IMG/VR virus record: IMGVR_UViG_3300032132_000010
Location: 1-50,683 of that record
DNA length: 50,683 nt
Source: a virus
Reading direction: 5' to 3' (one strand)
Part shown: in pieces, positions 1 through 50,683 of the stretch
Layout of the letters: each line of letters begins with the position of its first letter
Position numbering within the stretch: the stretch's first letter is position 1
Notes under the pieces: model-generated
The model's database searches: none
Seen by the model: only the letters and a program-made list of their open reading frames with translations
What the model was told of the DNA's origin: nothing
Translations under genes and position numbers: made by a program

Positions 1-93
1 CGCGGTGTCGCGGTCGTGTTCGTTCGTCTGGTGCAGCACCGGGTCGTGGTGCGCGTGGGTGATCACTGTCTGCTTCGTCGTGGTTTCAGGCAT
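1..93 (-). CDS. Minus-strand hypothetical protein, 5' end only (cut by window edge)
   Basis: These 31 codons, read leftward from the ATG at 93, are the N-terminus (starting MPETTTKQ) of the same protein that is complete at 48842-49354. The gene runs off the left edge because the window starts inside it. A GGAG lies a short distance upstream of the ATG on the minus strand. All 93 bases match the complete copy. Function is unknown; see the complete copy. Confidence 0.7.
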   Translation of the reverse strand, partial: MPETTTKQTVITHAHHDPVLHQTNEHDRDTA

Positions 94-278
94 CTGCCGT
101 CTCCGTTCCTGGGGTTGCTCGCTGCGTTCCAGGCGCGTAGTCGCAGAGCCACGTGACCACCTGGACGAGCCGTGCGCCGATGCTACCTCGCGCGACACGC
201 CTGGAAGCTCCCTTGATCACGACACGACACGAAGGCACGGTGAGCAGGCGTCGTGCAGCAAAGTACCGAGGAAACGCC

Positions 279-716
279 ATGCCGCGCTTCACGAAGGGAC
301 AGAAAAGGCCTGCGGGATCAGGTCGGAAGAAGGGAACGCCGAACAAGGCGAACGCTGCGTTCAAGGCCGCGCTGGAGAAGGAGACGCGCCGCCGGAAGCT
401 CGACGTGCTGATGCGCGCGCAGTCGGACGAGGAGTTGATCGCGCTGTACGTGCGGGTGTTCGTGCCGCGCGAGAACAAGGTCGAGGTGGACGACAAGCGC
501 AGCCTCTCGGACATCCTGGCCGACTCGATGCGCGGGGAGCGGCCGCCGTCGATGATCGTGTCCGGCTCGCAACCGGACACGTCGGTCACTGTCCCGCCTG
601 TGTCCGCTTCGCAACCGGACAAGCCCGCGACCAACGGCGCGGCGAAGCCCGTGAGTGCGGCCAAGCGCAAGCTCGCGGCCGTGCGCCGGTTGGAGGGCTC
701 CGATGTCACGCCATGA
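279..716 (+). CDS. Putative small terminase-like DNA-binding protein (allele A)
   Basis: A 145-residue protein. The N-terminus has a basic GRKKGTPNK motif (about residues 16-24), typical of small phage DNA-binding and terminase-small-like proteins. A helical segment follows, rich in Arg, Lys and Glu (about 28-85, containing VPRENKVEV), and then a Ser/Pro/Ala linker. The start at 279 is chosen because ACCGAGGAAA sits just upstream; the same ACCGAGGA element precedes other genes in this phage. It overlaps the next gene by 14 bases and lies upstream of the large terminase, which fits a packaging role. I infer small terminase from position and N-terminal motif only. A second allele at 49540-49977 differs at several residues, such as VLMRAQ against TLMRSQ. 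Confidence 0.5.
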   Translation: MPRFTKGQKRPAGSGRKKGTPNKANAAFKAALEKETRRRKLDVLMRAQSDEELIALYVRVFVPRENKVEVDDKRSLSDILADSMRGERPPSMIVSGSQPDTSVTVPPVSASQPDKPATNGAAKPVSAAKRKLAAVRRLEGSDVTP

Positions 717-1230
717 GTCGAGCGAGTTCATGCAGCGCCGCAGGGACGCGGTGAAGCGCGCGGCGCGCAACGGTGCAGCGCCGCCGGCGGGCACGGGCAT
801 CGTGCGCGCGGACGCGCAGGGCAACATCGTCCAGGCGGGCAAGCTCGACGCGAACCAAGTCCTCCAGGTCGCGGTGCAGCTGTCGCTCCAGGTCACCAAG
901 ATGCCCGACTTCGCGGAGTGCCGCGTGGAGCAGCTTCGGAGCATCGAGGCTGACGAGAAGGAGAGTGGCAAGCCGCGCGCGTTCGGACAGCAGACCGCGC
1001 TCGACCTGCTGGCGGCTCTCAGCGCCTTCCAGGCGTCCGCGCGCGTGACGGTCCAGGCGAACGTCGAGCAGGGGCAGCGGGCGAAGGAGGCGGCACGTCG
1101 GGCGGCCGCTGGGCTGCCACCTCTCGATGGGCCGGACGACGGCGGCGGCGAGGCCACGACCGGCGCTGGTGACCGGCGGCCGATGGACGGTGGCGACGGC
1201 GGCGGCGGGTCGGCGGGCGGCGGCGGGTGA
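703..1230 (+). CDS. Hypothetical protein with variable Gly-rich tail (allele A)
   Basis: A 175-residue protein of unknown function. Residues 1-30 are basic. About 45-145 look alpha-helical with few breaks, and the last 40 residues are almost pure Gly/Asp/Ala. GGAGGG ends about 5 bases before the ATG at 703, and the gene overlaps its upstream neighbour. The second allele (49964-50488) keeps the helical body almost unchanged but has a different Gly-rich tail one codon shorter. The tail is therefore probably a flexible, weakly constrained extension. Its place beside a small-terminase-like gene suggests a packaging or early accessory role, but no family is recognised. Confidence 0.65.
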   Translation: MSRHESSEFMQRRRDAVKRAARNGAAPPAGTGIVRADAQGNIVQAGKLDANQVLQVAVQLSLQVTKMPDFAECRVEQLRSIEADEKESGKPRAFGQQTALDLLAALSAFQASARVTVQANVEQGQRAKEAARRAAAGLPPLDGPDDGGGEATTGAGDRRPMDGGDGGGGSAGGGG

Positions 1231-1336
1231 GGTTGGGTGCGCGGGCGCGAAAACGCGCGCAGGCGAGCGGCCCCCCCCCCACCCCCGAGGTCGGCCAGGC
1301 GCGCGCGAAAAGAAAGGGATGGTGGCACCTAGCGAA
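1231..1336. other. Non-coding spacer with poly-C tract
   Basis: This gap between two genes holds a run of ten C residues (1271-1280) followed by a shorter C run. In the other allele (50489-50594) the C run is nine long and the surrounding sequence differs. I see no gene here. Confidence 0.5.
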
Positions 1337-1371
1337 CCCCAGTTTTTTGCGAAATATGGAGATTTTCAGAT
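1337..1371 (+). promoter_or_regulatory. AT-rich leader, possible promoter
   Basis: About 35 bases just upstream of the gene at 1372 are strikingly AT-rich for this genome (TTTTTTGCG, AAATATGGAG, ATTTTCAGATAT). The stretch carries the ribosome-binding GGAG at 1358-1361, ten bases before the ATG. It is identical in both alleles, though so is the whole block from 1298 onward. A promoter is plausible from composition alone. I cannot assign -35 and -10 boxes with confidence. Confidence 0.35.
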
Positions 1372-1671
1372 ATGGGCGGTAGAGCGAAGGCGTTGCGCCG
1401 GAGTCGCGTTGGAGTGGCCCGCAGCCGTCGTGAGAGGCTTGCTGCGCGGCGTCGGCGTCGGGAGGCGGTCCGGGAGGCCCGCGGAGGGCTGGAGCCCGTA
1501 GAGCGCCCCTCACGGCCGTCCGGCTGGAATGTCACGGAGGACGTGAAGGAGGTTCCGACGAAGCGCCAGGTCCGGCGGAAGGTGCTCGAGGCGAAGATCC
1601 GCGAGAAGGGTGGTCTGGCTCCGTTGAGCGCGGCGCGGAAGCTGATGGACGCTGCGGACGCGCGTCGGTGA
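1372..1671 (+). CDS. Small highly basic protein
   Basis: A 99-residue protein with an Arg-rich N-terminus (about residues 4-40 are mostly Arg, Ala and Lys). The more ordinary helical C-terminus includes RRKVLEAKIREKGGL. The charge suggests nucleic-acid binding, but no family is recognised. GGAG ten bases upstream supports the start. The stop overlaps the GTG of the next gene. It begins a run of small genes leading to the large terminase. Confidence 0.6.
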   Translation: MGGRAKALRRSRVGVARSRRERLAARRRRREAVREARGGLEPVERPSRPSGWNVTEDVKEVPTKRQVRRKVLEAKIREKGGLAPLSAARKLMDAADARR

Positions 1672-1973
1672 CCCCTGTGGCAGACGGCTTCACCCATCTG
1701 GTGTGGGCGTGGAAGTGCGCCGGCTGCACGTTCGTGATGGCGCTGGCGTCTCCCAAGACGGACACGGAGTTCGTGCCGATGCTGCCGAACTGTCCGCGTT
1801 GCCGTGCGTTCAGCTGGCTTGGTCCGTTGCAGATGGAGTCGTCGGGGGACGAGGAGGAGCAGACGCGGCGGGCGATCCTGTCGTGGGCGGCGATCGAGGG
1901 AGAGCTGATCTGCCACGCGCACCGTCACGTGAAGATGGACCCGAGCGCGATGGTGGTGCCGGACGGAATGTGA
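1668..1973 (+). CDS. Small zinc-finger-like protein
   Basis: A 101-residue protein starting at a GTG that overlaps the preceding stop (GTGA). Two CxxC pairs, CAGC near residue 18 and CPRC near residue 42, are spaced as a single zinc ribbon. The C-terminal half is acidic then neutral and ends in a conserved-looking HAHRHVKMDPSA segment. A structural zinc site is likely. The function, perhaps nucleic-acid or protein binding, is unknown. Confidence 0.6.
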   Translation: MTPVADGFTHLVWAWKCAGCTFVMALASPKTDTEFVPMLPNCPRCRAFSWLGPLQMESSGDEEEQTRRAILSWAAIEGELICHAHRHVKMDPSAMVVPDGM

Positions 1974-2022
1974 CGGTGGCGGCTTGGGGCGGGGGTTGCG
2001 GGCTGATAGCGTGGCGGTCCTG

Positions 2023-2193
2023 ATGAAGAAGCTGATGATCTGGCTGCGGACCTGGAAGATGCGGCGCGCTCTGCGGCGCGTCTATCTGGCGTGGGTGCGC
2101 GACATCATGGAGGGTCGTCTGCTGCCGGAGGACGCGCACGGCTTCGCGGGGCTTGTGCCGCGGTTCGGTGACCTCACGCTCACGGAGGACTGA
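2023..2193 (+). CDS. Small basic hypothetical protein
   Basis: A 56-residue protein with a basic amphipathic N-terminus (MKKLMIWLRTWKMRRALRR) and an acidic C-terminus. The start is uncertain: a GTG at 2011 would add four residues, and a TTG at 1984 would add thirteen. I chose the ATG at 2023 because none of the candidates has a convincing ribosome-binding site. The stop is shared with the start of the next gene. Confidence 0.45.
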   Translation: MKKLMIWLRTWKMRRALRRVYLAWVRDIMEGRLLPEDAHGFAGLVPRFGDLTLTED

Positions 2194-2369
2194 TGAAGGG
2201 GCTCGGGACACGCGCAGAGCAGGGCACACGGCAGAAGCCGCAGACGCCGCATCGCGTCGGGTGGCGTCTGGACTCGAGCGAGCCTCGGACGGCGAAGGGT
2301 GGGGGCGGCCGGCGCGGTCGGCGCGGATTCCGTGCGGGCTGGAAGCGCGTGATCGGGCGGTCGGCGTGA
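2193..2369 (+). CDS. Small Arg/Gly-rich protein
   Basis: A 58-residue ORF beginning at an ATG that overlaps the preceding TGA, with CGGAGGAC upstream. It is strongly basic, with a GGGGRRGRRGFR segment near residues 37-48. Such short basic proteins often bind nucleic acid, but that is inference. The next gene starts inside its stop (GTGA), so it fits the overlapping operon. Confidence 0.5.
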   Translation: MKGLGTRAEQGTRQKPQTPHRVGWRLDSSEPRTAKGGGGRRGRRGFRAGWKRVIGRSA

Positions 2370-2488
2370 GCCGCCTCGAGGAGATCATGGACCGTGTGCA
2401 GTACGGGGCGACGATCGTGATCGGAGTCGTCTACTACGCCCTGATCGCGGGGCTCCTGGTGCTGGCGGTGACGGGGGCCACCCGATGA
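2366..2488 (+). CDS. Small single-span membrane protein
   Basis: A 40-residue protein. A short charged N-terminus (SRLEEIMDRVQYG) is followed by one long hydrophobic stretch, about residues 14-36, rich in Ile, Val, Leu and Ala. It starts at a GTG overlapping the previous stop and ends overlapping the next ATG. One membrane span is clear. The role is unknown; a holin-like or membrane-anchor role is possible. Confidence 0.5.
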   Translation: MSRLEEIMDRVQYGATIVIGVVYYALIAGLLVLAVTGATR

Positions 2489-2706
2489 GCAACTGGACGG
2501 CCTGGAATCCGGCGTGGGGCGCGGGCGACTACGCGATCAAGACGCCGGCCGGAGTCGTCCAGGCGGTGAAGGTGGTTCCGCGGCCGAGCCAAGAGGGGGA
2601 TGGGTTCGACTACATGATCCCGGGCGCGCACACCCAATGGGACGTCCTGGGCGGCGACGGCGGCCCCGCCGGCCTGCTGTGGCAGCCGCTCGAGCTCCCC
2701 GTCTGA
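2485..2706 (+). CDS. Small hypothetical protein
   Basis: A 73-residue protein rich in Trp, Gly and Pro, without Cys or membrane segments. It is coupled to both neighbours by ATGA overlaps. The body (YAIKTPAGVVQAVKVVP and FDYMIPGAHTQWDVLGG) looks like a small beta domain. No family is recognised. Confidence 0.55.
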   Translation: MSNWTAWNPAWGAGDYAIKTPAGVVQAVKVVPRPSQEGDGFDYMIPGAHTQWDVLGGDGGPAGLLWQPLELPV

Positions 2707-3017
2707 TGGTCGTGCATGACAGCAAGTGCCGCGCGTGTGAGGCTCCGCTGCTGTGGACGGTGACGACGAAGGGCAAGAAGATGCCCGTGGACGCGAAGCC
2801 AACAGAGTTCGGGCCGTTCGTGCTGCTGTACGAGGGGCAGCGGCAGCCGACCGCGAAATACATCGGCGCGGCGGGGGATTCGGGCGGCGAGAAGCGGTAC
2901 GAGAGCCACTGGGCCACGTGCACCGACGCCGAGAAGTTCCGGCGGACGCCGGCGCAGAACGCCAAGGTGGACGCGGCGCGGGCGAAGGACCCCGTGCAGG
3001 ACCGGCTGCCGTTCTAG
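2706..3017 (+). CDS. Small zinc-binding-like protein upstream of terminase
   Basis: A 103-residue protein with an N-terminal CRAC pair (about residues 8-11) and a later WATC with a nearby His, giving a plausible single zinc site. KKMPVDAKP is a motif often seen in small phage proteins of this type. It ends with a TAG immediately before the GTG of the large terminase. The function is unknown. Confidence 0.6.
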   Translation: MVVHDSKCRACEAPLLWTVTTKGKKMPVDAKPTEFGPFVLLYEGQRQPTAKYIGAAGDSGGEKRYESHWATCTDAEKFRRTPAQNAKVDAARAKDPVQDRLPF

Positions 3018-4550
3018 GTGACTGACCGCCTTCCCTACGACGCGGAGCGCATCAAGGGCTGGCGACACGATCCCGTGTCGTTCGTCACGGACCCGATCAT
3101 CTACGGGGCCACGCCGGACCCGTTCCAGCTCGAGGCGCTGCGCGCGCTGGTCGAGAGCCCGACCGGCGAGCCGCAGATGTGGGGCCAGCACCGGATCGCG
3201 CTGCCCGCCTGCGCCGGCCCGGGGAAGTCGGCCTTCCTGGCGTGGGCCGGCCAGTGGGCCATGGCCGTGTTCGGGGACAACGCGCGGCACCCCAAGGGGG
3301 TGGCCATCTCGATCGACAAGGAGAACCTGCGCGACAACCTGTGGGCGGAAATGTCGATCTGGCGCAACCGCTCGCCGTACCTGACCGAAGCGTTCGACAT
3401 CACCTCGACGCGGTACTTCGCCAAGGAGTTCCCCGACAGCTGGTTCATCTCGGCGCGCGCCTGGCCGAAGCGCGCGGACGACACGGCGATCGGCCGCACC
3501 CTGTCGGGGCTCCACGCTTCGTGGGTGATCGCGCTGTGCGACGAGTCGGCCGAGATGCCGATCAACCTGATGAAGACGGCCGAGCAGATGTTCTCCACGA
3601 TGGAGTACGGCTGCATCGCGCAGAGCGGCAACTGCACCTCGCGGCTCGGGATGCTCTACGCCGCGATCACGGAGTTCGCTGACGAGTGGCGGCGCATCCT
3701 CATCACCGGGGACCCCGAGGACCCGAACCGGAGCCCGCGCGTCGATATCGACTGGGCGCGGAAGTGGATCAAGAAGCTGGGCCGCGAGGACCCGTGGGTC
3801 CAGGCGTTCATCCTCGGGGAGTTCCCCGACGTCGCGCTGTCGACGCTGCTCACCGAGGACGACGTGAAGGAGGCGATGACGCGCCACGTGCGCGACGACG
3901 AGCTCCGCGGTCACCCGAAGATCCTGGGCGTCGACGTGGCGCGCGAGGGGCTGGACAAATGCGCCATGGCCTCGCGGCAGGGACGCGGGTGCCTGGAGAT
4001 CCCGTGGCGGCGCAACCTGGACAGCATCGAGGGGGCCGGCTGGGTGGTCGAGCGGTGGAACCGCTGGAACGCCGACGCCTGCTTCTACGACCACACGGGC
4101 GGCTTCGGCGCGGGCTGGGGCGACCAGATGCGGGTGCTGCACAAGGAGCCGGTCGGGATCGTGTTCAACGGCAAGCCGACCGATATGCGCTACGGCAACA
4201 TCCGCGCCGAGATGTGGTTCAAGATGGCGAAGTGGGTGAAGGACGGCGGCGCGATCCCTCCCGACTGCGAGGAGCTGGTCAAGGAGCTGTCGGTGCCGCG
4301 GTACTACTTCAAGGACGACCGGCTGATGCTGGAGTCCAAGGATCAGATCCGCGTGTCGCTGGGGCGCTCGCCGGACCTGGCGGACGGGCTCGCGCTGACG
4401 TTCGCCTATGATGTGGACGCGCTGGACGGCCCGCTCGAGGACATCGCCAAGCAGGACGAGGCTCTGGCCGAGATGCTGCTACAGAACCGCGGGGCGCGCG
4501 AGCGTGGGATGCAAGCCGAGACAGGGGCCAACCCGTACTACGAGCTGTGA
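3018..4550 (+). CDS. terL: Terminase large subunit (DNA packaging ATPase/nuclease)
   Basis: A 510-residue packaging motor. The ATPase half has a Walker A-like ACAGPGKS at residues 64-71 and a Walker B hydrophobic strand ending in DE at 175-176. The nuclease half has the RNase H-like acidic set: D306 in ILGVDVARE, D358 in FYDHTGG, and D453/D456 in SPDLADGLAL. The length is normal for the family. It starts at a GTG directly after the previous stop. It drives ATP-dependent genome translocation through the portal, encoded two genes on, and cuts concatemers. The Walker A variant (A-x3-GPGKS) is normal for this group. Confidence 0.93.
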   Translation: MTDRLPYDAERIKGWRHDPVSFVTDPIIYGATPDPFQLEALRALVESPTGEPQMWGQHRIALPACAGPGKSAFLAWAGQWAMAVFGDNARHPKGVAISIDKENLRDNLWAEMSIWRNRSPYLTEAFDITSTRYFAKEFPDSWFISARAWPKRADDTAIGRTLSGLHASWVIALCDESAEMPINLMKTAEQMFSTMEYGCIAQSGNCTSRLGMLYAAITEFADEWRRILITGDPEDPNRSPRVDIDWARKWIKKLGREDPWVQAFILGEFPDVALSTLLTEDDVKEAMTRHVRDDELRGHPKILGVDVAREGLDKCAMASRQGRGCLEIPWRRNLDSIEGAGWVVERWNRWNADACFYDHTGGFGAGWGDQMRVLHKEPVGIVFNGKPTDMRYGNIRAEMWFKMAKWVKDGGAIPPDCEELVKELSVPRYYFKDDRLMLESKDQIRVSLGRSPDLADGLALTFAYDVDALDGPLEDIAKQDEALAEMLLQNRGARERGMQAETGANPYYEL

Positions 4551-4560
4551 GGATCGAACC

Positions 4561-4836
4561 ATGAAGCTGAAAGTCGAAATCTCCGTAGGTGACGCGCGCA
4601 AGCTGGAGACGCGCGCCATCCAGCTGCTCATCGCCCGCGCGATCCATCCGCATCTGCGCGCGGCGTTCGTCGAGCACGACACGAAGCAGCCGCCCGCGCA
4701 CCGGAAGGAGCAGGAACCCGCGCCGGACGGCGACGTGGTGACCATCAACGTCGAGGTGAAGGACGTGTTCTTCGCGCACATGAGGCCGTCGCTGCGGCCC
4801 GAGGGCGCGGCGAAGCTGCCGACCGACAAGCCGTGA
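4561..4836 (+). CDS. Hypothetical protein downstream of terminase
   Basis: A 91-residue protein that starts ten bases after the large terminase. The start region has GAGGATCG upstream of the ATG. The N-terminal half is helical (about residues 10-40). The C-terminal half has a beta-like VVTINVEVKDVFF. It contains no motif I recognise. Its stop overlaps the GTG of the acetyltransferase. Confidence 0.55.
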   Translation: MKLKVEISVGDARKLETRAIQLLIARAIHPHLRAAFVEHDTKQPPAHRKEQEPAPDGDVVTINVEVKDVFFAHMRPSLRPEGAAKLPTDKP

Positions 4837-5309
4837 TCGTCCGGCCGGCGACCTACGGCGACTTGAGCGCCCTGCTCCGCCTGTCCAAGCTGATGCACCG
4901 GGAGGCACCGGCCTACCGCGACCAGCTGTTCGACGAGCAGGTCGTCGAGGACAACTGGACCGTCGCGCTCGACATCGGCGCGGTGTTCGTGGCCGTCGAC
5001 GAACACCCCGATCGCCCGATGACGCTCGGCATGGCCGCGGGCACGATCACGTCGCTGATCTTCAACCTGCTCCCCATCGGTGCCGACGTGATCCGATGGG
5101 TGAGGCCGGAGCACCGCGGCGGGCCGGTGCACCTGGCGCTCCTCTCCGCCATCGAGGGCTGGGCGGCGTCGCGCGGCGCGACTCGCTTCCGCATCACCGA
5201 TTCGTGCGGCGTTCACGACAACGAGCGGTCCCTGGACCGCTTCCACGCGGGCCTCGGGTACGAAAGAGTGAGCAGAACCTATGAACGGGTCTTGAAAACG
5301 CCCGCCTGA
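4833..5309 (+). CDS. GNAT-family N-acetyltransferase
   Basis: A 158-residue protein with the GNAT layout. The N-terminal strand IVRPATYGDLSALLRL is followed by a central strand pair around residues 50-85. RPEHRGGPVHLALLSAIEGWA then matches motif A, where the Arg/Gly loop and helix bind the acetyl-CoA pyrophosphate. The C-terminus ends RFHAGLGYERVSRTYERVL, the usual GNAT end. Small GNAT genes between terminase and portal are common in podoviruses. The substrate is unknown, perhaps a virion or host protein. Its last codons lie inside a repeat shared with 10454-10492. Confidence 0.75.
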   Translation: MIVRPATYGDLSALLRLSKLMHREAPAYRDQLFDEQVVEDNWTVALDIGAVFVAVDEHPDRPMTLGMAAGTITSLIFNLLPIGADVIRWVRPEHRGGPVHLALLSAIEGWAASRGATRFRITDSCGVHDNERSLDRFHAGLGYERVSRTYERVLKTPA

Positions 5310-5329
5310 GACAGTTCGTTCTGCGGCCG
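5291..5329 (+). repeat. Copy 1 of a gene-end/leader repeat
   Basis: CTTGAAAAC, seven unrelated bases, TGAGACAGTTCGTTCTGC, one base, then GCCG. The same arrangement with the same spacing recurs at 10454-10492. In both places the first part encodes the last codons of a gene (Leu-Lys-Thr, two residues, stop) and the rest leads into the next gene. A transcription or RNA-processing signal for the head genes is possible. Confidence 0.75.
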
Positions 5330-5351
5330 TCCCGGTGGAGACGGCTACGAC

Positions 5352-5603
5352 ATGGGTGGCGGCGGCGGAATCCTTCAGCAAGTCCCCATCGTGGGCGGTC
5401 TGTTCGGTGGCGGCATCCAGCCCAACTTCCCGAAGATCCCCGAGCCGGTCGACGAGGAGGAGGAGGAGCGCCGCAAGCGGCTCCGCGCCGATCGCGCCAA
5501 GCTCAAGGCCGCCGGGGCGCAAGGGTTCAGCGACAGTGTGAGGGCTGGCCCGCTGGGCAAGGTGGCAAGCCCCACTGGGACGACAACGCTGGGCGGTAAG
5601 TAG
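5352..5603 (+). CDS. Small hypothetical protein upstream of portal
   Basis: An 83-residue protein. The Gly-rich hydrophobic N-terminus (MGGGGGILQQVPIVGGLFGGG) is followed by a Glu/Arg-rich helix (about residues 33-50) and a Gly/Thr-rich end. GGTGGAGACGG lies upstream of the ATG. Short proteins of this design often sit beside the portal in podoviruses, but the role is not known. It ends two bases before the portal start. Confidence 0.55.
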   Translation: MGGGGGILQQVPIVGGLFGGGIQPNFPKIPEPVDEEEEERRKRLRADRAKLKAAGAQGFSDSVRAGPLGKVASPTGTTTLGGK

Positions 5604-5605
5604 CC

Positions 5606-7399
5606 GTGGCCGGCGCGTCGACCACACAGGGGGTCTTGGACCCGAGCGGCGACATCACCTCGCGCTACGCGCTCGACCACTACTTCAACGAGCTGTGGGC
5701 AACCATGAGCACGTGGAAGGATCTGTGGCGCGAGCTTGCCGACTACATCATGCCGACGCGCTCTCGCTTCCTGATGAGCGATGCCAACAAGGGCAACCGG
5801 CACAACAGCCTGATCCTCGACGGGACCGCGAAGCGGGCACTGAACAACGCGAAAGCTGGACTACTGGCCGGCATGGCGTCCCCGTCGAGGCCATGGTTCA
5901 ACCTGAGCACGGGCGACAAGGACAAGGACCGCAACCCGTCCGTCTCGGAGTGGCTGGAGGACAGCCGCAACCGCGCGATGGGCTACATGGAGGGGGCCAA
6001 CTACTACGGCTCGCTCGGTGAGCAGCTGGTCGACGAGATGGTGTTCGGGACGGGGGCCAAGATCATCCTGGCCGACCCCGGCTCCAAGATGTTCCGCACG
6101 GTGACGTTCCCGATCGGCTCGTACTCGATCGCGCAGAACAGCCACGGCATCGTCGACACGTTCGCGCGCGAGTTCAGTCAGACCGTGCGACAGATCGTGC
6201 AGGAGTACGGCTACGACAACGCGCCGGACTCCGTGCAGAAGGACTGGGACAACCGGAGCTACGAGACGCCCTACGAGGTCCGGTGGATGATCTACCCGAA
6301 CCCCGAGGCGAACGAGCAGCGCGCAGAGGTGGACAGCCGCTACCTGCCCTTCCGCGAGGTGCACTGGATCAGCCAAGGCGGCGACCAACACGCCACCGAC
6401 GTCGACCGCTGGGCGAGCGGCGCGATCGACAGCGCCGGCCAGTCCGGTGTCCTCAAGGTGTCCGGCTTCCATGAGTTCCCCGTCTCGGTCGGCCGCTGGG
6501 ACAAGAACGACGACGACGTGTTCGCAACGAGCTGCCCGGGGATGGACGCGAAGGGCGACATCAAGACGCTCCAGACGCAGGCCCGCGACCTGTGGAACGC
6601 GATCAAAAAGAAGATCAACCCGCCGCTGAAGGCGGGGCCGTCCGTGCGGAACAAGCCGGTGTCGATGATGCCCGGCAAGGTCAACATCCAGAACGAGACG
6701 TCGAACAACGCGGGGCTCGGCTCGCTGCACGAAACGAACCTGGACATCGACCATCTGCGCCAGGCCAAGGCCGAGGTGAGGGACGCCGTGAAGGAACACT
6801 TCATGGAGCCCATCTTCCTCATGCTGATCGGTGACAGCCGCTCGACGCCGCCCACGGCCGAGGAAGTCCGCGCCCGCGCGCGCGAGAAGCTGTCGATCCT
6901 CGGCCCGATCCTGGAGCGCCAGTCGGACGATATCTTCGACAAGGACATCGACCGGATCATGAACATCCTGATCCGCCGCTCGATGCCGTTCTGGGCGCTG
7001 GGCCTCGAGGGCGCGCCGCTGATGCAGCCGCCCGAGGCGATGGGTGAGGTCGCGCTGGAGGTCGAGTACGTCTCCGAGGTCGCGCAGGCGCAGAAGCAGG
7101 TCGGCCTCGCCGGCCTGGAGCAGCACGTTGCGTTCGTCGGCCAGCTGTCCGCGATCGTTCCGCAGACGCTCGACAACATGGACTGGGACGAGGTGGTCAG
7201 GCTCCACGCCGAGATGAGCGGGACGCCCGCGCGCGTCACGCGCCCCTACGACGAAACCGCAGAGCTCCGCGCGGTGCGCGCGCAGCGCGAGGCGGAAGCA
7301 GCGAAGGCGGAACAGGCGGCGGCCGGAGCCGCAGCCGCGAAGGATCTTTCACAGGCCGACATGGGCGGCGACAACGCGCTGACCCGGCTGGCCGCGTAA
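5606..7399 (+). CDS. Podovirus head-tail connector (portal) protein
   Basis: A 597-residue portal, as expected for T7- and BPP-1-type connectors. Recognisable features are an N-terminal helical segment with ELADYIMPTRSRF, the LLAGMASPSRPWFNL core near residues 87-101, and a stem region with PPLKAGPSVRNKPVSMMPG. TAEEVRARAREKLSILGPILERQ is the family's long helix before the crown. The C-terminus is an Ala/Gln-rich coiled segment. It forms the dodecameric ring at the head vertex, through which the terminase pumps DNA and to which the tail tube binds. Start is GTG at 5606. Confidence 0.92.
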   Translation: MAGASTTQGVLDPSGDITSRYALDHYFNELWATMSTWKDLWRELADYIMPTRSRFLMSDANKGNRHNSLILDGTAKRALNNAKAGLLAGMASPSRPWFNLSTGDKDKDRNPSVSEWLEDSRNRAMGYMEGANYYGSLGEQLVDEMVFGTGAKIILADPGSKMFRTVTFPIGSYSIAQNSHGIVDTFAREFSQTVRQIVQEYGYDNAPDSVQKDWDNRSYETPYEVRWMIYPNPEANEQRAEVDSRYLPFREVHWISQGGDQHATDVDRWASGAIDSAGQSGVLKVSGFHEFPVSVGRWDKNDDDVFATSCPGMDAKGDIKTLQTQARDLWNAIKKKINPPLKAGPSVRNKPVSMMPGKVNIQNETSNNAGLGSLHETNLDIDHLRQAKAEVRDAVKEHFMEPIFLMLIGDSRSTPPTAEEVRARAREKLSILGPILERQSDDIFDKDIDRIMNILIRRSMPFWALGLEGAPLMQPPEAMGEVALEVEYVSEVAQAQKQVGLAGLEQHVAFVGQLSAIVPQTLDNMDWDEVVRLHAEMSGTPARVTRPYDETAELRAVRAQREAEAAKAEQAAAGAAAAKDLSQADMGGDNALTRLAA

Positions 7400-7426
7400 C
7401 CAGGAAGCACAAGGAGCAAGGGACAC

Positions 7427-7879
7427 ATGGCAGACATCGAGCCCACCAAAGACAAGGCGACCGCTTACGGCGCGTCCCTGACCACCTCCCACGTCGTTGG
7501 CACGGCGGCGGGCACCATCAACGGCGACTGGATCACGCCGCTGGCCGACATCGTGATCGTCGGCTACTGCGTCGAGTACACCGAGGTCGATGGCACGTCC
7601 CTCGCGGACGCGGACATCACGTTCCAGTGCAAGTACGGCGACGTGGCCACGGTGTTCGACATCTGCGACCAGGCGGGCACCCCGCTGACGTTCACCGAGG
7701 CGACCAGCGGCATCAAGGAGTTCCGCTCCTTCGCTGGCATCACCGCGGGGATGGCGGCGGTCGACCTGCGCGGCATCAGCGCGATTCGCGCGACGGCCGC
7801 GACGACGGGCACGACCCACGCCGCGGGCGACGTGTGCAACGTGACGTTCATCGGTTACGAGCCGACCTGGACGCTCTGA
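7427..7879 (+). CDS. Beta-rich structural protein (paralogue of 33372 and 33833 products)
   Basis: A 150-residue protein with AAGGAGC ahead of its ATG. It is almost free of helices by composition and rich in Thr, Ala, Val and Gly. GDWITPL near residue 34 and an end resembling AIRATAA-x-TGT...FIG are shared with the two tandem proteins at 33372-34297, so all three form one family. Its position directly after the portal suggests a virion surface or decoration protein, or a fibre part. That function is inferred from position and composition. Confidence 0.6.
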   Translation: MADIEPTKDKATAYGASLTTSHVVGTAAGTINGDWITPLADIVIVGYCVEYTEVDGTSLADADITFQCKYGDVATVFDICDQAGTPLTFTEATSGIKEFRSFAGITAGMAAVDLRGISAIRATAATTGTTHAAGDVCNVTFIGYEPTWTL

Positions 7880-7894
7880 TCGGAGGTCCCCCGG

Positions 7895-8215
7895 ATGGCC
7901 GACGCTCCTGGGCCAGCGGTCAAGGTCGCGCACGGTTCCATCGCCACCGACCCGTCAGCGTTCACGCTGATCGTCGCGCATGGGACCGTGCTCGGCTGGG
8001 GCTTCGTGCACCTGGAGTCGAGCGTCGACGCGAGCTTTGAGGGCAGCTTCGATGGAACGAACATCGACTTCTACTGGTCCGAGGGAGCGCCGCCGCGCGA
8101 GTGGGGGCCGGACGAGATCGGCGCGGGCCGCCACCTCAACTTCTCGATCTACCTGCGCTACCTCAACGGCGAGTCGCCCAGCGCCGGCTTCGTCACAGCG
8201 GACGGGCTGATCTGA
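7895..8215 (+). CDS. Beta-rich structural protein
   Basis: A 106-residue protein with a strong CGGAGGT eleven bases before its ATG. The alternating hydrophobic pattern suggests a beta sandwich. The segment PPREWGPDEIGAGRH (about residues 65-79) resembles LPREWRLNEGRAD in the C-terminal domain of the protein at 8664. The two probably share a fold. A minor head, neck or fibre component is likely from position; no named family is recognised. Confidence 0.5.
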   Translation: MADAPGPAVKVAHGSIATDPSAFTLIVAHGTVLGWGFVHLESSVDASFEGSFDGTNIDFYWSEGAPPREWGPDEIGAGRHLNFSIYLRYLNGESPSAGFVTADGLI

Positions 8216-8216
8216 C

Positions 8217-8660
8217 ATGAGCAAGACCAACTACCTCGAGGAAGGCTGGCTCGACGCTTGGTACTTCGGCACCTCGCTCGGGAACATCACGCGCAACGCG
8301 GCCTCGCCGGATACCGAATGGTGGGTGACGCTGTTCACGGCCGACCCGACCGAGAGCGGCGTGTTCACCAACGAGGCCGGCTACGACAACTTCCTGCGCG
8401 AGTCGATCGACCGCGGGCCGGCGGCGGGTGACTTCAGCCGCACCGGCAGCATCCTGTCGAACGACAACGCGATCACGTTCAACACAGCGACGACCGACCC
8501 GACGAGCGAAACGGTGACGTACTGGGGCATCGTTGACGCCGAGACGCTGGGCACCGGCAACCTGATGATCTACGGCCAGCTGTCGGGCAGCGGGCTCGTC
8601 GTGTCATGGAACACGACGCCCAGCTTCGACGTCGGAGAGCTGACCTACGACGAGGACTGA
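8217..8660 (+). CDS. Putative tail/fibre-associated structural protein
   Basis: A 147-residue protein resembling small phage structural proteins with the pattern WxVxLFTADPTESG, NEAGYDNFLRES, a middle tract rich in Thr and Asn, then TYWGIVDAETLGTGNL. These are beta-sandwich proteins often found in head or tail regions. The ATG at 8217 follows the previous stop by one base and has no strong ribosome-binding site, so it may be translationally coupled. The precise role is unknown. Confidence 0.55.
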   Translation: MSKTNYLEEGWLDAWYFGTSLGNITRNAASPDTEWWVTLFTADPTESGVFTNEAGYDNFLRESIDRGPAAGDFSRTGSILSNDNAITFNTATTDPTSETVTYWGIVDAETLGTGNLMIYGQLSGSGLVVSWNTTPSFDVGELTYDED

Positions 8661-8663
8661 GCG

Positions 8664-9878
8664 GTGGTCGACCTCCAGACGATCCAGGTCGACGGCACGC
8701 GGCTCCACCAATGGAACGGGGTGAGTGGGTGCCCCGCAGCGCGACCGCACTTCTGCGTCGATGAGGGCCTCGGCAGCCCCGACGACAACAGCACCTACGT
8801 CTACTTCACCGACACGAACCTCTGGCTGGCGCTGTACCTGCCGACGCCGAACGATCCGGGCGGCACGTGGGGCTGGGAGATCCGGCTACGCGGCGGGAAG
8901 TTCGGCAGCGGTGTCGCGTCGTTCTCCGTGGACACGTACCTGGCGCAAGACGCCGTTGGCATCTCGGGGCCGCACAACGTCCTGTTCACCTCCGGCTACG
9001 ACACGACGACCATCTCGCTCGACCCCTCCGACATTGCAGGCGTCACCGACCTGTCCAAGCTGGAAATCTGGATGAAGACCGGGGCCGCGATCATCAGCGG
9101 CGCGCCGCAAGCGCGCCTGACGGCGGTCGAGCTTCGGCTTCCCGAGACGGGGCAGATGCAGGGCAGCGGGTCCGGCGTGGCGGTCTGCACGGGCGCGGTG
9201 CTCACCGCGTCGGGCGCACTCGAGACGGACGGCGCGAGCGGAGCCGCGGATACCGAGAGCCCGAAGGCGGTGCTGGTCGCCGCGGGTGCGATGGAGACGA
9301 TCGGCGCGAGCGGCCAGGCCGACACCGAGAGCCCGAAGGCCGTCCTGGGCGCGGCCGGCCACATGGAGACGACCGGCGCGAGCGGCGCGGCCGACACGGA
9401 GAGCCCCAAGGCCGTGCTCGGCGGGATCGGGAACCTGGAAACGGACGGCGCGCACGGCACCTCGGACACCGAGACGCCGAAGGCCGAGCTCGTCGCCGCG
9501 GGGCACATGACCGGCGCGTGTCACGGGCTGGGCACCGTGATCGGCATCGTGGACTCCGGCGTCGACAAGTGGCAGACCGTCGACCTGGACTTCAGCAACT
9601 TCAACCCGTGGCCGCTGTGGAACCAACTGCTCGTCGATCCGGGGCCGATCCTCTACCTCCGCATCTGGAACGGGACCGACGTCCTGCTCGACGGGCGCGT
9701 CGGCCGGGATGATGACGTCGACTTCTTCGTGCACCACTCCACGGGACTCCCGCGCGAGTGGCGATTGAACGAGGGACGCGCCGATGCTTGGATAGCCCTG
9801 CGGGGCGGCATCGGGATCCGCGGCAGCGGGTCCGGCCCGACCAGTGGACGGATCACCCTCGAGGCGCTGTACCAGTGA
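8664..9878 (+). CDS. Repeat-containing fibre-like structural protein
   Basis: A 404-residue protein in three parts. The N-terminal beta domain spans about residues 1-165. The middle (about 190-283) is four tandem 24-residue repeats with consensus GAS-GAADTESPKAVL-x-AAG-x-MET. The C-terminal beta domain (about 295-404) contains LPREWRLNEGRAD, shared with the protein at 7895. Repeats of this regular length usually make an extended shaft or a stack of small beta modules. A fibre or head-surface projection is likely, though receptor binding is only inferred. It starts at a GTG four bases after the previous gene. Confidence 0.6.
   Translation: MVDLQTIQVDGTRLHQWNGVSGCPAARPHFCVDEGLGSPDDNSTYVYFTDTNLWLALYLPTPNDPGGTWGWEIRLRGGKFGSGVASFSVDTYLAQDAVGISGPHNVLFTSGYDTTTISLDPSDIAGVTDLSKLEIWMKTGAAIISGAPQARLTAVELRLPETGQMQGSGSGVAVCTGAVLTASGALETDGASGAADTESPKAVLVAAGAMETIGASGQADTESPKAVLGAAGHMETTGASGAADTESPKAVLGGIGNLETDGAHGTSDTETPKAELVAAGHMTGACHGLGTVIGIVDSGVDKWQTVDLDFSNFNPWPLWNQLLVDPGPILYLRIWNGTDVLLDGRVGRDDDVDFFVHHSTGLPREWRLNEGRADAWIALRGGIGIRGSGSGPTSGRITLEALYQ
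9231..9512 (+). repeat. 72-bp in-frame tandem repeat (four units)
   Basis: Units start at 9231, 9303, 9375 and 9447, exactly 72 bases (24 codons) apart. The last is 66 bases long and more diverged (GAHGTSDTETPKAEL). A degenerate half unit precedes the first. Copy number could change by slippage or recombination without breaking the frame. Confidence 0.9.
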
Positions 9879-10270
9879 CCGGAGCCGTACCAGACGCGCT
9901 CGACGAGGCACAGCAAGAGCAGCTTGCTGCCGATGACGCATCCCGCGAGGAGCGATCCATCCTCGACTGGAGCGAGGTGCTGGCGCTGGAGTCGGGCGCG
10001 GGGTTGCGAGTGCTGGGGGAAATGCTCGATGCGTGTGGTCATGGCGGACAGATCCCGGTGCACGACGTCTACGGCCCCACGGCCGAGCTGATCGGCCGGC
10101 ACAACGTCGGCGTCGGCTTGTCCGAGACGATCGAGGCGATCGACCCGGCACTCCCGGCGCGGGCGCGCGCCGAGTTCAGGCGGCTGCCTCCGATCCCGAG
10201 TGGCACCGACCACGTTTCGCAGGCAGAAACCGCGGACACCGAGGGCGACGGGCCGCGTGACGGTGGGTAG
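9875..10270 (+). CDS. Bbp19-like phage protein
   Basis: A 131-residue protein. Residues 25-95 (ILDWSEVLALESGAGLRVLGEMLDACG ... GRHNVGVGLSETIEAIDP) match the pattern of the Bbp19-like family in Bordetella BPP-1 and many podoviruses: a helical domain with GLRVLxxxLxxCG, then a polar stretch, then the RxNVGxxL helix. It lies just before scaffold and capsid, as in that family, and its exact role is not established. It starts at a GTG overlapping the previous TGA. The Pro/Asp/Gly-rich tail overlaps the next gene. Confidence 0.65.
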   Translation: MTGAVPDALDEAQQEQLAADDASREERSILDWSEVLALESGAGLRVLGEMLDACGHGGQIPVHDVYGPTAELIGRHNVGVGLSETIEAIDPALPARARAEFRRLPPIPSGTDHVSQAETADTEGDGPRDGG

Positions 10271-10472
10271 TCGGCCGCCCCACACGACCAACCAAGCGGG
10301 GGGCTTTCAGCGCCTTCCCGACAGCGTGGACCCGCTCACGCATCGCATCTGGACGCGCATCGGACAGGTGTCCGAGCGGCACCACTGGGAGCGCGCGTGT
10401 CTCCGCGCGGGGTTGGATTCAGGGCTGCTGCTGAGAAAACTTGTGCGAGATCACTTGAAAACCATCAGGTGA
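10257..10472 (+). CDS. Small hypothetical protein before scaffold
   Basis: A 71-residue protein starting at a GTG inside the end of the preceding gene. The C-terminal two thirds (DPLTHRIWTRIGQVSERHHWERACLRAGLDSGLLLRKLVRDHL) looks like a compact helical bundle of basic character. Its last codons (Leu-Lys-Thr-Ile-Arg-stop) lie in the repeat shared with 5291-5329. The function is unknown. Confidence 0.55.
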   Translation: MTVGSRPPHTTNQAGGFQRLPDSVDPLTHRIWTRIGQVSERHHWERACLRAGLDSGLLLRKLVRDHLKTIR

Positions 10473-10492
10473 GACAGTTCGTTCTGCCGCCG
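10454..10492 (+). repeat. Copy 2 of the gene-end/leader repeat
   Basis: This copy matches 5291-5329 in CTTGAAAAC and in TGAGACAGTTCGTTCTGC, with the same seven-base gap and a trailing GCCG. It spans the end of one gene and the first 20 bases of the 51-base leader before the scaffold gene. Confidence 0.75.
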
Positions 10493-10523
10493 CAGGGCCG
10501 AGAGGGGTCCTGGGAGACAGACG

Positions 10524-11216
10524 ATGCCGCCCGAGCCGGATGCACTCGCTGGAGTCGAGCCCGCCGCAGCCGCGGCCGCACCTCCGGCAGCGCCCGCCGC
10601 TCCCGCTGATCCCGCCGCCGCGCCAGCCGCACCCGCGCGCGAAGACGCGCTCTCCGGCGTCTCGGTTCCCGCCGCGGACCCGCCGGCCGCGCCGGCCGCG
10701 CCGGCCGCGCCCGAAGGCGGACACGACTACTCCGGCCTCGCGCTGTCCGAGGGCTCCAAGCTCGACGACGCGGCGCTCGCGTCGGTCACCGAGTTCGCCA
10801 CCGAGCAGGGTTTGAGCCCCGACCAGGCCGCCGCGCAGCTGACGCGCGAGGAGGGCTTGGCGAAGGGCCGCGCCGACGCGATGGGCGAGGTCACGGACGG
10901 CTGGCTCGCGGACGCAAAGAAGGACCCCGAGATCGGTGGCTCCGACGCGAAGTTCGCAGAGACGGCGCAGAACGCGCTGTCCACGCTGACCAAGTTCTTC
11001 TCGCCCGACTTCATCGAAGGCATCCGCGAGCTGGGCTGGATCAACCACCCCGACTTCCTGCGTGGCCTGGACAAGATCGCCCGCGCCTCGGCCGAGCCGG
11101 CCGCGGTGCCTGCGGGCAAGCCGACCTTGCACGCCGGCCCGCAGACGAAGCAGCAGGAACGCGAAGCGAAGTACCCGAACAGCGCCGAGATGGACGCACA
11201 CCTCGACCCCGCTTGA
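10524..11216 (+). CDS. Head scaffolding protein
   Basis: A 230-residue protein directly upstream of the capsid gene. Residues 1-70 are an Ala/Pro-rich disordered tract. Residues 75-195 are predicted helical, with EFATEQGLSPDQAAAQLTREEGLAKGRADAM and a later NHPDFLRGLDKIARA segment typical of podovirus scaffolds. The C-terminus is basic (KQQEREAKYPNSAEMD). Scaffolds direct capsid assembly and leave or are degraded before packaging. GGGAGACAG lies before the ATG. Confidence 0.8.
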   Translation: MPPEPDALAGVEPAAAAAAPPAAPAAPADPAAAPAAPAREDALSGVSVPAADPPAAPAAPAAPEGGHDYSGLALSEGSKLDDAALASVTEFATEQGLSPDQAAAQLTREEGLAKGRADAMGEVTDGWLADAKKDPEIGGSDAKFAETAQNALSTLTKFFSPDFIEGIRELGWINHPDFLRGLDKIARASAEPAAVPAGKPTLHAGPQTKQQEREAKYPNSAEMDAHLDPA

Positions 11217-11239
11217 CCTCCCCCGGAAGGGAATGACCC

Positions 11240-12247
11240 ATGGCAAACGACAAGCTCTCGATCGTCGAGCTCACCCGGATGCAGGACGGGGCGACCGGCA
11301 AGTTCTACAAGATGGTCAACAAGCTGCGGCAGGAGAACGCGACCCTCCGCTACGGCTCCTGGCTCCCGACCAATATGCTGATGACGAACGTCACCAGCAT
11401 CATCGTGGGCGAGCCGAACGTCTACACGCGGCGCTTCAACAAGGGCACCGTCTCGAGCAAGGCGACGTTCGACACCATCGTCGACACCACGGCGCTGATC
11501 GAAGCCTACGCCACGACCGACGCGACGATGCTGCGCGTGTTCGGCAACGCGATGGGCATCCGCGACCGCCACAACCGCGCCTACCAGAGCGCGATGGGCA
11601 AGAAGGTCGCGGAGCTCCAGTTCTACGGCAACGAGACGGACGACGAGACGGAGTTCAACGGCCTGTTCACGCGGCCGTCGATGTCCGACATCGGGGACTA
11701 CTGCCTCGACGCGGGCGGCACCGACTCCGACCTCGGCTCCATCTGCGCGGTCACCTTCTCCGAGGACACCTGTCACTGGGCCTACCCGCGCAACACCACG
11801 GCGGGTCTGTTCCACGACGACATGGGCAAGATCCTCATCCAAGAGGCGGCCACGATGGGCGGCGGCAAGATCAGCTGCTTCGTCGATCAGTGGCAGTGGT
11901 TCTGCGGCCTCGTCCTCTGCGACGACCAGTACGCCGGCCGCATCGCCAACATCGACGTCTCGGACATGAAGGCGAACACCGGGGCGCAGGAGAGCACGGA
12001 CTACACGACCTACGTGCTCTACCTCCTGGACGAGCTCATCTCGCGCATCCCGAACCCGCAGGCCGGCCAGACCGTCCTGTTCATGCCGCGCGCCATCAAG
12101 AGCGGCCTGAACCGCATGGCGAAGATCAAGAGCATCCCCAACATCTTCAAGATGGAGGATGCCTTCGGCCGCGTCCTCGACCACTACCAGGGATACCCGA
12201 TGGAGATCGTCGATCAGATGACGATCACCGAGACACAGGTCACCTGA
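11240..12247 (+). CDS. Major capsid protein (Bbp17-like, HK97 fold)
   Basis: A 335-residue capsid protein of the BPP-1/Bbp17 type. Diagnostic stretches are IVELTRMQDGATGKFYKMVNKLRQEN, LPTNMLMTNVTSIIVGEPNVYTRRFNKGTVSSKATFDTIVDTT, and GKKVAELQFYGNETDDETEFNGL, which is the family's LFYGN...FNGL segment. The C-terminus ends FGRVLDHYQGYPMEIVDQMTITE. The family assembles the icosahedral shell. GGAAGGG lies nine bases before the ATG. The genes on either side (scaffold and Bbp16-like) support the call. Confidence 0.9.
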   Translation: MANDKLSIVELTRMQDGATGKFYKMVNKLRQENATLRYGSWLPTNMLMTNVTSIIVGEPNVYTRRFNKGTVSSKATFDTIVDTTALIEAYATTDATMLRVFGNAMGIRDRHNRAYQSAMGKKVAELQFYGNETDDETEFNGLFTRPSMSDIGDYCLDAGGTDSDLGSICAVTFSEDTCHWAYPRNTTAGLFHDDMGKILIQEAATMGGGKISCFVDQWQWFCGLVLCDDQYAGRIANIDVSDMKANTGAQESTDYTTYVLYLLDELISRIPNPQAGQTVLFMPRAIKSGLNRMAKIKSIPNIFKMEDAFGRVLDHYQGYPMEIVDQMTITETQVT

Positions 12248-12288
12248 TCGGCCCGAACCTCACGCCCCACTGAACGGAAGGACCCGAC

Positions 12289-12747
12289 ATGGGACTCCAG
12301 GACAACGACTACCTCCTCTCCGACGAGCAAGCGGTTGGGGCAACGGCCATCTCGACCGTCGTGCCGGACATGGGTCCGCTCACGGCCGGCAACACGGGCG
12401 TCAACCTCGGCGCGCTGGCCGACCTGTGGATCCGCATCGTCGTGCGCGGGACCGTCGCGTCCGGCGGCGGCTCGGCCACGGTGACCTTCACCGTCGAGAC
12501 GGACGACAACGTAGGGCTTTCGTCGGCCGCCACGGCGCTGACGACCGCCGCGATCGCGCAGGCCACGCTGGTCGACAACTACGTGGTCATGAGCCAGGCG
12601 CTCCCCGACTTCGCGTGGCAGCAGTTCGTCGGCGTCCGCTACACCGTGGCGTCCGGCCCGCTGACCGGGGACAGCGCGTTCAGCGCCTACATCGGGACGC
12701 AGCCGTTCGTCATGAAGCAGCACCCGAACGACCTCGACTTCGAGTAA
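12289..12747 (+). CDS. Bbp16-like capsid-associated protein
   Basis: A 152-residue beta-rich protein immediately after the capsid gene, matching the Bbp16 pattern. The N-terminal DNDYLLSDEQAV is followed by a short loop, then LWIRIVVRGTVASGGGSATVTFTVET, then SQALPDFAWQQFVGVRYTVASGP and a final GTQPFV. In BPP-1 relatives these are capsid cement or stabilising proteins. AACGGAAGG lies before the ATG. Confidence rests on both position and pattern. Confidence 0.7.
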   Translation: MGLQDNDYLLSDEQAVGATAISTVVPDMGPLTAGNTGVNLGALADLWIRIVVRGTVASGGGSATVTFTVETDDNVGLSSAATALTTAAIAQATLVDNYVVMSQALPDFAWQQFVGVRYTVASGPLTGDSAFSAYIGTQPFVMKQHPNDLDFE

Positions 12748-12768
12748 CCCCCCAGCCGAAGGGCACCC

Positions 12769-13464
12769 ATGGCGACGAAGAAGAAGACGACCCCGCTGGC
12801 CGCCGACAAGCGGCCGCAGAAGGGGCCGGCCAAGTCGTCCGACGAGGCGCGCGGCACGGAGGAGGCCGAGCGCAAGGCCGCGGCGAAGGCCGAGGCCAAC
12901 GCGCGGCGCACTCCGGTTCCGACCGAGGCCGCCACCACGCCCGAGCAGCCCGAGGACACCGATCCTCGCTCGCTGAAAGAGCAGGCCGCGGACGCCGCGG
13001 AGTACGCCGCGGAGCACGGCGTCAGGATGCGCGTCAACAAGGGGCACATGATCATGCACCCGAAGCATCGGGTGATGGACAAGCAGGGCAACTTCCTGCG
13101 GACGATGCACGGCAAGCACAAGGCCGGCGAGACGCTGGTGTGGCAGGGACCGCTCGGTGGAGCGCCCAAGGCCGCCACGCCGGTCGACGCGGACAACCAC
13201 GTCGACGCGGGCATGGTCGAGGCCATCCGCCTGGCGCGCATCAAGTACGAGGGCAAGAAGCGGGCCGACGCTCGCCTCAAGGCGGCCGGGTTCCAGACCG
13301 CGGCCGAGATCGAAGCCGAGATGGTGGACGACCTCCGCGAGAAGATCCGCAAGGAGGAAGGCCCGCGCATCCGTGCGGAGATGGAGAAGGAGCTCGCGGA
13401 TCAGGTCGAGGCAGAGGAAGCTGAAGTGGACGAGGACATGGAGACGGCCGACCAGGACGGCTGA
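12769..13464 (+). CDS. Charged hypothetical structural-region protein
   Basis: A 231-residue protein. Residues 1-60 are a Lys/Ala/Glu-rich, probably disordered tail. Residues 80-125 form a compact beta-like region (VRMRVNKGHMIMHPKHRVMDKQGNFLRTMH). The C-terminus (about 150-231) is a long charged helix. Similar proteins occur between capsid and tail-tube genes in podoviruses. The function is unknown. GAAGGGCACCC precedes the ATG. Confidence 0.55.
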   Translation: MATKKKTTPLAADKRPQKGPAKSSDEARGTEEAERKAAAKAEANARRTPVPTEAATTPEQPEDTDPRSLKEQAADAAEYAAEHGVRMRVNKGHMIMHPKHRVMDKQGNFLRTMHGKHKAGETLVWQGPLGGAPKAATPVDADNHVDAGMVEAIRLARIKYEGKKRADARLKAAGFQTAAEIEAEMVDDLREKIRKEEGPRIRAEMEKELADQVEAEEAEVDEDMETADQDG

Positions 13465-13504
13465 CACCCACTCGTCCGGCCGGCGTCAAGGTGTGAGGTA
13501 GCCG

Positions 13505-14152
13505 GTGGCGCTCGACGAAATCTCGATCTGCAACATGGCCCTGACGAACATCCGCGTCAGCAGGCAGCTGGCGACGGGTGACGGCACGATCGCGGGCACC
13601 GCGGACACGTCGACCTACGCCACGATCCTCCAGCTGTGGTACCCGAAGGCGCGGGACCTGCTCGTCTCCATGTACGACTGGGCGTTCTGCCGCGCCTACG
13701 TGGCGCTCGTCGAGGCGTCAGACGGCACGGGCAAGCTGTGGATCAACGAGTGGGACCACAGCTACACCTACCCGGCCAGCTGCGCCAAGGTGCGCCGGTT
13801 CGTGGACGACCTCGGGGAGAAGAACCCGATGCCGTGGAAGTTCGTCGTCCGCAACGACGGCGCGGTCAAGGTGCTCCTGAGCGACGTCGACACGGCCAGC
13901 GCGAACGTGGAATACACGCTCGAGCAGGCGGCGACGGACGTCGACCTGTTCCCGATCGGGTTCGACGTGTGCCTGTCGTACCTGCTGGCCGGCTTCATCC
14001 TCCCGACGCTCTCCAAGGCCACGGGCAAGGAGAAGCACAAGCTCGACCTCTCGGACATGGCGAATCACTGGTTCGGTGAGGCGGTGCGCCAGGACGCGGC
14101 CGAGGAGGTGGCGCGGGACGATCCCGACAGCGACTACCAGACGGATCGGTAG
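13505..14152 (+). CDS. Tail tubular protein A (head-tail adaptor, T7 gp11-like)
   Basis: A 215-residue adaptor of normal length, starting at a GTG. The signature is the opening ICNMALTNI, followed by LWYPKARDLLVSMYDWAFCRAYVALVE (helix, FDWxFA-like turn). A central beta domain follows, then a C-terminal helical bundle with YLLAGFILPTLSK. It binds the portal ring and connects to tail tubular protein B, encoded next. Its stop is two bases before the next start. Confidence 0.82.
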   Translation: MALDEISICNMALTNIRVSRQLATGDGTIAGTADTSTYATILQLWYPKARDLLVSMYDWAFCRAYVALVEASDGTGKLWINEWDHSYTYPASCAKVRRFVDDLGEKNPMPWKFVVRNDGAVKVLLSDVDTASANVEYTLEQAATDVDLFPIGFDVCLSYLLAGFILPTLSKATGKEKHKLDLSDMANHWFGEAVRQDAAEEVARDDPDSDYQTDR

Positions 14153-14154
14153 CG

Positions 14155-17118
14155 ATGGCGAGCTTCTTCCAACGATCGTTGGTCGGCGGGATCGTCTCCA
14201 TGGCGCTGCTCGCGCGCATGGACACCTTCAAGCGCGCGAGCGGAGTGCTGACGGCGCTCAACTGGTTCATCAGCCGGGACGGCACGGCGCGCAACCGCGC
14301 GGGGTTCCAGTACGTCGGCACGGTCAAGACGATCACCGACACGACGGTCATCCGGGGCTTCGACTTCGACGACGACAACACCTACTCGCTCGAGTTCGGT
14401 GACGAGTACGTCCGCATCTACACCGATGGGGAACGGTTGCTGACGGGCACCGTCGCGGTCTGGTCGTCGCAGGGCTACACGGTGGGCGCTCTCGTAAAGA
14501 AGGGAGTCGAGACGTTCTACTGCTGCGCCACGCACGACAGCGGCAAGGACCCGAACGTGGTCGCGCACGACAACGTGTTCTGGTACTTGCTCTCCGGCAC
14601 CGACCCCGACGCGATTCTGGAGCTCCCGAGTCCCTACGCGCACGGCGACGTGCCGAACGTCGAGCAGAGCCAGAGCGCGGACGTGCTCACGCTCACGCAC
14701 GACGGCTACCCGCCCTACGAGCTGATCCGCGTGGGCGCGACCAACTGGACGCTGCTGCCGAAGCGGTTTGCGCCGTCAGCGCCAGGACCGACCGGCATCA
14801 GGAACACGCACAACGAGGGCAACGACCGGAGCGGGTCGGATGAGTCTCCCGTCTACAAGGTCACGGCCATCAACAAGGTGTCCAGCGTCGAATCGTCGCC
14901 CGGTGTCAGCTTGTCCTACGATGGTGCGATTGCCACCGTGGCCGATCAGGGGCTCACGGCGGATATCGTTTTCGCGGACACCGCGCACGGGCTGGAGACG
15001 GGCGACGAGATCATCCCGACCGACGTCTCAACGACCAGCGGCACCGAGTCGAACCAGTGGGCCGTCGAGGCACTGGCGGATCGCCCGTTCTTCATCACGA
15101 AGATCGACGCCGACAGCTTCAGCCTCGACGGGACGGAAGGGCTGTGCACGATCCCGAGCTGGTACGGCGGCGCGAGCTGGCCGGCGCTGACGGTCACCTA
15201 CGGCACGGCCACGCGCCTCGCCATGAGGGACCAAAGCCCGTCGTACCCCGGCACGGTCAACGATGCCTACAAGCTGCCGGACCCATCACAAAGCTGGGAC
15301 ATCGAGCTAACGTGGGATGCGGTTGACGGTGCGGTCGAATACTGGGTCTACCGCGCAACGATCCCGTATCGCCCAGCACACGCGGACCCGGACGCCGCGG
15401 CCGAGATGCCGGCGCTCGCACAGGGCTGGGGGTTCCTGGCCGCGGTCAAGGCTCCCAACACCCACTACGTCGACAACGGCGAGATCGAGCCGGACAAGGA
15501 GCAGCTGCCGCCCGACCACCCGCCGCCCTTCGTTCTGGACAAGTGGCCGGCCTACTCGACCTACCACCAGCAGCGCCAGGCGTATGGCAAGAGCGTCGAC
15601 AAGCCGCGCGGCGTGGACGCCAGCGTCACGGGCGACTACCCCAACTTCACCGAGCGGTTCCCCGTGGACCCGGGCGACAAGGTTTCCTGGGAGGTCGAGG
15701 GGAATGACGTCAGCGAGCTGCGCTGGCTCGCCAGCATGAGGAAGTTCCTGATCGGGACCCGCGGCGGCGTCTACGTGGCGAACGGCGATGGGGACGGGGT
15801 GCTGACGCCGACGTCGATCGGACTCGAGATGCAGACGAGCAGCGGAGCGGGAACCCTGCGCCCGTTGCTGGTTGCAGACACGGTGCTGTTCGTGACGAAG
15901 CTCCAGACCGCGGTGCGCGACCTCCGCTTCACGATCGACAGCGACGGCTACGGCGGGCAGAACCTCACCTCGTTCGCGCCGCACCTGTTCCGCGGCTACA
16001 CCATCGTCGACTGGGCCTACTGCGAGAACCCCGACAGCATCGTGTGGTGTGTGCGCGACGACGGCGCGCTGCTCTCGCTGACCTACGTGCGCGAGCACGA
16101 CATTTGGGCGTGGTGCCTGCACGACACGGGCGCGACGGGCTCGTTCAAGTACGTCTGCTCGATCCCCGAAGGAAACATCGACGTGCTCTACGCCGTCGTG
16201 GAGCGGACGATCAACGGAACGGTCACGCAGTACGTCGAGCGCATGGCTCCGCGCACGGCCGACGAGGACAACCACAACACCTTCAGCGGCAGCAAGTTCC
16301 TCGACAGCTTCCTGACCTACGACGGCACGAACCTGATGAGCGACGGCACGACGGTCGACGCTACGGTGAACATGAACGTCTCGGGGGCGAGCTACGACGA
16401 GGGCGACACGGTGACGCTGGCCGCGACGGTGGGGACGCCGTTCCCGGGCGACAACAGCAACGAGGGCAACGGCTACCGGCTGCTGCTCGCGGACGGGACC
16501 TACGTGGAGATGCAGGTTGACGTCGGTGGGGACACCGAGACGGATGAGCAGGACTGCACCCTGCTGACGGACTGCCCCTCCGGGCTCCAGGCGACGGGCA
16601 CCCTGCTGTGGGTCCGTATGGTCGACGAGATCGACGGCCTGACGCACCTCGAGGACGCGACGGTCGGCGTCTGCGCGGACGGGCACGCGCTTGCGGAGGA
16701 TGTGGTCGCCTCCGGCGAGCTCACGAACACGCTGAAGGACTGGTCGGACGTGACGACGGCACGGCCCTACGGCATCGTGCACGTGGGCCTGCCGATCACG
16801 GCCGACCTCCAGCTGCTCGATATCGACTTCGTGGCCGGCGACGACCCGATCGCTCCCCGCATGAAGCTGGTCAACGGGGCCGTGATCTACGTGCAGAACA
16901 CGCGAGGGATCCAGGCTGGCCTGGACGCGGACGGGTTGCAGGCCATCGACTACTTGGGCGTCGATGGCGAGGACGGTGCCCTCGTCACGGGCAAGCGCGT
17001 GGTGACTTTCGATTCCGACCACACCCTCGGCGGCGGTATCTTGATCCGCCAGAGCGAGCCACTGGCGGCCTCTGTGCTGGCTGTGGTCACGCACTACGAA
17101 GTGGAGGGCAACGAGTAA
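14155..17118 (+). CDS. Tail tubular protein B (tail nozzle, T7 gp12-like)
   Basis: A 987-residue, beta-rich protein immediately after the adaptor. The N-terminus has the family's opening: two copies of a hydrophobic SLVGGIVSMALLAR segment, then DTFKRASGVLTALNWFISRDGTARNRAGFQYV. The rest is typical of nozzle beta propeller and inserted domains, including WEVEGNDVSELRWLASMRKFLIGTRGGVY near residues 505-540. It forms the tip of the short tail through which DNA leaves. It ends overlapping the next ATG (TAATG). Confidence 0.82.
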   Translation: MASFFQRSLVGGIVSMALLARMDTFKRASGVLTALNWFISRDGTARNRAGFQYVGTVKTITDTTVIRGFDFDDDNTYSLEFGDEYVRIYTDGERLLTGTVAVWSSQGYTVGALVKKGVETFYCCATHDSGKDPNVVAHDNVFWYLLSGTDPDAILELPSPYAHGDVPNVEQSQSADVLTLTHDGYPPYELIRVGATNWTLLPKRFAPSAPGPTGIRNTHNEGNDRSGSDESPVYKVTAINKVSSVESSPGVSLSYDGAIATVADQGLTADIVFADTAHGLETGDEIIPTDVSTTSGTESNQWAVEALADRPFFITKIDADSFSLDGTEGLCTIPSWYGGASWPALTVTYGTATRLAMRDQSPSYPGTVNDAYKLPDPSQSWDIELTWDAVDGAVEYWVYRATIPYRPAHADPDAAAEMPALAQGWGFLAAVKAPNTHYVDNGEIEPDKEQLPPDHPPPFVLDKWPAYSTYHQQRQAYGKSVDKPRGVDASVTGDYPNFTERFPVDPGDKVSWEVEGNDVSELRWLASMRKFLIGTRGGVYVANGDGDGVLTPTSIGLEMQTSSGAGTLRPLLVADTVLFVTKLQTAVRDLRFTIDSDGYGGQNLTSFAPHLFRGYTIVDWAYCENPDSIVWCVRDDGALLSLTYVREHDIWAWCLHDTGATGSFKYVCSIPEGNIDVLYAVVERTINGTVTQYVERMAPRTADEDNHNTFSGSKFLDSFLTYDGTNLMSDGTTVDATVNMNVSGASYDEGDTVTLAATVGTPFPGDNSNEGNGYRLLLADGTYVEMQVDVGGDTETDEQDCTLLTDCPSGLQATGTLLWVRMVDEIDGLTHLEDATVGVCADGHALAEDVVASGELTNTLKDWSDVTTARPYGIVHVGLPITADLQLLDIDFVAGDDPIAPRMKLVNGAVIYVQNTRGIQAGLDADGLQAIDYLGVDGEDGALVTGKRVVTFDSDHTLGGGILIRQSEPLAASVLAVVTHYEVEGNE

Positions 17119-17681
17119 TGGGTGCGGGCGCAGCGGCGGGCGGCGGCGGGGCTCTCCAGGCCATCGCTGCGTTCAACAGCGCGATGCAAGAGAAGGAGAT
17201 GCACAAGTTCAACGCGCGGTTCCAGAAGGGGGGCCGCGAGAACGCCAAACGCCGCGGCCGCCTCGACAAGCAGAGGGTGTCTCTCGGAGAACGCCAGCTG
17301 ACCAGTCGGCAGCGCGTGGGCTTCGCGGATCAGGGCGTGGCCCTCGACAGCGGCAGCGCCCTGACGGTGCAGCAGGACACGGCGCGCATGGCCGAGCTTG
17401 ACCGCATCGAGATCGAGAACAACACGGCGAACGAGGTATGGGGCTTCGACGTCCAGATCGCGGAGTCCAACTTCAAGGCGAAGCAGGCCCGGAAGAAGGC
17501 ATACAACAGCCTGATCCTGGGGGCGGCCAGCGCGGCCAGTGCCTACGGAACCCCCGGCGCGGGCGCGCAGATCGGCGGCGGCGGCGGCAGCATTCCGATG
17601 TTCACCAAAGCCATCCCCTCGGTTGGCAGTAGCCCGTGGGGGCTCGACAACACGGCGTGGTGGAAGAAGACCGCCTCATGA
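17118..17681 (+). CDS. Internal virion protein A (T7 gp14-like)
   Basis: A 187-residue protein between the tail nozzle and the larger internal proteins. It has a Gly/Ala-rich N-terminus and helical segments of the pattern RVGFADQGVALDSGSALTVQQDTARMAELDRIEIENNTANEVWGFDVQIAE. A hydrophobic Ala/Gly stretch follows (SLILGAASAASAYG). In T7-like phages the cognate protein leaves the capsid and inserts in the outer membrane at DNA ejection. That role is inferred by position and pattern. Confidence 0.7.
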   Translation: MGAGAAAGGGGALQAIAAFNSAMQEKEMHKFNARFQKGGRENAKRRGRLDKQRVSLGERQLTSRQRVGFADQGVALDSGSALTVQQDTARMAELDRIEIENNTANEVWGFDVQIAESNFKAKQARKKAYNSLILGAASAASAYGTPGAGAQIGGGGGSIPMFTKAIPSVGSSPWGLDNTAWWKKTAS

Positions 17682-19990
17682 GCATCAACGTCCCCACCTA
17701 CGATCGCCTCCAGGTGCAGGCCAGGCCGCTCCCGGCCGCGCGCGTCGACACGCGCGTCGACACGGGCGAGGAGAAGCTGGCGAAGGGGCTCGACGCCATT
17801 CGCGCGAAGGAGCAGGAGCGCCAGGACGACGCCTACATCTCGGACGCGCTCGGCAAGATCAACGCGCAGCACACCGAGTCGCTGTACGGGGAGCGCGGCG
17901 TCACGCGCGCCCGCGGCCACGACCTCAACACGATGGTCGGGCCGGCGCGGCAGCAGTATCACTCCTTCCTGGACGAGACGCTGGACGCAGCGCCGAACGC
18001 GCGCATCAAGGCGCGGCTCACGCCTCATGTGCAGCAGGCCCGTGACCGCTGGCGCGGCGTCGTCGTCCCCCACATCGGGGACGAGCGGCACCGGATGGCC
18101 GTGTCGGCGCTCGACCAGTACCTCATCGACGAGAGCACGGCCGCGATCCACGACGCCGCGGAAGGCAAGGGCGTCCACGTGCGGACCATGCTGCCGGAGT
18201 TCGATGACAACGGCTTCTACATCGACCAGGACCGCCCCGTTCTGAAGGACAAGGACGGGAACCCGATGACGGAGCAGACGGCGACGGTCGAGTCGGATGG
18301 CGAGTACCTGCTGATCCCGCGCATCTGGGACGGCGAGCTGCATGAGGACGCCACCCCCGACGAGCTGATGGCGTCCGTAGCGTCCGGCGAGAACGAGATC
18401 GTGGGGCGCTACTCCTCGGAGAAGGAGGCGAACGCGGCAGCTGGGGCGCGGTCGGCCATGAAGGGCGTCGAGCGCGAGGACGTCTACCTGCGCGGCCTCA
18501 TCACCAGCGAGACGAACCAGAAGGCCCGCATCGACGAGTTCATCCGCTTGCACCCCGACAAGATGAAGGGGCTGACGGACGCCGAGTTCCGCAAGCAGGC
18601 ATACGAGAAGGTCGACTCCCAGCTGTACGGCGGCGCGATCCTCCAGATGATCGCGGAGGGCGACGACCTGATCGCGGAGCTGACGTTCGGGCGCGTGGCC
18701 CGCAAGCTCGACCTCAAGACGCGCGCCACGGTGGCGCGGGCGGTCAACAACGGGTCGAACGTCGGAGACGTCGAGCGGACGGTGCGCGATGCGATGGAGC
18801 GGTTCGCGCCGGACTTCACGATCCACGCGCGCGACGACTTCCGCGAGGAGGGTTTCGTCGGGCCGCTGCCCGCCGACGAGCCGCAGCGCATGACGGCGAG
18901 CGAGTCGCAGGCCGCGGGCATCGCGTGGATTCAGGATGAGGTGTACCCCGATGATCCCGAGAGGGCCGCTGACGCGGTGAGCCGGTTCCGGCAAGAGAAC
19001 GCGATCGCGCGCAGGGACCATGACCAGGCCGCGGCCGACCTGACGGACAACCTGACCACGCGGCTGCGCTCGGGCGAGATCAGCCACGCGCGGGCGAAGC
19101 AGCAGCCCGGCTACCTGACGCTGCTGGACGGCAAGCAGCGCGACTCGATCGAGGCGCAGGACAAGGCCAACCGCGGGGAGCTGGCGCAGGCCGCGCGGGA
19201 CAAGGTGTTCTACGACCTCCAGGCGCTCGCCTTCGCGGTGCCGCAGCCGAATGCAGACGGGGTGATTACGGCCGCGGCCGTCCAGGCGGCGCAGGCCACG
19301 CGCGCGGCGTTCCGCAACTCCGACCTCCGCTACCAAGCCCCGTACCTGTTCAACGGCGACGACGACAGCCGGTGGAAGATGGTGCAGAAGTGGCAGAGCG
19401 ACGCGAACACGGGAATGATGAACGCGCAGCAGGCCATCAGCTTCATGGCGCACGCCTTGTTCCCGAACAGCAGCCGCGACGACGCGCAGCGCGCCGAGGA
19501 GTACCGCTTCCGCGAGGCGGCCGATCAGCGCGCGAACGTGATCCGCGACGACAAGGGGCGCGAGCCCACCGCCGCGGAGATGCGCGAGGAGCTTCAGTTC
19601 TTGCTCGAGGAGCGTGTCGTCTACAAGGATCGCTTCCTCGGGTTCATCGACCGGCTCGCCTTCGACGAGGAGATCCGGCTCGATCAGGTCACGGTCGAGC
19701 ACCTTGGCGACGAGGTGATCCCGCTCGCCATCGGGATCGAGCTTCGCCAGAACCTCATCCGCCGCGGGGTGCTCACCTTCACCGACGAGATGCTCCGCAC
19801 GGAGTTCACCGCATGGCTCTCGCGCGGGAACAGGCTGCCCGGGGCCGAGGAGTGGGCCCCGCCGCCGGCCCCGTCCTTTGACGAGCTGGCAGGGCGCACG
19901 CGCGCAAACAAGTTCATCATGATCCGCGAGCCGCGCTTCCAGCCGTTCAGTGCCACGCAGCCCCCGCTGCCCGAGCCCGATGACCAGTGA
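17678..19990 (+). CDS. Internal virion protein B with inserted domain
   Basis: A 770-residue, mostly helical protein coupled to its neighbours by ATGA overlaps. The early helices (about residues 20-120) resemble podovirus internal-core proteins. Residues about 170-260 are different: DNGFYIDQDRPVLKDKDG, LLIPRIWDGELH, IVGRYSSEKEANAAAGARS. This small beta domain recurs in phage internal proteins and looks inserted. The rest is helical. It likely sits in the internal core and is ejected with the genome. No lytic transglycosylase motif is seen. Confidence 0.65.
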   Translation: MSINVPTYDRLQVQARPLPAARVDTRVDTGEEKLAKGLDAIRAKEQERQDDAYISDALGKINAQHTESLYGERGVTRARGHDLNTMVGPARQQYHSFLDETLDAAPNARIKARLTPHVQQARDRWRGVVVPHIGDERHRMAVSALDQYLIDESTAAIHDAAEGKGVHVRTMLPEFDDNGFYIDQDRPVLKDKDGNPMTEQTATVESDGEYLLIPRIWDGELHEDATPDELMASVASGENEIVGRYSSEKEANAAAGARSAMKGVEREDVYLRGLITSETNQKARIDEFIRLHPDKMKGLTDAEFRKQAYEKVDSQLYGGAILQMIAEGDDLIAELTFGRVARKLDLKTRATVARAVNNGSNVGDVERTVRDAMERFAPDFTIHARDDFREEGFVGPLPADEPQRMTASESQAAGIAWIQDEVYPDDPERAADAVSRFRQENAIARRDHDQAAADLTDNLTTRLRSGEISHARAKQQPGYLTLLDGKQRDSIEAQDKANRGELAQAARDKVFYDLQALAFAVPQPNADGVITAAAVQAAQATRAAFRNSDLRYQAPYLFNGDDDSRWKMVQKWQSDANTGMMNAQQAISFMAHALFPNSSRDDAQRAEEYRFREAADQRANVIRDDKGREPTAAEMREELQFLLEERVVYKDRFLGFIDRLAFDEEIRLDQVTVEHLGDEVIPLAIGIELRQNLIRRGVLTFTDEMLRTEFTAWLSRGNRLPGAEEWAPPPAPSFDELAGRTRANKFIMIREPRFQPFSATQPPLPEPDDQ

Positions 19991-22900
19991 CGATCAACGT
20001 CCCAGCGTCAACGGGCGGCGACGGCGACGAGCAGCCCCAGCCCCAGCAGCAGCCCCAGCAGCAACAGGCACCACCGCGCCCGTCTGAGTCCCTGTCGAGG
20101 GACTTGCTCCGTCACGACGGGCCGCTCGCGCGCTTCGGGGAGAACGTGGCCCCCCCGCCCAGCTTCCGGGGGCCGGTCGACAACCTGATGGCGCACTACC
20201 GCGAGCGCGAGGCCGCGATGCAGCGGGCCGCGATGGTCGCCGCGAACAACGACCCCGACGAGTACGCCAAGGGGCTCACCATCGGCAAGCTGCTGGGGAT
20301 GCCCTCCTCAGAGGCGGGCCACAGCGCCGCGAAGTACGGCTCGCCGCTGTTCTTCCACCAGCTCGAGCACGACCTCCGGGCGATGGATCACAACCGGCCG
20401 CAGCTGGCCGCATGGCTGCGGAACGTCGACAACGCCGCGGTGTCCAGCGACGACCTGGACACGCTGGAGAAGCTGCACGACTCCATCGTGTTCGCGGGCA
20501 AGGAGCGGTCCTGGTTCGGTGAGATGTGGGAGGCCGGCGAGAACGGCCTCGTCGGCGTCCAGGCCAGCTACTACCACCTGGCGGGCCTCAAGGGGATGAT
20601 CGACCTCCAGGCCGCGGCCGAGGGTGCCGCCGACGCCAACCGGCGCATCCGCGAGTCCCGCGAGGGGCAGAGCATCGGCGTCCAGCGGTACTTCCAGCGG
20701 GTCGGGCGCGCCAAGGGTGCCCTCGACACCCTCATGGTGGCCTTCTCGGACCCGTCGAACCTCGGGATCATGATGGCGGACAGCCTCGGGTTCTCGGCCC
20801 CGTCGCTGGTTATGGCGGCGGCCGTTGGCAAGGCGGGCGCGGTTGGCGGGACCGCGCTCGGGACGGCGACGGGGCTCGCTCCGGTGGCCGCGGGGTTCGC
20901 GGTCGCTGGCGGTCTGGCGGGGGCGGCCGTTGGCGCGATGGCCGGCGGGACCTTCGTCGAGATGGGCGCGTGGATCAACCAGACCATCGAGGAGACGATC
21001 GACCCGACCACCGGCAAGGCATACGACATCACGGACGCCGACAGCCTGTTCCGGGCCTACTCCAACACGGCGCTGATGGAGCGGGCGCAGGCCGAAGGGC
21101 TCCGCAAGGGGCTCACGATCGGGGCCGTCGACGCCGCCTCGATCTTCCTCGGTGGGCGCTTCCTGCGGGCCGCTGCGGGCAAGGGGCGGCTGGCGAAGGT
21201 CGCCGCCTACGGCAAGGAGGGCGTCACTCAGGGCGCGATGGAGGGCGCTGGGGAGGGCTCCAGCCTGCTCGCCGTGGCCGGCGGCGATGTCCTCAACTGG
21301 ACCGAGGACGACTGGGCGGAATGGCGCAAGCAGATGGCGATCGAGAGCGCGGTGAGCCTCGGCCCCGAGGCGGGCCATGTCCTCATCGGCTACCTCGCCA
21401 GGAAGCCCCTGGACGCCCGCGAGCGCAAGATGGAGCGCGTCGGCAAGGCGCTTCAGGCCGAGCAGAACCTCGGGGCGCTGCTGGCCGCGGGCGAAGCCTA
21501 CGCCGACTCCAAGACGGCGGGCCGCAACGACGGCGACGAGGCCGGCGAGCTTGTGGACACCATCGCCAGCGGGGCCGGCGTGTCGATCCTGCGCTGGGAC
21601 AAGGTGACGTGGGACGAGTTCTTCACCTCGCGCGGCCTCTCTCCCGGCGAGGCGCTGGCCGAGATCGTCCCCGGCGAGGGTCCCGGCTCCGGCATTCGGA
21701 TGTACCACGACGCGCACGCGAACGGCGAGATCCGCGTGTCGCTGCGGGATCTGCTCAAGGCGAAGGCGAGCACCGAGGAGTACGCGCCGCTGGTCGCCTT
21801 GGCCCGTTCGCGGCATGACCTCCCCTCGCCGGTCGAGGCCGAGGAGGTCCTGGCCGAGCACGAACACGAGAACCAGGAGGTCGTGCGCCGGTTCCAGGAG
21901 GAGCGGACGCTCAACCAGGAGGCCGAGGACATCCGCGACAAGCTGGCCGCGGCCGAGGAGAATGAGGGCGAGGGCGGCCCGTCGCCGGAGGAGATGGTGA
22001 AGCTGCGCGGGCGGCGCGCGGAGATCGAGGCGCGGCTCCAAGAGCTCGCCAAGGGGCGCGAGACGGTGCGGCAGGAGAGCCAGGTCGTGTTCGACAAGGC
22101 GCTCGAGGAGCTGACGGCGGTGCGCGGTGCCGACCGGGACATCGGTGATCCGCGGGTCCTGGCGACGATGCACACGGCCATCGTGCAGACGAAGGCGGCG
22201 GCGGCCGGCGTCCCCGTGGCCGAGATGGCGAAGCGGGTGGATGTGTCGTTCGTGGCCGAGCAGGCACCGGCCGCTGGGGACCGGCCCGTGGCCCCGGTTC
22301 GTCCGGTAACTGAACCGGACGGCGAAGCGGACGCCGTAACCCCTGACGCAGCAACGGCTCCCGGTAGCGGACAGGAAGCGGACACCGAAGCGGACGCCGA
22401 CCGGACGCTCCCCGAGGCCGGCGACGAGATCGAGGTGTTCGACGCCCTCGGGAAGCCTCGCCGTGGCACCGTGCTGGCGGCCAAGGAGAGCGCGGATTCC
22501 GGCCGCCTCGTTCGCGTTCGATTCGATGACGGCACGGAGGCAATGGCCGCGGATCACGCCGACTTCGCTGGGGCGCGGACGCCAACCGGCGAGACGTACT
22601 CCCTCGGCGGCGGCCATCAGCCCGGACTGTCTACCCCGTCCTCCGTGACGGGCGTCCCGCAGGGGACGCTCATCCGTGACCTGACGGACGACCAACTGCG
22701 CTCCGTCAGCAAGGCGCTGAGCGATCACGCGGCGGCCAGCAGCGGCAAGACCTCCGTCGCCGCCACACGCGAGCTGCGCGCCGTGTCCGCAGAGGCGCAG
22801 CGCCGCAAGAGCGAGGCCGCCCCCGCCGAGACGGACGACGGCCGCGTCTCCTACGACGTCGAGGCCGATCGCCTGGAGCCGACCGGCGACATCGCGGCCT

Positions 22901-25900
22901 CCTACTCCGGGGACACGCTCGCCAAGGGCAAGGTGAACAAACCGTTCACCGAGGACGGCAGCCTGTGGCTGGCGACGGAGGTCACCGAGAACAAGGACGG
23001 GCAGACGGTGGCGAAGGCGTACCAGCTGACGCCCGCGAACGAGTGGACCGGCGAGACGGTCACCTACGACGAGGCGATCGAGCGCGGTGCCGACGCCGCC
23101 GTGGGCCTGTTCCACGGGGTCCAGGTCAAGGCAAAGACGATCCCTGGAGGGGATGACGCCTACGTGATGACGGGGCCGCCGGCGGACTTCGCGCCGGAGG
23201 CTGCCGCCCCAGCTGCCCCTGGACAGTCCACGGACAGTCCCGCGGCCCCGGCCGGCGAGACGCGCCGCCCGCACTACTCCGTCAGCCCCCAGCAGCTCGA
23301 GGAGGAGGCGCGAGCCGCAGCGGGCGGCACCCTGCACCTGGAGCCGCTGGAGGCGTTCCCGCACCCGCACCTCGCCGGGCTCGCCAGCGTCCTCGCGTCG
23401 ATGGGCGACGAGGCCCCCGTCGTGACCTACGACCGCGGAGTTCTGAATCCGACCGTGGCAGATGACGATCGGTTCCGCGAGAAGTTCGACCTGATCGAGC
23501 GGTTCGTAGGAGAGGGGGCCGACGCGGCCATCCCCGCGATCGAGGACGAGCCCGAGGTGGAGGTGGTGCCGGACGACGAGTTCGAGGCCGAGGACCCGCC
23601 GAAGAACGCCAAGCCGCTGGCCGATGAGCCCACCGAGGGGGGCAACCCCGTCAAGGAGTTCCTGGAGGGCTTGGTCGACAAGGCGAACGAGGTGCTGGGG
23701 CCGCCGCCCAGTCAGGAGGAGGGGGCGACACCGACCGCGCCCCCAGCCGCGCCGGCCCCCGACGCCACGCTGCCGGATGACCAGGCCGCCGAGAGCCCCG
23801 AGATCGCGGAGAAGGTGAAGCGGACGGTCGAGCTTGCCGACCGCCTCGACGCCCGTCTGGTGATTGGGCACAAGGATGGCGCGTTCACCCCCCCCGCCCC
23901 GATGACGTGGCAGGAGCTCCAGCGCGAGGCCGCGACCTACTTCGGCGGGACGCAGGCCGAGGGCGCGTTCACCTCCCAAGACCTCGCCAACGCCACGGAG
24001 TTCTGGCTGAACCGGCGCATCGCCCGCTACCCGAACCCCGAGGCGCTGCGGTTTGAGGACTGGGTTGCGCTCGTCCGCAGCTGGAGCGAGCTGATCCCCA
24101 CGCAGACGCGGCGCACCGACGACAAGGTGAAGTTCCAGCAGTTCAGCACCCCGTCCGAGTACGCGGCCGTGATCGCGTGGGTTGCCAACGTGACGGCCGA
24201 GGACGTCGCGCTCGAGCCGTCCGCGGGCACGGGCAACATCGCGGCCCACGCCAAGGTCCGAGGCGCGGCGGTGGTCGCCAACGAGATCGACCCGATGCGC
24301 GCGGCGCTGCTGCGCGCGTTGGAGATCCCGGTGATCTACAACGAGAACGCCGAGCAGATCAGCAACATCCTCCCCGACATCAACCCGACCGTCGTGGTCA
24401 TGAACCCGCCGTTCAGCTCCTCGGGAACGCGGAACAAGAAGGACACGATGATCGGCTCGCAGCACATCGACCAAGCCCTCAAGATGCTGCGCCCCGGTGG
24501 CCGACTTGTGGCGATCGTGGGCGGCGGGCAGGCCCGGAAGGGCACAGGGCGCACAGGGATGGCGTTTGAGGCGTCCAGCTTCCGCGGATGGTGGAAGCGG
24601 ACCATGGACACCTACACCGTCCGCGCTAACGTAGGGGTGGCCGGCAAGGTCTACAGCCGCCTCGGGACCAGCTTCCCGACCCGCGTCCTGGTGATCGACA
24701 AGACCGGCCCGACAGCCAACCCGGAAAGCGCGCTCGACGTCGACGTCGAAACGCTGGGCGAGCTGATCACCGCTCTGGAGGACGTGAGAGATGCCCGCCC
24801 CGAAGTGGATCGAGAGAGTGGACGCCCAAGCGTTGAAGCACCTGGAGACGCTGGGAGTGAGTCCGGCGGGCGAGCCCCCGACGCTGGTGCTCCTGTCGCT
24901 CGGCCTGGAAGCGGCGGCGGGGGAGTTCAACAGCCCGGCGTACGAACCGATACTGGAGACGGAGATCGCGGACCTGCGCCTGCTGGCGGCGACGGACCCG
25001 CAAGCGGCGATGGAGCAGCTGGGGGACCCGCAGATGCCGCTGGATCACCTGGAGCCGCTGGAGGCGGGCAAGCAACTGGTGGAGCAACTGCACAGCCGGC
25101 TGGGGGAGACGCAGGAGGACTACCCGCCAGCGACGACGCTGCCGGTGCAGCACCCTCCGGCGTAGAGGACACCGCGGCCGAGGAGTCGCCCCAGGACGAA
25201 GCCCTCATCGAGAAGGGCGCGGAGTTCATCGCGGAGGCCGACGACGAGGCGGGCGTGTTCGACACCTACGCTCCGGCCATCGCCGTCAAGGGCGCGAGCC
25301 CTCACCCATCGCCGCTGGTCGAGAGCGCGGCCATGGCGTCGGTCAGCTTCCCCGAGATCAAGCACGACCTCCGGTTGTCGAAGGAAGCCATCGCGGGCGC
25401 GTCGAACGCGCAGCTGGAGACGGCCGCGCTCGCGGGGCAGGCGTTTGAAGTCATCCTCCCCAACGGCAAGCGCCAAGGCTTCTTCGCGGGTGACGGCACG
25501 GGCGTCGGCAAGACGCGCGAGATCATCGCCATCCTGATGGACAACATGAACCACGGGCGCAAGCGCCACGTGTGGGTATCGGCCAGCAAGGACCTGTACG
25601 ACGACGCGGTGAGGGAGTGGGGCTCGATGGGCGGCGACCCGGCGCTGCTCATGAACATGAAGAAGGTCAAGGCCAACACGGGGAAGATCCCCAACCAGGA
25701 CGGCGTGGTGTTCGTCAACTACGACACCCTGAAGGTTGGGGCGCAGTACCTACCGGACGGCGAGGCCATCACGGACGAAGGCAAGGTGTCCCGCCTCGAC
25801 CAGATCCGCGAGTGGCTAGGCACGGAGTCCGAGGAGGCCGCCGCAGAGTTCGACGGCGTGATCGTGTTCGACGAGTCGCACAAGATGGGCTCGGCCATCG

Positions 25901-28900
25901 CGCAGAAGAAGGGCGGGAAGGGGCCATCGGCCACGGCGCTATCCGGCCTTTACGCTCAAGACACGCACCCGCTCGGCCGCCTCGTCTACGCATCCGCGAC
26001 GGGCGCAACCGAGGTGCACAACCTCGCCTACGCCGAGCGCCTTGGACTGTGGGGCGAGGGGACGGCGTTCGGCAACGTGCTCGAGTTCGTGGCGAAGATC
26101 GGCAAGGGCGGGCTCGCCACCATGGAGCAGATCGCGCGCGAGCTGAAGCAGCGCGGGCTCTACACAGCGCGCGCCATCTCCATGAAGGGCGTCAAGTACG
26201 AGCGCCTGGAGCACAACCTCACCGACGAGCAGACGACCATCTACAACCGCGTGGCCGAGGCGTGGCAGATCGTCCACAAGAACATGGTCGCGGCGACACA
26301 GATTACCGAGGGCGGCAAGGAGGCGAACAAGCGATGGAAGGGCCAATACTGGGGGCTCAACCAACGGTTCTTCGACCAGATCATGACGTCGATGGCGATG
26401 CCTTCGACGCTCAAGCAGATGCACGCCGACATCGACGCCGGGCATTCGGTTGTGATCCAGCTGATCAACCACTACGGCGAACGCTTGGAGCGGCTGGAGG
26501 CTGAGCGAAAGCGCCAGGTCGCGGCTGGGGAGATTGATGAGGAGGCGTCGTTCGACTACGACCTCTCGCCCAAGGGTGACCTCATCGAGATGGTGAAGAA
26601 GGCGTTTCCTGTGCAGCAGTACGAGGAGGTGGTCGGGCCGGACGGCAAGCCGTTCAAGCGGCCCGTGACCGACAGCGAGGGCAAGCCCGTACTGAACCAG
26701 GAAGCCGTGCGGATGCGCGACGAGCTGCTGCTCGACCTGGATGAGCTTCGCATCCCGCTCGGGCCGGTCGACATGATCTATCAGGAGTTCGGCTCGGAGC
26801 GGGTGGGCGAGATCACCGGGCGCAAGCAGCGCGTCGAGTTCGTGGACGGCCGGCAGGTTGTGGTCAAGCGCAAGGAGAAGGCCGAGAACAAGGCGGCGGC
26901 CGACGACTTCATGGGCGACCGCATCCCCATCCTGATCTTCACCAAGAAGGGCGGGACGGGGCGCAGCTACCACGCCGACCTCGGCGCGAAGAACCAGCGG
27001 CTCCGCAGGCACTACGTCGTGCAGTCGGGCTGGATCGCCAACGACACGATCCAGGGGCTCGGCCGGACGCACCGGACCAACCAAGCGCAGCCGCCCGAAT
27101 ACATCCTCGTCCAGACGGACCTCCCCGGTCACAAGCGGTTCGTGTCGTCCATCGCGCGGCGCATCGAGCAGCTGGGCGCGTTGACCAAGGGCCAGCGAGA
27201 CGCGGGTGCGTCCCTGTTCACCGAAGCGGACAACCTCGAGGGCGCATACGGCAACCCCGCGGTGCGCCAGTTCATCAACAACATCGTCAACGGCAGGGTG
27301 GACGGCATCGAGGCCGAGGACTTGGTGGAGGAGCTGGGGATTACGGGCATCCTCACCGAAGCGGGCAACGTGGTGGACGCTAAGGTGCCCGAGGTCCCGA
27401 AGTTCCTGAACCGCATCCTGTCCACGACGACGGACAGGCAGACGGCGTGGTTTGAGGGCTTCAACAACCTGATGGTCGCCATGATCGCGGACGCGACCCA
27501 AAACGGAACGCTCGACACGGGGATGCAGACGCTCCGCGCGAAGTCGGTCAAGGTGAACAGCGTGACCGAGGTCCGCAAGGACGACGAGACGAAGGCCAAG
27601 ACGGAGCTCCTGTCGGTCACGACGACGAACGACAAGCCGCGTGTGCCGTGGGAGCAGGCGCAGAAGCGTTACCCCGCGGATTCGTTCTGGGTGAACAACA
27701 AGAGCGGCTTCGTCTGGTCGGCCGGCCCGAAGCGGAACCGCACCACGTCGGGCGGCAACGTCGAGGTGGTGCGCTCCATGTACGGACCAGGCGGGCGCGG
27801 GTCCGACGTCATGGACTACCAGCTGTCGGGGCACGGGAACAACTGGACGAACGTCACCGACGAGGCGCAGCTGGAGCGGATGTGGACCGAGCGGTACGAC
27901 AAGACGCCCGCCACCGAGGAGACGGACGTGCACCTCCTGACGGGGATGCTGCTCCCGATATGGGACAGGCTGCCGGACAAGGGCAAGGTCTACCGGATCA
28001 CGATGCCGGGCGGGACGCGCGTGATCGGGCGCGAGATCCCCGAGCGGGACCTGAGCTACACGCTGGAGAGGCTGGGCGTGGGCCGGCCGAAGCTGGAGAT
28101 GGAGCCCGCGGAGCTGGGCCGCCGCATCCTCGCGGGGGACCGCGCGGTGCTGTCGAACAACTGGGTGATCCAGGCCGTGACGGCGGCGAAGGAGACGCGC
28201 ATCGAGGTGGCCGGCCCGACGTTCGCCAACATGGACGCGCTCCAAAAGGCGGGCGTGTTCATCGAGACGCACGGCGGGAAGCGGCGATACTTCGTGCCGA
28301 CTGGCCCGCGCATGGCCGAGGCGTTGGAGGCGGTGCTGCTGGGGCGGGACATCATGCAAGTCGGCAAGCCGCGGACGATGCACCAGTCGGTGCTCGCTGG
28401 CGAGTCGCCGTTCCCGAAGCGCGAGAAGCCGACGCGGATGGGCCAGGAGGAAGCGCAGGCCGCTCCCGTGGAGGACGACAAGGAGTATCCGCAGGTTCGC
28501 GGCGGCATCGTGGACGGCCTCGAGGTGGGCGAGGACATCCCCAACGCCAGTTCCATCAGCGCCTCGCTGGGCGAGGACTACGAGGAGGTCGGCGTCCGCG
28601 AGATCCCGATGTCCGACTTCAGCTTCGACCCACAGCAGCTCTACTACGGCAGCCACCAGTTCCGCCGCGCCGAGGCGTTGGCCGAGGAGATCCGCGAGTC
28701 AGGCCGCATCGACCCGCTGATCGTCGTGCAGGACGGACACGCCGATGGGCCGTACCTGCTGGAAGGCCAGCACCGTGCGGGAGCCCTGCACATCCTTGGC
28801 AAGACCAGCTTCCCCGCGCTCGTCGTGCGCGACCTTGACCGCGAGACGATCACGCGCCAGCAGGGCCGCGGCGGCACGGGCGGCCCGCGCGGCGCGACGA

Positions 28901-31900
28901 CCTACTTCGCCACGCCCGACGAGCACGGACGGCGCGCGTTCACCGTCGCGTTCTACGAGAACGCCAACCGCTCGACCTTCTTTCACGAGATGGGGCACGT
29001 GTGGCTCGAGGCCATGGGGGACCTGGCCGAAGATCCCGAGTTCGGTGACGCCTTCAAGGACGACTGGACGTTCATCCTGTCCTTCCTCAACGTCACCAGT
29101 CGCGCCGAGATCGGTGAGCCCGAGCATGAGAAGTTCGCGGACGCCTTCATGTTCTTCGTGCTGGAGGGCAAGAGCCCGTCCGCGCGCCTGCGTCCGGCGT
29201 TCGCCTCGGCCGAGCGGTGGCTGATCCGCCTGTTCCGCAACCTCGACGACAAGGACATCGACCTCAACGACGACATGAGGGGGATCGCCGCGCGGCTGCT
29301 GGCGACCGACGACGAGATCGCGGCGGCCGAGTACGAGCTTGGCGGCACGGGGCTCTCCGACGAGATCCTGGCGGGCATGGACGAGGCCGATCGCGCCACG
29401 TACCTGAAGCACGTGGCCGCGGCCGGCGACATCGCGCGCGCGGAGCTGGGCGCACAGGTGCTCCACAACGAGGCCCGCGCGGCGGCGCGCGAGGAGAAGA
29501 TGGAGGAGTTCCGGGCGAAGGCCGCGAAGCGCGTGGACGAGCTCCCCGAGTCGGTGGTGCTCTCGGCCATGGCTCACGGCACGATGCCGGACGGCTCGCC
29601 GCTGCCCGAGGGGCTGTCGACCATGAAGCTGGACAAGGCTTCAGTGGTCGAGGCTCTGACCGTCATCAGCGCCGAGACAGGGCAGCCCTACGTGCGCTCC
29701 CCGAAGGTGGTCGAGCGCCTGGAGGACGCGGGGGTCCTGACGAACCAAGGCGGGGTCCCGGTGGAGCAGGCCGCCGAGGAGTGGGGCTTCGGCAGCGGCG
29801 ACGAGATGGCCCGTCGTATGTCGATCGCCCTGGACAAGCCGAGCCTCGTCGAAACGATGGCCCAGCAGGAGCTTGGCAACGAGTTCCCCGAGCTGCTGGG
29901 GACCCGTCAGATCCGCACCCTGCGCCGCAAGGCGGTCGCCAACGAGGAACGGGTGAAGCAGCTCGAGGACGAGCACAGGGAGCTACAGCGCCACAGGCGG
30001 GCCGCTGTGGACCGCATCCCCAGTCAGGCAGAGATCAAGGCGTCCGTGCTGGCCTTCCTCCGGCCGCTGCCCATCTCGGCGCTCCAGCCGCAGGCGTTCC
30101 TCTCGGCCGCTGGGCGCGAGGGCAACAAGTCTGCCGCCAGGTGGCGCGTCGGGGACTGGGATGGCGCGGCCGAGGCCAAGCGGCTGGAGCGGTGGAACCT
30201 GCTCGCGTTCATCGAGTCGACCAAGATGCTGACGCACGTCGAGCGGCAGAGCCGCTGGCTCAGTAAGGCCGCCGACGAGAAGGGCGAGATCGCCAAGACG
30301 CTGAACAAGGCCGGCCACACCTACTTCCCGCAGGTGATGGCGCTCCTCGAGCGGTTCAGCTTTGTGCGGCGCTCGGGTCCTGGGCTGGATCGGCTGAAGT
30401 CTCTGCGCGATTGGGTGGAGGGGCAGCGGAAGCAGGCGCGCGAGGTCGGTGACTTCCGCGAGATGGACATCCCCGAGAAGCTGCTCGACGAGGCGTTCCG
30501 CAAAAACTACCGGGACATGACGGTCGAGGAGCTGGCGGACCTCTACGACGCGGTGGCGTCGATCCACCACGTTGCCAAGAACAAGGTGCGGATGCTGAAG
30601 GCGAAGCAGAAGCGGACGCTCCTGGACATCGTGAAGCAGATCGTCCCGACAGTGAAGGCGAGCAAGAAGGCGATCGTGCGCGGGATCGGCGCGCGCAACA
30701 AGCGCGAGCGGGCGATGGATCTGATGGACGACGTGTGGGCCGGCGGCGTGAAGGCGGGCTTCTACGCGCGCGCGATGGACGGTGACGTGGACGGCGGGCC
30801 GATGGCATCGCACGTGGTCGCGCGGCTCAACAAGGCGGTGGACGTCGGGGCCGAGCGACTGATCGAGGTGCACCGCGCGCTGGTCGGGCTCTACAAGGCG
30901 AGCTTCAGCAAGGAGTACCAGCGCAAGATCAACCGGCGCGAGGTGATCGCAGGGCTGAACCTCTCGCGCGAAGATGTGATGTCGATCGCGGGGCACTTCG
31001 GTAACCCGCAGGGCCGCCAACGGTTGCTGATGGGGCTGTCGAAGGAGCAGCTGGCCGCGGTGCTTCAGACGATGACCGCCGCGGAGTGGCAGTTCGTTCA
31101 GGGACGCTGGGACCTCTTTGAGTCGTTCTGGGCAGAGATCGAGGAGCAACACGCGCGCCTGACCGGCGTCCGGCCGCGCGCCGTCGAACACCTCCCCTTC
31201 ACGATGACCTCCTCGGACGGGATCGAGGTCGAGCTCTCGGGCGGGTATATGCCGCTGATGTATTCGGACACGCGCCCGAACGCCACGGAGCTGGACGAGT
31301 GGGCGAGCGAGACGTACCGAGGCTCGGCGCTGTTCAAGATGATGCGGCTCGGCTTCACCAAGACGCGCAAGGAGCACGTGGACCGGGCGCTGCGCCTGGA
31401 CCGCGGTGTCGTGACACAACACCTCGCGGACGTGGTTCACGCGCTGTCGGTGCGCGAGGCCGTGCTCGACGTGCGGCGCATCCTTGGCAACAAGGACGTG
31501 CACAAGATCATCGAGAAGCACTACGGCCCTGCGGCGATCCGCAAGCTGAACCACTGGGTGACCGACGTCGCGGCGGGCAGCGCGGGCAGCCGCGAGGGGT
31601 TGGAGAAGGTGCTCGCGTACCTGCGCTACGGCACGGTGATCGCGCGCCTCGGGTTCCGCCTCGTCTCGGCCCTGAAACAGTGGTACGGGCTGCGCGCAAC
31701 CGTCGTCCGCATCGGTGACACGCCGGCCGAGGGCGCGCACTGGATCGGCGTGGGCGTCAAGCGGTGGCTGTTCCACCACAAGGGGTCGGCCGTCGACACG
31801 CCCGCGTGGGTGATGAGCGTCAGTTCCTTCATGAAGGGGCGACTGAACGGATCGTTCCAGCGCGAGCTGAACGAGATGCGCCAGGAGGTGCAGCGCGAGT

Positions 31901-32676
31901 TCATGAACGCCGCGAACGAGTACGCCTTCTGGATGCTGGCGCGGATGCAGTTCGGTGCCGACCTGATTACGTGGCTCGCGCAGTACGAAAAGACGATGAG
32001 CGAGATGGGCGCGGGCGTCGACCTCAAGGAGTGGGAGGCCGAGGCGATCCAGCGGGCGGACCAGGCGGTGAAGGACACGCAGGGCGGCGGCCAGTCGGTC
32101 GACCTGTCGTGGTGGGAGCGTGGCAACCCATTGCTCCGTGTGCTCACCACGTTCTTCACCGACGCCGGGATCAAGTTCAACCTCACGCGGCTGTCCGCGC
32201 AGCGCCGTAGCTTCAAGGGTGGGACGCCCTACGAGAACGGCATCGAGTACGCGCGTTTCCTCGCGGACCTGTCGATCCTCTACTTCACGACGCCCGCCGT
32301 CGTGGCGCTGGCCGCCATGGCTGGGCTCGGGGATGACGACGATCCCGACGAGATCATGGAGCGGTTCATCCGCATGGGCTTCGGGGAGATGGCCGACATG
32401 GTGCCGATCTTGCGCGAGGCGTCGGGGCCGATTCAGGGCTACCCGTACCGCGGGCCGGCGGGCTTGGGTGCGGTGCAGACCGGCATCGCCATGTCGCAGC
32501 AGATCGGACAGGGCAAGCTGGACAAGGGGTTGTGGAAGAACAGCGCGTTGTTCGCGGGCAACCTGTTCCACTGGCCGACCGGGGCGCTCGTCGAGGGTGC
32601 CGAGGCGTTTGAGCAGATGCTCCGCGGCGATGCGCCGAGCGCGCTGCTGGGCTTCCGCGACTACAACAAGAGGTAA
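19987..32676 (+). CDS. Giant DarB-like polyvalent virion protein: N6-methylase-like, Strawberry-notch helicase, ParB-like and metallopeptidase-like domains
   Basis: One uninterrupted 4,229-residue chain starting at GTG. Residues 265-330 are a hydrophobic Ala/Gly segment as in internal virion proteins. About 1385-1600 is an N6-adenine methyltransferase fold, with EPSAGTGN at 1410-1417 and NPPF at 1473-1476. Residues 1602-1727 are a Gly/Ala/Pro/Asp-rich linker. About 1780-2400 is a Strawberry-notch/SF2 helicase: Walker A GDGTGVGKTRE at 1835-1845, DESHK at 1962-1966, GGTGR at 2322-2326, GRTHRTNQ at 2359-2366. A ParB-like domain spans about 2870-2955, with EGQHR at 2926-2930. HEMGH at 3000-3004 with E3048 suggests a zinc peptidase-like site. 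The C-terminal 1,100 residues are helical and virion-like. Such proteins are packaged, ejected and known to counter restriction (P1 DarB). Confidence 0.88.
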   Translation: MTINVPASTGGDGDEQPQPQQQPQQQQAPPRPSESLSRDLLRHDGPLARFGENVAPPPSFRGPVDNLMAHYREREAAMQRAAMVAANNDPDEYAKGLTIGKLLGMPSSEAGHSAAKYGSPLFFHQLEHDLRAMDHNRPQLAAWLRNVDNAAVSSDDLDTLEKLHDSIVFAGKERSWFGEMWEAGENGLVGVQASYYHLAGLKGMIDLQAAAEGAADANRRIRESREGQSIGVQRYFQRVGRAKGALDTLMVAFSDPSNLGIMMADSLGFSAPSLVMAAAVGKAGAVGGTALGTATGLAPVAAGFAVAGGLAGAAVGAMAGGTFVEMGAWINQTIEETIDPTTGKAYDITDADSLFRAYSNTALMERAQAEGLRKGLTIGAVDAASIFLGGRFLRAAAGKGRLAKVAAYGKEGVTQGAMEGAGEGSSLLAVAGGDVLNWTEDDWAEWRKQMAIESAVSLGPEAGHVLIGYLARKPLDARERKMERVGKALQAEQNLGALLAAGEAYADSKTAGRNDGDEAGELVDTIASGAGVSILRWDKVTWDEFFTSRGLSPGEALAEIVPGEGPGSGIRMYHDAHANGEIRVSLRDLLKAKASTEEYAPLVALARSRHDLPSPVEAEEVLAEHEHENQEVVRRFQEERTLNQEAEDIRDKLAAAEENEGEGGPSPEEMVKLRGRRAEIEARLQELAKGRETVRQESQVVFDKALEELTAVRGADRDIGDPRVLATMHTAIVQTKAAAAGVPVAEMAKRVDVSFVAEQAPAAGDRPVAPVRPVTEPDGEADAVTPDAATAPGSGQEADTEADADRTLPEAGDEIEVFDALGKPRRGTVLAAKESADSGRLVRVRFDDGTEAMAADHADFAGARTPTGETYSLGGGHQPGLSTPSSVTGVPQGTLIRDLTDDQLRSVSKALSDHAAASSGKTSVAATRELRAVSAEAQRRKSEAAPAETDDGRVSYDVEADRLEPTGDIAASYSGDTLAKGKVNKPFTEDGSLWLATEVTENKDGQTVAKAYQLTPANEWTGETVTYDEAIERGADAAVGLFHGVQVKAKTIPGGDDAYVMTGPPADFAPEAAAPAAPGQSTDSPAAPAGETRRPHYSVSPQQLEEEARAAAGGTLHLEPLEAFPHPHLAGLASVLASMGDEAPVVTYDRGVLNPTVADDDRFREKFDLIERFVGEGADAAIPAIEDEPEVEVVPDDEFEAEDPPKNAKPLADEPTEGGNPVKEFLEGLVDKANEVLGPPPSQEEGATPTAPPAAPAPDATLPDDQAAESPEIAEKVKRTVELADRLDARLVIGHKDGAFTPPAPMTWQELQREAATYFGGTQAEGAFTSQDLANATEFWLNRRIARYPNPEALRFEDWVALVRSWSELIPTQTRRTDDKVKFQQFSTPSEYAAVIAWVANVTAEDVALEPSAGTGNIAAHAKVRGAAVVANEIDPMRAALLRALEIPVIYNENAEQISNILPDINPTVVVMNPPFSSSGTRNKKDTMIGSQHIDQALKMLRPGGRLVAIVGGGQARKGTGRTGMAFEASSFRGWWKRTMDTYTVRANVGVAGKVYSRLGTSFPTRVLVIDKTGPTANPESALDVDVETLGELITALEDVRDARPEVDRESGRPSVEAPGDAGSESGGRAPDAGAPVARPGSGGGGVQQPGVRTDTGDGDRGPAPAGGDGPASGDGAAGGPADAAGSPGAAGGGQATGGATAQPAGGDAGGLPASDDAAGAAPSGVEDTAAEESPQDEALIEKGAEFIAEADDEAGVFDTYAPAIAVKGASPHPSPLVESAAMASVSFPEIKHDLRLSKEAIAGASNAQLETAALAGQAFEVILPNGKRQGFFAGDGTGVGKTREIIAILMDNMNHGRKRHVWVSASKDLYDDAVREWGSMGGDPALLMNMKKVKANTGKIPNQDGVVFVNYDTLKVGAQYLPDGEAITDEGKVSRLDQIREWLGTESEEAAAEFDGVIVFDESHKMGSAIAQKKGGKGPSATALSGLYAQDTHPLGRLVYASATGATEVHNLAYAERLGLWGEGTAFGNVLEFVAKIGKGGLATMEQIARELKQRGLYTARAISMKGVKYERLEHNLTDEQTTIYNRVAEAWQIVHKNMVAATQITEGGKEANKRWKGQYWGLNQRFFDQIMTSMAMPSTLKQMHADIDAGHSVVIQLINHYGERLERLEAERKRQVAAGEIDEEASFDYDLSPKGDLIEMVKKAFPVQQYEEVVGPDGKPFKRPVTDSEGKPVLNQEAVRMRDELLLDLDELRIPLGPVDMIYQEFGSERVGEITGRKQRVEFVDGRQVVVKRKEKAENKAAADDFMGDRIPILIFTKKGGTGRSYHADLGAKNQRLRRHYVVQSGWIANDTIQGLGRTHRTNQAQPPEYILVQTDLPGHKRFVSSIARRIEQLGALTKGQRDAGASLFTEADNLEGAYGNPAVRQFINNIVNGRVDGIEAEDLVEELGITGILTEAGNVVDAKVPEVPKFLNRILSTTTDRQTAWFEGFNNLMVAMIADATQNGTLDTGMQTLRAKSVKVNSVTEVRKDDETKAKTELLSVTTTNDKPRVPWEQAQKRYPADSFWVNNKSGFVWSAGPKRNRTTSGGNVEVVRSMYGPGGRGSDVMDYQLSGHGNNWTNVTDEAQLERMWTERYDKTPATEETDVHLLTGMLLPIWDRLPDKGKVYRITMPGGTRVIGREIPERDLSYTLERLGVGRPKLEMEPAELGRRILAGDRAVLSNNWVIQAVTAAKETRIEVAGPTFANMDALQKAGVFIETHGGKRRYFVPTGPRMAEALEAVLLGRDIMQVGKPRTMHQSVLAGESPFPKREKPTRMGQEEAQAAPVEDDKEYPQVRGGIVDGLEVGEDIPNASSISASLGEDYEEVGVREIPMSDFSFDPQQLYYGSHQFRRAEALAEEIRESGRIDPLIVVQDGHADGPYLLEGQHRAGALHILGKTSFPALVVRDLDRETITRQQGRGGTGGPRGATTYFATPDEHGRRAFTVAFYENANRSTFFHEMGHVWLEAMGDLAEDPEFGDAFKDDWTFILSFLNVTSRAEIGEPEHEKFADAFMFFVLEGKSPSARLRPAFASAERWLIRLFRNLDDKDIDLNDDMRGIAARLLATDDEIAAAEYELGGTGLSDEILAGMDEADRATYLKHVAAAGDIARAELGAQVLHNEARAAAREEKMEEFRAKAAKRVDELPESVVLSAMAHGTMPDGSPLPEGLSTMKLDKASVVEALTVISAETGQPYVRSPKVVERLEDAGVLTNQGGVPVEQAAEEWGFGSGDEMARRMSIALDKPSLVETMAQQELGNEFPELLGTRQIRTLRRKAVANEERVKQLEDEHRELQRHRRAAVDRIPSQAEIKASVLAFLRPLPISALQPQAFLSAAGREGNKSAARWRVGDWDGAAEAKRLERWNLLAFIESTKMLTHVERQSRWLSKAADEKGEIAKTLNKAGHTYFPQVMALLERFSFVRRSGPGLDRLKSLRDWVEGQRKQAREVGDFREMDIPEKLLDEAFRKNYRDMTVEELADLYDAVASIHHVAKNKVRMLKAKQKRTLLDIVKQIVPTVKASKKAIVRGIGARNKRERAMDLMDDVWAGGVKAGFYARAMDGDVDGGPMASHVVARLNKAVDVGAERLIEVHRALVGLYKASFSKEYQRKINRREVIAGLNLSREDVMSIAGHFGNPQGRQRLLMGLSKEQLAAVLQTMTAAEWQFVQGRWDLFESFWAEIEEQHARLTGVRPRAVEHLPFTMTSSDGIEVELSGGYMPLMYSDTRPNATELDEWASETYRGSALFKMMRLGFTKTRKEHVDRALRLDRGVVTQHLADVVHALSVREAVLDVRRILGNKDVHKIIEKHYGPAAIRKLNHWVTDVAAGSAGSREGLEKVLAYLRYGTVIARLGFRLVSALKQWYGLRATVVRIGDTPAEGAHWIGVGVKRWLFHHKGSAVDTPAWVMSVSSFMKGRLNGSFQRELNEMRQEVQREFMNAANEYAFWMLARMQFGADLITWLAQYEKTMSEMGAGVDLKEWEAEAIQRADQAVKDTQGGGQSVDLSWWERGNPLLRVLTTFFTDAGIKFNLTRLSAQRRSFKGGTPYENGIEYARFLADLSILYFTTPAVVALAAMAGLGDDDDPDEIMERFIRMGFGEMADMVPILREASGPIQGYPYRGPAGLGAVQTGIAMSQQIGQGKLDKGLWKNSALFAGNLFHWPTGALVEGAEAFEQMLRGDAPSALLGFRDYNKR
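24791..25165 (+). CDS. Putative gene nested in another frame within the giant polyvalent gene
   Basis: A 124-residue ORF (MPAPKWIERVDAQALKHLE...), read in the +1 frame relative to the host gene. GGAGG at 24777-24781 is nine bases before the ATG, and an in-frame TGA at 24785-24787 precedes it. Codons here (CTG, GAG, GCG, CCG, GAC) show the GC-rich third positions typical of this genome. Over exactly these bounds the host frame switches to GGA, GCT, GCA and CCT, encoding a featureless Gly/Ala/Pro/Asp linker. Normal host-frame bias resumes just after the stop. This pattern argues that the nested frame is, or recently was, the selected one. The product looks helical, rich in Leu, Glu and Ala, without Cys or membrane segments; its function is unknown. 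Confidence 0.7.
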   Translation: MPAPKWIERVDAQALKHLETLGVSPAGEPPTLVLLSLGLEAAAGEFNSPAYEPILETEIADLRLLAATDPQAAMEQLGDPQMPLDHLEPLEAGKQLVEQLHSRLGETQEDYPPATTLPVQHPPA

Positions 32677-32679
32677 CCG

Positions 32680-33069
32680 ATGGCGAAGCGAATCAGGGAT
32701 CTCACGCCCGAGGTGCTGCGCCGAGCATTGGTGCCGCTCGGGCCGCTTCCGCAGCGGACGTCGGAGGAGTTCACGGCGTCCGGCGACGGCCTCGTCATGG
32801 ATCTCGGCCTCAATGCTTGCAGGGACTGGTCGGTGTGCGTGGTGGAGAACGGGACCGTAACCTCATGGGATGTGCGCTTTGAGTACAGCCTCGACGCGGT
32901 TAACTGGACTGAGATATCCGACCTGACGCACACACGCGCGATCACCGGAGACGGCGTGGTCAAGGGCACCACCCCGGCCTACCCCGCGACTCACTTCCGC
33001 CCGCGCGTAGACGAGTTAACGCTCGGCGGGGGCACCAACATCACCGTCTACATCTTGGGGATGCCATGA
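32680..33069 (+). CDS. Beta-rich hypothetical virion-region protein
   Basis: A 129-residue protein starting three bases after the giant gene. The N-terminus is a short basic helix (RIRDLTPEVLRRALVPLG). The rest is beta-like, with DVRFEYSLDAVNWTEIS and a C-terminal strand ending VYILGMP. That end resembles the ILGM ends of the paralogues at 33372 and 33833, so it may be a distant relative. A structural role is likely from position only. Confidence 0.5.
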   Translation: MAKRIRDLTPEVLRRALVPLGPLPQRTSEEFTASGDGLVMDLGLNACRDWSVCVVENGTVTSWDVRFEYSLDAVNWTEISDLTHTRAITGDGVVKGTTPAYPATHFRPRVDELTLGGGTNITVYILGMP

Positions 33070-33371
33070 CCGATCCGAAACCCGCGCCGACGCAGGCACC
33101 CTGCACCGTCTGTGGGCAGATGTTCCCGCTGGACGACATCACGATGGTCACGGATCTTGCCCAGGATGAGATCGCGGGCCTCGGCCCCGGCGATGTCGCG
33201 GGCTTCTGCCCGAACGACCTCGCGTGGCGGAAGGTGAACCTGCTCACGAAGCTGCTGGCTGCCAAGCTGCTAGCCGAGCAGTACGCGCCGATCTGGGCTG
33301 CCGATCAGGCGGCGCAGGACACCAAGGACAAGGCCGAGTGGGACGCCAAGCAGGCGGCGAAGGGTGTGTGA
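33066..33371 (+). CDS. Small protein with possible zinc site
   Basis: A 101-residue protein starting in the stop of the previous gene. CTVC (about residues 13-16) plus a later single Cys could bind a metal, but the set is incomplete. The C-terminal half is helical and charged. No family is recognised. Confidence 0.5.
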   Translation: MTDPKPAPTQAPCTVCGQMFPLDDITMVTDLAQDEIAGLGPGDVAGFCPNDLAWRKVNLLTKLLAAKLLAEQYAPIWAADQAAQDTKDKAEWDAKQAAKGV

Positions 33372-33836
33372 ATGGCCGTCACCGACATCGAGCCGGTCTA
33401 CTCCAACAGCGGGTGGCACGCTGTTCTTGTTGACCTGGAGGGGACGGCCTGCACGGGGAGTCACAGCGGGCAGGTGCTTGACCTGGACACGCTTGGGCTG
33501 GTGCCGATGGCTCTCGCCTACCACTACCACCAAGACGGAACGCTCACGAACAGTTCCACAACCGCCACCGGGAAGATCGCAGGGGACGCGCAGACCTACT
33601 GGATGGATTACATTACGGGTGGCCTGCAAAAGCTCAACTTCACATGCAACACCCCCGACGTTGCGGCCATCGTTCCGTTTCAGCGGTACGACGATGCCAA
33701 ATCTGTGTGGCACGGGATGACGAGCATCAGCGCAGGCATGGGCCTCACGGGGACGGGCGGCGCGGGGAGCTACGTCAAGCTGACGATGCTGGGGAGGTTT
33801 GCTGAAGACCTTAGGACGGCGGTGCAGCGGCGATGA
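33372..33836 (+). CDS. Beta-rich paralogue, tandem copy 1
   Basis: A 154-residue protein. It shares DIEP or DVEP openings, an EGTACTGS or TGTACTGS strand, and a -TAVQRR or -QAVQRR end with the next gene, and the same overall pattern with the protein at 7427. The body is beta-rich and almost without Lys. Its place after the virion genes and its paralogue by the portal suggest a surface protein such as decoration, spike or fibre. The function is unproven. Confidence 0.6.
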   Translation: MAVTDIEPVYSNSGWHAVLVDLEGTACTGSHSGQVLDLDTLGLVPMALAYHYHQDGTLTNSSTTATGKIAGDAQTYWMDYITGGLQKLNFTCNTPDVAAIVPFQRYDDAKSVWHGMTSISAGMGLTGTGGAGSYVKLTMLGRFAEDLRTAVQRR

Positions 33837-34297
33837 CTGACGTAGAACCCACCCTCGTCAACACCGGCTTCCACGGGGTCACGCTGGACGTGACGGGGAC
33901 GGCCTGCACCGGGTCTGTCTCTGGCGACTGGATCACGCCGCTCTCCGCGCAGGGGCTTGTGCCGTTGCTGGTGGCGCTGCGCTACGTCGAGGACGGCACG
34001 CTCACCGATGCAACGCTGACGCTTGAGGTGCTGCTCAACGAAGACGATGCCACGGTCTACGAGGTGAGCTACTACGACTCGTCCTTCAACCCGATTGCCC
34101 CGCTGGCGGCGACCAGCAACCAGCGCGGTGTGATGCCCTTCCAGTACCGGGACTACTCAAAAGCCGAGCTGTATGATGTTCTCGCCATTCGCGCTACGGC
34201 TGCGTTCAGCGGCACGGGCGGGGCGGGCAGCATCTTGCACGCGACCATCCTTGGGATGCAGCTTCCCGAGTTCCGACAGGCGGTTCAGCGACGATGA
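33833..34297 (+). CDS. Beta-rich paralogue, tandem copy 2
   Basis: A 154-residue tandem relative of the preceding gene, overlapping its stop. SGDWITPLSAQGLVP matches GDWITPL in the protein at 7427. The end AIRATAAFSGTGGAGSILHATILGM matches AIRATAATTGT...FIG there. Tandem duplication followed by divergence is the simplest history. Likely a virion surface component. Confidence 0.6.
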   Translation: MTDVEPTLVNTGFHGVTLDVTGTACTGSVSGDWITPLSAQGLVPLLVALRYVEDGTLTDATLTLEVLLNEDDATVYEVSYYDSSFNPIAPLAATSNQRGVMPFQYRDYSKAELYDVLAIRATAAFSGTGGAGSILHATILGMQLPEFRQAVQRR

Positions 34298-34407
34298 TAG
34301 GCGCGTGGATTGAGTTCGTTGGCCGAATGATGATCGGCGCGGCGATCCTGTGGGAACTGGGGAAACTGGGACACCTGATAAGGGGAGCGTGGAAGCGATG
34401 GATGTGA
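34294..34407 (+). CDS. Tiny membrane-associated protein
   Basis: A 37-residue ORF (MIGAWIEFVGRMMIGAAILWELGKLGHLIRGAWKRWM) starting in the stop of the paralogue gene and overlapping the next gene by ten bases. One amphipathic or hydrophobic helix spans most of it, with a basic C-terminus. Its place after the virion genes makes it a holin or lysis candidate, but this is a guess. Confidence 0.4.
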   Translation: MIGAWIEFVGRMMIGAAILWELGKLGHLIRGAWKRWM

Positions 34408-34682
34408 CGACGCCGTTCACGAGTACCGACCTGACCGCGACGGGCCTGTTATTGCTGGCCGCACTGTGGGGGTTGAATATGTATCTGACGCATCGGAAGA
34501 ATGGCAACGGGAAGCCGTGCCCGTACCACCACGAGATCAAGGAAGTCCACCGGAAGCTGGACGCGATGGCGTACGCCCACTCCCAGGAAGGTGAACACCA
34601 CAAGTCGCTGGAGCGGTGCGAGCGGAGGATCGGCGCTCTCATGCGGGCCAGCAACGTCCCCGATCCCGATGGCAAGTTCTGA
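34398..34682 (+). CDS. Single-span membrane protein (holin or lysis candidate)
   Basis: A 94-residue protein. It has a polar N-terminus and one clear membrane span at about residues 14-31 (TGLLLLAALWGLNMYLT). A cytoplasm-like charged helix follows, with several His and two Cys. An AAGGGGAG tract lies upstream of the ATG at 34398; an in-frame upstream ATG at 34350 is less likely because it lies inside the previous gene. The layout (one span, charged tail) occurs in class III holins and spanins. Location in the late-gene tail supports a lysis role. Confidence 0.5.
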   Translation: MDVTTPFTSTDLTATGLLLLAALWGLNMYLTHRKNGNGKPCPYHHEIKEVHRKLDAMAYAHSQEGEHHKSLERCERRIGALMRASNVPDPDGKF

Positions 34683-34801
34683 TGACGAGCTCGCTGGCGG
34701 GGCGAAGGGTGCAGCCGCCAGCGAATGAGCCGCCGCGCCCGTGGCTGCCCGAGATCATCCTCGCGGTGGTGATCCTGCTCATCTTGTGGGCGGCCGGTTG
34801 A
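34682..34801 (+). CDS. Tiny membrane protein
   Basis: A 39-residue ORF. The Pro-rich start (VQPPANEPPRPWLP) is followed by one strong span (EIILAVVILLILWAAG) that ends the protein. It starts in the stop of the previous gene. It may be part of a lysis cassette with its neighbours, but nothing proves this. Confidence 0.45.
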   Translation: MTSSLAGRRVQPPANEPPRPWLPEIILAVVILLILWAAG

Positions 34802-34866
34802 AGGTGCGCCGGCCCGGTGCGATGCTCGGGCCATCGTTCGGCACACCCCCATAGGAGATCGAGGCC

Positions 34867-35325
34867 ATGCGTCACGCCCTGCTGCTCTGCCTGCTCGCCC
34901 TGTCCCTGTCCGCCTGCACAAGTTCCGGCGGCGGGATGTCCCCCGAGATGCGAAACACGCTGCTGATCGGGCTCGCGATCGACGACTACAACGAGACGGG
35001 AGATGCGACGGGGCTCACGGCCGCGCTGGGCGAGGTGCTGGACGTTCCGGGCGGTTCGATGCTCGCGGAGCTGACGCAGGTCTACGTGGACTACACGCTG
35101 AACGGTGACCAGGAAGGCGCGAGGGCTGCGGCGCTGGCGGTGCTCGGCTTCGATAGCGTCCTGGTTGCGGATGGCGTCGAGCCGGACCCGCTGATCCTCC
35201 AGGTCGCCAAGCGGTTCCTGCGCGACAGCCCTGAGCTTGACGCGGACTTGGTGGCGCGGCTGCTGACGGCGAGGATGGGCCTTGCGGCGCTGGAACCCGC
35301 CGCGCCGGCTACCGGGGCCGGTTAG
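34867..35325 (+). CDS. Phage lipoprotein
   Basis: A 152-residue protein with a classic type II signal peptide. A hydrophobic segment ends in the lipobox L-S-A-C at residues 14-17, so Cys17 would carry the lipid. Thr at +2 predicts outer-membrane sorting in a Gram-negative host. The mature part is soluble and mainly helical. GGAG lies before the ATG. Possible roles are o-spanin-like lysis help or superinfection exclusion; size and helical fold do not decide. It is the last gene before a strong terminator. Confidence 0.7.
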   Translation: MRHALLLCLLALSLSACTSSGGGMSPEMRNTLLIGLAIDDYNETGDATGLTAALGEVLDVPGGSMLAELTQVYVDYTLNGDQEGARAAALAVLGFDSVLVADGVEPDPLILQVAKRFLRDSPELDADLVARLLTARMGLAALEPAAPATGAG

Positions 35326-35332
35326 GGCCGCT

Positions 35333-35376
35333 GGCGGCCCCCTTGTGGGCAAGGCGGGGGGGCCGCCGGTTTGTTT
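35333..35376 (+). terminator. Rho-independent terminator after the late operon
   Basis: A perfect ten-base stem (GGCGGCCCCC at 35333-35342 with GGGGGCCGCC at 35358-35367) is extended by flanking pairs, with a 15-base loop and then TTTGTTT. It lies eight bases after the lipoprotein stop and should end late transcription. Confidence 0.85.
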
Positions 35377-35420
35377 CATCGTGCCCGCCGCGCGGGACCG
35401 CGCGGTGCTAGAGTGCTGGG

Positions 35421-35650
35421 CATGAGGACCGAGGAAAACGGTGGGCCTCATCTGGCCCACGATCCCCAAGCTGAAACGACGGCGACGTTCGCACGACGGT
35501 CGCCGCCGCCAGGTCCCTCGCGCGGTGTTGAGTGCCTCCTCGGTCCTCTCCCGCGCTTGGGGCCGTTTTCCTATTCGGCTCGCGCGCGAGAGTTTGGGCG
35601 GTCGCTAACGCACCGGCCGCCCCCTACCCTTCTTCCCTTTCTGTTCTCTC
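35421..35650 (+). ncRNA. Candidate structured phage RNA
   Basis: About 230 bases between two operons with no convincing protein gene. TAGAGT at 35409-35414 is a plausible -10 box, with transcription expected near 35421. GAGGACCGAGGA (35424-35435) pairs perfectly with TCCTCGGTCCTC (35537-35548). Inside are hairpins 35441-35447/35454-35460 and 35480-35486/35499-35505. A palindrome lies at 35579-35590, and a GC stem with a pyrimidine tail at 35596-35650 could end the transcript. A closed multi-branch fold with its own promoter and terminator suggests a small regulatory or structural RNA. It could instead be leader RNA of the next operon. Confidence 0.45.
35596..35650 (+). terminator. Possible terminator of the candidate RNA
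   Basis: GGGCGGTC (35596-35603) pairs with GGCCGCCC (35615-35622), with one G-T pair and an 11-base loop. A long C/T-rich tail follows. The tail is not a pure T run, so the strength is uncertain. Confidence 0.45.
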
Positions 35651-35678
35651 GCGCGTGAGCCACTACCAGGAGACAGCC

Positions 35679-35975
35679 ATGAGTCCGCTCTATGAGTACC
35701 TGCGTCTGCTCGTCATCGGCGTCGTCATCGGTTTCCCGGTCGGCATCGGCATCGGCAAGGCCATCGACGGCGAGGAGGGCAGCGTCGAGGCGCGACGGCT
35801 TGAAGAACTGATCGTCGAGGCGACCAAGCCGCCCGGCCACATGCTGCTGGTTCCGACTGACAGCTGGCACCCGCCGATGCTGTACGCGCCGCCGCTGCCG
35901 GCGTGGTCGGTTGGCACCGTCCAGTTCCACGGTGACGCCATCCGCAACGGGTTCCAAGCGGACGAGATGAAGTGA
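35679..35975 (+). CDS. Small membrane-anchored protein
   Basis: A 98-residue protein with one N-terminal span (about residues 10-27: LLVIGVVIGFPVGIGIG). A mostly soluble C-terminus contains a TDSWHPPMLYAPPLPAW segment. CCAGGAGAC lies before the ATG at 35679. It opens the recombination operon. The function is unknown. Confidence 0.6.
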   Translation: MSPLYEYLRLLVIGVVIGFPVGIGIGKAIDGEEGSVEARRLEELIVEATKPPGHMLLVPTDSWHPPMLYAPPLPAWSVGTVQFHGDAIRNGFQADEMK

Positions 35976-36073
35976 GCGCCCAGGACAGGACAACGTGGGC
36001 GATCAAGGGCTTCTGTGTCGGCGTCCTGGTGGGCGTCGGCGCGACACTCGCCGCGCTCTCGTTCATCCTGTGA
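35972..36073 (+). CDS. Tiny membrane protein
   Basis: A 33-residue ORF starting at a GTG in the previous stop and ending in the next GTG. A short charged start (SAQDRTTWAIK) is followed by one span (GFCVGVLVGVGATLAALSFIL). The translational coupling makes it credible despite its size. The function is unknown. Confidence 0.45.
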   Translation: MSAQDRTTWAIKGFCVGVLVGVGATLAALSFIL

Positions 36074-37005
36074 GCGACTTCCGCGACCGCATCGTCACGT
36101 TCGACAGCAAGGAGGAGTGGCTGGCGTTCAAGCGCACGACGATCAGCGCGACGGACGTGATCGCCATCGTGGGGCTGCCCTACTTCGGGCGCACGGCCAT
36201 GTCGGTATTCATGGACAAGGTGGACCCCGACTACGGGGACGAGAGCAGCGCGGCGATGAGCCGCGGCACGGCGATGGAGCCCTTCCTTGTCAGCGCCTAC
36301 GCAGAACGGACGGGCGTCGAGCTTCTGGACGTGCCGCGCTGGTGGTGCGTCACGCACCCAACGCTGCCGTGGCTGTCGTGCTCGCCCGATCAGGCGTGGG
36401 CCGACTACCGGCGCAACGTGGAGGCCAAGACGAGCCGGACCCGTCGCGGCTGGCAGGACCCACGCGAGGCACCGGACGGGGTGCCCGAGGCGTACATCGT
36501 CCAGTGCGCGATCCAGACCGCTTGCTGCGAGACAGAGGGCGCGGACCTTGTGGCTGCCGTGGGCTCGCTGGACGACTTCCGCATCTACGACGGGCTGCAC
36601 CGGAACGCGCGGCTCGAGAAGGCGCTGATCGCGCGCGCGACGGAGTTCTACGAGAACCATCTCAAGCCCGAGGTGTTCCCCGAGTGGGACGGGAGCGAGG
36701 GAGCCGACCGGCTGCTGCGCTCGCTGTTCCCGCACAACACGACGACGGACCAGCTGCGCGAGGTGGACGACGAGGAGCGCGCGGTGGTCGACTACTTCTA
36801 CCTGGACGCGCAGGCCCGCATGAGGGCAGAGCACAGCGAGTCCATATGGGCCCAGCGGGTGCAGTCGATCATCGGGGACAGCCCCGGCATCTGCGGTCCC
36901 GGCTTCAAGATCACATGGAAGATTCAGGGTTCTGGCCGGGTGTTCCGGCCGACCTTCTACGAGGACTTCACCCCCACGACCGAGGAGACGGACGAACATG
37001 AGTGA
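36070..37005 (+). CDS. YqaJ/lambda-type exonuclease
   Basis: A 311-residue nuclease of the YqaJ family. Its motifs, numbered from the GTG at 36070, are ISATDVIAIVG (25-35), RGTAMEP with E70, the SPDQ acid D107, E118-A-K120, and the helix EAYIVQCAIQ (Q145, Q149). These residues place the metal-binding D107, E118 and K120. Such enzymes resect double-stranded DNA 5' to 3' and hand the strand to an annealing protein, here encoded two genes on. The long N-terminal extension in the same frame is rejected because GTG at 36070 is coupled to the previous stop. Confidence 0.85.
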   Translation: MSDFRDRIVTFDSKEEWLAFKRTTISATDVIAIVGLPYFGRTAMSVFMDKVDPDYGDESSAAMSRGTAMEPFLVSAYAERTGVELLDVPRWWCVTHPTLPWLSCSPDQAWADYRRNVEAKTSRTRRGWQDPREAPDGVPEAYIVQCAIQTACCETEGADLVAAVGSLDDFRIYDGLHRNARLEKALIARATEFYENHLKPEVFPEWDGSEGADRLLRSLFPHNTTTDQLREVDDEERAVVDYFYLDAQARMRAEHSESIWAQRVQSIIGDSPGICGPGFKITWKIQGSGRVFRPTFYEDFTPTTEETDEHE

Positions 37006-37678
37006 GCTTGACGACGTGCACGATGCCATCGCCATTGACGAGGTGCAGGCCGACGCGACCGCGTTGGTCACAGAGGCACAGGCGATCGTGATCGAGACGG
37101 ACGACCAGGCGCAGGAGGCCGGCGAGTTCCTGCGGACGCGCGTGAAGGCCGTGCTGAAGGAGGTGGAGGCCACCTTCAAGCCGATGCAGCAGGCCGCCGA
37201 CAAGACCAAGCGCGAGATCATGGATCAGCGCCACAAGATCGAGCGGCCGCTGAAGGAAGCGGAGCGCGTTCTCAAGGCGTCCATCTCCGAGTACGTGATG
37301 GAGCAGCGCCGCATCGCGGAGGAGGAGCAGCGCAGGGCCGAGGCCGCGGAACGCGCGCGCGCCGAGGAGGAGCGGCTGCGCGAGGCCGAGCGGCTGGAGA
37401 AGGAGGGGCACGACGACGAGGCCGAGGCGGTGATCGAAACCCCCGCCGTGGCCGAAGCCCCCCCGCCCGTGAAAGCCCCGGTCAAGGTCAAGGGTGTCGG
37501 CGTCAAGGAGGTGTGGGCGTTCCGGTTCACGAACCCCAAGGAGGTGAAGCCGGACTACCTCGTCCCGCACGAGAAGCTGATCGCCGCCACGGTGAAGAAC
37601 CTCGGCAAGCCGGCCGAGAAGATGGTCGGCGGCATCGAGGTGTACCGGACCACGCAGACAAGCTCGCGCGCGCAGTAA
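36998..37678 (+). CDS. Recombination-module coiled-coil protein
   Basis: A 226-residue protein overlapping the exonuclease by eight bases. Residues 20-150 form a long charged helix, likely a coiled coil (DQAQEAGEFLRTRVKAVLKEVEATFKPMQ...), with an Ala/Glu/Arg-rich middle. The end (about 167-226) has the recurrent phage pattern VKEVWAFRFTNPKEVKPDYLVPHEKLIAATVKNLGKPAEKMVGGIEVYRT. Proteins with this end usually sit beside exonuclease or single-strand annealing genes, so it probably helps recombination. The biochemical role is unknown. Confidence 0.65.
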   Translation: MSELDDVHDAIAIDEVQADATALVTEAQAIVIETDDQAQEAGEFLRTRVKAVLKEVEATFKPMQQAADKTKREIMDQRHKIERPLKEAERVLKASISEYVMEQRRIAEEEQRRAEAAERARAEEERLREAERLEKEGHDDEAEAVIETPAVAEAPPPVKAPVKVKGVGVKEVWAFRFTNPKEVKPDYLVPHEKLIAATVKNLGKPAEKMVGGIEVYRTTQTSSRAQ

Positions 37679-37707
37679 CGGCGCACCCCCACGAAAGGAG
37701 GCCACCC

Positions 37708-38883
37708 GTGGCCCAGGACAAGAAGAAGCAGGACCCCGGCAACGTCGCGGTCGCCAACCCGTTCGGCATCTCGGCGCGCGCCGAGGAAGAAACGGCGATG
37801 GCGCACACCGACAGCCAGCGCGCGATCGCGGAGGTGCAGGCGGCGATGATCCTCGCGCGCAGCAACCGCCGCAACCAGAAGGACGCCATGGATCGGGTGC
37901 TGGACGCTTGCACTCGAGTCAGCCTTGCGGAGAAGGCCACCTACGACTACTCGCGTGGTGGCACGGCGATCACAGGCCCGTCGATCCGACTGGCCGAGGT
38001 GATGGCCGCCAACTGGGGCAATATGCAGTACGGCGTCCGCGAGGTGTCGCAGGCGCACGGCGAGAGCGTGGTGCAGGCGTATGCGTGGGACCTGGAGACG
38101 AACACCAAGAGCGAGCGCACGTTCACGGTGAAGCATCTGCGCTCGGCGCGTGGCGGCACCACGAAGCTGACGGACCCGCGCGACGTGTACGAGAACAACG
38201 CCAACCAAGGCGCGCGCCGGCTGCGCTCCTGTCTCCTGGCGGTCATGCCCGGGGACGTCGCGGAAGCGGCCGTGGCCCAGTGCGAGCTGACGCTGAAGTC
38301 GAAGGTGGACTGCTCGCCCGACGCCATCAAGCGGATGGTCGAGGCGTTCGGGAAGCACGGCGTCACCAAGGCGCAGATCGAGGCTCGTCTCCAGCGGCGC
38401 GTGGAGTCGATCACGCCCGCGCAGCTGGTTCAGCTGGGCAAGATCCACACCTCGCTGGGCGACTCCATGAGCGTGGTCGGGGACTGGTTCAAGGCGGCCG
38501 AGCCGGAGGGCTCGCGCACCGACAACCTCGCGGACCAGCTCGAGGACGAGGTGCCGCCCGCCCAGCCCTTCCCGGCCGAGGACGACGCCCCGCCGCCCGA
38601 GCCGCCGGAGGACGAGCCCCCGCCCGTGGCCGCCGAGGAGATCCCGCTCAGGGATCTCGCGCCCGAGCCGGAGCCCGAGCCGCCCACGGAGCTTCCCCCG
38701 GAGGAGGACGACGGCCTTCCCACGCCGGAGCAGGAGGAGGCGTTCACGATGGGGCGCGCGGCGGCCGACGCCGGCGACACCATCAAGCTGAACCCCTACA
38801 ACGACATGGGGCAGAAGACCGAATACCTCGCGTGGCGCGCGGGCTGGAAGGCGTTCCACCAGGAGGTGCTGGACGCGGAGTAA
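37708..38883 (+). CDS. Conserved phage recombination protein, probable single-strand annealing protein
   Basis: A 391-residue protein with AAAGGAGG (37694-37701) before its GTG, an unusually good ribosome-binding site. Residues 40-195 carry a pattern I know from phage proteins next to YqaJ nucleases: SLAEKATYDYSRGGTAITGPSIRLAEVMAANWGNMQYG, AYAWDLETNTKSERTF, then LTDPRDVYENNANQGARRLRSCLLAVMPGDV. A basic helical region follows. From about residue 270 there is a long Pro/Glu/Asp-rich tail, then a short C-terminal helix. The gene context suggests strand annealing; the sequence does not prove it. Confidence 0.65.
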   Translation: MAQDKKKQDPGNVAVANPFGISARAEEETAMAHTDSQRAIAEVQAAMILARSNRRNQKDAMDRVLDACTRVSLAEKATYDYSRGGTAITGPSIRLAEVMAANWGNMQYGVREVSQAHGESVVQAYAWDLETNTKSERTFTVKHLRSARGGTTKLTDPRDVYENNANQGARRLRSCLLAVMPGDVAEAAVAQCELTLKSKVDCSPDAIKRMVEAFGKHGVTKAQIEARLQRRVESITPAQLVQLGKIHTSLGDSMSVVGDWFKAAEPEGSRTDNLADQLEDEVPPAQPFPAEDDAPPPEPPEDEPPPVAAEEIPLRDLAPEPEPEPPTELPPEEDDGLPTPEQEEAFTMGRAAADAGDTIKLNPYNDMGQKTEYLAWRAGWKAFHQEVLDAE

Positions 38884-38889
38884 GGGCCA

Positions 38890-38925
38890 CCGGGCCGGAG
38901 GGGTGATGGCGGCCCTCCGGCCCGG
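38890..38925 (+). promoter_or_regulatory. Strong intergenic hairpin before the replication gene
   Basis: A perfect 13-base stem (CCGGGCCGGAGGG at 38890-38902 with its complement at 38913-38925) has a ten-base loop. It lies just after one gene and 20 bases before the start of the next. There is no T run, so it is more likely an RNA stability or attenuation element than a simple terminator. A related sequence occurs in the hairpin at 39378-39421. Confidence 0.6.
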
Positions 38926-38945
38926 GCGGATCGAGGAGAGCGGCA

Positions 38946-39731
38946 ATGGCTGGCGACTGGATCAAGCTGCGGTGTGATCTGAAGGACGATCCCGCGGTCA
39001 TCAAGATGGCGGGGGACCTGGCGGTCCCTGTCGAGCACGTCTGCGGGTGCCTCGGGGTGCTGTGGTCGTGGTTCAACGAGCAGACCGTGGACGGTCACGC
39101 TCCGAGCGGGACAGGTTCGTGGCTGGACGGGTTTGTGCACCTCCCGGGGTTCACCAAGGCGATGGTGGAGGCGGGTTGGCTGGAGGCCGACAACGGCGGA
39201 CTGACCGTGCCCAAGTGGGGCGAGCACAACAGCGACAGTGCCAAGAAACGGGCGCTAGACACCCGTAGACGGGCACGTAGCCGCGCCAAGCCCCGTCCGG
39301 CCCGTGTCCGCAAAGTGTCCGGCAAGCAAGCGGACGAAAACGGGACACCCAACGACAGAGGTAGAGAGAGAGAGAGAGGGGAAACCGGCGGGCCCTCCGG
39401 GCCCAGCCCGCCGGTTTCCTCCCCGCGCGTGACGGCTGATCCAGCCTTGGGGATCCCTGAGACGTCGGCCACGCCGCCGCCGAGCTCGCCGGGGGCTCGC
39501 GGCGACGTGGCCTCGCCGTGCCCGTCCTGCGGCGACACAGAGGGGCAGGCGACGGTGGAGATGCGCGTACTCGAGACGTGCGAGAAGCATCAGACGAAGC
39601 TGAAGGTCGAGAACGCGACCCAGTGCGCGGACTGCGGGAACACGTACCACCTCCGCGAGTGGGAGCGGCGCGCCGGCTGCTCCCAGTGCGCGATGGCGAG
39701 CGCGATCGAGAAAGGAACCGACGATGACTGA
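38946..39731 (+). CDS. Replication-initiator-like protein with C-terminal zinc domain
   Basis: A 261-residue protein. Residues 1-100 (DWIKLRCDLKDDPAVIKMAGDL ... VCGCLGVLWSWFNEQT ... GFTKAMVEAGWLE ... LTVPKWGEHN) match the winged-helix N-terminal domain of phage replication initiators. A basic linker (RRRARSRAKPRPAR) and a GA-repeat-encoded RGRERERG stretch follow. The C-terminal part has Cys pairs at 192/195, 227/230 and 245/248, suggesting zinc. It probably binds the phage origin and helps load host replication proteins. ATG at 38946 follows GAGGAG. The linker region contains a strong hairpin in the DNA. Confidence 0.65.
   Translation: MAGDWIKLRCDLKDDPAVIKMAGDLAVPVEHVCGCLGVLWSWFNEQTVDGHAPSGTGSWLDGFVHLPGFTKAMVEAGWLEADNGGLTVPKWGEHNSDSAKKRALDTRRRARSRAKPRPARVRKVSGKQADENGTPNDRGRERERGETGGPSGPSPPVSSPRVTADPALGIPETSATPPPSSPGARGDVASPCPSCGDTEGQATVEMRVLETCEKHQTKLKVENATQCADCGNTYHLREWERRAGCSQCAMASAIEKGTDDD
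39378..39421 (+). repeat. GA-repeat and long hairpin inside the replication gene
   Basis: Just after an eight-unit GA run (39362-39377), GGGGAAACCGGCGGGC (39378-39393) pairs with 39406-39421, a 16-base stem with one G-T pair. The loop contains a GGCCCTCCGG-like core also found at 38890-38925. The hairpin lies in frame in the gene's linker, so it is tolerated by the protein. It may be a site of structure, slippage or a vestigial terminator. Confidence 0.8.
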
Positions 39732-40083
39732 CACCCCGACCCCCGACGTGTGCGTGGGCGACGACGTGAAACTGCTCGACCGATTGGATGAGGCTAGGCG
39801 GATGAACACCCGCCTGCGCGCCGAGGTCGAGTCGTACAAGGCGCAGGTGGGATCGCTGAAGTCCGAGCGCGACGAACTGAACCGTCTGCTGGGTACGGAG
39901 GTGGACCGGCACATCGAGACCCGCGCGGAGATCGTGCGGCTGCTCGACCTGCTGCGGGAGGTGTGCGACGGGCAGGAGATCCAGTTTGAGGGCGTGCCGC
40001 ACTACCTCATGAGCATCGAGGCCGGTGACGCCATCGCCGCCGAGATCAAGTCCGCCGACGCCGCGAGCGGGGGAGGTGGGTGA
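39724..40083 (+). CDS. Small coiled-coil protein
   Basis: A 119-residue protein starting in the previous stop. Residues 15-80 are a long charged helix (KLLDRLDEARRMNTRLRAEVESYKAQVGSLKSERDELNRLL) likely to be a coiled coil. Its 3' end carries the first copy of the CGGGGGAGGTGGGTG repeat. The function is unknown. Confidence 0.55.
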   Translation: MTDTPTPDVCVGDDVKLLDRLDEARRMNTRLRAEVESYKAQVGSLKSERDELNRLLGTEVDRHIETRAEIVRLLDLLREVCDGQEIQFEGVPHYLMSIEAGDAIAAEIKSADAASGGGG

Positions 40084-40199
40084 TGGACCCGTGGCGGCGC
40101 GTTGACCCGGAGGACTTCATCACGTGGTGGCTCATCGGGATGTTTCTGCTCGTTCCCGTTGCGATCCTCGCCTTCACTTACAGGATGGTGAGAGGATGA
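40083..40199 (+). CDS. Tiny membrane protein
   Basis: A 38-residue ORF. A charged start (MDPWRRVDPEDF) is followed by one span (ITWWLIGMFLLVPVAILAFTY). Strong GGGGGAGG lies upstream. It ends in the ATG of the next gene. The function is unknown. Confidence 0.5.
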   Translation: MDPWRRVDPEDFITWWLIGMFLLVPVAILAFTYRMVRG

Positions 40200-40411
40200 C
40201 TGACCCGATGATGAGCAAGATCCATTGTCCAACGTGCGGCAAGAGGGTGTCCGTGATCGGCCTCGACCAACATCATCAGGCGGAACACGGGTGCAAGTGC
40301 GTGAGCATCCACGCCGCCTGCCCGGAGTGCGGTTCCTACTTCCTGCCGGAAGGTGTGTACCACCACTACAACCGCGTCCACGCAAAGGCCGCCACCGGGG
40401 GAGGTGGGTGA
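40196..40411 (+). CDS. Small zinc-finger protein
   Basis: A 71-residue protein of two metal-binding units: CPTC with a later HHQAEHGC, and CPEC with HHYNRVH, a C2H2-like arrangement. The first eight codons are identical in DNA to those of the gene at 40665 (repeat B). A nucleic-acid-binding role is likely; it is not proven. Confidence 0.55.
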   Translation: MTDPMMSKIHCPTCGKRVSVIGLDQHHQAEHGCKCVSIHAACPECGSYFLPEGVYHHYNRVHAKAATGGGG

Positions 40412-40668
40412 TGGTCTGGCCACCGTGGATGTGTCGCGTGTTCGGGCACACACTGTCCTACCGGCACATCAACCCCGACTCCACGATGATCGCGTGTCTG
40501 CGGTGTGGTGCCGAGCGCGACGGTGGCGACTTCTGCCCGTCGTTTGTTCCGTGGTCCGCGTGGGACATCGAGGATCCTGCCATTGATGAATGCGACGTGT
40601 GTGGTTGCCCGCGAAAGGCGCACCCCGTTCGCACGCCACGAGACGCCGAGGAGAACTGCCCCCAATGA
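40411..40668 (+). CDS. Small zinc-ribbon protein
   Basis: An 85-residue protein starting in the previous stop behind the second copy of repeat A. It has three Cys clusters: CLRCG, then CPS, then CDVCGC. It is rich in Trp and Pro at the start (MVWPPWMCRVFGH). Such phage zinc ribbons often precede replication accessory genes. The function is unknown. Confidence 0.55.
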   Translation: MVWPPWMCRVFGHTLSYRHINPDSTMIACLRCGAERDGGDFCPSFVPWSAWDIEDPAIDECDVCGCPRKAHPVRTPRDAEENCPQ

Positions 40669-40961
40669 CTGACCCGATGATGAGCAAGGAGCAGGCGGGC
40701 GAGGCGCTGGCGCGGGCGGATAGCTACGGAGACATGGGGTGGCAGGACGCCGCCGCCGAGGCTCACAACGATATGGTGGTAGAGGTCGCCCTCGACACCG
40801 ACCTCCCGCTGGCGGTCGCGTCGTACACGCGGGCGATGGCGTTGCTGGAGCGGGCGGAAAACGAACTCAAGTGCGACTGCCGCAAGTACCCGCACCACTG
40901 CCTGCTCTCCGAGATCGCGCCCGTTACGATGGCCTACCACGGCGACGGCGAATCGACATGA
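40665..40961 (+). CDS. Small helical hypothetical protein
   Basis: A 98-residue protein whose start repeats that of the gene at 40196. The middle is helical (EQAGEALARADSYGDMGWQDAAAEAHNDM ... YTRAMALLERAENELK). A CDCRKYPHHCLL segment at about residue 75 could bind metal. It may resemble a tetratricopeptide-like pair of helices, but this is uncertain. Confidence 0.5.
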   Translation: MTDPMMSKEQAGEALARADSYGDMGWQDAAAEAHNDMVVEVALDTDLPLAVASYTRAMALLERAENELKCDCRKYPHHCLLSEIAPVTMAYHGDGEST

Positions 40962-41152
40962 ACGGCGAACTCCAAACCGTCCAAGTCGATGAGCAGGCGG
41001 GCCGCCTCGGCCATCGCGCCAACTGGACCGTCCGCGTCGGGCCGGTAGTGGGCGGCTCGCCCTACTTCACCTTCTACGGCAAGCGCGACATGCTGATCGA
41101 CCTGATCGCACGGCTGTTGCTTGACCAGAACGGCTGCGACGAACCGACATGA
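40958..41152 (+). CDS. Small hypothetical protein
   Basis: A 64-residue protein with an alpha/beta look (WTVRVGPVVGGSPYFTFYGKRDMLIDLIARLLL). It starts in the previous stop. The next gene begins with the same ATGAACGGC codons, another small start-site likeness in this cluster. No family is recognised. Confidence 0.5.
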   Translation: MNGELQTVQVDEQAGRLGHRANWTVRVGPVVGGSPYFTFYGKRDMLIDLIARLLLDQNGCDEPT

Positions 41153-41292
41153 ACGGCTGGGAGTACGTCCTTCCGGCGGCGGCGATCTACGGGCTGCTCC
41201 TCCTCCGGCGATGGTGGCTGGGCCGCTACCGGCGCGCAGCTGACCGGCTGCGCGACAGCCCTCCCGGCATCTGGCCCTACGGAGGTCCCTGA
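41149..41292 (+). CDS. Tiny membrane protein
   Basis: A 47-residue ORF with one short span near the N-terminus (YVLPAAAIYGLLLL) followed by a basic Arg/Trp-rich tail. It starts and ends in overlaps with its neighbours. The function is unknown. Confidence 0.45.
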   Translation: MNGWEYVLPAAAIYGLLLLRRWWLGRYRRAADRLRDSPPGIWPYGGP

Positions 41293-41618
41293 TGGGACAA
41301 GCGAGGCTCGGCTACTACCCCGACGACGACCGCCACAAGCTGCGCCGGAACCAGGACCCCGCGACCAGCAAGCAGGGCGCGACCGACGCCGCGCGCCGGC
41401 TGGGCGAGATGCAGGAGCGGACGCTCCTCGCGGTGCGCGCGTATCCCGGCCGGACGTGCGCGGAGCTGGAGGACCTGGCGGGCGTCATGGGGCGCACGTT
41501 CGGCCGCCGCCTCGGGGAGCTGGAGAAGGCTGGCCGCGTGGAGCGCCGCCGCGCGCGCCCCTGTTCGATCACGAAGCGCCGCGCTGCAACGTGGCGAATC
41601 CCAACCCCGGAGGCATGA
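41292..41618 (+). CDS. Winged-helix DNA-binding protein
   Basis: A 108-residue protein. Its body (TLLAVRAYPGRTCAELEDLAGVMGRTFGRRLGELEKAGRVERRRARPCSITKRRAATW) is a winged helix: three helices followed by the wing that ends in a C-S-x-T-x-R-x-A-x-T-W pattern. I know this pattern from phage replication and regulatory proteins. It probably binds DNA near the origin or an operator. It starts at the ATG in the previous TGA. Confidence 0.65.
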   Translation: MGQARLGYYPDDDRHKLRRNQDPATSKQGATDAARRLGEMQERTLLAVRAYPGRTCAELEDLAGVMGRTFGRRLGELEKAGRVERRRARPCSITKRRAATWRIPTPEA

Positions 41619-42013
41619 CCATGTGGCCCTTCCCGAAACGCACGACCGCGCTGTTCGAGCTATCGGACCTCCACCTGATCCGGCGAGCGCGCCGCGCGGC
41701 CCTGTTCCTGGCGAGCGCGCGCTACACGATGGTCAAGCCCGACGTGACGCCGGTCGTCCGCGAAGCGATCCGCGAGCTCGCGGGGCGGCTCGAGCGACGG
41801 CATGAGGCGAGCGCGACCATGGATCTGCTGAACGAGCTGCGAAGCCCCATCGGTACGTCGGTTGAGATCGCCTGCGGTGGCGAAGGCGCGCTAGGGCTGG
41901 AGCGGATATGGGTAGACGGGTTCACCTACACGGGCGCGACACTGGCCGAGGCGCTGGCGAGCGCGATCGAGGCGCGGCGCGTGGCGCTGGCTCAGAAGGA
42001 CGAGCGCGCATGA
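41615..42013 (+). CDS. Hypothetical protein
   Basis: A 132-residue helical protein with CGGAGGC before its ATG. The N-terminus is MTMWPFPKR. Paired helices follow (about residues 20-60 and 65-80). The end, IWVDGFTYTGATLAEALASAIEARRVAL, looks like a beta-hairpin then a helix. No family is recognised. Confidence 0.5.
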   Translation: MTMWPFPKRTTALFELSDLHLIRRARRAALFLASARYTMVKPDVTPVVREAIRELAGRLERRHEASATMDLLNELRSPIGTSVEIACGGEGALGLERIWVDGFTYTGATLAEALASAIEARRVALAQKDERA

Positions 42014-42174
42014 CCAAAGACCCTGCCTCCTGGGAGCGCCGCGGCTACAAGAAGCAACCGACGCGCGCGGAGCTGGAAGCCGAGATCCGCGACCTCAAGG
42101 CGAGGCTGAAACTCGCGGAGGGCCAGGTCCGCAGCCTGCGCGGGCGGGCGAAGCGAAGGGACGAGCGCGCGTGA
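42010..42174 (+). CDS. Small coiled-coil protein
   Basis: A 54-residue protein. Residues 18-48 (RAELEAEIRDLKARLKLAEGQVRSLRG) form a heptad-like helix and the end is basic. It is coupled to both neighbours by overlaps. A multimer-forming or DNA-associated role is possible but unproven. Confidence 0.5.
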   Translation: MTKDPASWERRGYKKQPTRAELEAEIRDLKARLKLAEGQVRSLRGRAKRRDERA

Positions 42175-42479
42175 AGGACGAGCGCGTGACCTCTCCGGGC
42201 GAGCGCGGAGCTCCGGGCGAGCGCGGAACCTCCCTCGAGGCCCGCCGGCCCAAAGGCGAGCGCGGAACCTCTCGCGGGAATCTTCCGCCAGGCGGGGCGG
42301 TCCGATCCGACGACCACCCAGTTTCCGGCCTCGACAGGGGGGCGACCTCGATCGCGGTCGGGCTCGCGGTCGCGCTGTGGGTGATCGACCGGCGCGTCCC
42401 CGCGCTGGTGATCGCGGTCGCCTGGACGTTGCTCTGGTGGCGCGACTGCGGCCGCCGATGGAGGGGCTGTCATGGGTGA
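42171..42479 (+). CDS. Membrane protein with Gly-Glu-Arg-Gly repeats
   Basis: A 102-residue protein. Residues 5-40 carry GERGAPGERGTS...KGERGTS, a collagen-like low-complexity stretch from repeated GGGCGAGCGCGGA DNA. The C-terminal half has one or two spans (SIAVGLAVALWVI and VPALVIAVAWTLLWW). It starts at a GTG in the previous stop. The function is unknown. Confidence 0.5.
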   Translation: MKDERVTSPGERGAPGERGTSLEARRPKGERGTSRGNLPPGGAVRSDDHPVSGLDRGATSIAVGLAVALWVIDRRVPALVIAVAWTLLWWRDCGRRWRGCHG

Positions 42480-42930
42480 GGTCTTGCTCGATGTCCGACT
42501 GCCAGGAGAGCCGCGCGGGAAGGGCGCGGGCCGCGCCGTCCGGCGTGGCGCACACATGGGGATAGCCACCGACGCCAAGACGCGCCAGTGGATGAGCGAA
42601 GCGGTGGACCGGCTGGAGGAAGCCTGGAGCTACGGCCCGCTCGACAGAGGTGTCGGTGTTCACATCGACTGCATCAAGGCGAGGCCGAAGCGACTGCTAC
42701 GCAAGAAGGACCCCGACGAACGAATGTGGTGCGACGGCAAGCCCGACGCGGACAACGTAAGCAAGATCGTATGCGACTCGCTCACCGACGCGGGCGTGTT
42801 GCGCGACGACGCCAAGGTCGCGCTGCTTGTTGTTCGCACCCTCTACGCCGCGCGCGACGAGGGGCCGTGTACGCAGATCCGAGTGTTCGATGTTCCCCCA
42901 TTCCCCACAAGCCAAGGAGACGCACACTGA
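42472..42930 (+). CDS. rusA: RusA-family Holliday-junction resolvase
   Basis: A 152-residue resolvase. The diagnostic motif CDGKPDADNVSKIVCDSLTDAGVLRDDAKV (residues 88-116) carries the metal-binding acids D92, D94, D102 and D112/D113. The basic segment RPKRLLRKKDP (71-81) fits the DNA-binding face. The N-terminus (VRLPGEPRGKGAGRA) is the usual strand and Lys/Arg loop. RusA proteins cut Holliday junctions formed during recombination-dependent replication. It sits in the same operon as the YqaJ exonuclease and the probable annealing protein. The length is close to the family norm. Confidence 0.88.
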   Translation: MGEVLLDVRLPGEPRGKGAGRAVRRGAHMGIATDAKTRQWMSEAVDRLEEAWSYGPLDRGVGVHIDCIKARPKRLLRKKDPDERMWCDGKPDADNVSKIVCDSLTDAGVLRDDAKVALLVVRTLYAARDEGPCTQIRVFDVPPFPTSQGDAH

Positions 42931-43394
42931 TGTTGCCACGTGACCACTACAAGAAGCTGACGCCGCTCACGCCGACCGAGATCATGTCGGGCTTGGGCAA
43001 GCTGCAAGCGAAGGCCGACGCCGAACACGACAAGGCCGACGCGGCCGCCGTGAAGAAGAAGGGACACGCCGACCTCGCGGCCTCGCACGTCGAGGACATC
43101 GCTGCGGTGGTGCGCGCGCGCCGCGCGAAGCGCGACATCTACTTGCTGAAGGACGGCACCGTCACGGCCGAGGTGCCGAACCCGCAGCGCACGTTGGTCG
43201 AGTGCGCGAAGGACGTGCTGCAGCGCAGGGAGGAGGAAGCCGCCGACGCGAAGGAGAAGAAGGACGCGCGCCCGACACCGAAGGCGACAGCGCGCACGGG
43301 CTCCGACGCCATCGGCAAGCCGCGCAAGGCCGCCGCCAGGAAGGGCAAGGCGAAGGGCAAGGGCAAGCCCCCGCCGCCGCCCAAGGCGGCGTAG
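42930..43394 (+). CDS. Basic hypothetical protein at operon end
   Basis: A 154-residue protein with AAGGAGA before its ATG. Residues 1-95 are helical (LTPTEIMSGLGKLQAKADAEHDKADAAAVKKKG). A beta-like DIYLLKDGTVTAEVPNPQRTLVECA segment follows. The end (about 115-154) is a Lys/Ala/Pro/Gly tail probably contacting nucleic acid. It is the last gene before a terminator. No family is recognised. Confidence 0.5.
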   Translation: MLPRDHYKKLTPLTPTEIMSGLGKLQAKADAEHDKADAAAVKKKGHADLAASHVEDIAAVVRARRAKRDIYLLKDGTVTAEVPNPQRTLVECAKDVLQRREEEAADAKEKKDARPTPKATARTGSDAIGKPRKAAARKGKAKGKGKPPPPPKAA

Positions 43395-43414
43395 CTCCAG
43401 GCAATCTTTCGGGC

Positions 43415-43462
43415 GCGGCCCCGGATTGGCGATTCTCGCCGGTTCGGGGCCGCCTTTCTTTT
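43415..43462 (+). terminator. Rho-independent terminator
   Basis: GCGGCCCCG (43415-43423) pairs with CGGGGCCGC (43445-43453). A smaller inner hairpin (GGCGA/TCGCC) stacks in the loop, and CTTTCTTTT follows. It lies 20 bases after the operon's last stop and should separate it from the methyltransferase operon. Confidence 0.9.
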
Positions 43463-43544
43463 CAGATCGTGGGTCCAGGGATGCCGATGAGAGGTACGTT
43501 ATTGGAGTCGTGATGCGAACCACGACCACGCACTCACCAACAGA

Positions 43545-43556
43545 GAGGACCGAGGA
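43545..43556 (+). promoter_or_regulatory. Ribosome-binding element GAGGACCGAGGA
   Basis: This 12-base site ends two bases before the ATG of the gene at 43558. It is identical to 35424-35435 and so perfectly complementary to 35537-35548 in the candidate RNA. Shorter versions (GACCGAGGA) precede the genes at 45875 and 46957, and ACCGAGGA precedes the gene at 279. Confidence 0.7.
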
Positions 43557-43557
43557 C

Positions 43558-44364
43558 ATGACAACCACACCAAGCGGCACCCCGTTCAAGAGCGGCAACA
43601 TCACCGCGTACCTGGACGCCATCGAACGGATCGAGGTGTACGACGGGACGCTGAAGATCGGTGACGCGATCAGGAGTGACGGCGCGATGATCCCGCCGAC
43701 ACGCGACGACCGCTCGACGCTGTGGGACACCTACGCAATCGAGCAGGCGCAGACCGTTCAGCAAGTGAACGACGGCGCGGCAACGTGGGAGATCACCGAC
43801 GCGCTGCTCGACCTGGACGAGCAGATCAACGCGCACCTGGACCTGGAAGATCGCGTCACCGACCACGAACAGGATCACTCCGACGCGGGCGGTCGGTTGT
43901 GCAAGGACGAGAACGACGACGGCACGTGCGCCGTCTGTGGCGTGGGCCTGGACAAGTGCGAGACGTGCGACGGGCTCGGCTACCATTTCGGCGGCTGTCC
44001 CGACAGTGACGCGACCGACGACGCGGGCTCTGTGATCGAACCGCACCACGCGCTCGACCAGATCGCGGCGCTGTACCAGGAGGACATGAGCGGCGCGGAC
44101 TTCATCCAGGACGTCTGCTCCATCCTGCTGGCGTCGGGCTTTGAGTACCAAGGCTGCGAGGTAGTGCGGTTCGTCGAGAGCGCGGACCCGGAGTGGGACG
44201 TGAGCCTGTGGAACGCGACCACGTTGGCCGAGAAGGTCGAGCGGGTGCGCGCCGACTCCTCGACGCTGGCCGGAGTGCTGGCGAAGAAGCAGTCGGGCGA
44301 TGCGGACCCGGAGACTGGCTGGAAGGTCGTCAAGGTGGTGCGCGTGGAAGGGGGTGCCTCTTGA
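43558..44364 (+). CDS. Hypothetical protein with a Cys cluster
   Basis: A 268-residue acidic protein. The N-terminal half (about 10-110) is a helical/beta mix (ITAYLDAIERIEVYDGTLKIGDAIRSDGAM). Residues 120-145 carry CAVCGVGLDKCETCDGLGYHFGGC, a zinc-knuckle-like set. The C-terminus is helical. I chose ATG 43558 over 43513 and 43426 because of the strong ribosome-binding element just before it. It opens the operon downstream of the terminator. The TTG of the methyltransferase gene overlaps its TGA. Confidence 0.6.
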   Translation: MTTTPSGTPFKSGNITAYLDAIERIEVYDGTLKIGDAIRSDGAMIPPTRDDRSTLWDTYAIEQAQTVQQVNDGAATWEITDALLDLDEQINAHLDLEDRVTDHEQDHSDAGGRLCKDENDDGTCAVCGVGLDKCETCDGLGYHFGGCPDSDATDDAGSVIEPHHALDQIAALYQEDMSGADFIQDVCSILLASGFEYQGCEVVRFVESADPEWDVSLWNATTLAEKVERVRADSSTLAGVLAKKQSGDADPETGWKVVKVVRVEGGAS

Positions 44365-45878
44365 ACGGCCTCCTGGTTGACCTGTTCGCGGGCGGCGGCG
44401 GCGCGTCGGTCGGCATCGAAGCCGCCACGCGCAGCACCGTCGACATCGCGCTGAACCACTCCCCCATCGCGCTGGCCGTCCACCGGCTGAACCATCCGAC
44501 GACACGGCACGTCCAGGCGAACGTGTTTGAGGTGGACCCGCACGAAGCGGTGGGCGACGAGCCCGTGCAGCTGCTCTGGGCCTCGCCGGACTGCACCCAC
44601 TTCAGCATCGCCAAGGGTGACGTGCCGCGCTCGCGCGGCATCCGCTCCCTCGCTTGGGTGGTGGTCGAGTGGGCCGAGAAGGTGCGGCCCAACATCATCT
44701 GCGTCGAGAACGTCCGCGAGTTTGAGTCGTGGGGTCCGCTGTGCGAGCGGGGCCGCCCGATCAAGAACCTCGCGGGCACCGAGTTCGCCGCGTGGGTGGA
44801 AGCCCTGGAGACGGCCGGGTACGTGGTCGAGTGGCAAGTCCTGGACGCCGCGCAGTACGGCGCACCGACGCGCCGCAAGCGGTTGTTCATCGTCGCGCGC
44901 CGTGACGGTCTGCCGATCCAGTGGCCGTTGCCGACGCACGGTGCCGCGCCGGGTCTGCTGCCGGAGGTTCCGGCGCACACGATCATCGACTGGTCGCTGC
45001 CGTGCCCGTCCATCTTTGAACGGGACAAGCCGCTCGCGGACAAGACGCAGCGGCGCATCGCGGAAGGCATCAAGCGGTACGTGATCGAGAGCGCGAAGCC
45101 GTACATCGTGAACCTGTCGCACGGTGGTCGCGTCGAGGACCTGGACAGTCCGATGCGGACGATCACGGCGGGGCCGAAGGGTGGCGACCGCGCGCTCGTC
45201 GCGCCGACGTTCGCAGTCACCGGGAACAGCGAGCGGTCGGGACAGGCACCACGCGCCAACGATCCGCGCGCACCGTTCCGCACGGTGACCGCGACGGGCT
45301 CGCAAGGTGCAGTCGTCGCGGCATGGCTCGCCAAGCACTACGGCGGCGTGGTCGGTCACGACTTGCACCGGCCCATCGGCACGGTGACAGGAACGGATCA
45401 CCACTCCATCGCAGCGGCAACGCTGGTCGGCTTCCGCGGCACGTCGGACAGTCACAAGGGAACGCTCGACATCCGCGAGCCGCTGCCAACGATCACGGCA
45501 GGCGGGAACCACGTGGCCGAGGTGCGCGCGTTCCTGACGGCATACTACTCGTCGGGCAGCGTCGGCCAGTCGTTGCACAAGCCGCTCCGCACCGTCACGG
45601 CCAAGGCACGGCTCGGCATCGTCACCGTGCGAGGCACCGACTACCAGATCATCGACATCGGTATGCGGATGCTTGAGCCGCACGAACTACTGGCCGCGCA
45701 GTTCGGCAAGTTCGCCGCGCGGTACGACCTGGAAGCACAGAAGGCGGTGGGCGGCAAGCTGCGCCCGCTGAGCAAGGCAGACAAGGTGCGACTCATCGGG
45801 AACAGTGTGTGCCCCGAAGTCGCGGAAGCATTGGTGGCCGCGCAGTACGCGGCTCAGACCGAGGAGGCAGCAGCATGA
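44361..45878 (+). CDS. DNA cytosine-C5 methyltransferase
   Basis: A 505-residue C5 methylase starting at TTG 44361, which overlaps the previous stop and has AAGGGGG upstream. Motif I is LLVDLFAGGGGASVGIE (residues 4-20). The catalytic motif is SPDCTHFS with C78, the PDC variant of PPC seen in phage enzymes. ENV is at 116-118. The QYGAPTRRKRLFIVARR block is at 165-181. The target domain contains several similar strands with TITAG, TVTATG, TVTGT and TITAGG. It should methylate phage DNA to evade host restriction. The specificity cannot be told from sequence. Confidence 0.9.
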   Translation: MNGLLVDLFAGGGGASVGIEAATRSTVDIALNHSPIALAVHRLNHPTTRHVQANVFEVDPHEAVGDEPVQLLWASPDCTHFSIAKGDVPRSRGIRSLAWVVVEWAEKVRPNIICVENVREFESWGPLCERGRPIKNLAGTEFAAWVEALETAGYVVEWQVLDAAQYGAPTRRKRLFIVARRDGLPIQWPLPTHGAAPGLLPEVPAHTIIDWSLPCPSIFERDKPLADKTQRRIAEGIKRYVIESAKPYIVNLSHGGRVEDLDSPMRTITAGPKGGDRALVAPTFAVTGNSERSGQAPRANDPRAPFRTVTATGSQGAVVAAWLAKHYGGVVGHDLHRPIGTVTGTDHHSIAAATLVGFRGTSDSHKGTLDIREPLPTITAGGNHVAEVRAFLTAYYSSGSVGQSLHKPLRTVTAKARLGIVTVRGTDYQIIDIGMRMLEPHELLAAQFGKFAARYDLEAQKAVGGKLRPLSKADKVRLIGNSVCPEVAEALVAAQYAAQTEEAAA

Positions 45879-46291
45879 GTGACATGAACGAAGTGTTCGG
45901 AGAACCGATCAGCGTCTACACCTCTGACCAAGCGGTCGAGGATGGCGTGTTGGTCGAGGCGTGGCCGGAGCGGTGGCCGAAGCTGCTGCTCACGCGGTCG
46001 CTGTACGAGGCGCTGCGCGAGGTCGGTTACGAGCGAGTGCCCGACGCGCGCGCCGAGGACCTGGAAGTCCTCGCGTTCAACCAAGTGGCGACACCGTTCG
46101 TCATGGACGTGTTGATGATCCTCAAGGCGCGGTTCGACAAGAACCCCGGCGAGGAGAAGGAGGAGTCGCGTTGGTTCCTGGGCGGCGGCGAGACGAAGGG
46201 ACCGATGGAAGGCAACGCAACGGGCAAGGAAGTGTGGGTGGCGAGGAACGACGTCGGCGGCATCACCATCATGTTTCCGGAGGACGACTGA
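45875..46291 (+). CDS. DUF6573-like small protein
   Basis: A 138-residue protein. The opening EVFGEPISVYTSDQAVEDGVLVEA follows a pattern I recall from a family of unknown function common in phages and mobile elements (FGExIxxYTxxQAxxDGxLV). The rest is alpha/beta with a WFLGGGETKGPMEGNATGKEVWVARNDVGGITIMFPED end. GACCGAGGAGG lies nine bases before the ATG. The function is unknown. Confidence 0.6.
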   Translation: MSDMNEVFGEPISVYTSDQAVEDGVLVEAWPERWPKLLLTRSLYEALREVGYERVPDARAEDLEVLAFNQVATPFVMDVLMILKARFDKNPGEEKEESRWFLGGGETKGPMEGNATGKEVWVARNDVGGITIMFPEDD

Positions 46292-46638
46292 TGGTGAACG
46301 CGAACGAGATGACACTGTTCCCCGTGGGCGTGGACGCGGGACTGCTCCCGACGTTCGACGAGGCGCGCGTGGTCGTGCGCTTCGCGGGCCGAGTGCCCGT
46401 GCTGCGCGACGACTGGCAGCGCGTCACGTTGCACGACAAGCGCGAGGCGTGGGTGCGGAGTGCGGACTGCGGCGGCGGGTGTCGGTGCGCGGGGGAGATC
46501 GCCTTCACCGTGCGGTGCGAGGTGCGCTTGCCCTACGCCTCGGACCCGTGCCCGAACGTGGCGAGTGCGGTTGCTCCTGGTTACGGGGAGCCGTGCTGCG
46601 ACGAGTGCCTGGACGTGCTGATGGAGGCAACGCGATGA
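46291..46638 (+). CDS. Small Cys-rich hypothetical protein
   Basis: A 115-residue protein coupled by ATGA. It has an alternating strand-like N-terminus (FPVGVDAGLLPTFDEARVVVRFAGRVPVLRDDW). A Cys-rich second half (CGGGCRCAG, then CEV, CPN and CCDEC) suggests two metal sites. No family is recognised. Confidence 0.5.
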   Translation: MVNANEMTLFPVGVDAGLLPTFDEARVVVRFAGRVPVLRDDWQRVTLHDKREAWVRSADCGGGCRCAGEIAFTVRCEVRLPYASDPCPNVASAVAPGYGEPCCDECLDVLMEATR

Positions 46639-46841
46639 CGCACGACCTGACAGCGGCAGAGCTTCGCGCGATCAATGACTACCGCACGGCGGCGCGCAAG
46701 CTGTCGTCGGCGTTCAAGCGCAACGGGTTTCCGAACAGGGCGGACAAGATGATCGACGAGATCAACGACGTCGGCTCGGTGTTCGGTCAGATCACGGGCA
46801 CGTACCCACGGCACGTCGAGTACCTGGAGGTGACATCGTGA
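46635..46841 (+). CDS. Small hypothetical protein
   Basis: A 68-residue protein, mostly helical (TAAELRAINDYRTAARKLSSAFKRNGFPNRADKMIDEIND). It starts at an ATG in the preceding gene's end. No motif I recognise. Confidence 0.5.
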   Translation: MTHDLTAAELRAINDYRTAARKLSSAFKRNGFPNRADKMIDEINDVGSVFGQITGTYPRHVEYLEVTS

Positions 46842-46942
46842 AGGCGACCGGACTGTGGAGTGACGCGCTCGACCTGTGCGCGGATCACCTTGGCAACATC
46901 CTGTTTCTGGCGGTCGCGTTCGCGGCCGTCCTGTTCCTGTAG
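46838..46942 (+). CDS. Tiny membrane protein
   Basis: A 34-residue ORF starting at a GTG in the previous stop. A short polar start with one Cys is followed by one span (NILFLAVAFAAVLFL) that ends the protein. TAG at 46940. The function is unknown. Confidence 0.45.
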   Translation: MKATGLWSDALDLCADHLGNILFLAVAFAAVLFL

Positions 46943-46956
46943 ACCGAGGAGGCAAC

Positions 46957-47205
46957 ATGACCACGCAAGAGAAGGACGTTGTGCAAGGAACCCTGGAGGA
47001 CGCGGAGCAGGAGCTACGCGCGATGCGGCAGCACCACGCGGAGCTTCGCGCGGGCCTGGAGGTACAGCGCGCAGACCGCGACTTCCTGGTGCGCGAGGTG
47101 TCGCTTGCCGAGGAGCGGTGCCAGTCGGCCGAGTCCGAGGTGCGCGGCCTGGAGAGGACGTGCCGCGACATCGCGCTGCGCGATGCGAAGGGAGGTGCAG
47201 CTTGA
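46957..47205 (+). CDS. Small coiled-coil protein
   Basis: An 82-residue protein with GACCGAGGAGG upstream of its ATG. Nearly all of it is one charged helix (LEDAEQELRAMRQHHAELRAGLEVQRADRDFLVREVSLAEERCQSAESEVRGLERTC). A coiled coil is likely. The function is unknown. Confidence 0.55.
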   Translation: MTTQEKDVVQGTLEDAEQELRAMRQHHAELRAGLEVQRADRDFLVREVSLAEERCQSAESEVRGLERTCRDIALRDAKGGAA

Positions 47206-47546
47206 GCAAGAGCTACATCCGCAAGCTGGGCGTGAACCGTGGCAAGCCGCGCCTCTGGCTCCAGGGTGCCGTCCTGGTGGACGCGGGCTTCGCCCCCGGT
47301 GATCGGTACGCGCTCCTCTGCCGGGGCGTGGCGATGCGCCTGAGGAGGCTGCGTCCAGGCGAGGACCCGCACGGTGCGGAACACGCCAAGCCGCGCAAGG
47401 TGTCCGGCAAGGGACCGCTGCCCATCGTGGATATCAGCGGTGCGGTGATCCCCGAGACGTTCGGGGCCGACGCCGTGGAGGTCTGCTGCGTCCCGTCGCG
47501 CGGTGTCGTCGTCGTCTCTGTCGAGTCGCCCGGGGGTGCGTCATGA
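47202..47546 (+). CDS. AbrB/SymE-like DNA-binding protein
   Basis: A 114-residue protein starting at a TTG in the previous stop, with AAGGGAGG upstream. Residues 3-35 (KSYIRKLGVNRGKPRLWLQGAVLVDAGFAPGDRY) and 65-110 (RKVSGKGPLPIVDISGAVIPETFGADAVEVCCVPSRGVVVVSV) form two swapped-hairpin-like halves. I know this pattern from SymE-type and AbrB-like proteins, where it is sometimes fused to phage cytosine methylases. Here it stands alone in the methylase operon. It may regulate that operon or aid target binding; this is inferred. Confidence 0.55.
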   Translation: MSKSYIRKLGVNRGKPRLWLQGAVLVDAGFAPGDRYALLCRGVAMRLRRLRPGEDPHGAEHAKPRKVSGKGPLPIVDISGAVIPETFGADAVEVCCVPSRGVVVVSVESPGGAS

Positions 47547-47806
47547 CAACGACCACGTGCGAGACGTGCGAGGGTGATCAGGTGGCCGAGGTCACGTGCC
47601 CTCGGTGCAACGGGACCGGCGAGGCATACGACAGCATGACGCCGGTCGGGATCTGCCGGCGCTGCAACGGCGCGGGCGTTGTCGAAGGTGACTGCGAGAC
47701 GTGCGGCGGCAGCGGCACCGTGTACGCCTGCGACGGTTGCGGCAGGCCGGAGGAGGAGTGCAGTCGGAACCCGTGCGACGGCGTGTTGGAGGACCGCGCA
47801 TCATGA
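47543..47806 (+). CDS. DnaJ-type CxxCxGxG zinc-repeat protein
   Basis: An 87-residue protein made almost entirely of zinc-knuckle repeats: CETCEG, CPRCNGTG, CRRCNGAG, CETCGGSG, then CDGCG. This matches the central zinc domain of DnaJ without the J domain. In phages such isolated domains are adaptors or nucleic-acid-binding modules of unknown role. Starts at an ATG in the previous TGA. Confidence 0.7.
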   Translation: MTTTTCETCEGDQVAEVTCPRCNGTGEAYDSMTPVGICRRCNGAGVVEGDCETCGGSGTVYACDGCGRPEEECSRNPCDGVLEDRAS

Positions 47807-48105
47807 CCACGCGAGCGAAGGTCAGGAAGCGGCGCACGTTCCACGTGCCCAGCACGAACATTGTGCTGGTGCGCTGCATCGGTGGGTGGTCGGGACAGAT
47901 CGACGATGCGCGCCTCGCGTTCCGCAAGGGGACGCGGGGCCACTACCGTTGGGTCTGCGTTCGGCAGGGCGTGGGGGACGTTGCGCGTGGCGTGTCGCTC
48001 ACCGCGTTGGTGTGGGCTGTCGCATCGCACAGCGACCGCTACTCGTTCGACGTGCCCTCGTTCGAGGCGTGGGCGAACCCGTGGTGTTTGAAGGGGGAAG
48101 CATGA
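47803..48105 (+). CDS. Small basic beta-rich protein
   Basis: A 100-residue protein with an Arg/Lys-rich start (TTRAKVRKRRTFHV) and an alternating strand pattern (NIVLVRCIGGWSGQIDDARLAFRKGTRGHYRWVCVRQG). Trp-rich end. It is coupled to both neighbours. A nucleic-acid-binding role is possible from charge; no family is recognised. Confidence 0.5.
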   Translation: MTTRAKVRKRRTFHVPSTNIVLVRCIGGWSGQIDDARLAFRKGTRGHYRWVCVRQGVGDVARGVSLTALVWAVASHSDRYSFDVPSFEAWANPWCLKGEA

Positions 48106-48428
48106 GCGTCCAGGTAGAAACCAAGGTCCACCAGGCCCCCCCGCGCACGTGTTCGCAAGCGGGGTGCGACCGTCCGGCGAAGATGTCCGACGCAGCTGTG
48201 CGCGCGTCCGACTACAGGTGCGTCGAGTGTCGCGCCGCCATGCTGCGCCGCAGTCGTGAGCGTGGACCGTGGCGCGAACACCTCGCGCGCATCGACGTGC
48301 CGGACCTGTGCTTCGACTGCTGCAACAAGCGTGTCGTCGTCACGTCCTCGATCACGGTCGAGGGACAGTCGGTGAGCGTCGGCTACTGCCTCGCCTGCTG
48401 GAAGCGCGAGCAGCGTCAGGCTGGGTGA
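48102..48428 (+). CDS. Small zinc-binding protein
   Basis: A 108-residue protein with three Cys groups: CSQAGC, CVEC, then CFDCC and CLAC near the end. This suggests two treble-clef-like sites. AGGGGGAAGC precedes the ATG. It is the last + strand gene of this operon and overlaps by 13 bases the end of a possible small minus-strand gene. The function is unknown. Confidence 0.55.
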   Translation: MSVQVETKVHQAPPRTCSQAGCDRPAKMSDAAVRASDYRCVECRAAMLRRSRERGPWREHLARIDVPDLCFDCCNKRVVVTSSITVEGQSVSVGYCLACWKREQRQAG

Positions 48429-48643
48429 GCCAGCCTCCGGGGTCGCCCGCCAACGCGGCGGGCGGCCCTCCCACGCAGCGCGCGTCTCGCGCTCGCGTCT
48501 CCCCCCTGTGCCACGCGCTCCAGGTGCGCGACTGTCCTGTCGCGTCTCGCGCGCCGCCTCTCCTGGCGCGTCTCAGCGCACCTCAGCCGGACGAAGGACA
48601 GGAGCGTGAGAAGGCCACTCAGAGCGATGAGGGTGCCGATCAT
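48416..48643 (-). CDS. Possible small minus-strand membrane protein
   Basis: A 75-residue ORF: one span (GTLIALSGLLTLLSFVRL) at the N-terminus followed by a long Arg-rich tail. It overlaps the end of the + strand operon by 13 bases. There is no clear ribosome-binding site, and the basic tail could arise by chance from the repeated CGCGTCTCGCG DNA. I keep it only as a possibility. Confidence 0.3.
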   Translation of the reverse strand: MIGTLIALSGLLTLLSFVRLRCAETRQERRRARRDRTVAHLERVAQGGDASARRALRGRAARRVGGRPRRLAHPA

Positions 48644-48841
48644 GGGTTTGCTCGCAGCTTGAAGCCAAAACGGGCCTCTCAGTTCGCCGCTGACGCGATT
48701 GCAGGCAGGGCCTCGACCCACGACACCTATGGATTCAGCGGCTCTCAGAGGGGATTGCCCTCTCCTGGTCGGCCGCCAGGACGCGCGACTTGAGCCCCAG
48801 CTTGGCGACGAGCTACGCCTCAAGCTGGGGCTCGCGCTGCG
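48644..48841. other. Convergent non-coding region with hairpins
   Basis: No convincing gene. GAGCCCCAGCTTG (48792-48804) pairs with CAAGCTGGGGCTC (48821-48833) as a perfect 13-base stem with a 16-base loop, just beyond the stop of the minus-strand gene. A smaller AGAGGG/CCCTCT hairpin lies to the left, around 48754-48770. Neither has a T run. They may stop or protect the transcripts that meet here. Confidence 0.55.
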
Positions 48842-49354
48842 TCAGTCGTCCTCACCCTCGACCGTGAAGCCGTGCGTCGGGCAGTCGCGGTTGACCAGCG
48901 CCGATCCAGGTGTGCAGGCGCACGGCTGGTCGTTGGTCACTCCGTCCGGCGGCTCCACGCGCCGCGCGTTCGCCAGCCCGTAGCTCTGCTCCGCGTTCCC
49001 CGCAGCCATCGTCCCCGCGATGCACTCATGCGTCCGGCGAGCATCGCGCGCCGTCATCGCCTCCATCGCCTGCTCGACAGCAAGCAGCGCCGTCGCGTTC
49101 TCCGCACAAGCGAGGTACGTCTCCTGAAGGAACGACAGACGCGAGTGCAGACACGCCAGCACGTCGAGAGGTCGTGCGCCGTCGAACGTCTCTCCCGCTC
49201 CGTCGTGCCACCCGATGATGATGCCGCGCCCTCGCGCGCGGCCCCCGCGCGGTTCACCGCTCGCGGTGTCGCGGTCGTGTTCGTTCGTCTGGTGCAGCAC
49301 CGGGTCGTGGTGCGCGTGGGTGATCACTGTCTGCTTCGTCGTGGTTTCAGGCAT
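48842..49354 (-). CDS. Minus-strand hypothetical protein
   Basis: A 170-residue protein read leftward from ATG 49354, with a good GGAG before it on that strand. The N-terminus is polar with several His. The middle is helical (RLSFLQETYLACAENATALLAVEQAMEAMTARDARRTHECIAGTM). The end PCACTPGSALVNRDCPTHGFTVEGEDD has the CxC ... DCPTHG tail common in small phage proteins and likely binds metal. It is divergent from the small-terminase-like gene, so the gap between them probably holds two promoters. The function is unknown. Confidence 0.65.
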   Translation of the reverse strand: MPETTTKQTVITHAHHDPVLHQTNEHDRDTASGEPRGGRARGRGIIIGWHDGAGETFDGARPLDVLACLHSRLSFLQETYLACAENATALLAVEQAMEAMTARDARRTHECIAGTMAAGNAEQSYGLANARRVEPPDGVTNDQPCACTPGSALVNRDCPTHGFTVEGEDD

Positions 49355-49539
49355 CTGCCGTCTCCGTTCCTGGGGTTGCTCGCTGCGATCCAGGCGCGTA
49401 GTCGCAGAGCCACGTGACCACCTGGACGAGCCGTGCGTCGATGCTACCTCGCGCGACACGCCTGGAACCTCCCTTGATCACGACACGACACGAAGGCACG
49501 GTGAGCAGGCGTCGTGCAGCAAAGTACCGAGGAAACGCC

Positions 49540-49977
49540 ATGCCGCGCTTCACGAAGGGCCAGAAAAGGCCTACTGGGTCAGGTCGGAAGAAGGGAACGC
49601 CGAACAAGGCGAACGCTGCGTTCAAGGCTGCGCTGGAGAAGGAGACGCGCCGCCGGAAGCTCGACACGCTGATGCGGTCGCAGACGGACGAGGAACTGAT
49701 CGCGCTGTACGTGCGGGTGTTCGTGCCGCGCGAGAACAAGGTCGAGGTGGACGACAAGCGGAGCATCTCGGACATCCTGGCCGACTCGATGCGCGGGGAG
49801 ACGCCGCCGTCGATGCACGTGTCCGGCTCGCAACCGGACACGCCTGTCACTGTCCCGCCTGTGTCCGCTTCGCAACCGGACAAGCCCGCGACCAACGGCG
49901 CGGCGAAGCCCGTGAGTGCTGCCAAGCGCAAGCTCGCGGCCGTGCGCCGGTTGGAGGGCTCCGATGTCACGCCATGA
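49540..49977 (+). CDS. Putative small terminase-like protein (allele B)
   Basis: A 145-residue protein, the second allele of the gene at 279-716. The basic N-terminal motif and the VPRENKVEV core are unchanged. Conservative changes occur at a few places (RPTGSG for RPAGSG, TLMRSQTDEE for VLMRAQSDEE, ETPPSMHV for ERPPSMIV). The pattern of mostly mild replacements suggests selection to keep function. Confidence 0.5.
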   Translation: MPRFTKGQKRPTGSGRKKGTPNKANAAFKAALEKETRRRKLDTLMRSQTDEELIALYVRVFVPRENKVEVDDKRSISDILADSMRGETPPSMHVSGSQPDTPVTVPPVSASQPDKPATNGAAKPVSAAKRKLAAVRRLEGSDVTP

Positions 49978-50488
49978 GTCGAGCGAGTTCATGCAGCGCC
50001 GTGCAGACGCGGTGAAGCGCGCGGCGCGCAACGGTGCAGCGCCGCCGGCGGGCACGGGCATCGTGCGCGCGGACGCGCAGGGCAACATCGTCCAGGCGGG
50101 CAAGCTCGACGCGAACCAAGTGTTGCAGGTCGCGGTGCAGCTGTCGCTCCAGGTGACCAAGATGCCCGACTTCGCGGAGTGCCGCGTGGAGCAGCTTCGG
50201 AGCATCGAGGCGGACGAGGAGGAGAGTGGCAAGCCGCGCGCGTTCGGACAGCAGACCTCGCTCGACCTGCTGGCGGCTCTCAGCGCCTTCCAGGCGTCCG
50301 CGCGCGTGACGGTCCAGGCGAACGTCGAGCAGGGGCGGCGGGCGAAGGAGGCGGCACGTCGGGCGGCCGCTGGGCTGCCACCTCTCGATGAGCCGGTGGC
50401 CGGTGGCGAGGCAGGCGGCGAGGGCTCGGACGGCGGCGGCTCGGAGGCTGGCGGCGGCGGCGGCGAGGCGACGGGCTCGGTCGGGTGA
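49964..50488 (+). CDS. Hypothetical protein with Gly-rich tail (allele B)
   Basis: A 174-residue allele of the gene at 703-1230. Residues 1-135 are almost the same. The tail is replaced (DEPVAGGEAGGEGSDGGG... in place of DGPDDGGGEATTGAGD...) and is one codon shorter. The contrast marks the tail as the fast-changing part. Confidence 0.65.
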   Translation: MSRHESSEFMQRRADAVKRAARNGAAPPAGTGIVRADAQGNIVQAGKLDANQVLQVAVQLSLQVTKMPDFAECRVEQLRSIEADEEESGKPRAFGQQTSLDLLAALSAFQASARVTVQANVEQGRRAKEAARRAAAGLPPLDEPVAGGEAGGEGSDGGGSEAGGGGGEATGSVG

Positions 50489-50630
50489 GCGGAGGTGCGC
50501 GCGAGCGAAAAAGCGGCCACAGGCGATCGGCCCCCCCCCACCCCCGAGGCCAGGCGGGCGCGCGCGAAAAGAAAGGGATGGTGGCACCTAGCGAACCCCA
50601 GTTTTTTGCGAAATATGGAGATTTTCAGAT
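50489..50630. promoter_or_regulatory. Spacer and AT-rich leader of allele B
   Basis: The poly-C stretch and flanks differ from allele A. The AT-rich segment before the ATG at 50631 is identical to 1337-1371. No gene is seen. Confidence 0.35.
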
Positions 50631-50683
50631 ATGGGCGGTAGAGCGAAGGCGTTGCGCCGGAGTCGCGTTGGAGTGGCCCGCAG
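50631..50683 (+). CDS. Small basic protein, 5' end only
   Basis: The first 17 codons of the same gene as 1372-1671, cut by the end of the window. The bases are identical to that copy. Confidence 0.65.
   Translation, partial: MGGRAKALRRSRVGVAR

What the first reader, a model, noticed from the sequence alone, without database searches (positions are those of the whole stretch)
24791..25165. A probable gene overprinted inside the giant polyvalent gene
A 124-codon frame with its own GGAGG and ATG carries the genome's normal GC-ending codons. The surrounding 4,229-residue frame loses that bias over exactly the same bases and encodes only a Gly/Ala/Pro/Asp linker between the methylase and helicase domains. 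An in-frame TGA directly before the nested ATG looks like the relic of a gene end. A likely history is that separate methylase, small-protein and helicase genes became fused by read-through, leaving the middle gene as dual-coding DNA. If both frames are used, this is an unusual architecture: a gene embedded in a multi-domain virion protein.
Basis: partly seen in the sequence, partly recalled or inferred. Interest (0 to 1): 0.85.

Follow-up and report, generated by a model that had tools for sequence, protein, structure and literature searches.

The report
Hidden gene inside giant phage gene
A small, real protein gene is encoded out of frame inside a 12.7-kb phage gene, exactly where that giant protein has only a floppy linker between its DNA-methylase and helicase parts, and the same hidden gene recurs, unannotated where we could check, in over 100 related viral, prophage and plasmid sequences, so a large family of bacterial mobile elements carries an overlooked protein.

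Summary
Window 24791-25165 is an ATG-initiated 124-codon ORF in the +1 frame of a 4,229-codon polyvalent-protein gene. Codon bias flips over exactly these bases. In the window alone openness proves little (synonymous recoding leaves the frame open 84% of the time). Relatives settle it. About 100 of 160 methylase/Strawberry-notch-helicase loci (viral contigs, prophages, conjugative plasmids; GC 36-70%) carry a homologous +1 ORF at the same domain boundary, mostly with a GGAGG-like site about 9 nt before ATG. Selection acts on the nested frame (omega 0.32, 95% CI 0.28-0.37). The host frame there is unconstrained (1.07) except that it stays open. A profile built only from nested ORFs finds free-standing, non-overlapping homologs in Desulfobacterota-type genomes. 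AlphaFold gives a confident five-helix fold (pLDDT 89.5). No Pfam, PHROGs, NCBIfam or PADLOC family matches.

So this is a true, deeply conserved overlapping gene: a folded acidic protein in one frame, a disordered interdomain linker in the other. Its function is inferred only: an accessory or regulatory partner of the methylase-helicase. The TGA 'relic' does not, and the fusion history is untested. Translation itself has not been shown.

The parts
19987..32676 (+). Host frame: 4,229-aa large polyvalent protein ORF (LPD22, MTase, Strawberry-notch helicase, Bbp10-like C-terminal part)
20221..20475 (+). LPD22, large polyvalent protein associated domain 22
   Evidence: Pfam PF18834, E 3.8e-9, above cutoff
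23887..24786 (+). Adenine-methyltransferase-like domain; NPPF motif at 24403-24414
   Evidence: Weak Pfam MTS E 1.9e-4 (below cutoff), PHROG DNA methyltransferase families E down to 5.6e-15; NPPF read from sequence
24775..24792 (+). Host codons L-E-D-V-R-D at the methylase end, which also carry the nested gene's ribosome-binding site and start codon
   Evidence: Family motif L-E-G-[VI]-R-[ND]; GAG used at the Glu codon 36 of 43 times against 22.2 expected from each locus's own usage, z 4.5
24777..24781 (+). Shine-Dalgarno GGAGG, 9 nt before the nested ATG
   Evidence: 61 of 104 unique relatives have a >=4/5 GGAGG match at exactly 9 nt
24785..24787 (+). TGA in the nested frame just before the ATG; excludes entry into the nested frame by frameshift further upstream
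   Evidence: a nested-frame stop lies within 300 nt upstream in 75 of 76 cluster representatives, within 30 nt in 47
24791..25165 (+). Nested gene, +1 frame, 124 aa, acidic (net -14, pI 4.3), predicted five-helix protein; the same DNA in the host frame is a Gly/Ala/Pro/Asp linker
25300..26250 (+). AAA_34 (P-loop NTPase pore-1), N-terminal half of the Strawberry-notch helicase
   Evidence: Pfam PF13872, E 3.1e-94
26767..27528 (+). Helicase_C_4 (Strawberry notch C-terminal domain)
   Evidence: Pfam PF13871, E 2.4e-46 and 1.6e-16 for its two pieces
28942..32661 (+). C-terminal part homologous to BPP-1 Bbp10 and other podoviral large proteins
   Evidence: tblastn, 41 INPHARED records, E down to 2e-112

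Best explanation
The DNA between the methylase and helicase domains is a genuine overlapping gene. Shown by comparison: one frame (nested, +1) encodes a conserved acidic protein of about 110-140 aa under purifying selection, with its own Shine-Dalgarno site and ATG built into the last codons of the methylase; the other frame (host) is kept open and in register so that methylase and helicase stay one polypeptide, but its amino acids there are unconstrained. Inferred: ribosomes start internally on the giant mRNA at GGAGG-N9-ATG and make the small protein separately, probably in excess of the giant protein, while ribosomes translating the giant ORF read through the same bases as a flexible linker. 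Inferred, most likely role: the small protein is an accessory or regulatory partner of the methylase-helicase (a DarB-like protection machine), for example keeping it inactive or folded until it is loaded or transferred; co-inheritance with the dyad and shortening of the linker when the gene is missing point that way. Confidence about 0.95 that it is a real translated gene, about 0.45 for the partner/regulator role.
For: Codon-bias switch over exactly the ORF. Homologous +1 ORF between methylase and helicase in nearly all non-alphaproteobacterial-type relatives, GC 0.36-0.70, third frame with many stops. 76 clusters at 50% identity: summed log10 P of nested frame open under host synonymous recoding -57, of host frame open under nested recoding -175. 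In every close pair with more than marginal divergence the fastest host position switches from 3 in the flanks to 1 (= nested third) in the overlap. Sixteen pairs: nested omega 0.32 [0.28-0.37], host omega 1.07 [0.94-1.22]; flanks host omega 0.10, pseudo-nested +1 frame 0.80. SD and ATG conserved in position, GAG preferred at the SD codon. Profile of nested ORFs hits nine free-standing genes whose -1 frame is closed, on one side of a single branch from nested ones (SH-aLRT 95). Confident fold for a protein read out of frame, pLDDT 89.5 / pTM 0.79. Presence follows the dyad tree with 3 changes; linker is 352 nt or longer (mostly 380-590) with the gene, mostly 49-298 nt without it.
Against: No transcript, ribosome-profiling or peptide evidence was available. 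The partner/regulator role is not demonstrated: free-standing relatives occur in genomes with no dyad within 1.5 kb, so the protein may have a function of its own. Ten loci with a long linker, a +1 ORF and mostly a clear SD are too diverged for the profile, and two more (L096, L140) are odd. The joint probabilities treat clusters as independent, which they are only partly.
Confidence: 0.9

Rival explanations
1. Chance open frame in a GC-rich low-complexity linker; the codon-bias dip is a compositional artefact of a Gly/Ala/Pro/Asp stretch.
For: In the window alone the nested frame stays open in 84% of synonymous recodings. Another disordered stretch near 22102-22650 also has raised first-position GC.
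Against: Homologous ORFs in genomes down to 36-43% GC; selection on the nested frame; conserved SD-ATG; free-standing homologs. The 22102-22650 stretch keeps host GC3 of 0.76-0.82.
Confidence: 0.02
2. The nested frame is reached by programmed ribosomal frameshifting from the methylase, giving a methylase-small protein fusion instead of methylase-helicase.
For: The nested ORF directly follows the methylase; some diverged members have a weaker SD.
Against: An in-frame stop lies upstream of the ATG in 75 of 76 clusters, within 30 nt in 47 (6 nt in the window); SD spacing and ATG are conserved; free-standing homologs begin at the equivalent residue.
Confidence: 0.03
3. An out-of-frame selfish insertion (ShiLan-type hidden homing endonuclease) that invaded the linker.
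For: Same architecture: an out-of-frame ORF in a phage methylase gene, host frame left open (PMC11855218).
Against: No HNH or nuclease family in 55 members; fixed site and near-vertical inheritance with the dyad, 3 changes on the tree; strong SD, whereas ShiLan has no detectable RBS; the dyad is fused across it in essentially all members.
Confidence: 0.03
4. A real small gene with a cell-directed function of its own (a captured cellular protein that acts on the host), with no functional link to the methylase-helicase beyond sharing DNA.
For: Free-standing chromosomal homologs without an adjacent dyad; one Methylococcales genome keeps the nested ORF with no methylase or helicase detected within 1.5 kb (L208/L221).
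Against: In mobile elements it is kept only at this site, across phages and conjugative plasmids, and the linker is short when it is absent.
Confidence: 0.4

Closest known systems
DNA methylase-helicase dyad of polyvalent proteins (P1 DarB type; Iyer et al. 2017, PMC5512222), including the 'Strawberry notch-like SWI2/SNF2' variant noted there in Methylomonas
   Same: Host frame: LPD domain, adenine MTase fused to an SF2 helicase in a phage/plasmid large polyvalent protein
   Different: That paper's text has no occurrence of 'overlap' and no nested gene was found described. P1 itself, including darB, has no nested-profile hit in the 20-kb stretch searched.
ShiLan domain / hidden HNH endonuclease in a phage DNA methylase (PMC11855218)
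   Same: Complete ORF out of frame inside a methylase gene, host frame open through it
   Different: That one is a mobile HNH endonuclease with no detectable RBS; this one is a helical acidic protein with a strong SD, inherited with its host gene across phyla
Overprinted / overlapping genes of viruses and bacteria in general (e.g. PMC8227390, PMC2268670)
   Same: Two frames of one DNA both kept by selection
   Different: Usually a young de novo frame lies inside an old gene; here the nested frame is the conserved, folded one with free-standing homologs, and the host frame is the unconstrained one

Membership tests
Overlapping (dual-coding) gene | Both frames open in relatives beyond chance | tested here: met
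   log10 P -57 (nested) and -175 (host) over 76 clusters
Overlapping (dual-coding) gene | Purifying selection on the overlapping frame | tested here: met
   omega 0.32 [0.28-0.37]
Overlapping (dual-coding) gene | Own initiation signals | tested here: met
   GGAGG-N9-ATG conserved in position
Overlapping (dual-coding) gene | Product detected in cells or virions | not testable with these tools
   No expression data held
Large polyvalent protein with methylase-helicase dyad (host frame) | LPD domain | tested here: met
   LPD22, E 3.8e-9
Large polyvalent protein with methylase-helicase dyad (host frame) | Adenine MTase fused N-terminal to an SF2 helicase | tested here: met
   PHROG methyltransferases, AAA_34 and Helicase_C_4 in one frame
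Large polyvalent protein with methylase-helicase dyad (host frame) | Packaged in the virion and delivered with DNA | not testable with these tools
   Only homology of the C-terminal part to BPP-1 Bbp10, encoded in the structural cassette
ShiLan-type hidden HNH homing element | HNH endonuclease domain | tested here: not met
   No HNH family among 55 members in Pfam, PHROGs, NCBIfam
ShiLan-type hidden HNH homing element | Sporadic, mobile distribution | tested here: not met
   3 changes on the helicase tree of 136 loci
Programmed frameshift product | Nested frame open back to a slippery site in the upstream domain | tested here: not met
   In-frame stop upstream in 75 of 76 clusters; 6 nt upstream of the ATG in the window
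Any solved-structure fold (PDB) | Significant structural match | tested here: inconclusive
   Best Foldseek E 1.4; best VIA Z 4.0 among helical bundles

The most novel reading that the evidence does not exclude
A previously undescribed protein family whose gene doubles as the interdomain linker of a giant mobile-element protein: the same about 375 bp is a folded, selected protein in one frame and free-running disordered spacer in the other. It was probably captured once from (or gave rise to) a free-standing bacterial gene, and has been retained across phages, prophages and conjugative plasmids of several phyla as a dedicated partner of the methylase-helicase.
Probability: 0.5. Interest if true: 0.87.

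Novelty: new variant of a known kind. Interest (0 to 1): 0.82.

Why it matters
It adds a whole unannotated protein family to anti-restriction-type machines of phages and plasmids; the plasmid records checked whose annotation covers the nested region (MEALZ_p and a Methylomonas sp. LL1 plasmid) give a single giant CDS there and nothing nested. It reverses the usual picture of overprinting: the hidden frame is the conserved one, the annotated frame the neutral one. Because changing the nested start from AAT-G to AAC-G is silent in the host protein in many members, the small protein's role can be tested cleanly, for example on the MEALZ_p plasmid of Methylotuvimicrobium alcaliphilum 20Z. It also warns that one-ORF-per-locus annotation misses old genes inside giant multidomain genes.

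Tried and rejected
Direct searches for the window's nested protein gave nothing (INPHARED tblastn, IMG/VR patterns, Pfam, PHROGs). Single-protein pattern scans of viral contigs with the window's helicase or methylase found no relative; a Walker-A DNA pattern scan did. Profiles of nested and free-standing members match no Pfam, NCBIfam, PHROGs, PADLOC or PDB sequence family beyond noise. Fold searches: Foldseek PDB, BFVD and VIA-align show only generic helical bundles. L107 looked like an unfused methylase/small gene/helicase locus but the apparent split is a run of N. P1 and other BPP-1-like isolates carry no nested-profile hit in the stretches held. INPHARED holds no Strawberry-notch dyad at E 1e-10, so no isolated phage was available for comparison. 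Literature searches in the held library found no description of this overlap; subscription papers are not held.

Full report
1. The observation. The window is a 50.7-kb viral contig. Its largest ORF, 19987-32676, encodes a 4,229-aa large polyvalent protein: LPD22, a methylase-like domain with an NPPF motif, a Strawberry-notch helicase (AAA_34 E 3e-94, Helicase_C_4), and a C-terminal part homologous to Bbp10 of Bordetella phage BPP-1. Inside it, 24791-25165 is an ATG ORF of 124 codons in the +1 frame. Host GC3 drops from about 0.92 to 0.42-0.50 over just these bases while the nested frame shows the normal pattern, third positions 0.9 and second positions lowest. GGAGG stands 9 nt before the ATG.

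2. Is it more than chance? In the window alone, openness is not evidence: recoding the host synonymously leaves the nested frame open 84% of the time. A degenerate DNA pattern for the helicase Walker A motif found four relatives with methylase and/or helicase parts of the dyad in viral contigs. In all four the methylase-helicase linker carries a +1 ORF encoding a recognisably similar protein (in L018 only its C-terminal part is held), including contigs of 54% and 60% GC. A five-sequence helicase alignment then gave 80 viral and 80 bacterial-genome loci.

3. Conservation. Nearly every locus outside the alphaproteobacterial/cyanobacterial-plasmid type has the nested ORF at the same boundary, GC 0.36-0.70; the other alternative frame is closed. 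By profile, 100 of 159 loci carry it; ten more have a long linker and a +1 ORF, mostly with a clear SD, but too diverged a protein, and L096 and L140 are odd. The start is conserved to the base: host motif L-E-G-[VI]-R-[ND] reads TTGGAGGGNATNAGAAATG and the like, with a >=4/5 GGAGG match at exactly 9 nt in 61 of 104 unique sequences. GAG is chosen at the Glu codon in 36 of 43 clusters against 22.2 expected, so the site is kept as nucleotides. In the window the giant ORF uses AGA once among 300 Arg codons, and 24787-24789 in the SD-ATG spacer is an AGA.

4. Which frame is selected? In the close pairs, substitutions in the flanking methylase and helicase fall mainly at host position 3, but in the overlap mainly at host position 1, the nested third position. 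Classifying changes by effect on both frames over 16 pairs gives nested omega 0.32 (0.28-0.37) and host omega 1.07 (0.94-1.22) in the overlap, against host omega 0.10 and pseudo-nested 0.80 in the flanks. So the nested protein is the constrained one and the host linker is amino-acid-neutral, kept only open and in register. Its Gly/Ala/Pro/Asp composition is what a GC3-rich gene gives when read one base off (inference).

5. Independent proof. A profile built only from nested ORFs, run on about 1,060 genomes, found further dyad-embedded copies and also free-standing genes. Nine were read in wider context: 114-127 aa, -1 frame closed, no methylase or helicase within 1.5 kb, profile E 1e-17 to 1e-28, motif LNxLPxNxKAREML...DPxSLYCxQLAxWGxExG. 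Nested and free-standing members lie on two sides of one branch. AlphaFold folds the window's product confidently (pLDDT 89.5, pTM 0.79; helices 5-21, 30-41, 51-68, 70-77, 89-107), and a distant member likewise. No sequence or fold family is known.

6. Inheritance. On a helicase tree of 136 loci, presence or absence of the nested ORF needs only 3 changes. The linker is 352 nt or longer (mostly 380-590) with the gene, and mostly 49-298 nt without it: most of the linker exists because of the gene. It is also on conjugative plasmids: MEALZ_p of Methylotuvimicrobium alcaliphilum 20Z carries it inside one annotated giant CDS. It therefore belongs to the dyad, not to virions as such.

7. How it most likely works. 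Shown: two frames conserved, the nested one selected, an initiation site of its own, fusion of methylase and helicase preserved across it. Inferred: internal initiation on the giant mRNA makes the small acidic protein (window net charge -14; family median -6, pI 4.8) as a separate chain. A frameshift origin is unlikely because nested-frame stops precede the ATG in 75 of 76 clusters. A hidden homing element like ShiLan (PMC11855218) is unlikely: no HNH, near-vertical inheritance, strong SD. The role is most likely an accessory or regulatory partner of the methylase-helicase, which in the DarB archetype protects incoming DNA from type I restriction (PMC5512222); an independent host-directed role is nearly as possible given the free-standing relatives.

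8. The core claim, a gene overprinted in the linker, is right. The TGA before the ATG is not a gene-end relic: it is host GTG-AGA read out of frame, and upstream the coding frame is the host's. The proposed fusion history remains open: no unfused operon was found; L107 only looked split because of an assembly gap. Capture of a free-standing gene at the domain boundary is an equal alternative.

9. Limits. No expression data. Viral loci are metagenomic contigs. Cluster probabilities are not fully independent. Direction of capture and function are unresolved.

Noticed in passing
L211:2764-3132, L212:5064-5408, L214:5014-5379, L215:5300-5650, L216:4075-4458, L217:5307-5687, L218:5060-5443, L219:5186-5542, L220:4898-5254: Uncharacterised free-standing bacterial protein family (114-127 aa) homologous to the nested protein; in four loci next to what look like a Ppx/GppA-type phosphatase and a PAS-type protein, in two next to a rubrerythrin-like ORF (recognised by eye, not searched). 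No Pfam/NCBIfam/PHROG entry.
   Followed up: partly
L208 / L221 (Methylococcales genome, around L221:5263-5682): Apparent relic: methylase-end motif LEGIRND plus nested ORF kept, while no methylase or helicase is detected within 1.5 kb.
   Followed up: partly
L209: Methylococcales copy in which the methylase part is out of frame or interrupted relative to the helicase while the nested ORF and helicase remain intact.
   Followed up: no
window 22102-22650: Another disordered Ala/Pro/Glu-rich stretch of the giant ORF in which first-position GC slightly exceeds third-position GC (GC3 0.76-0.82); no sign of a second nested gene beyond that.
   Followed up: no
L044, L051, L060, L071, L075, L076, L085, L114, L121, L131: Ten dyads with a long linker and a +1 ORF, mostly with a clear SD, but a small protein too diverged for the profile: fast-evolving or replaced.
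   Followed up: partly
L099/L100 and L143/L151: Dyads that group with or near nested-gene carriers but lack the nested ORF and have very short linkers (232 and 49 nt): probable losses with clean linker shortening.
   Followed up: partly
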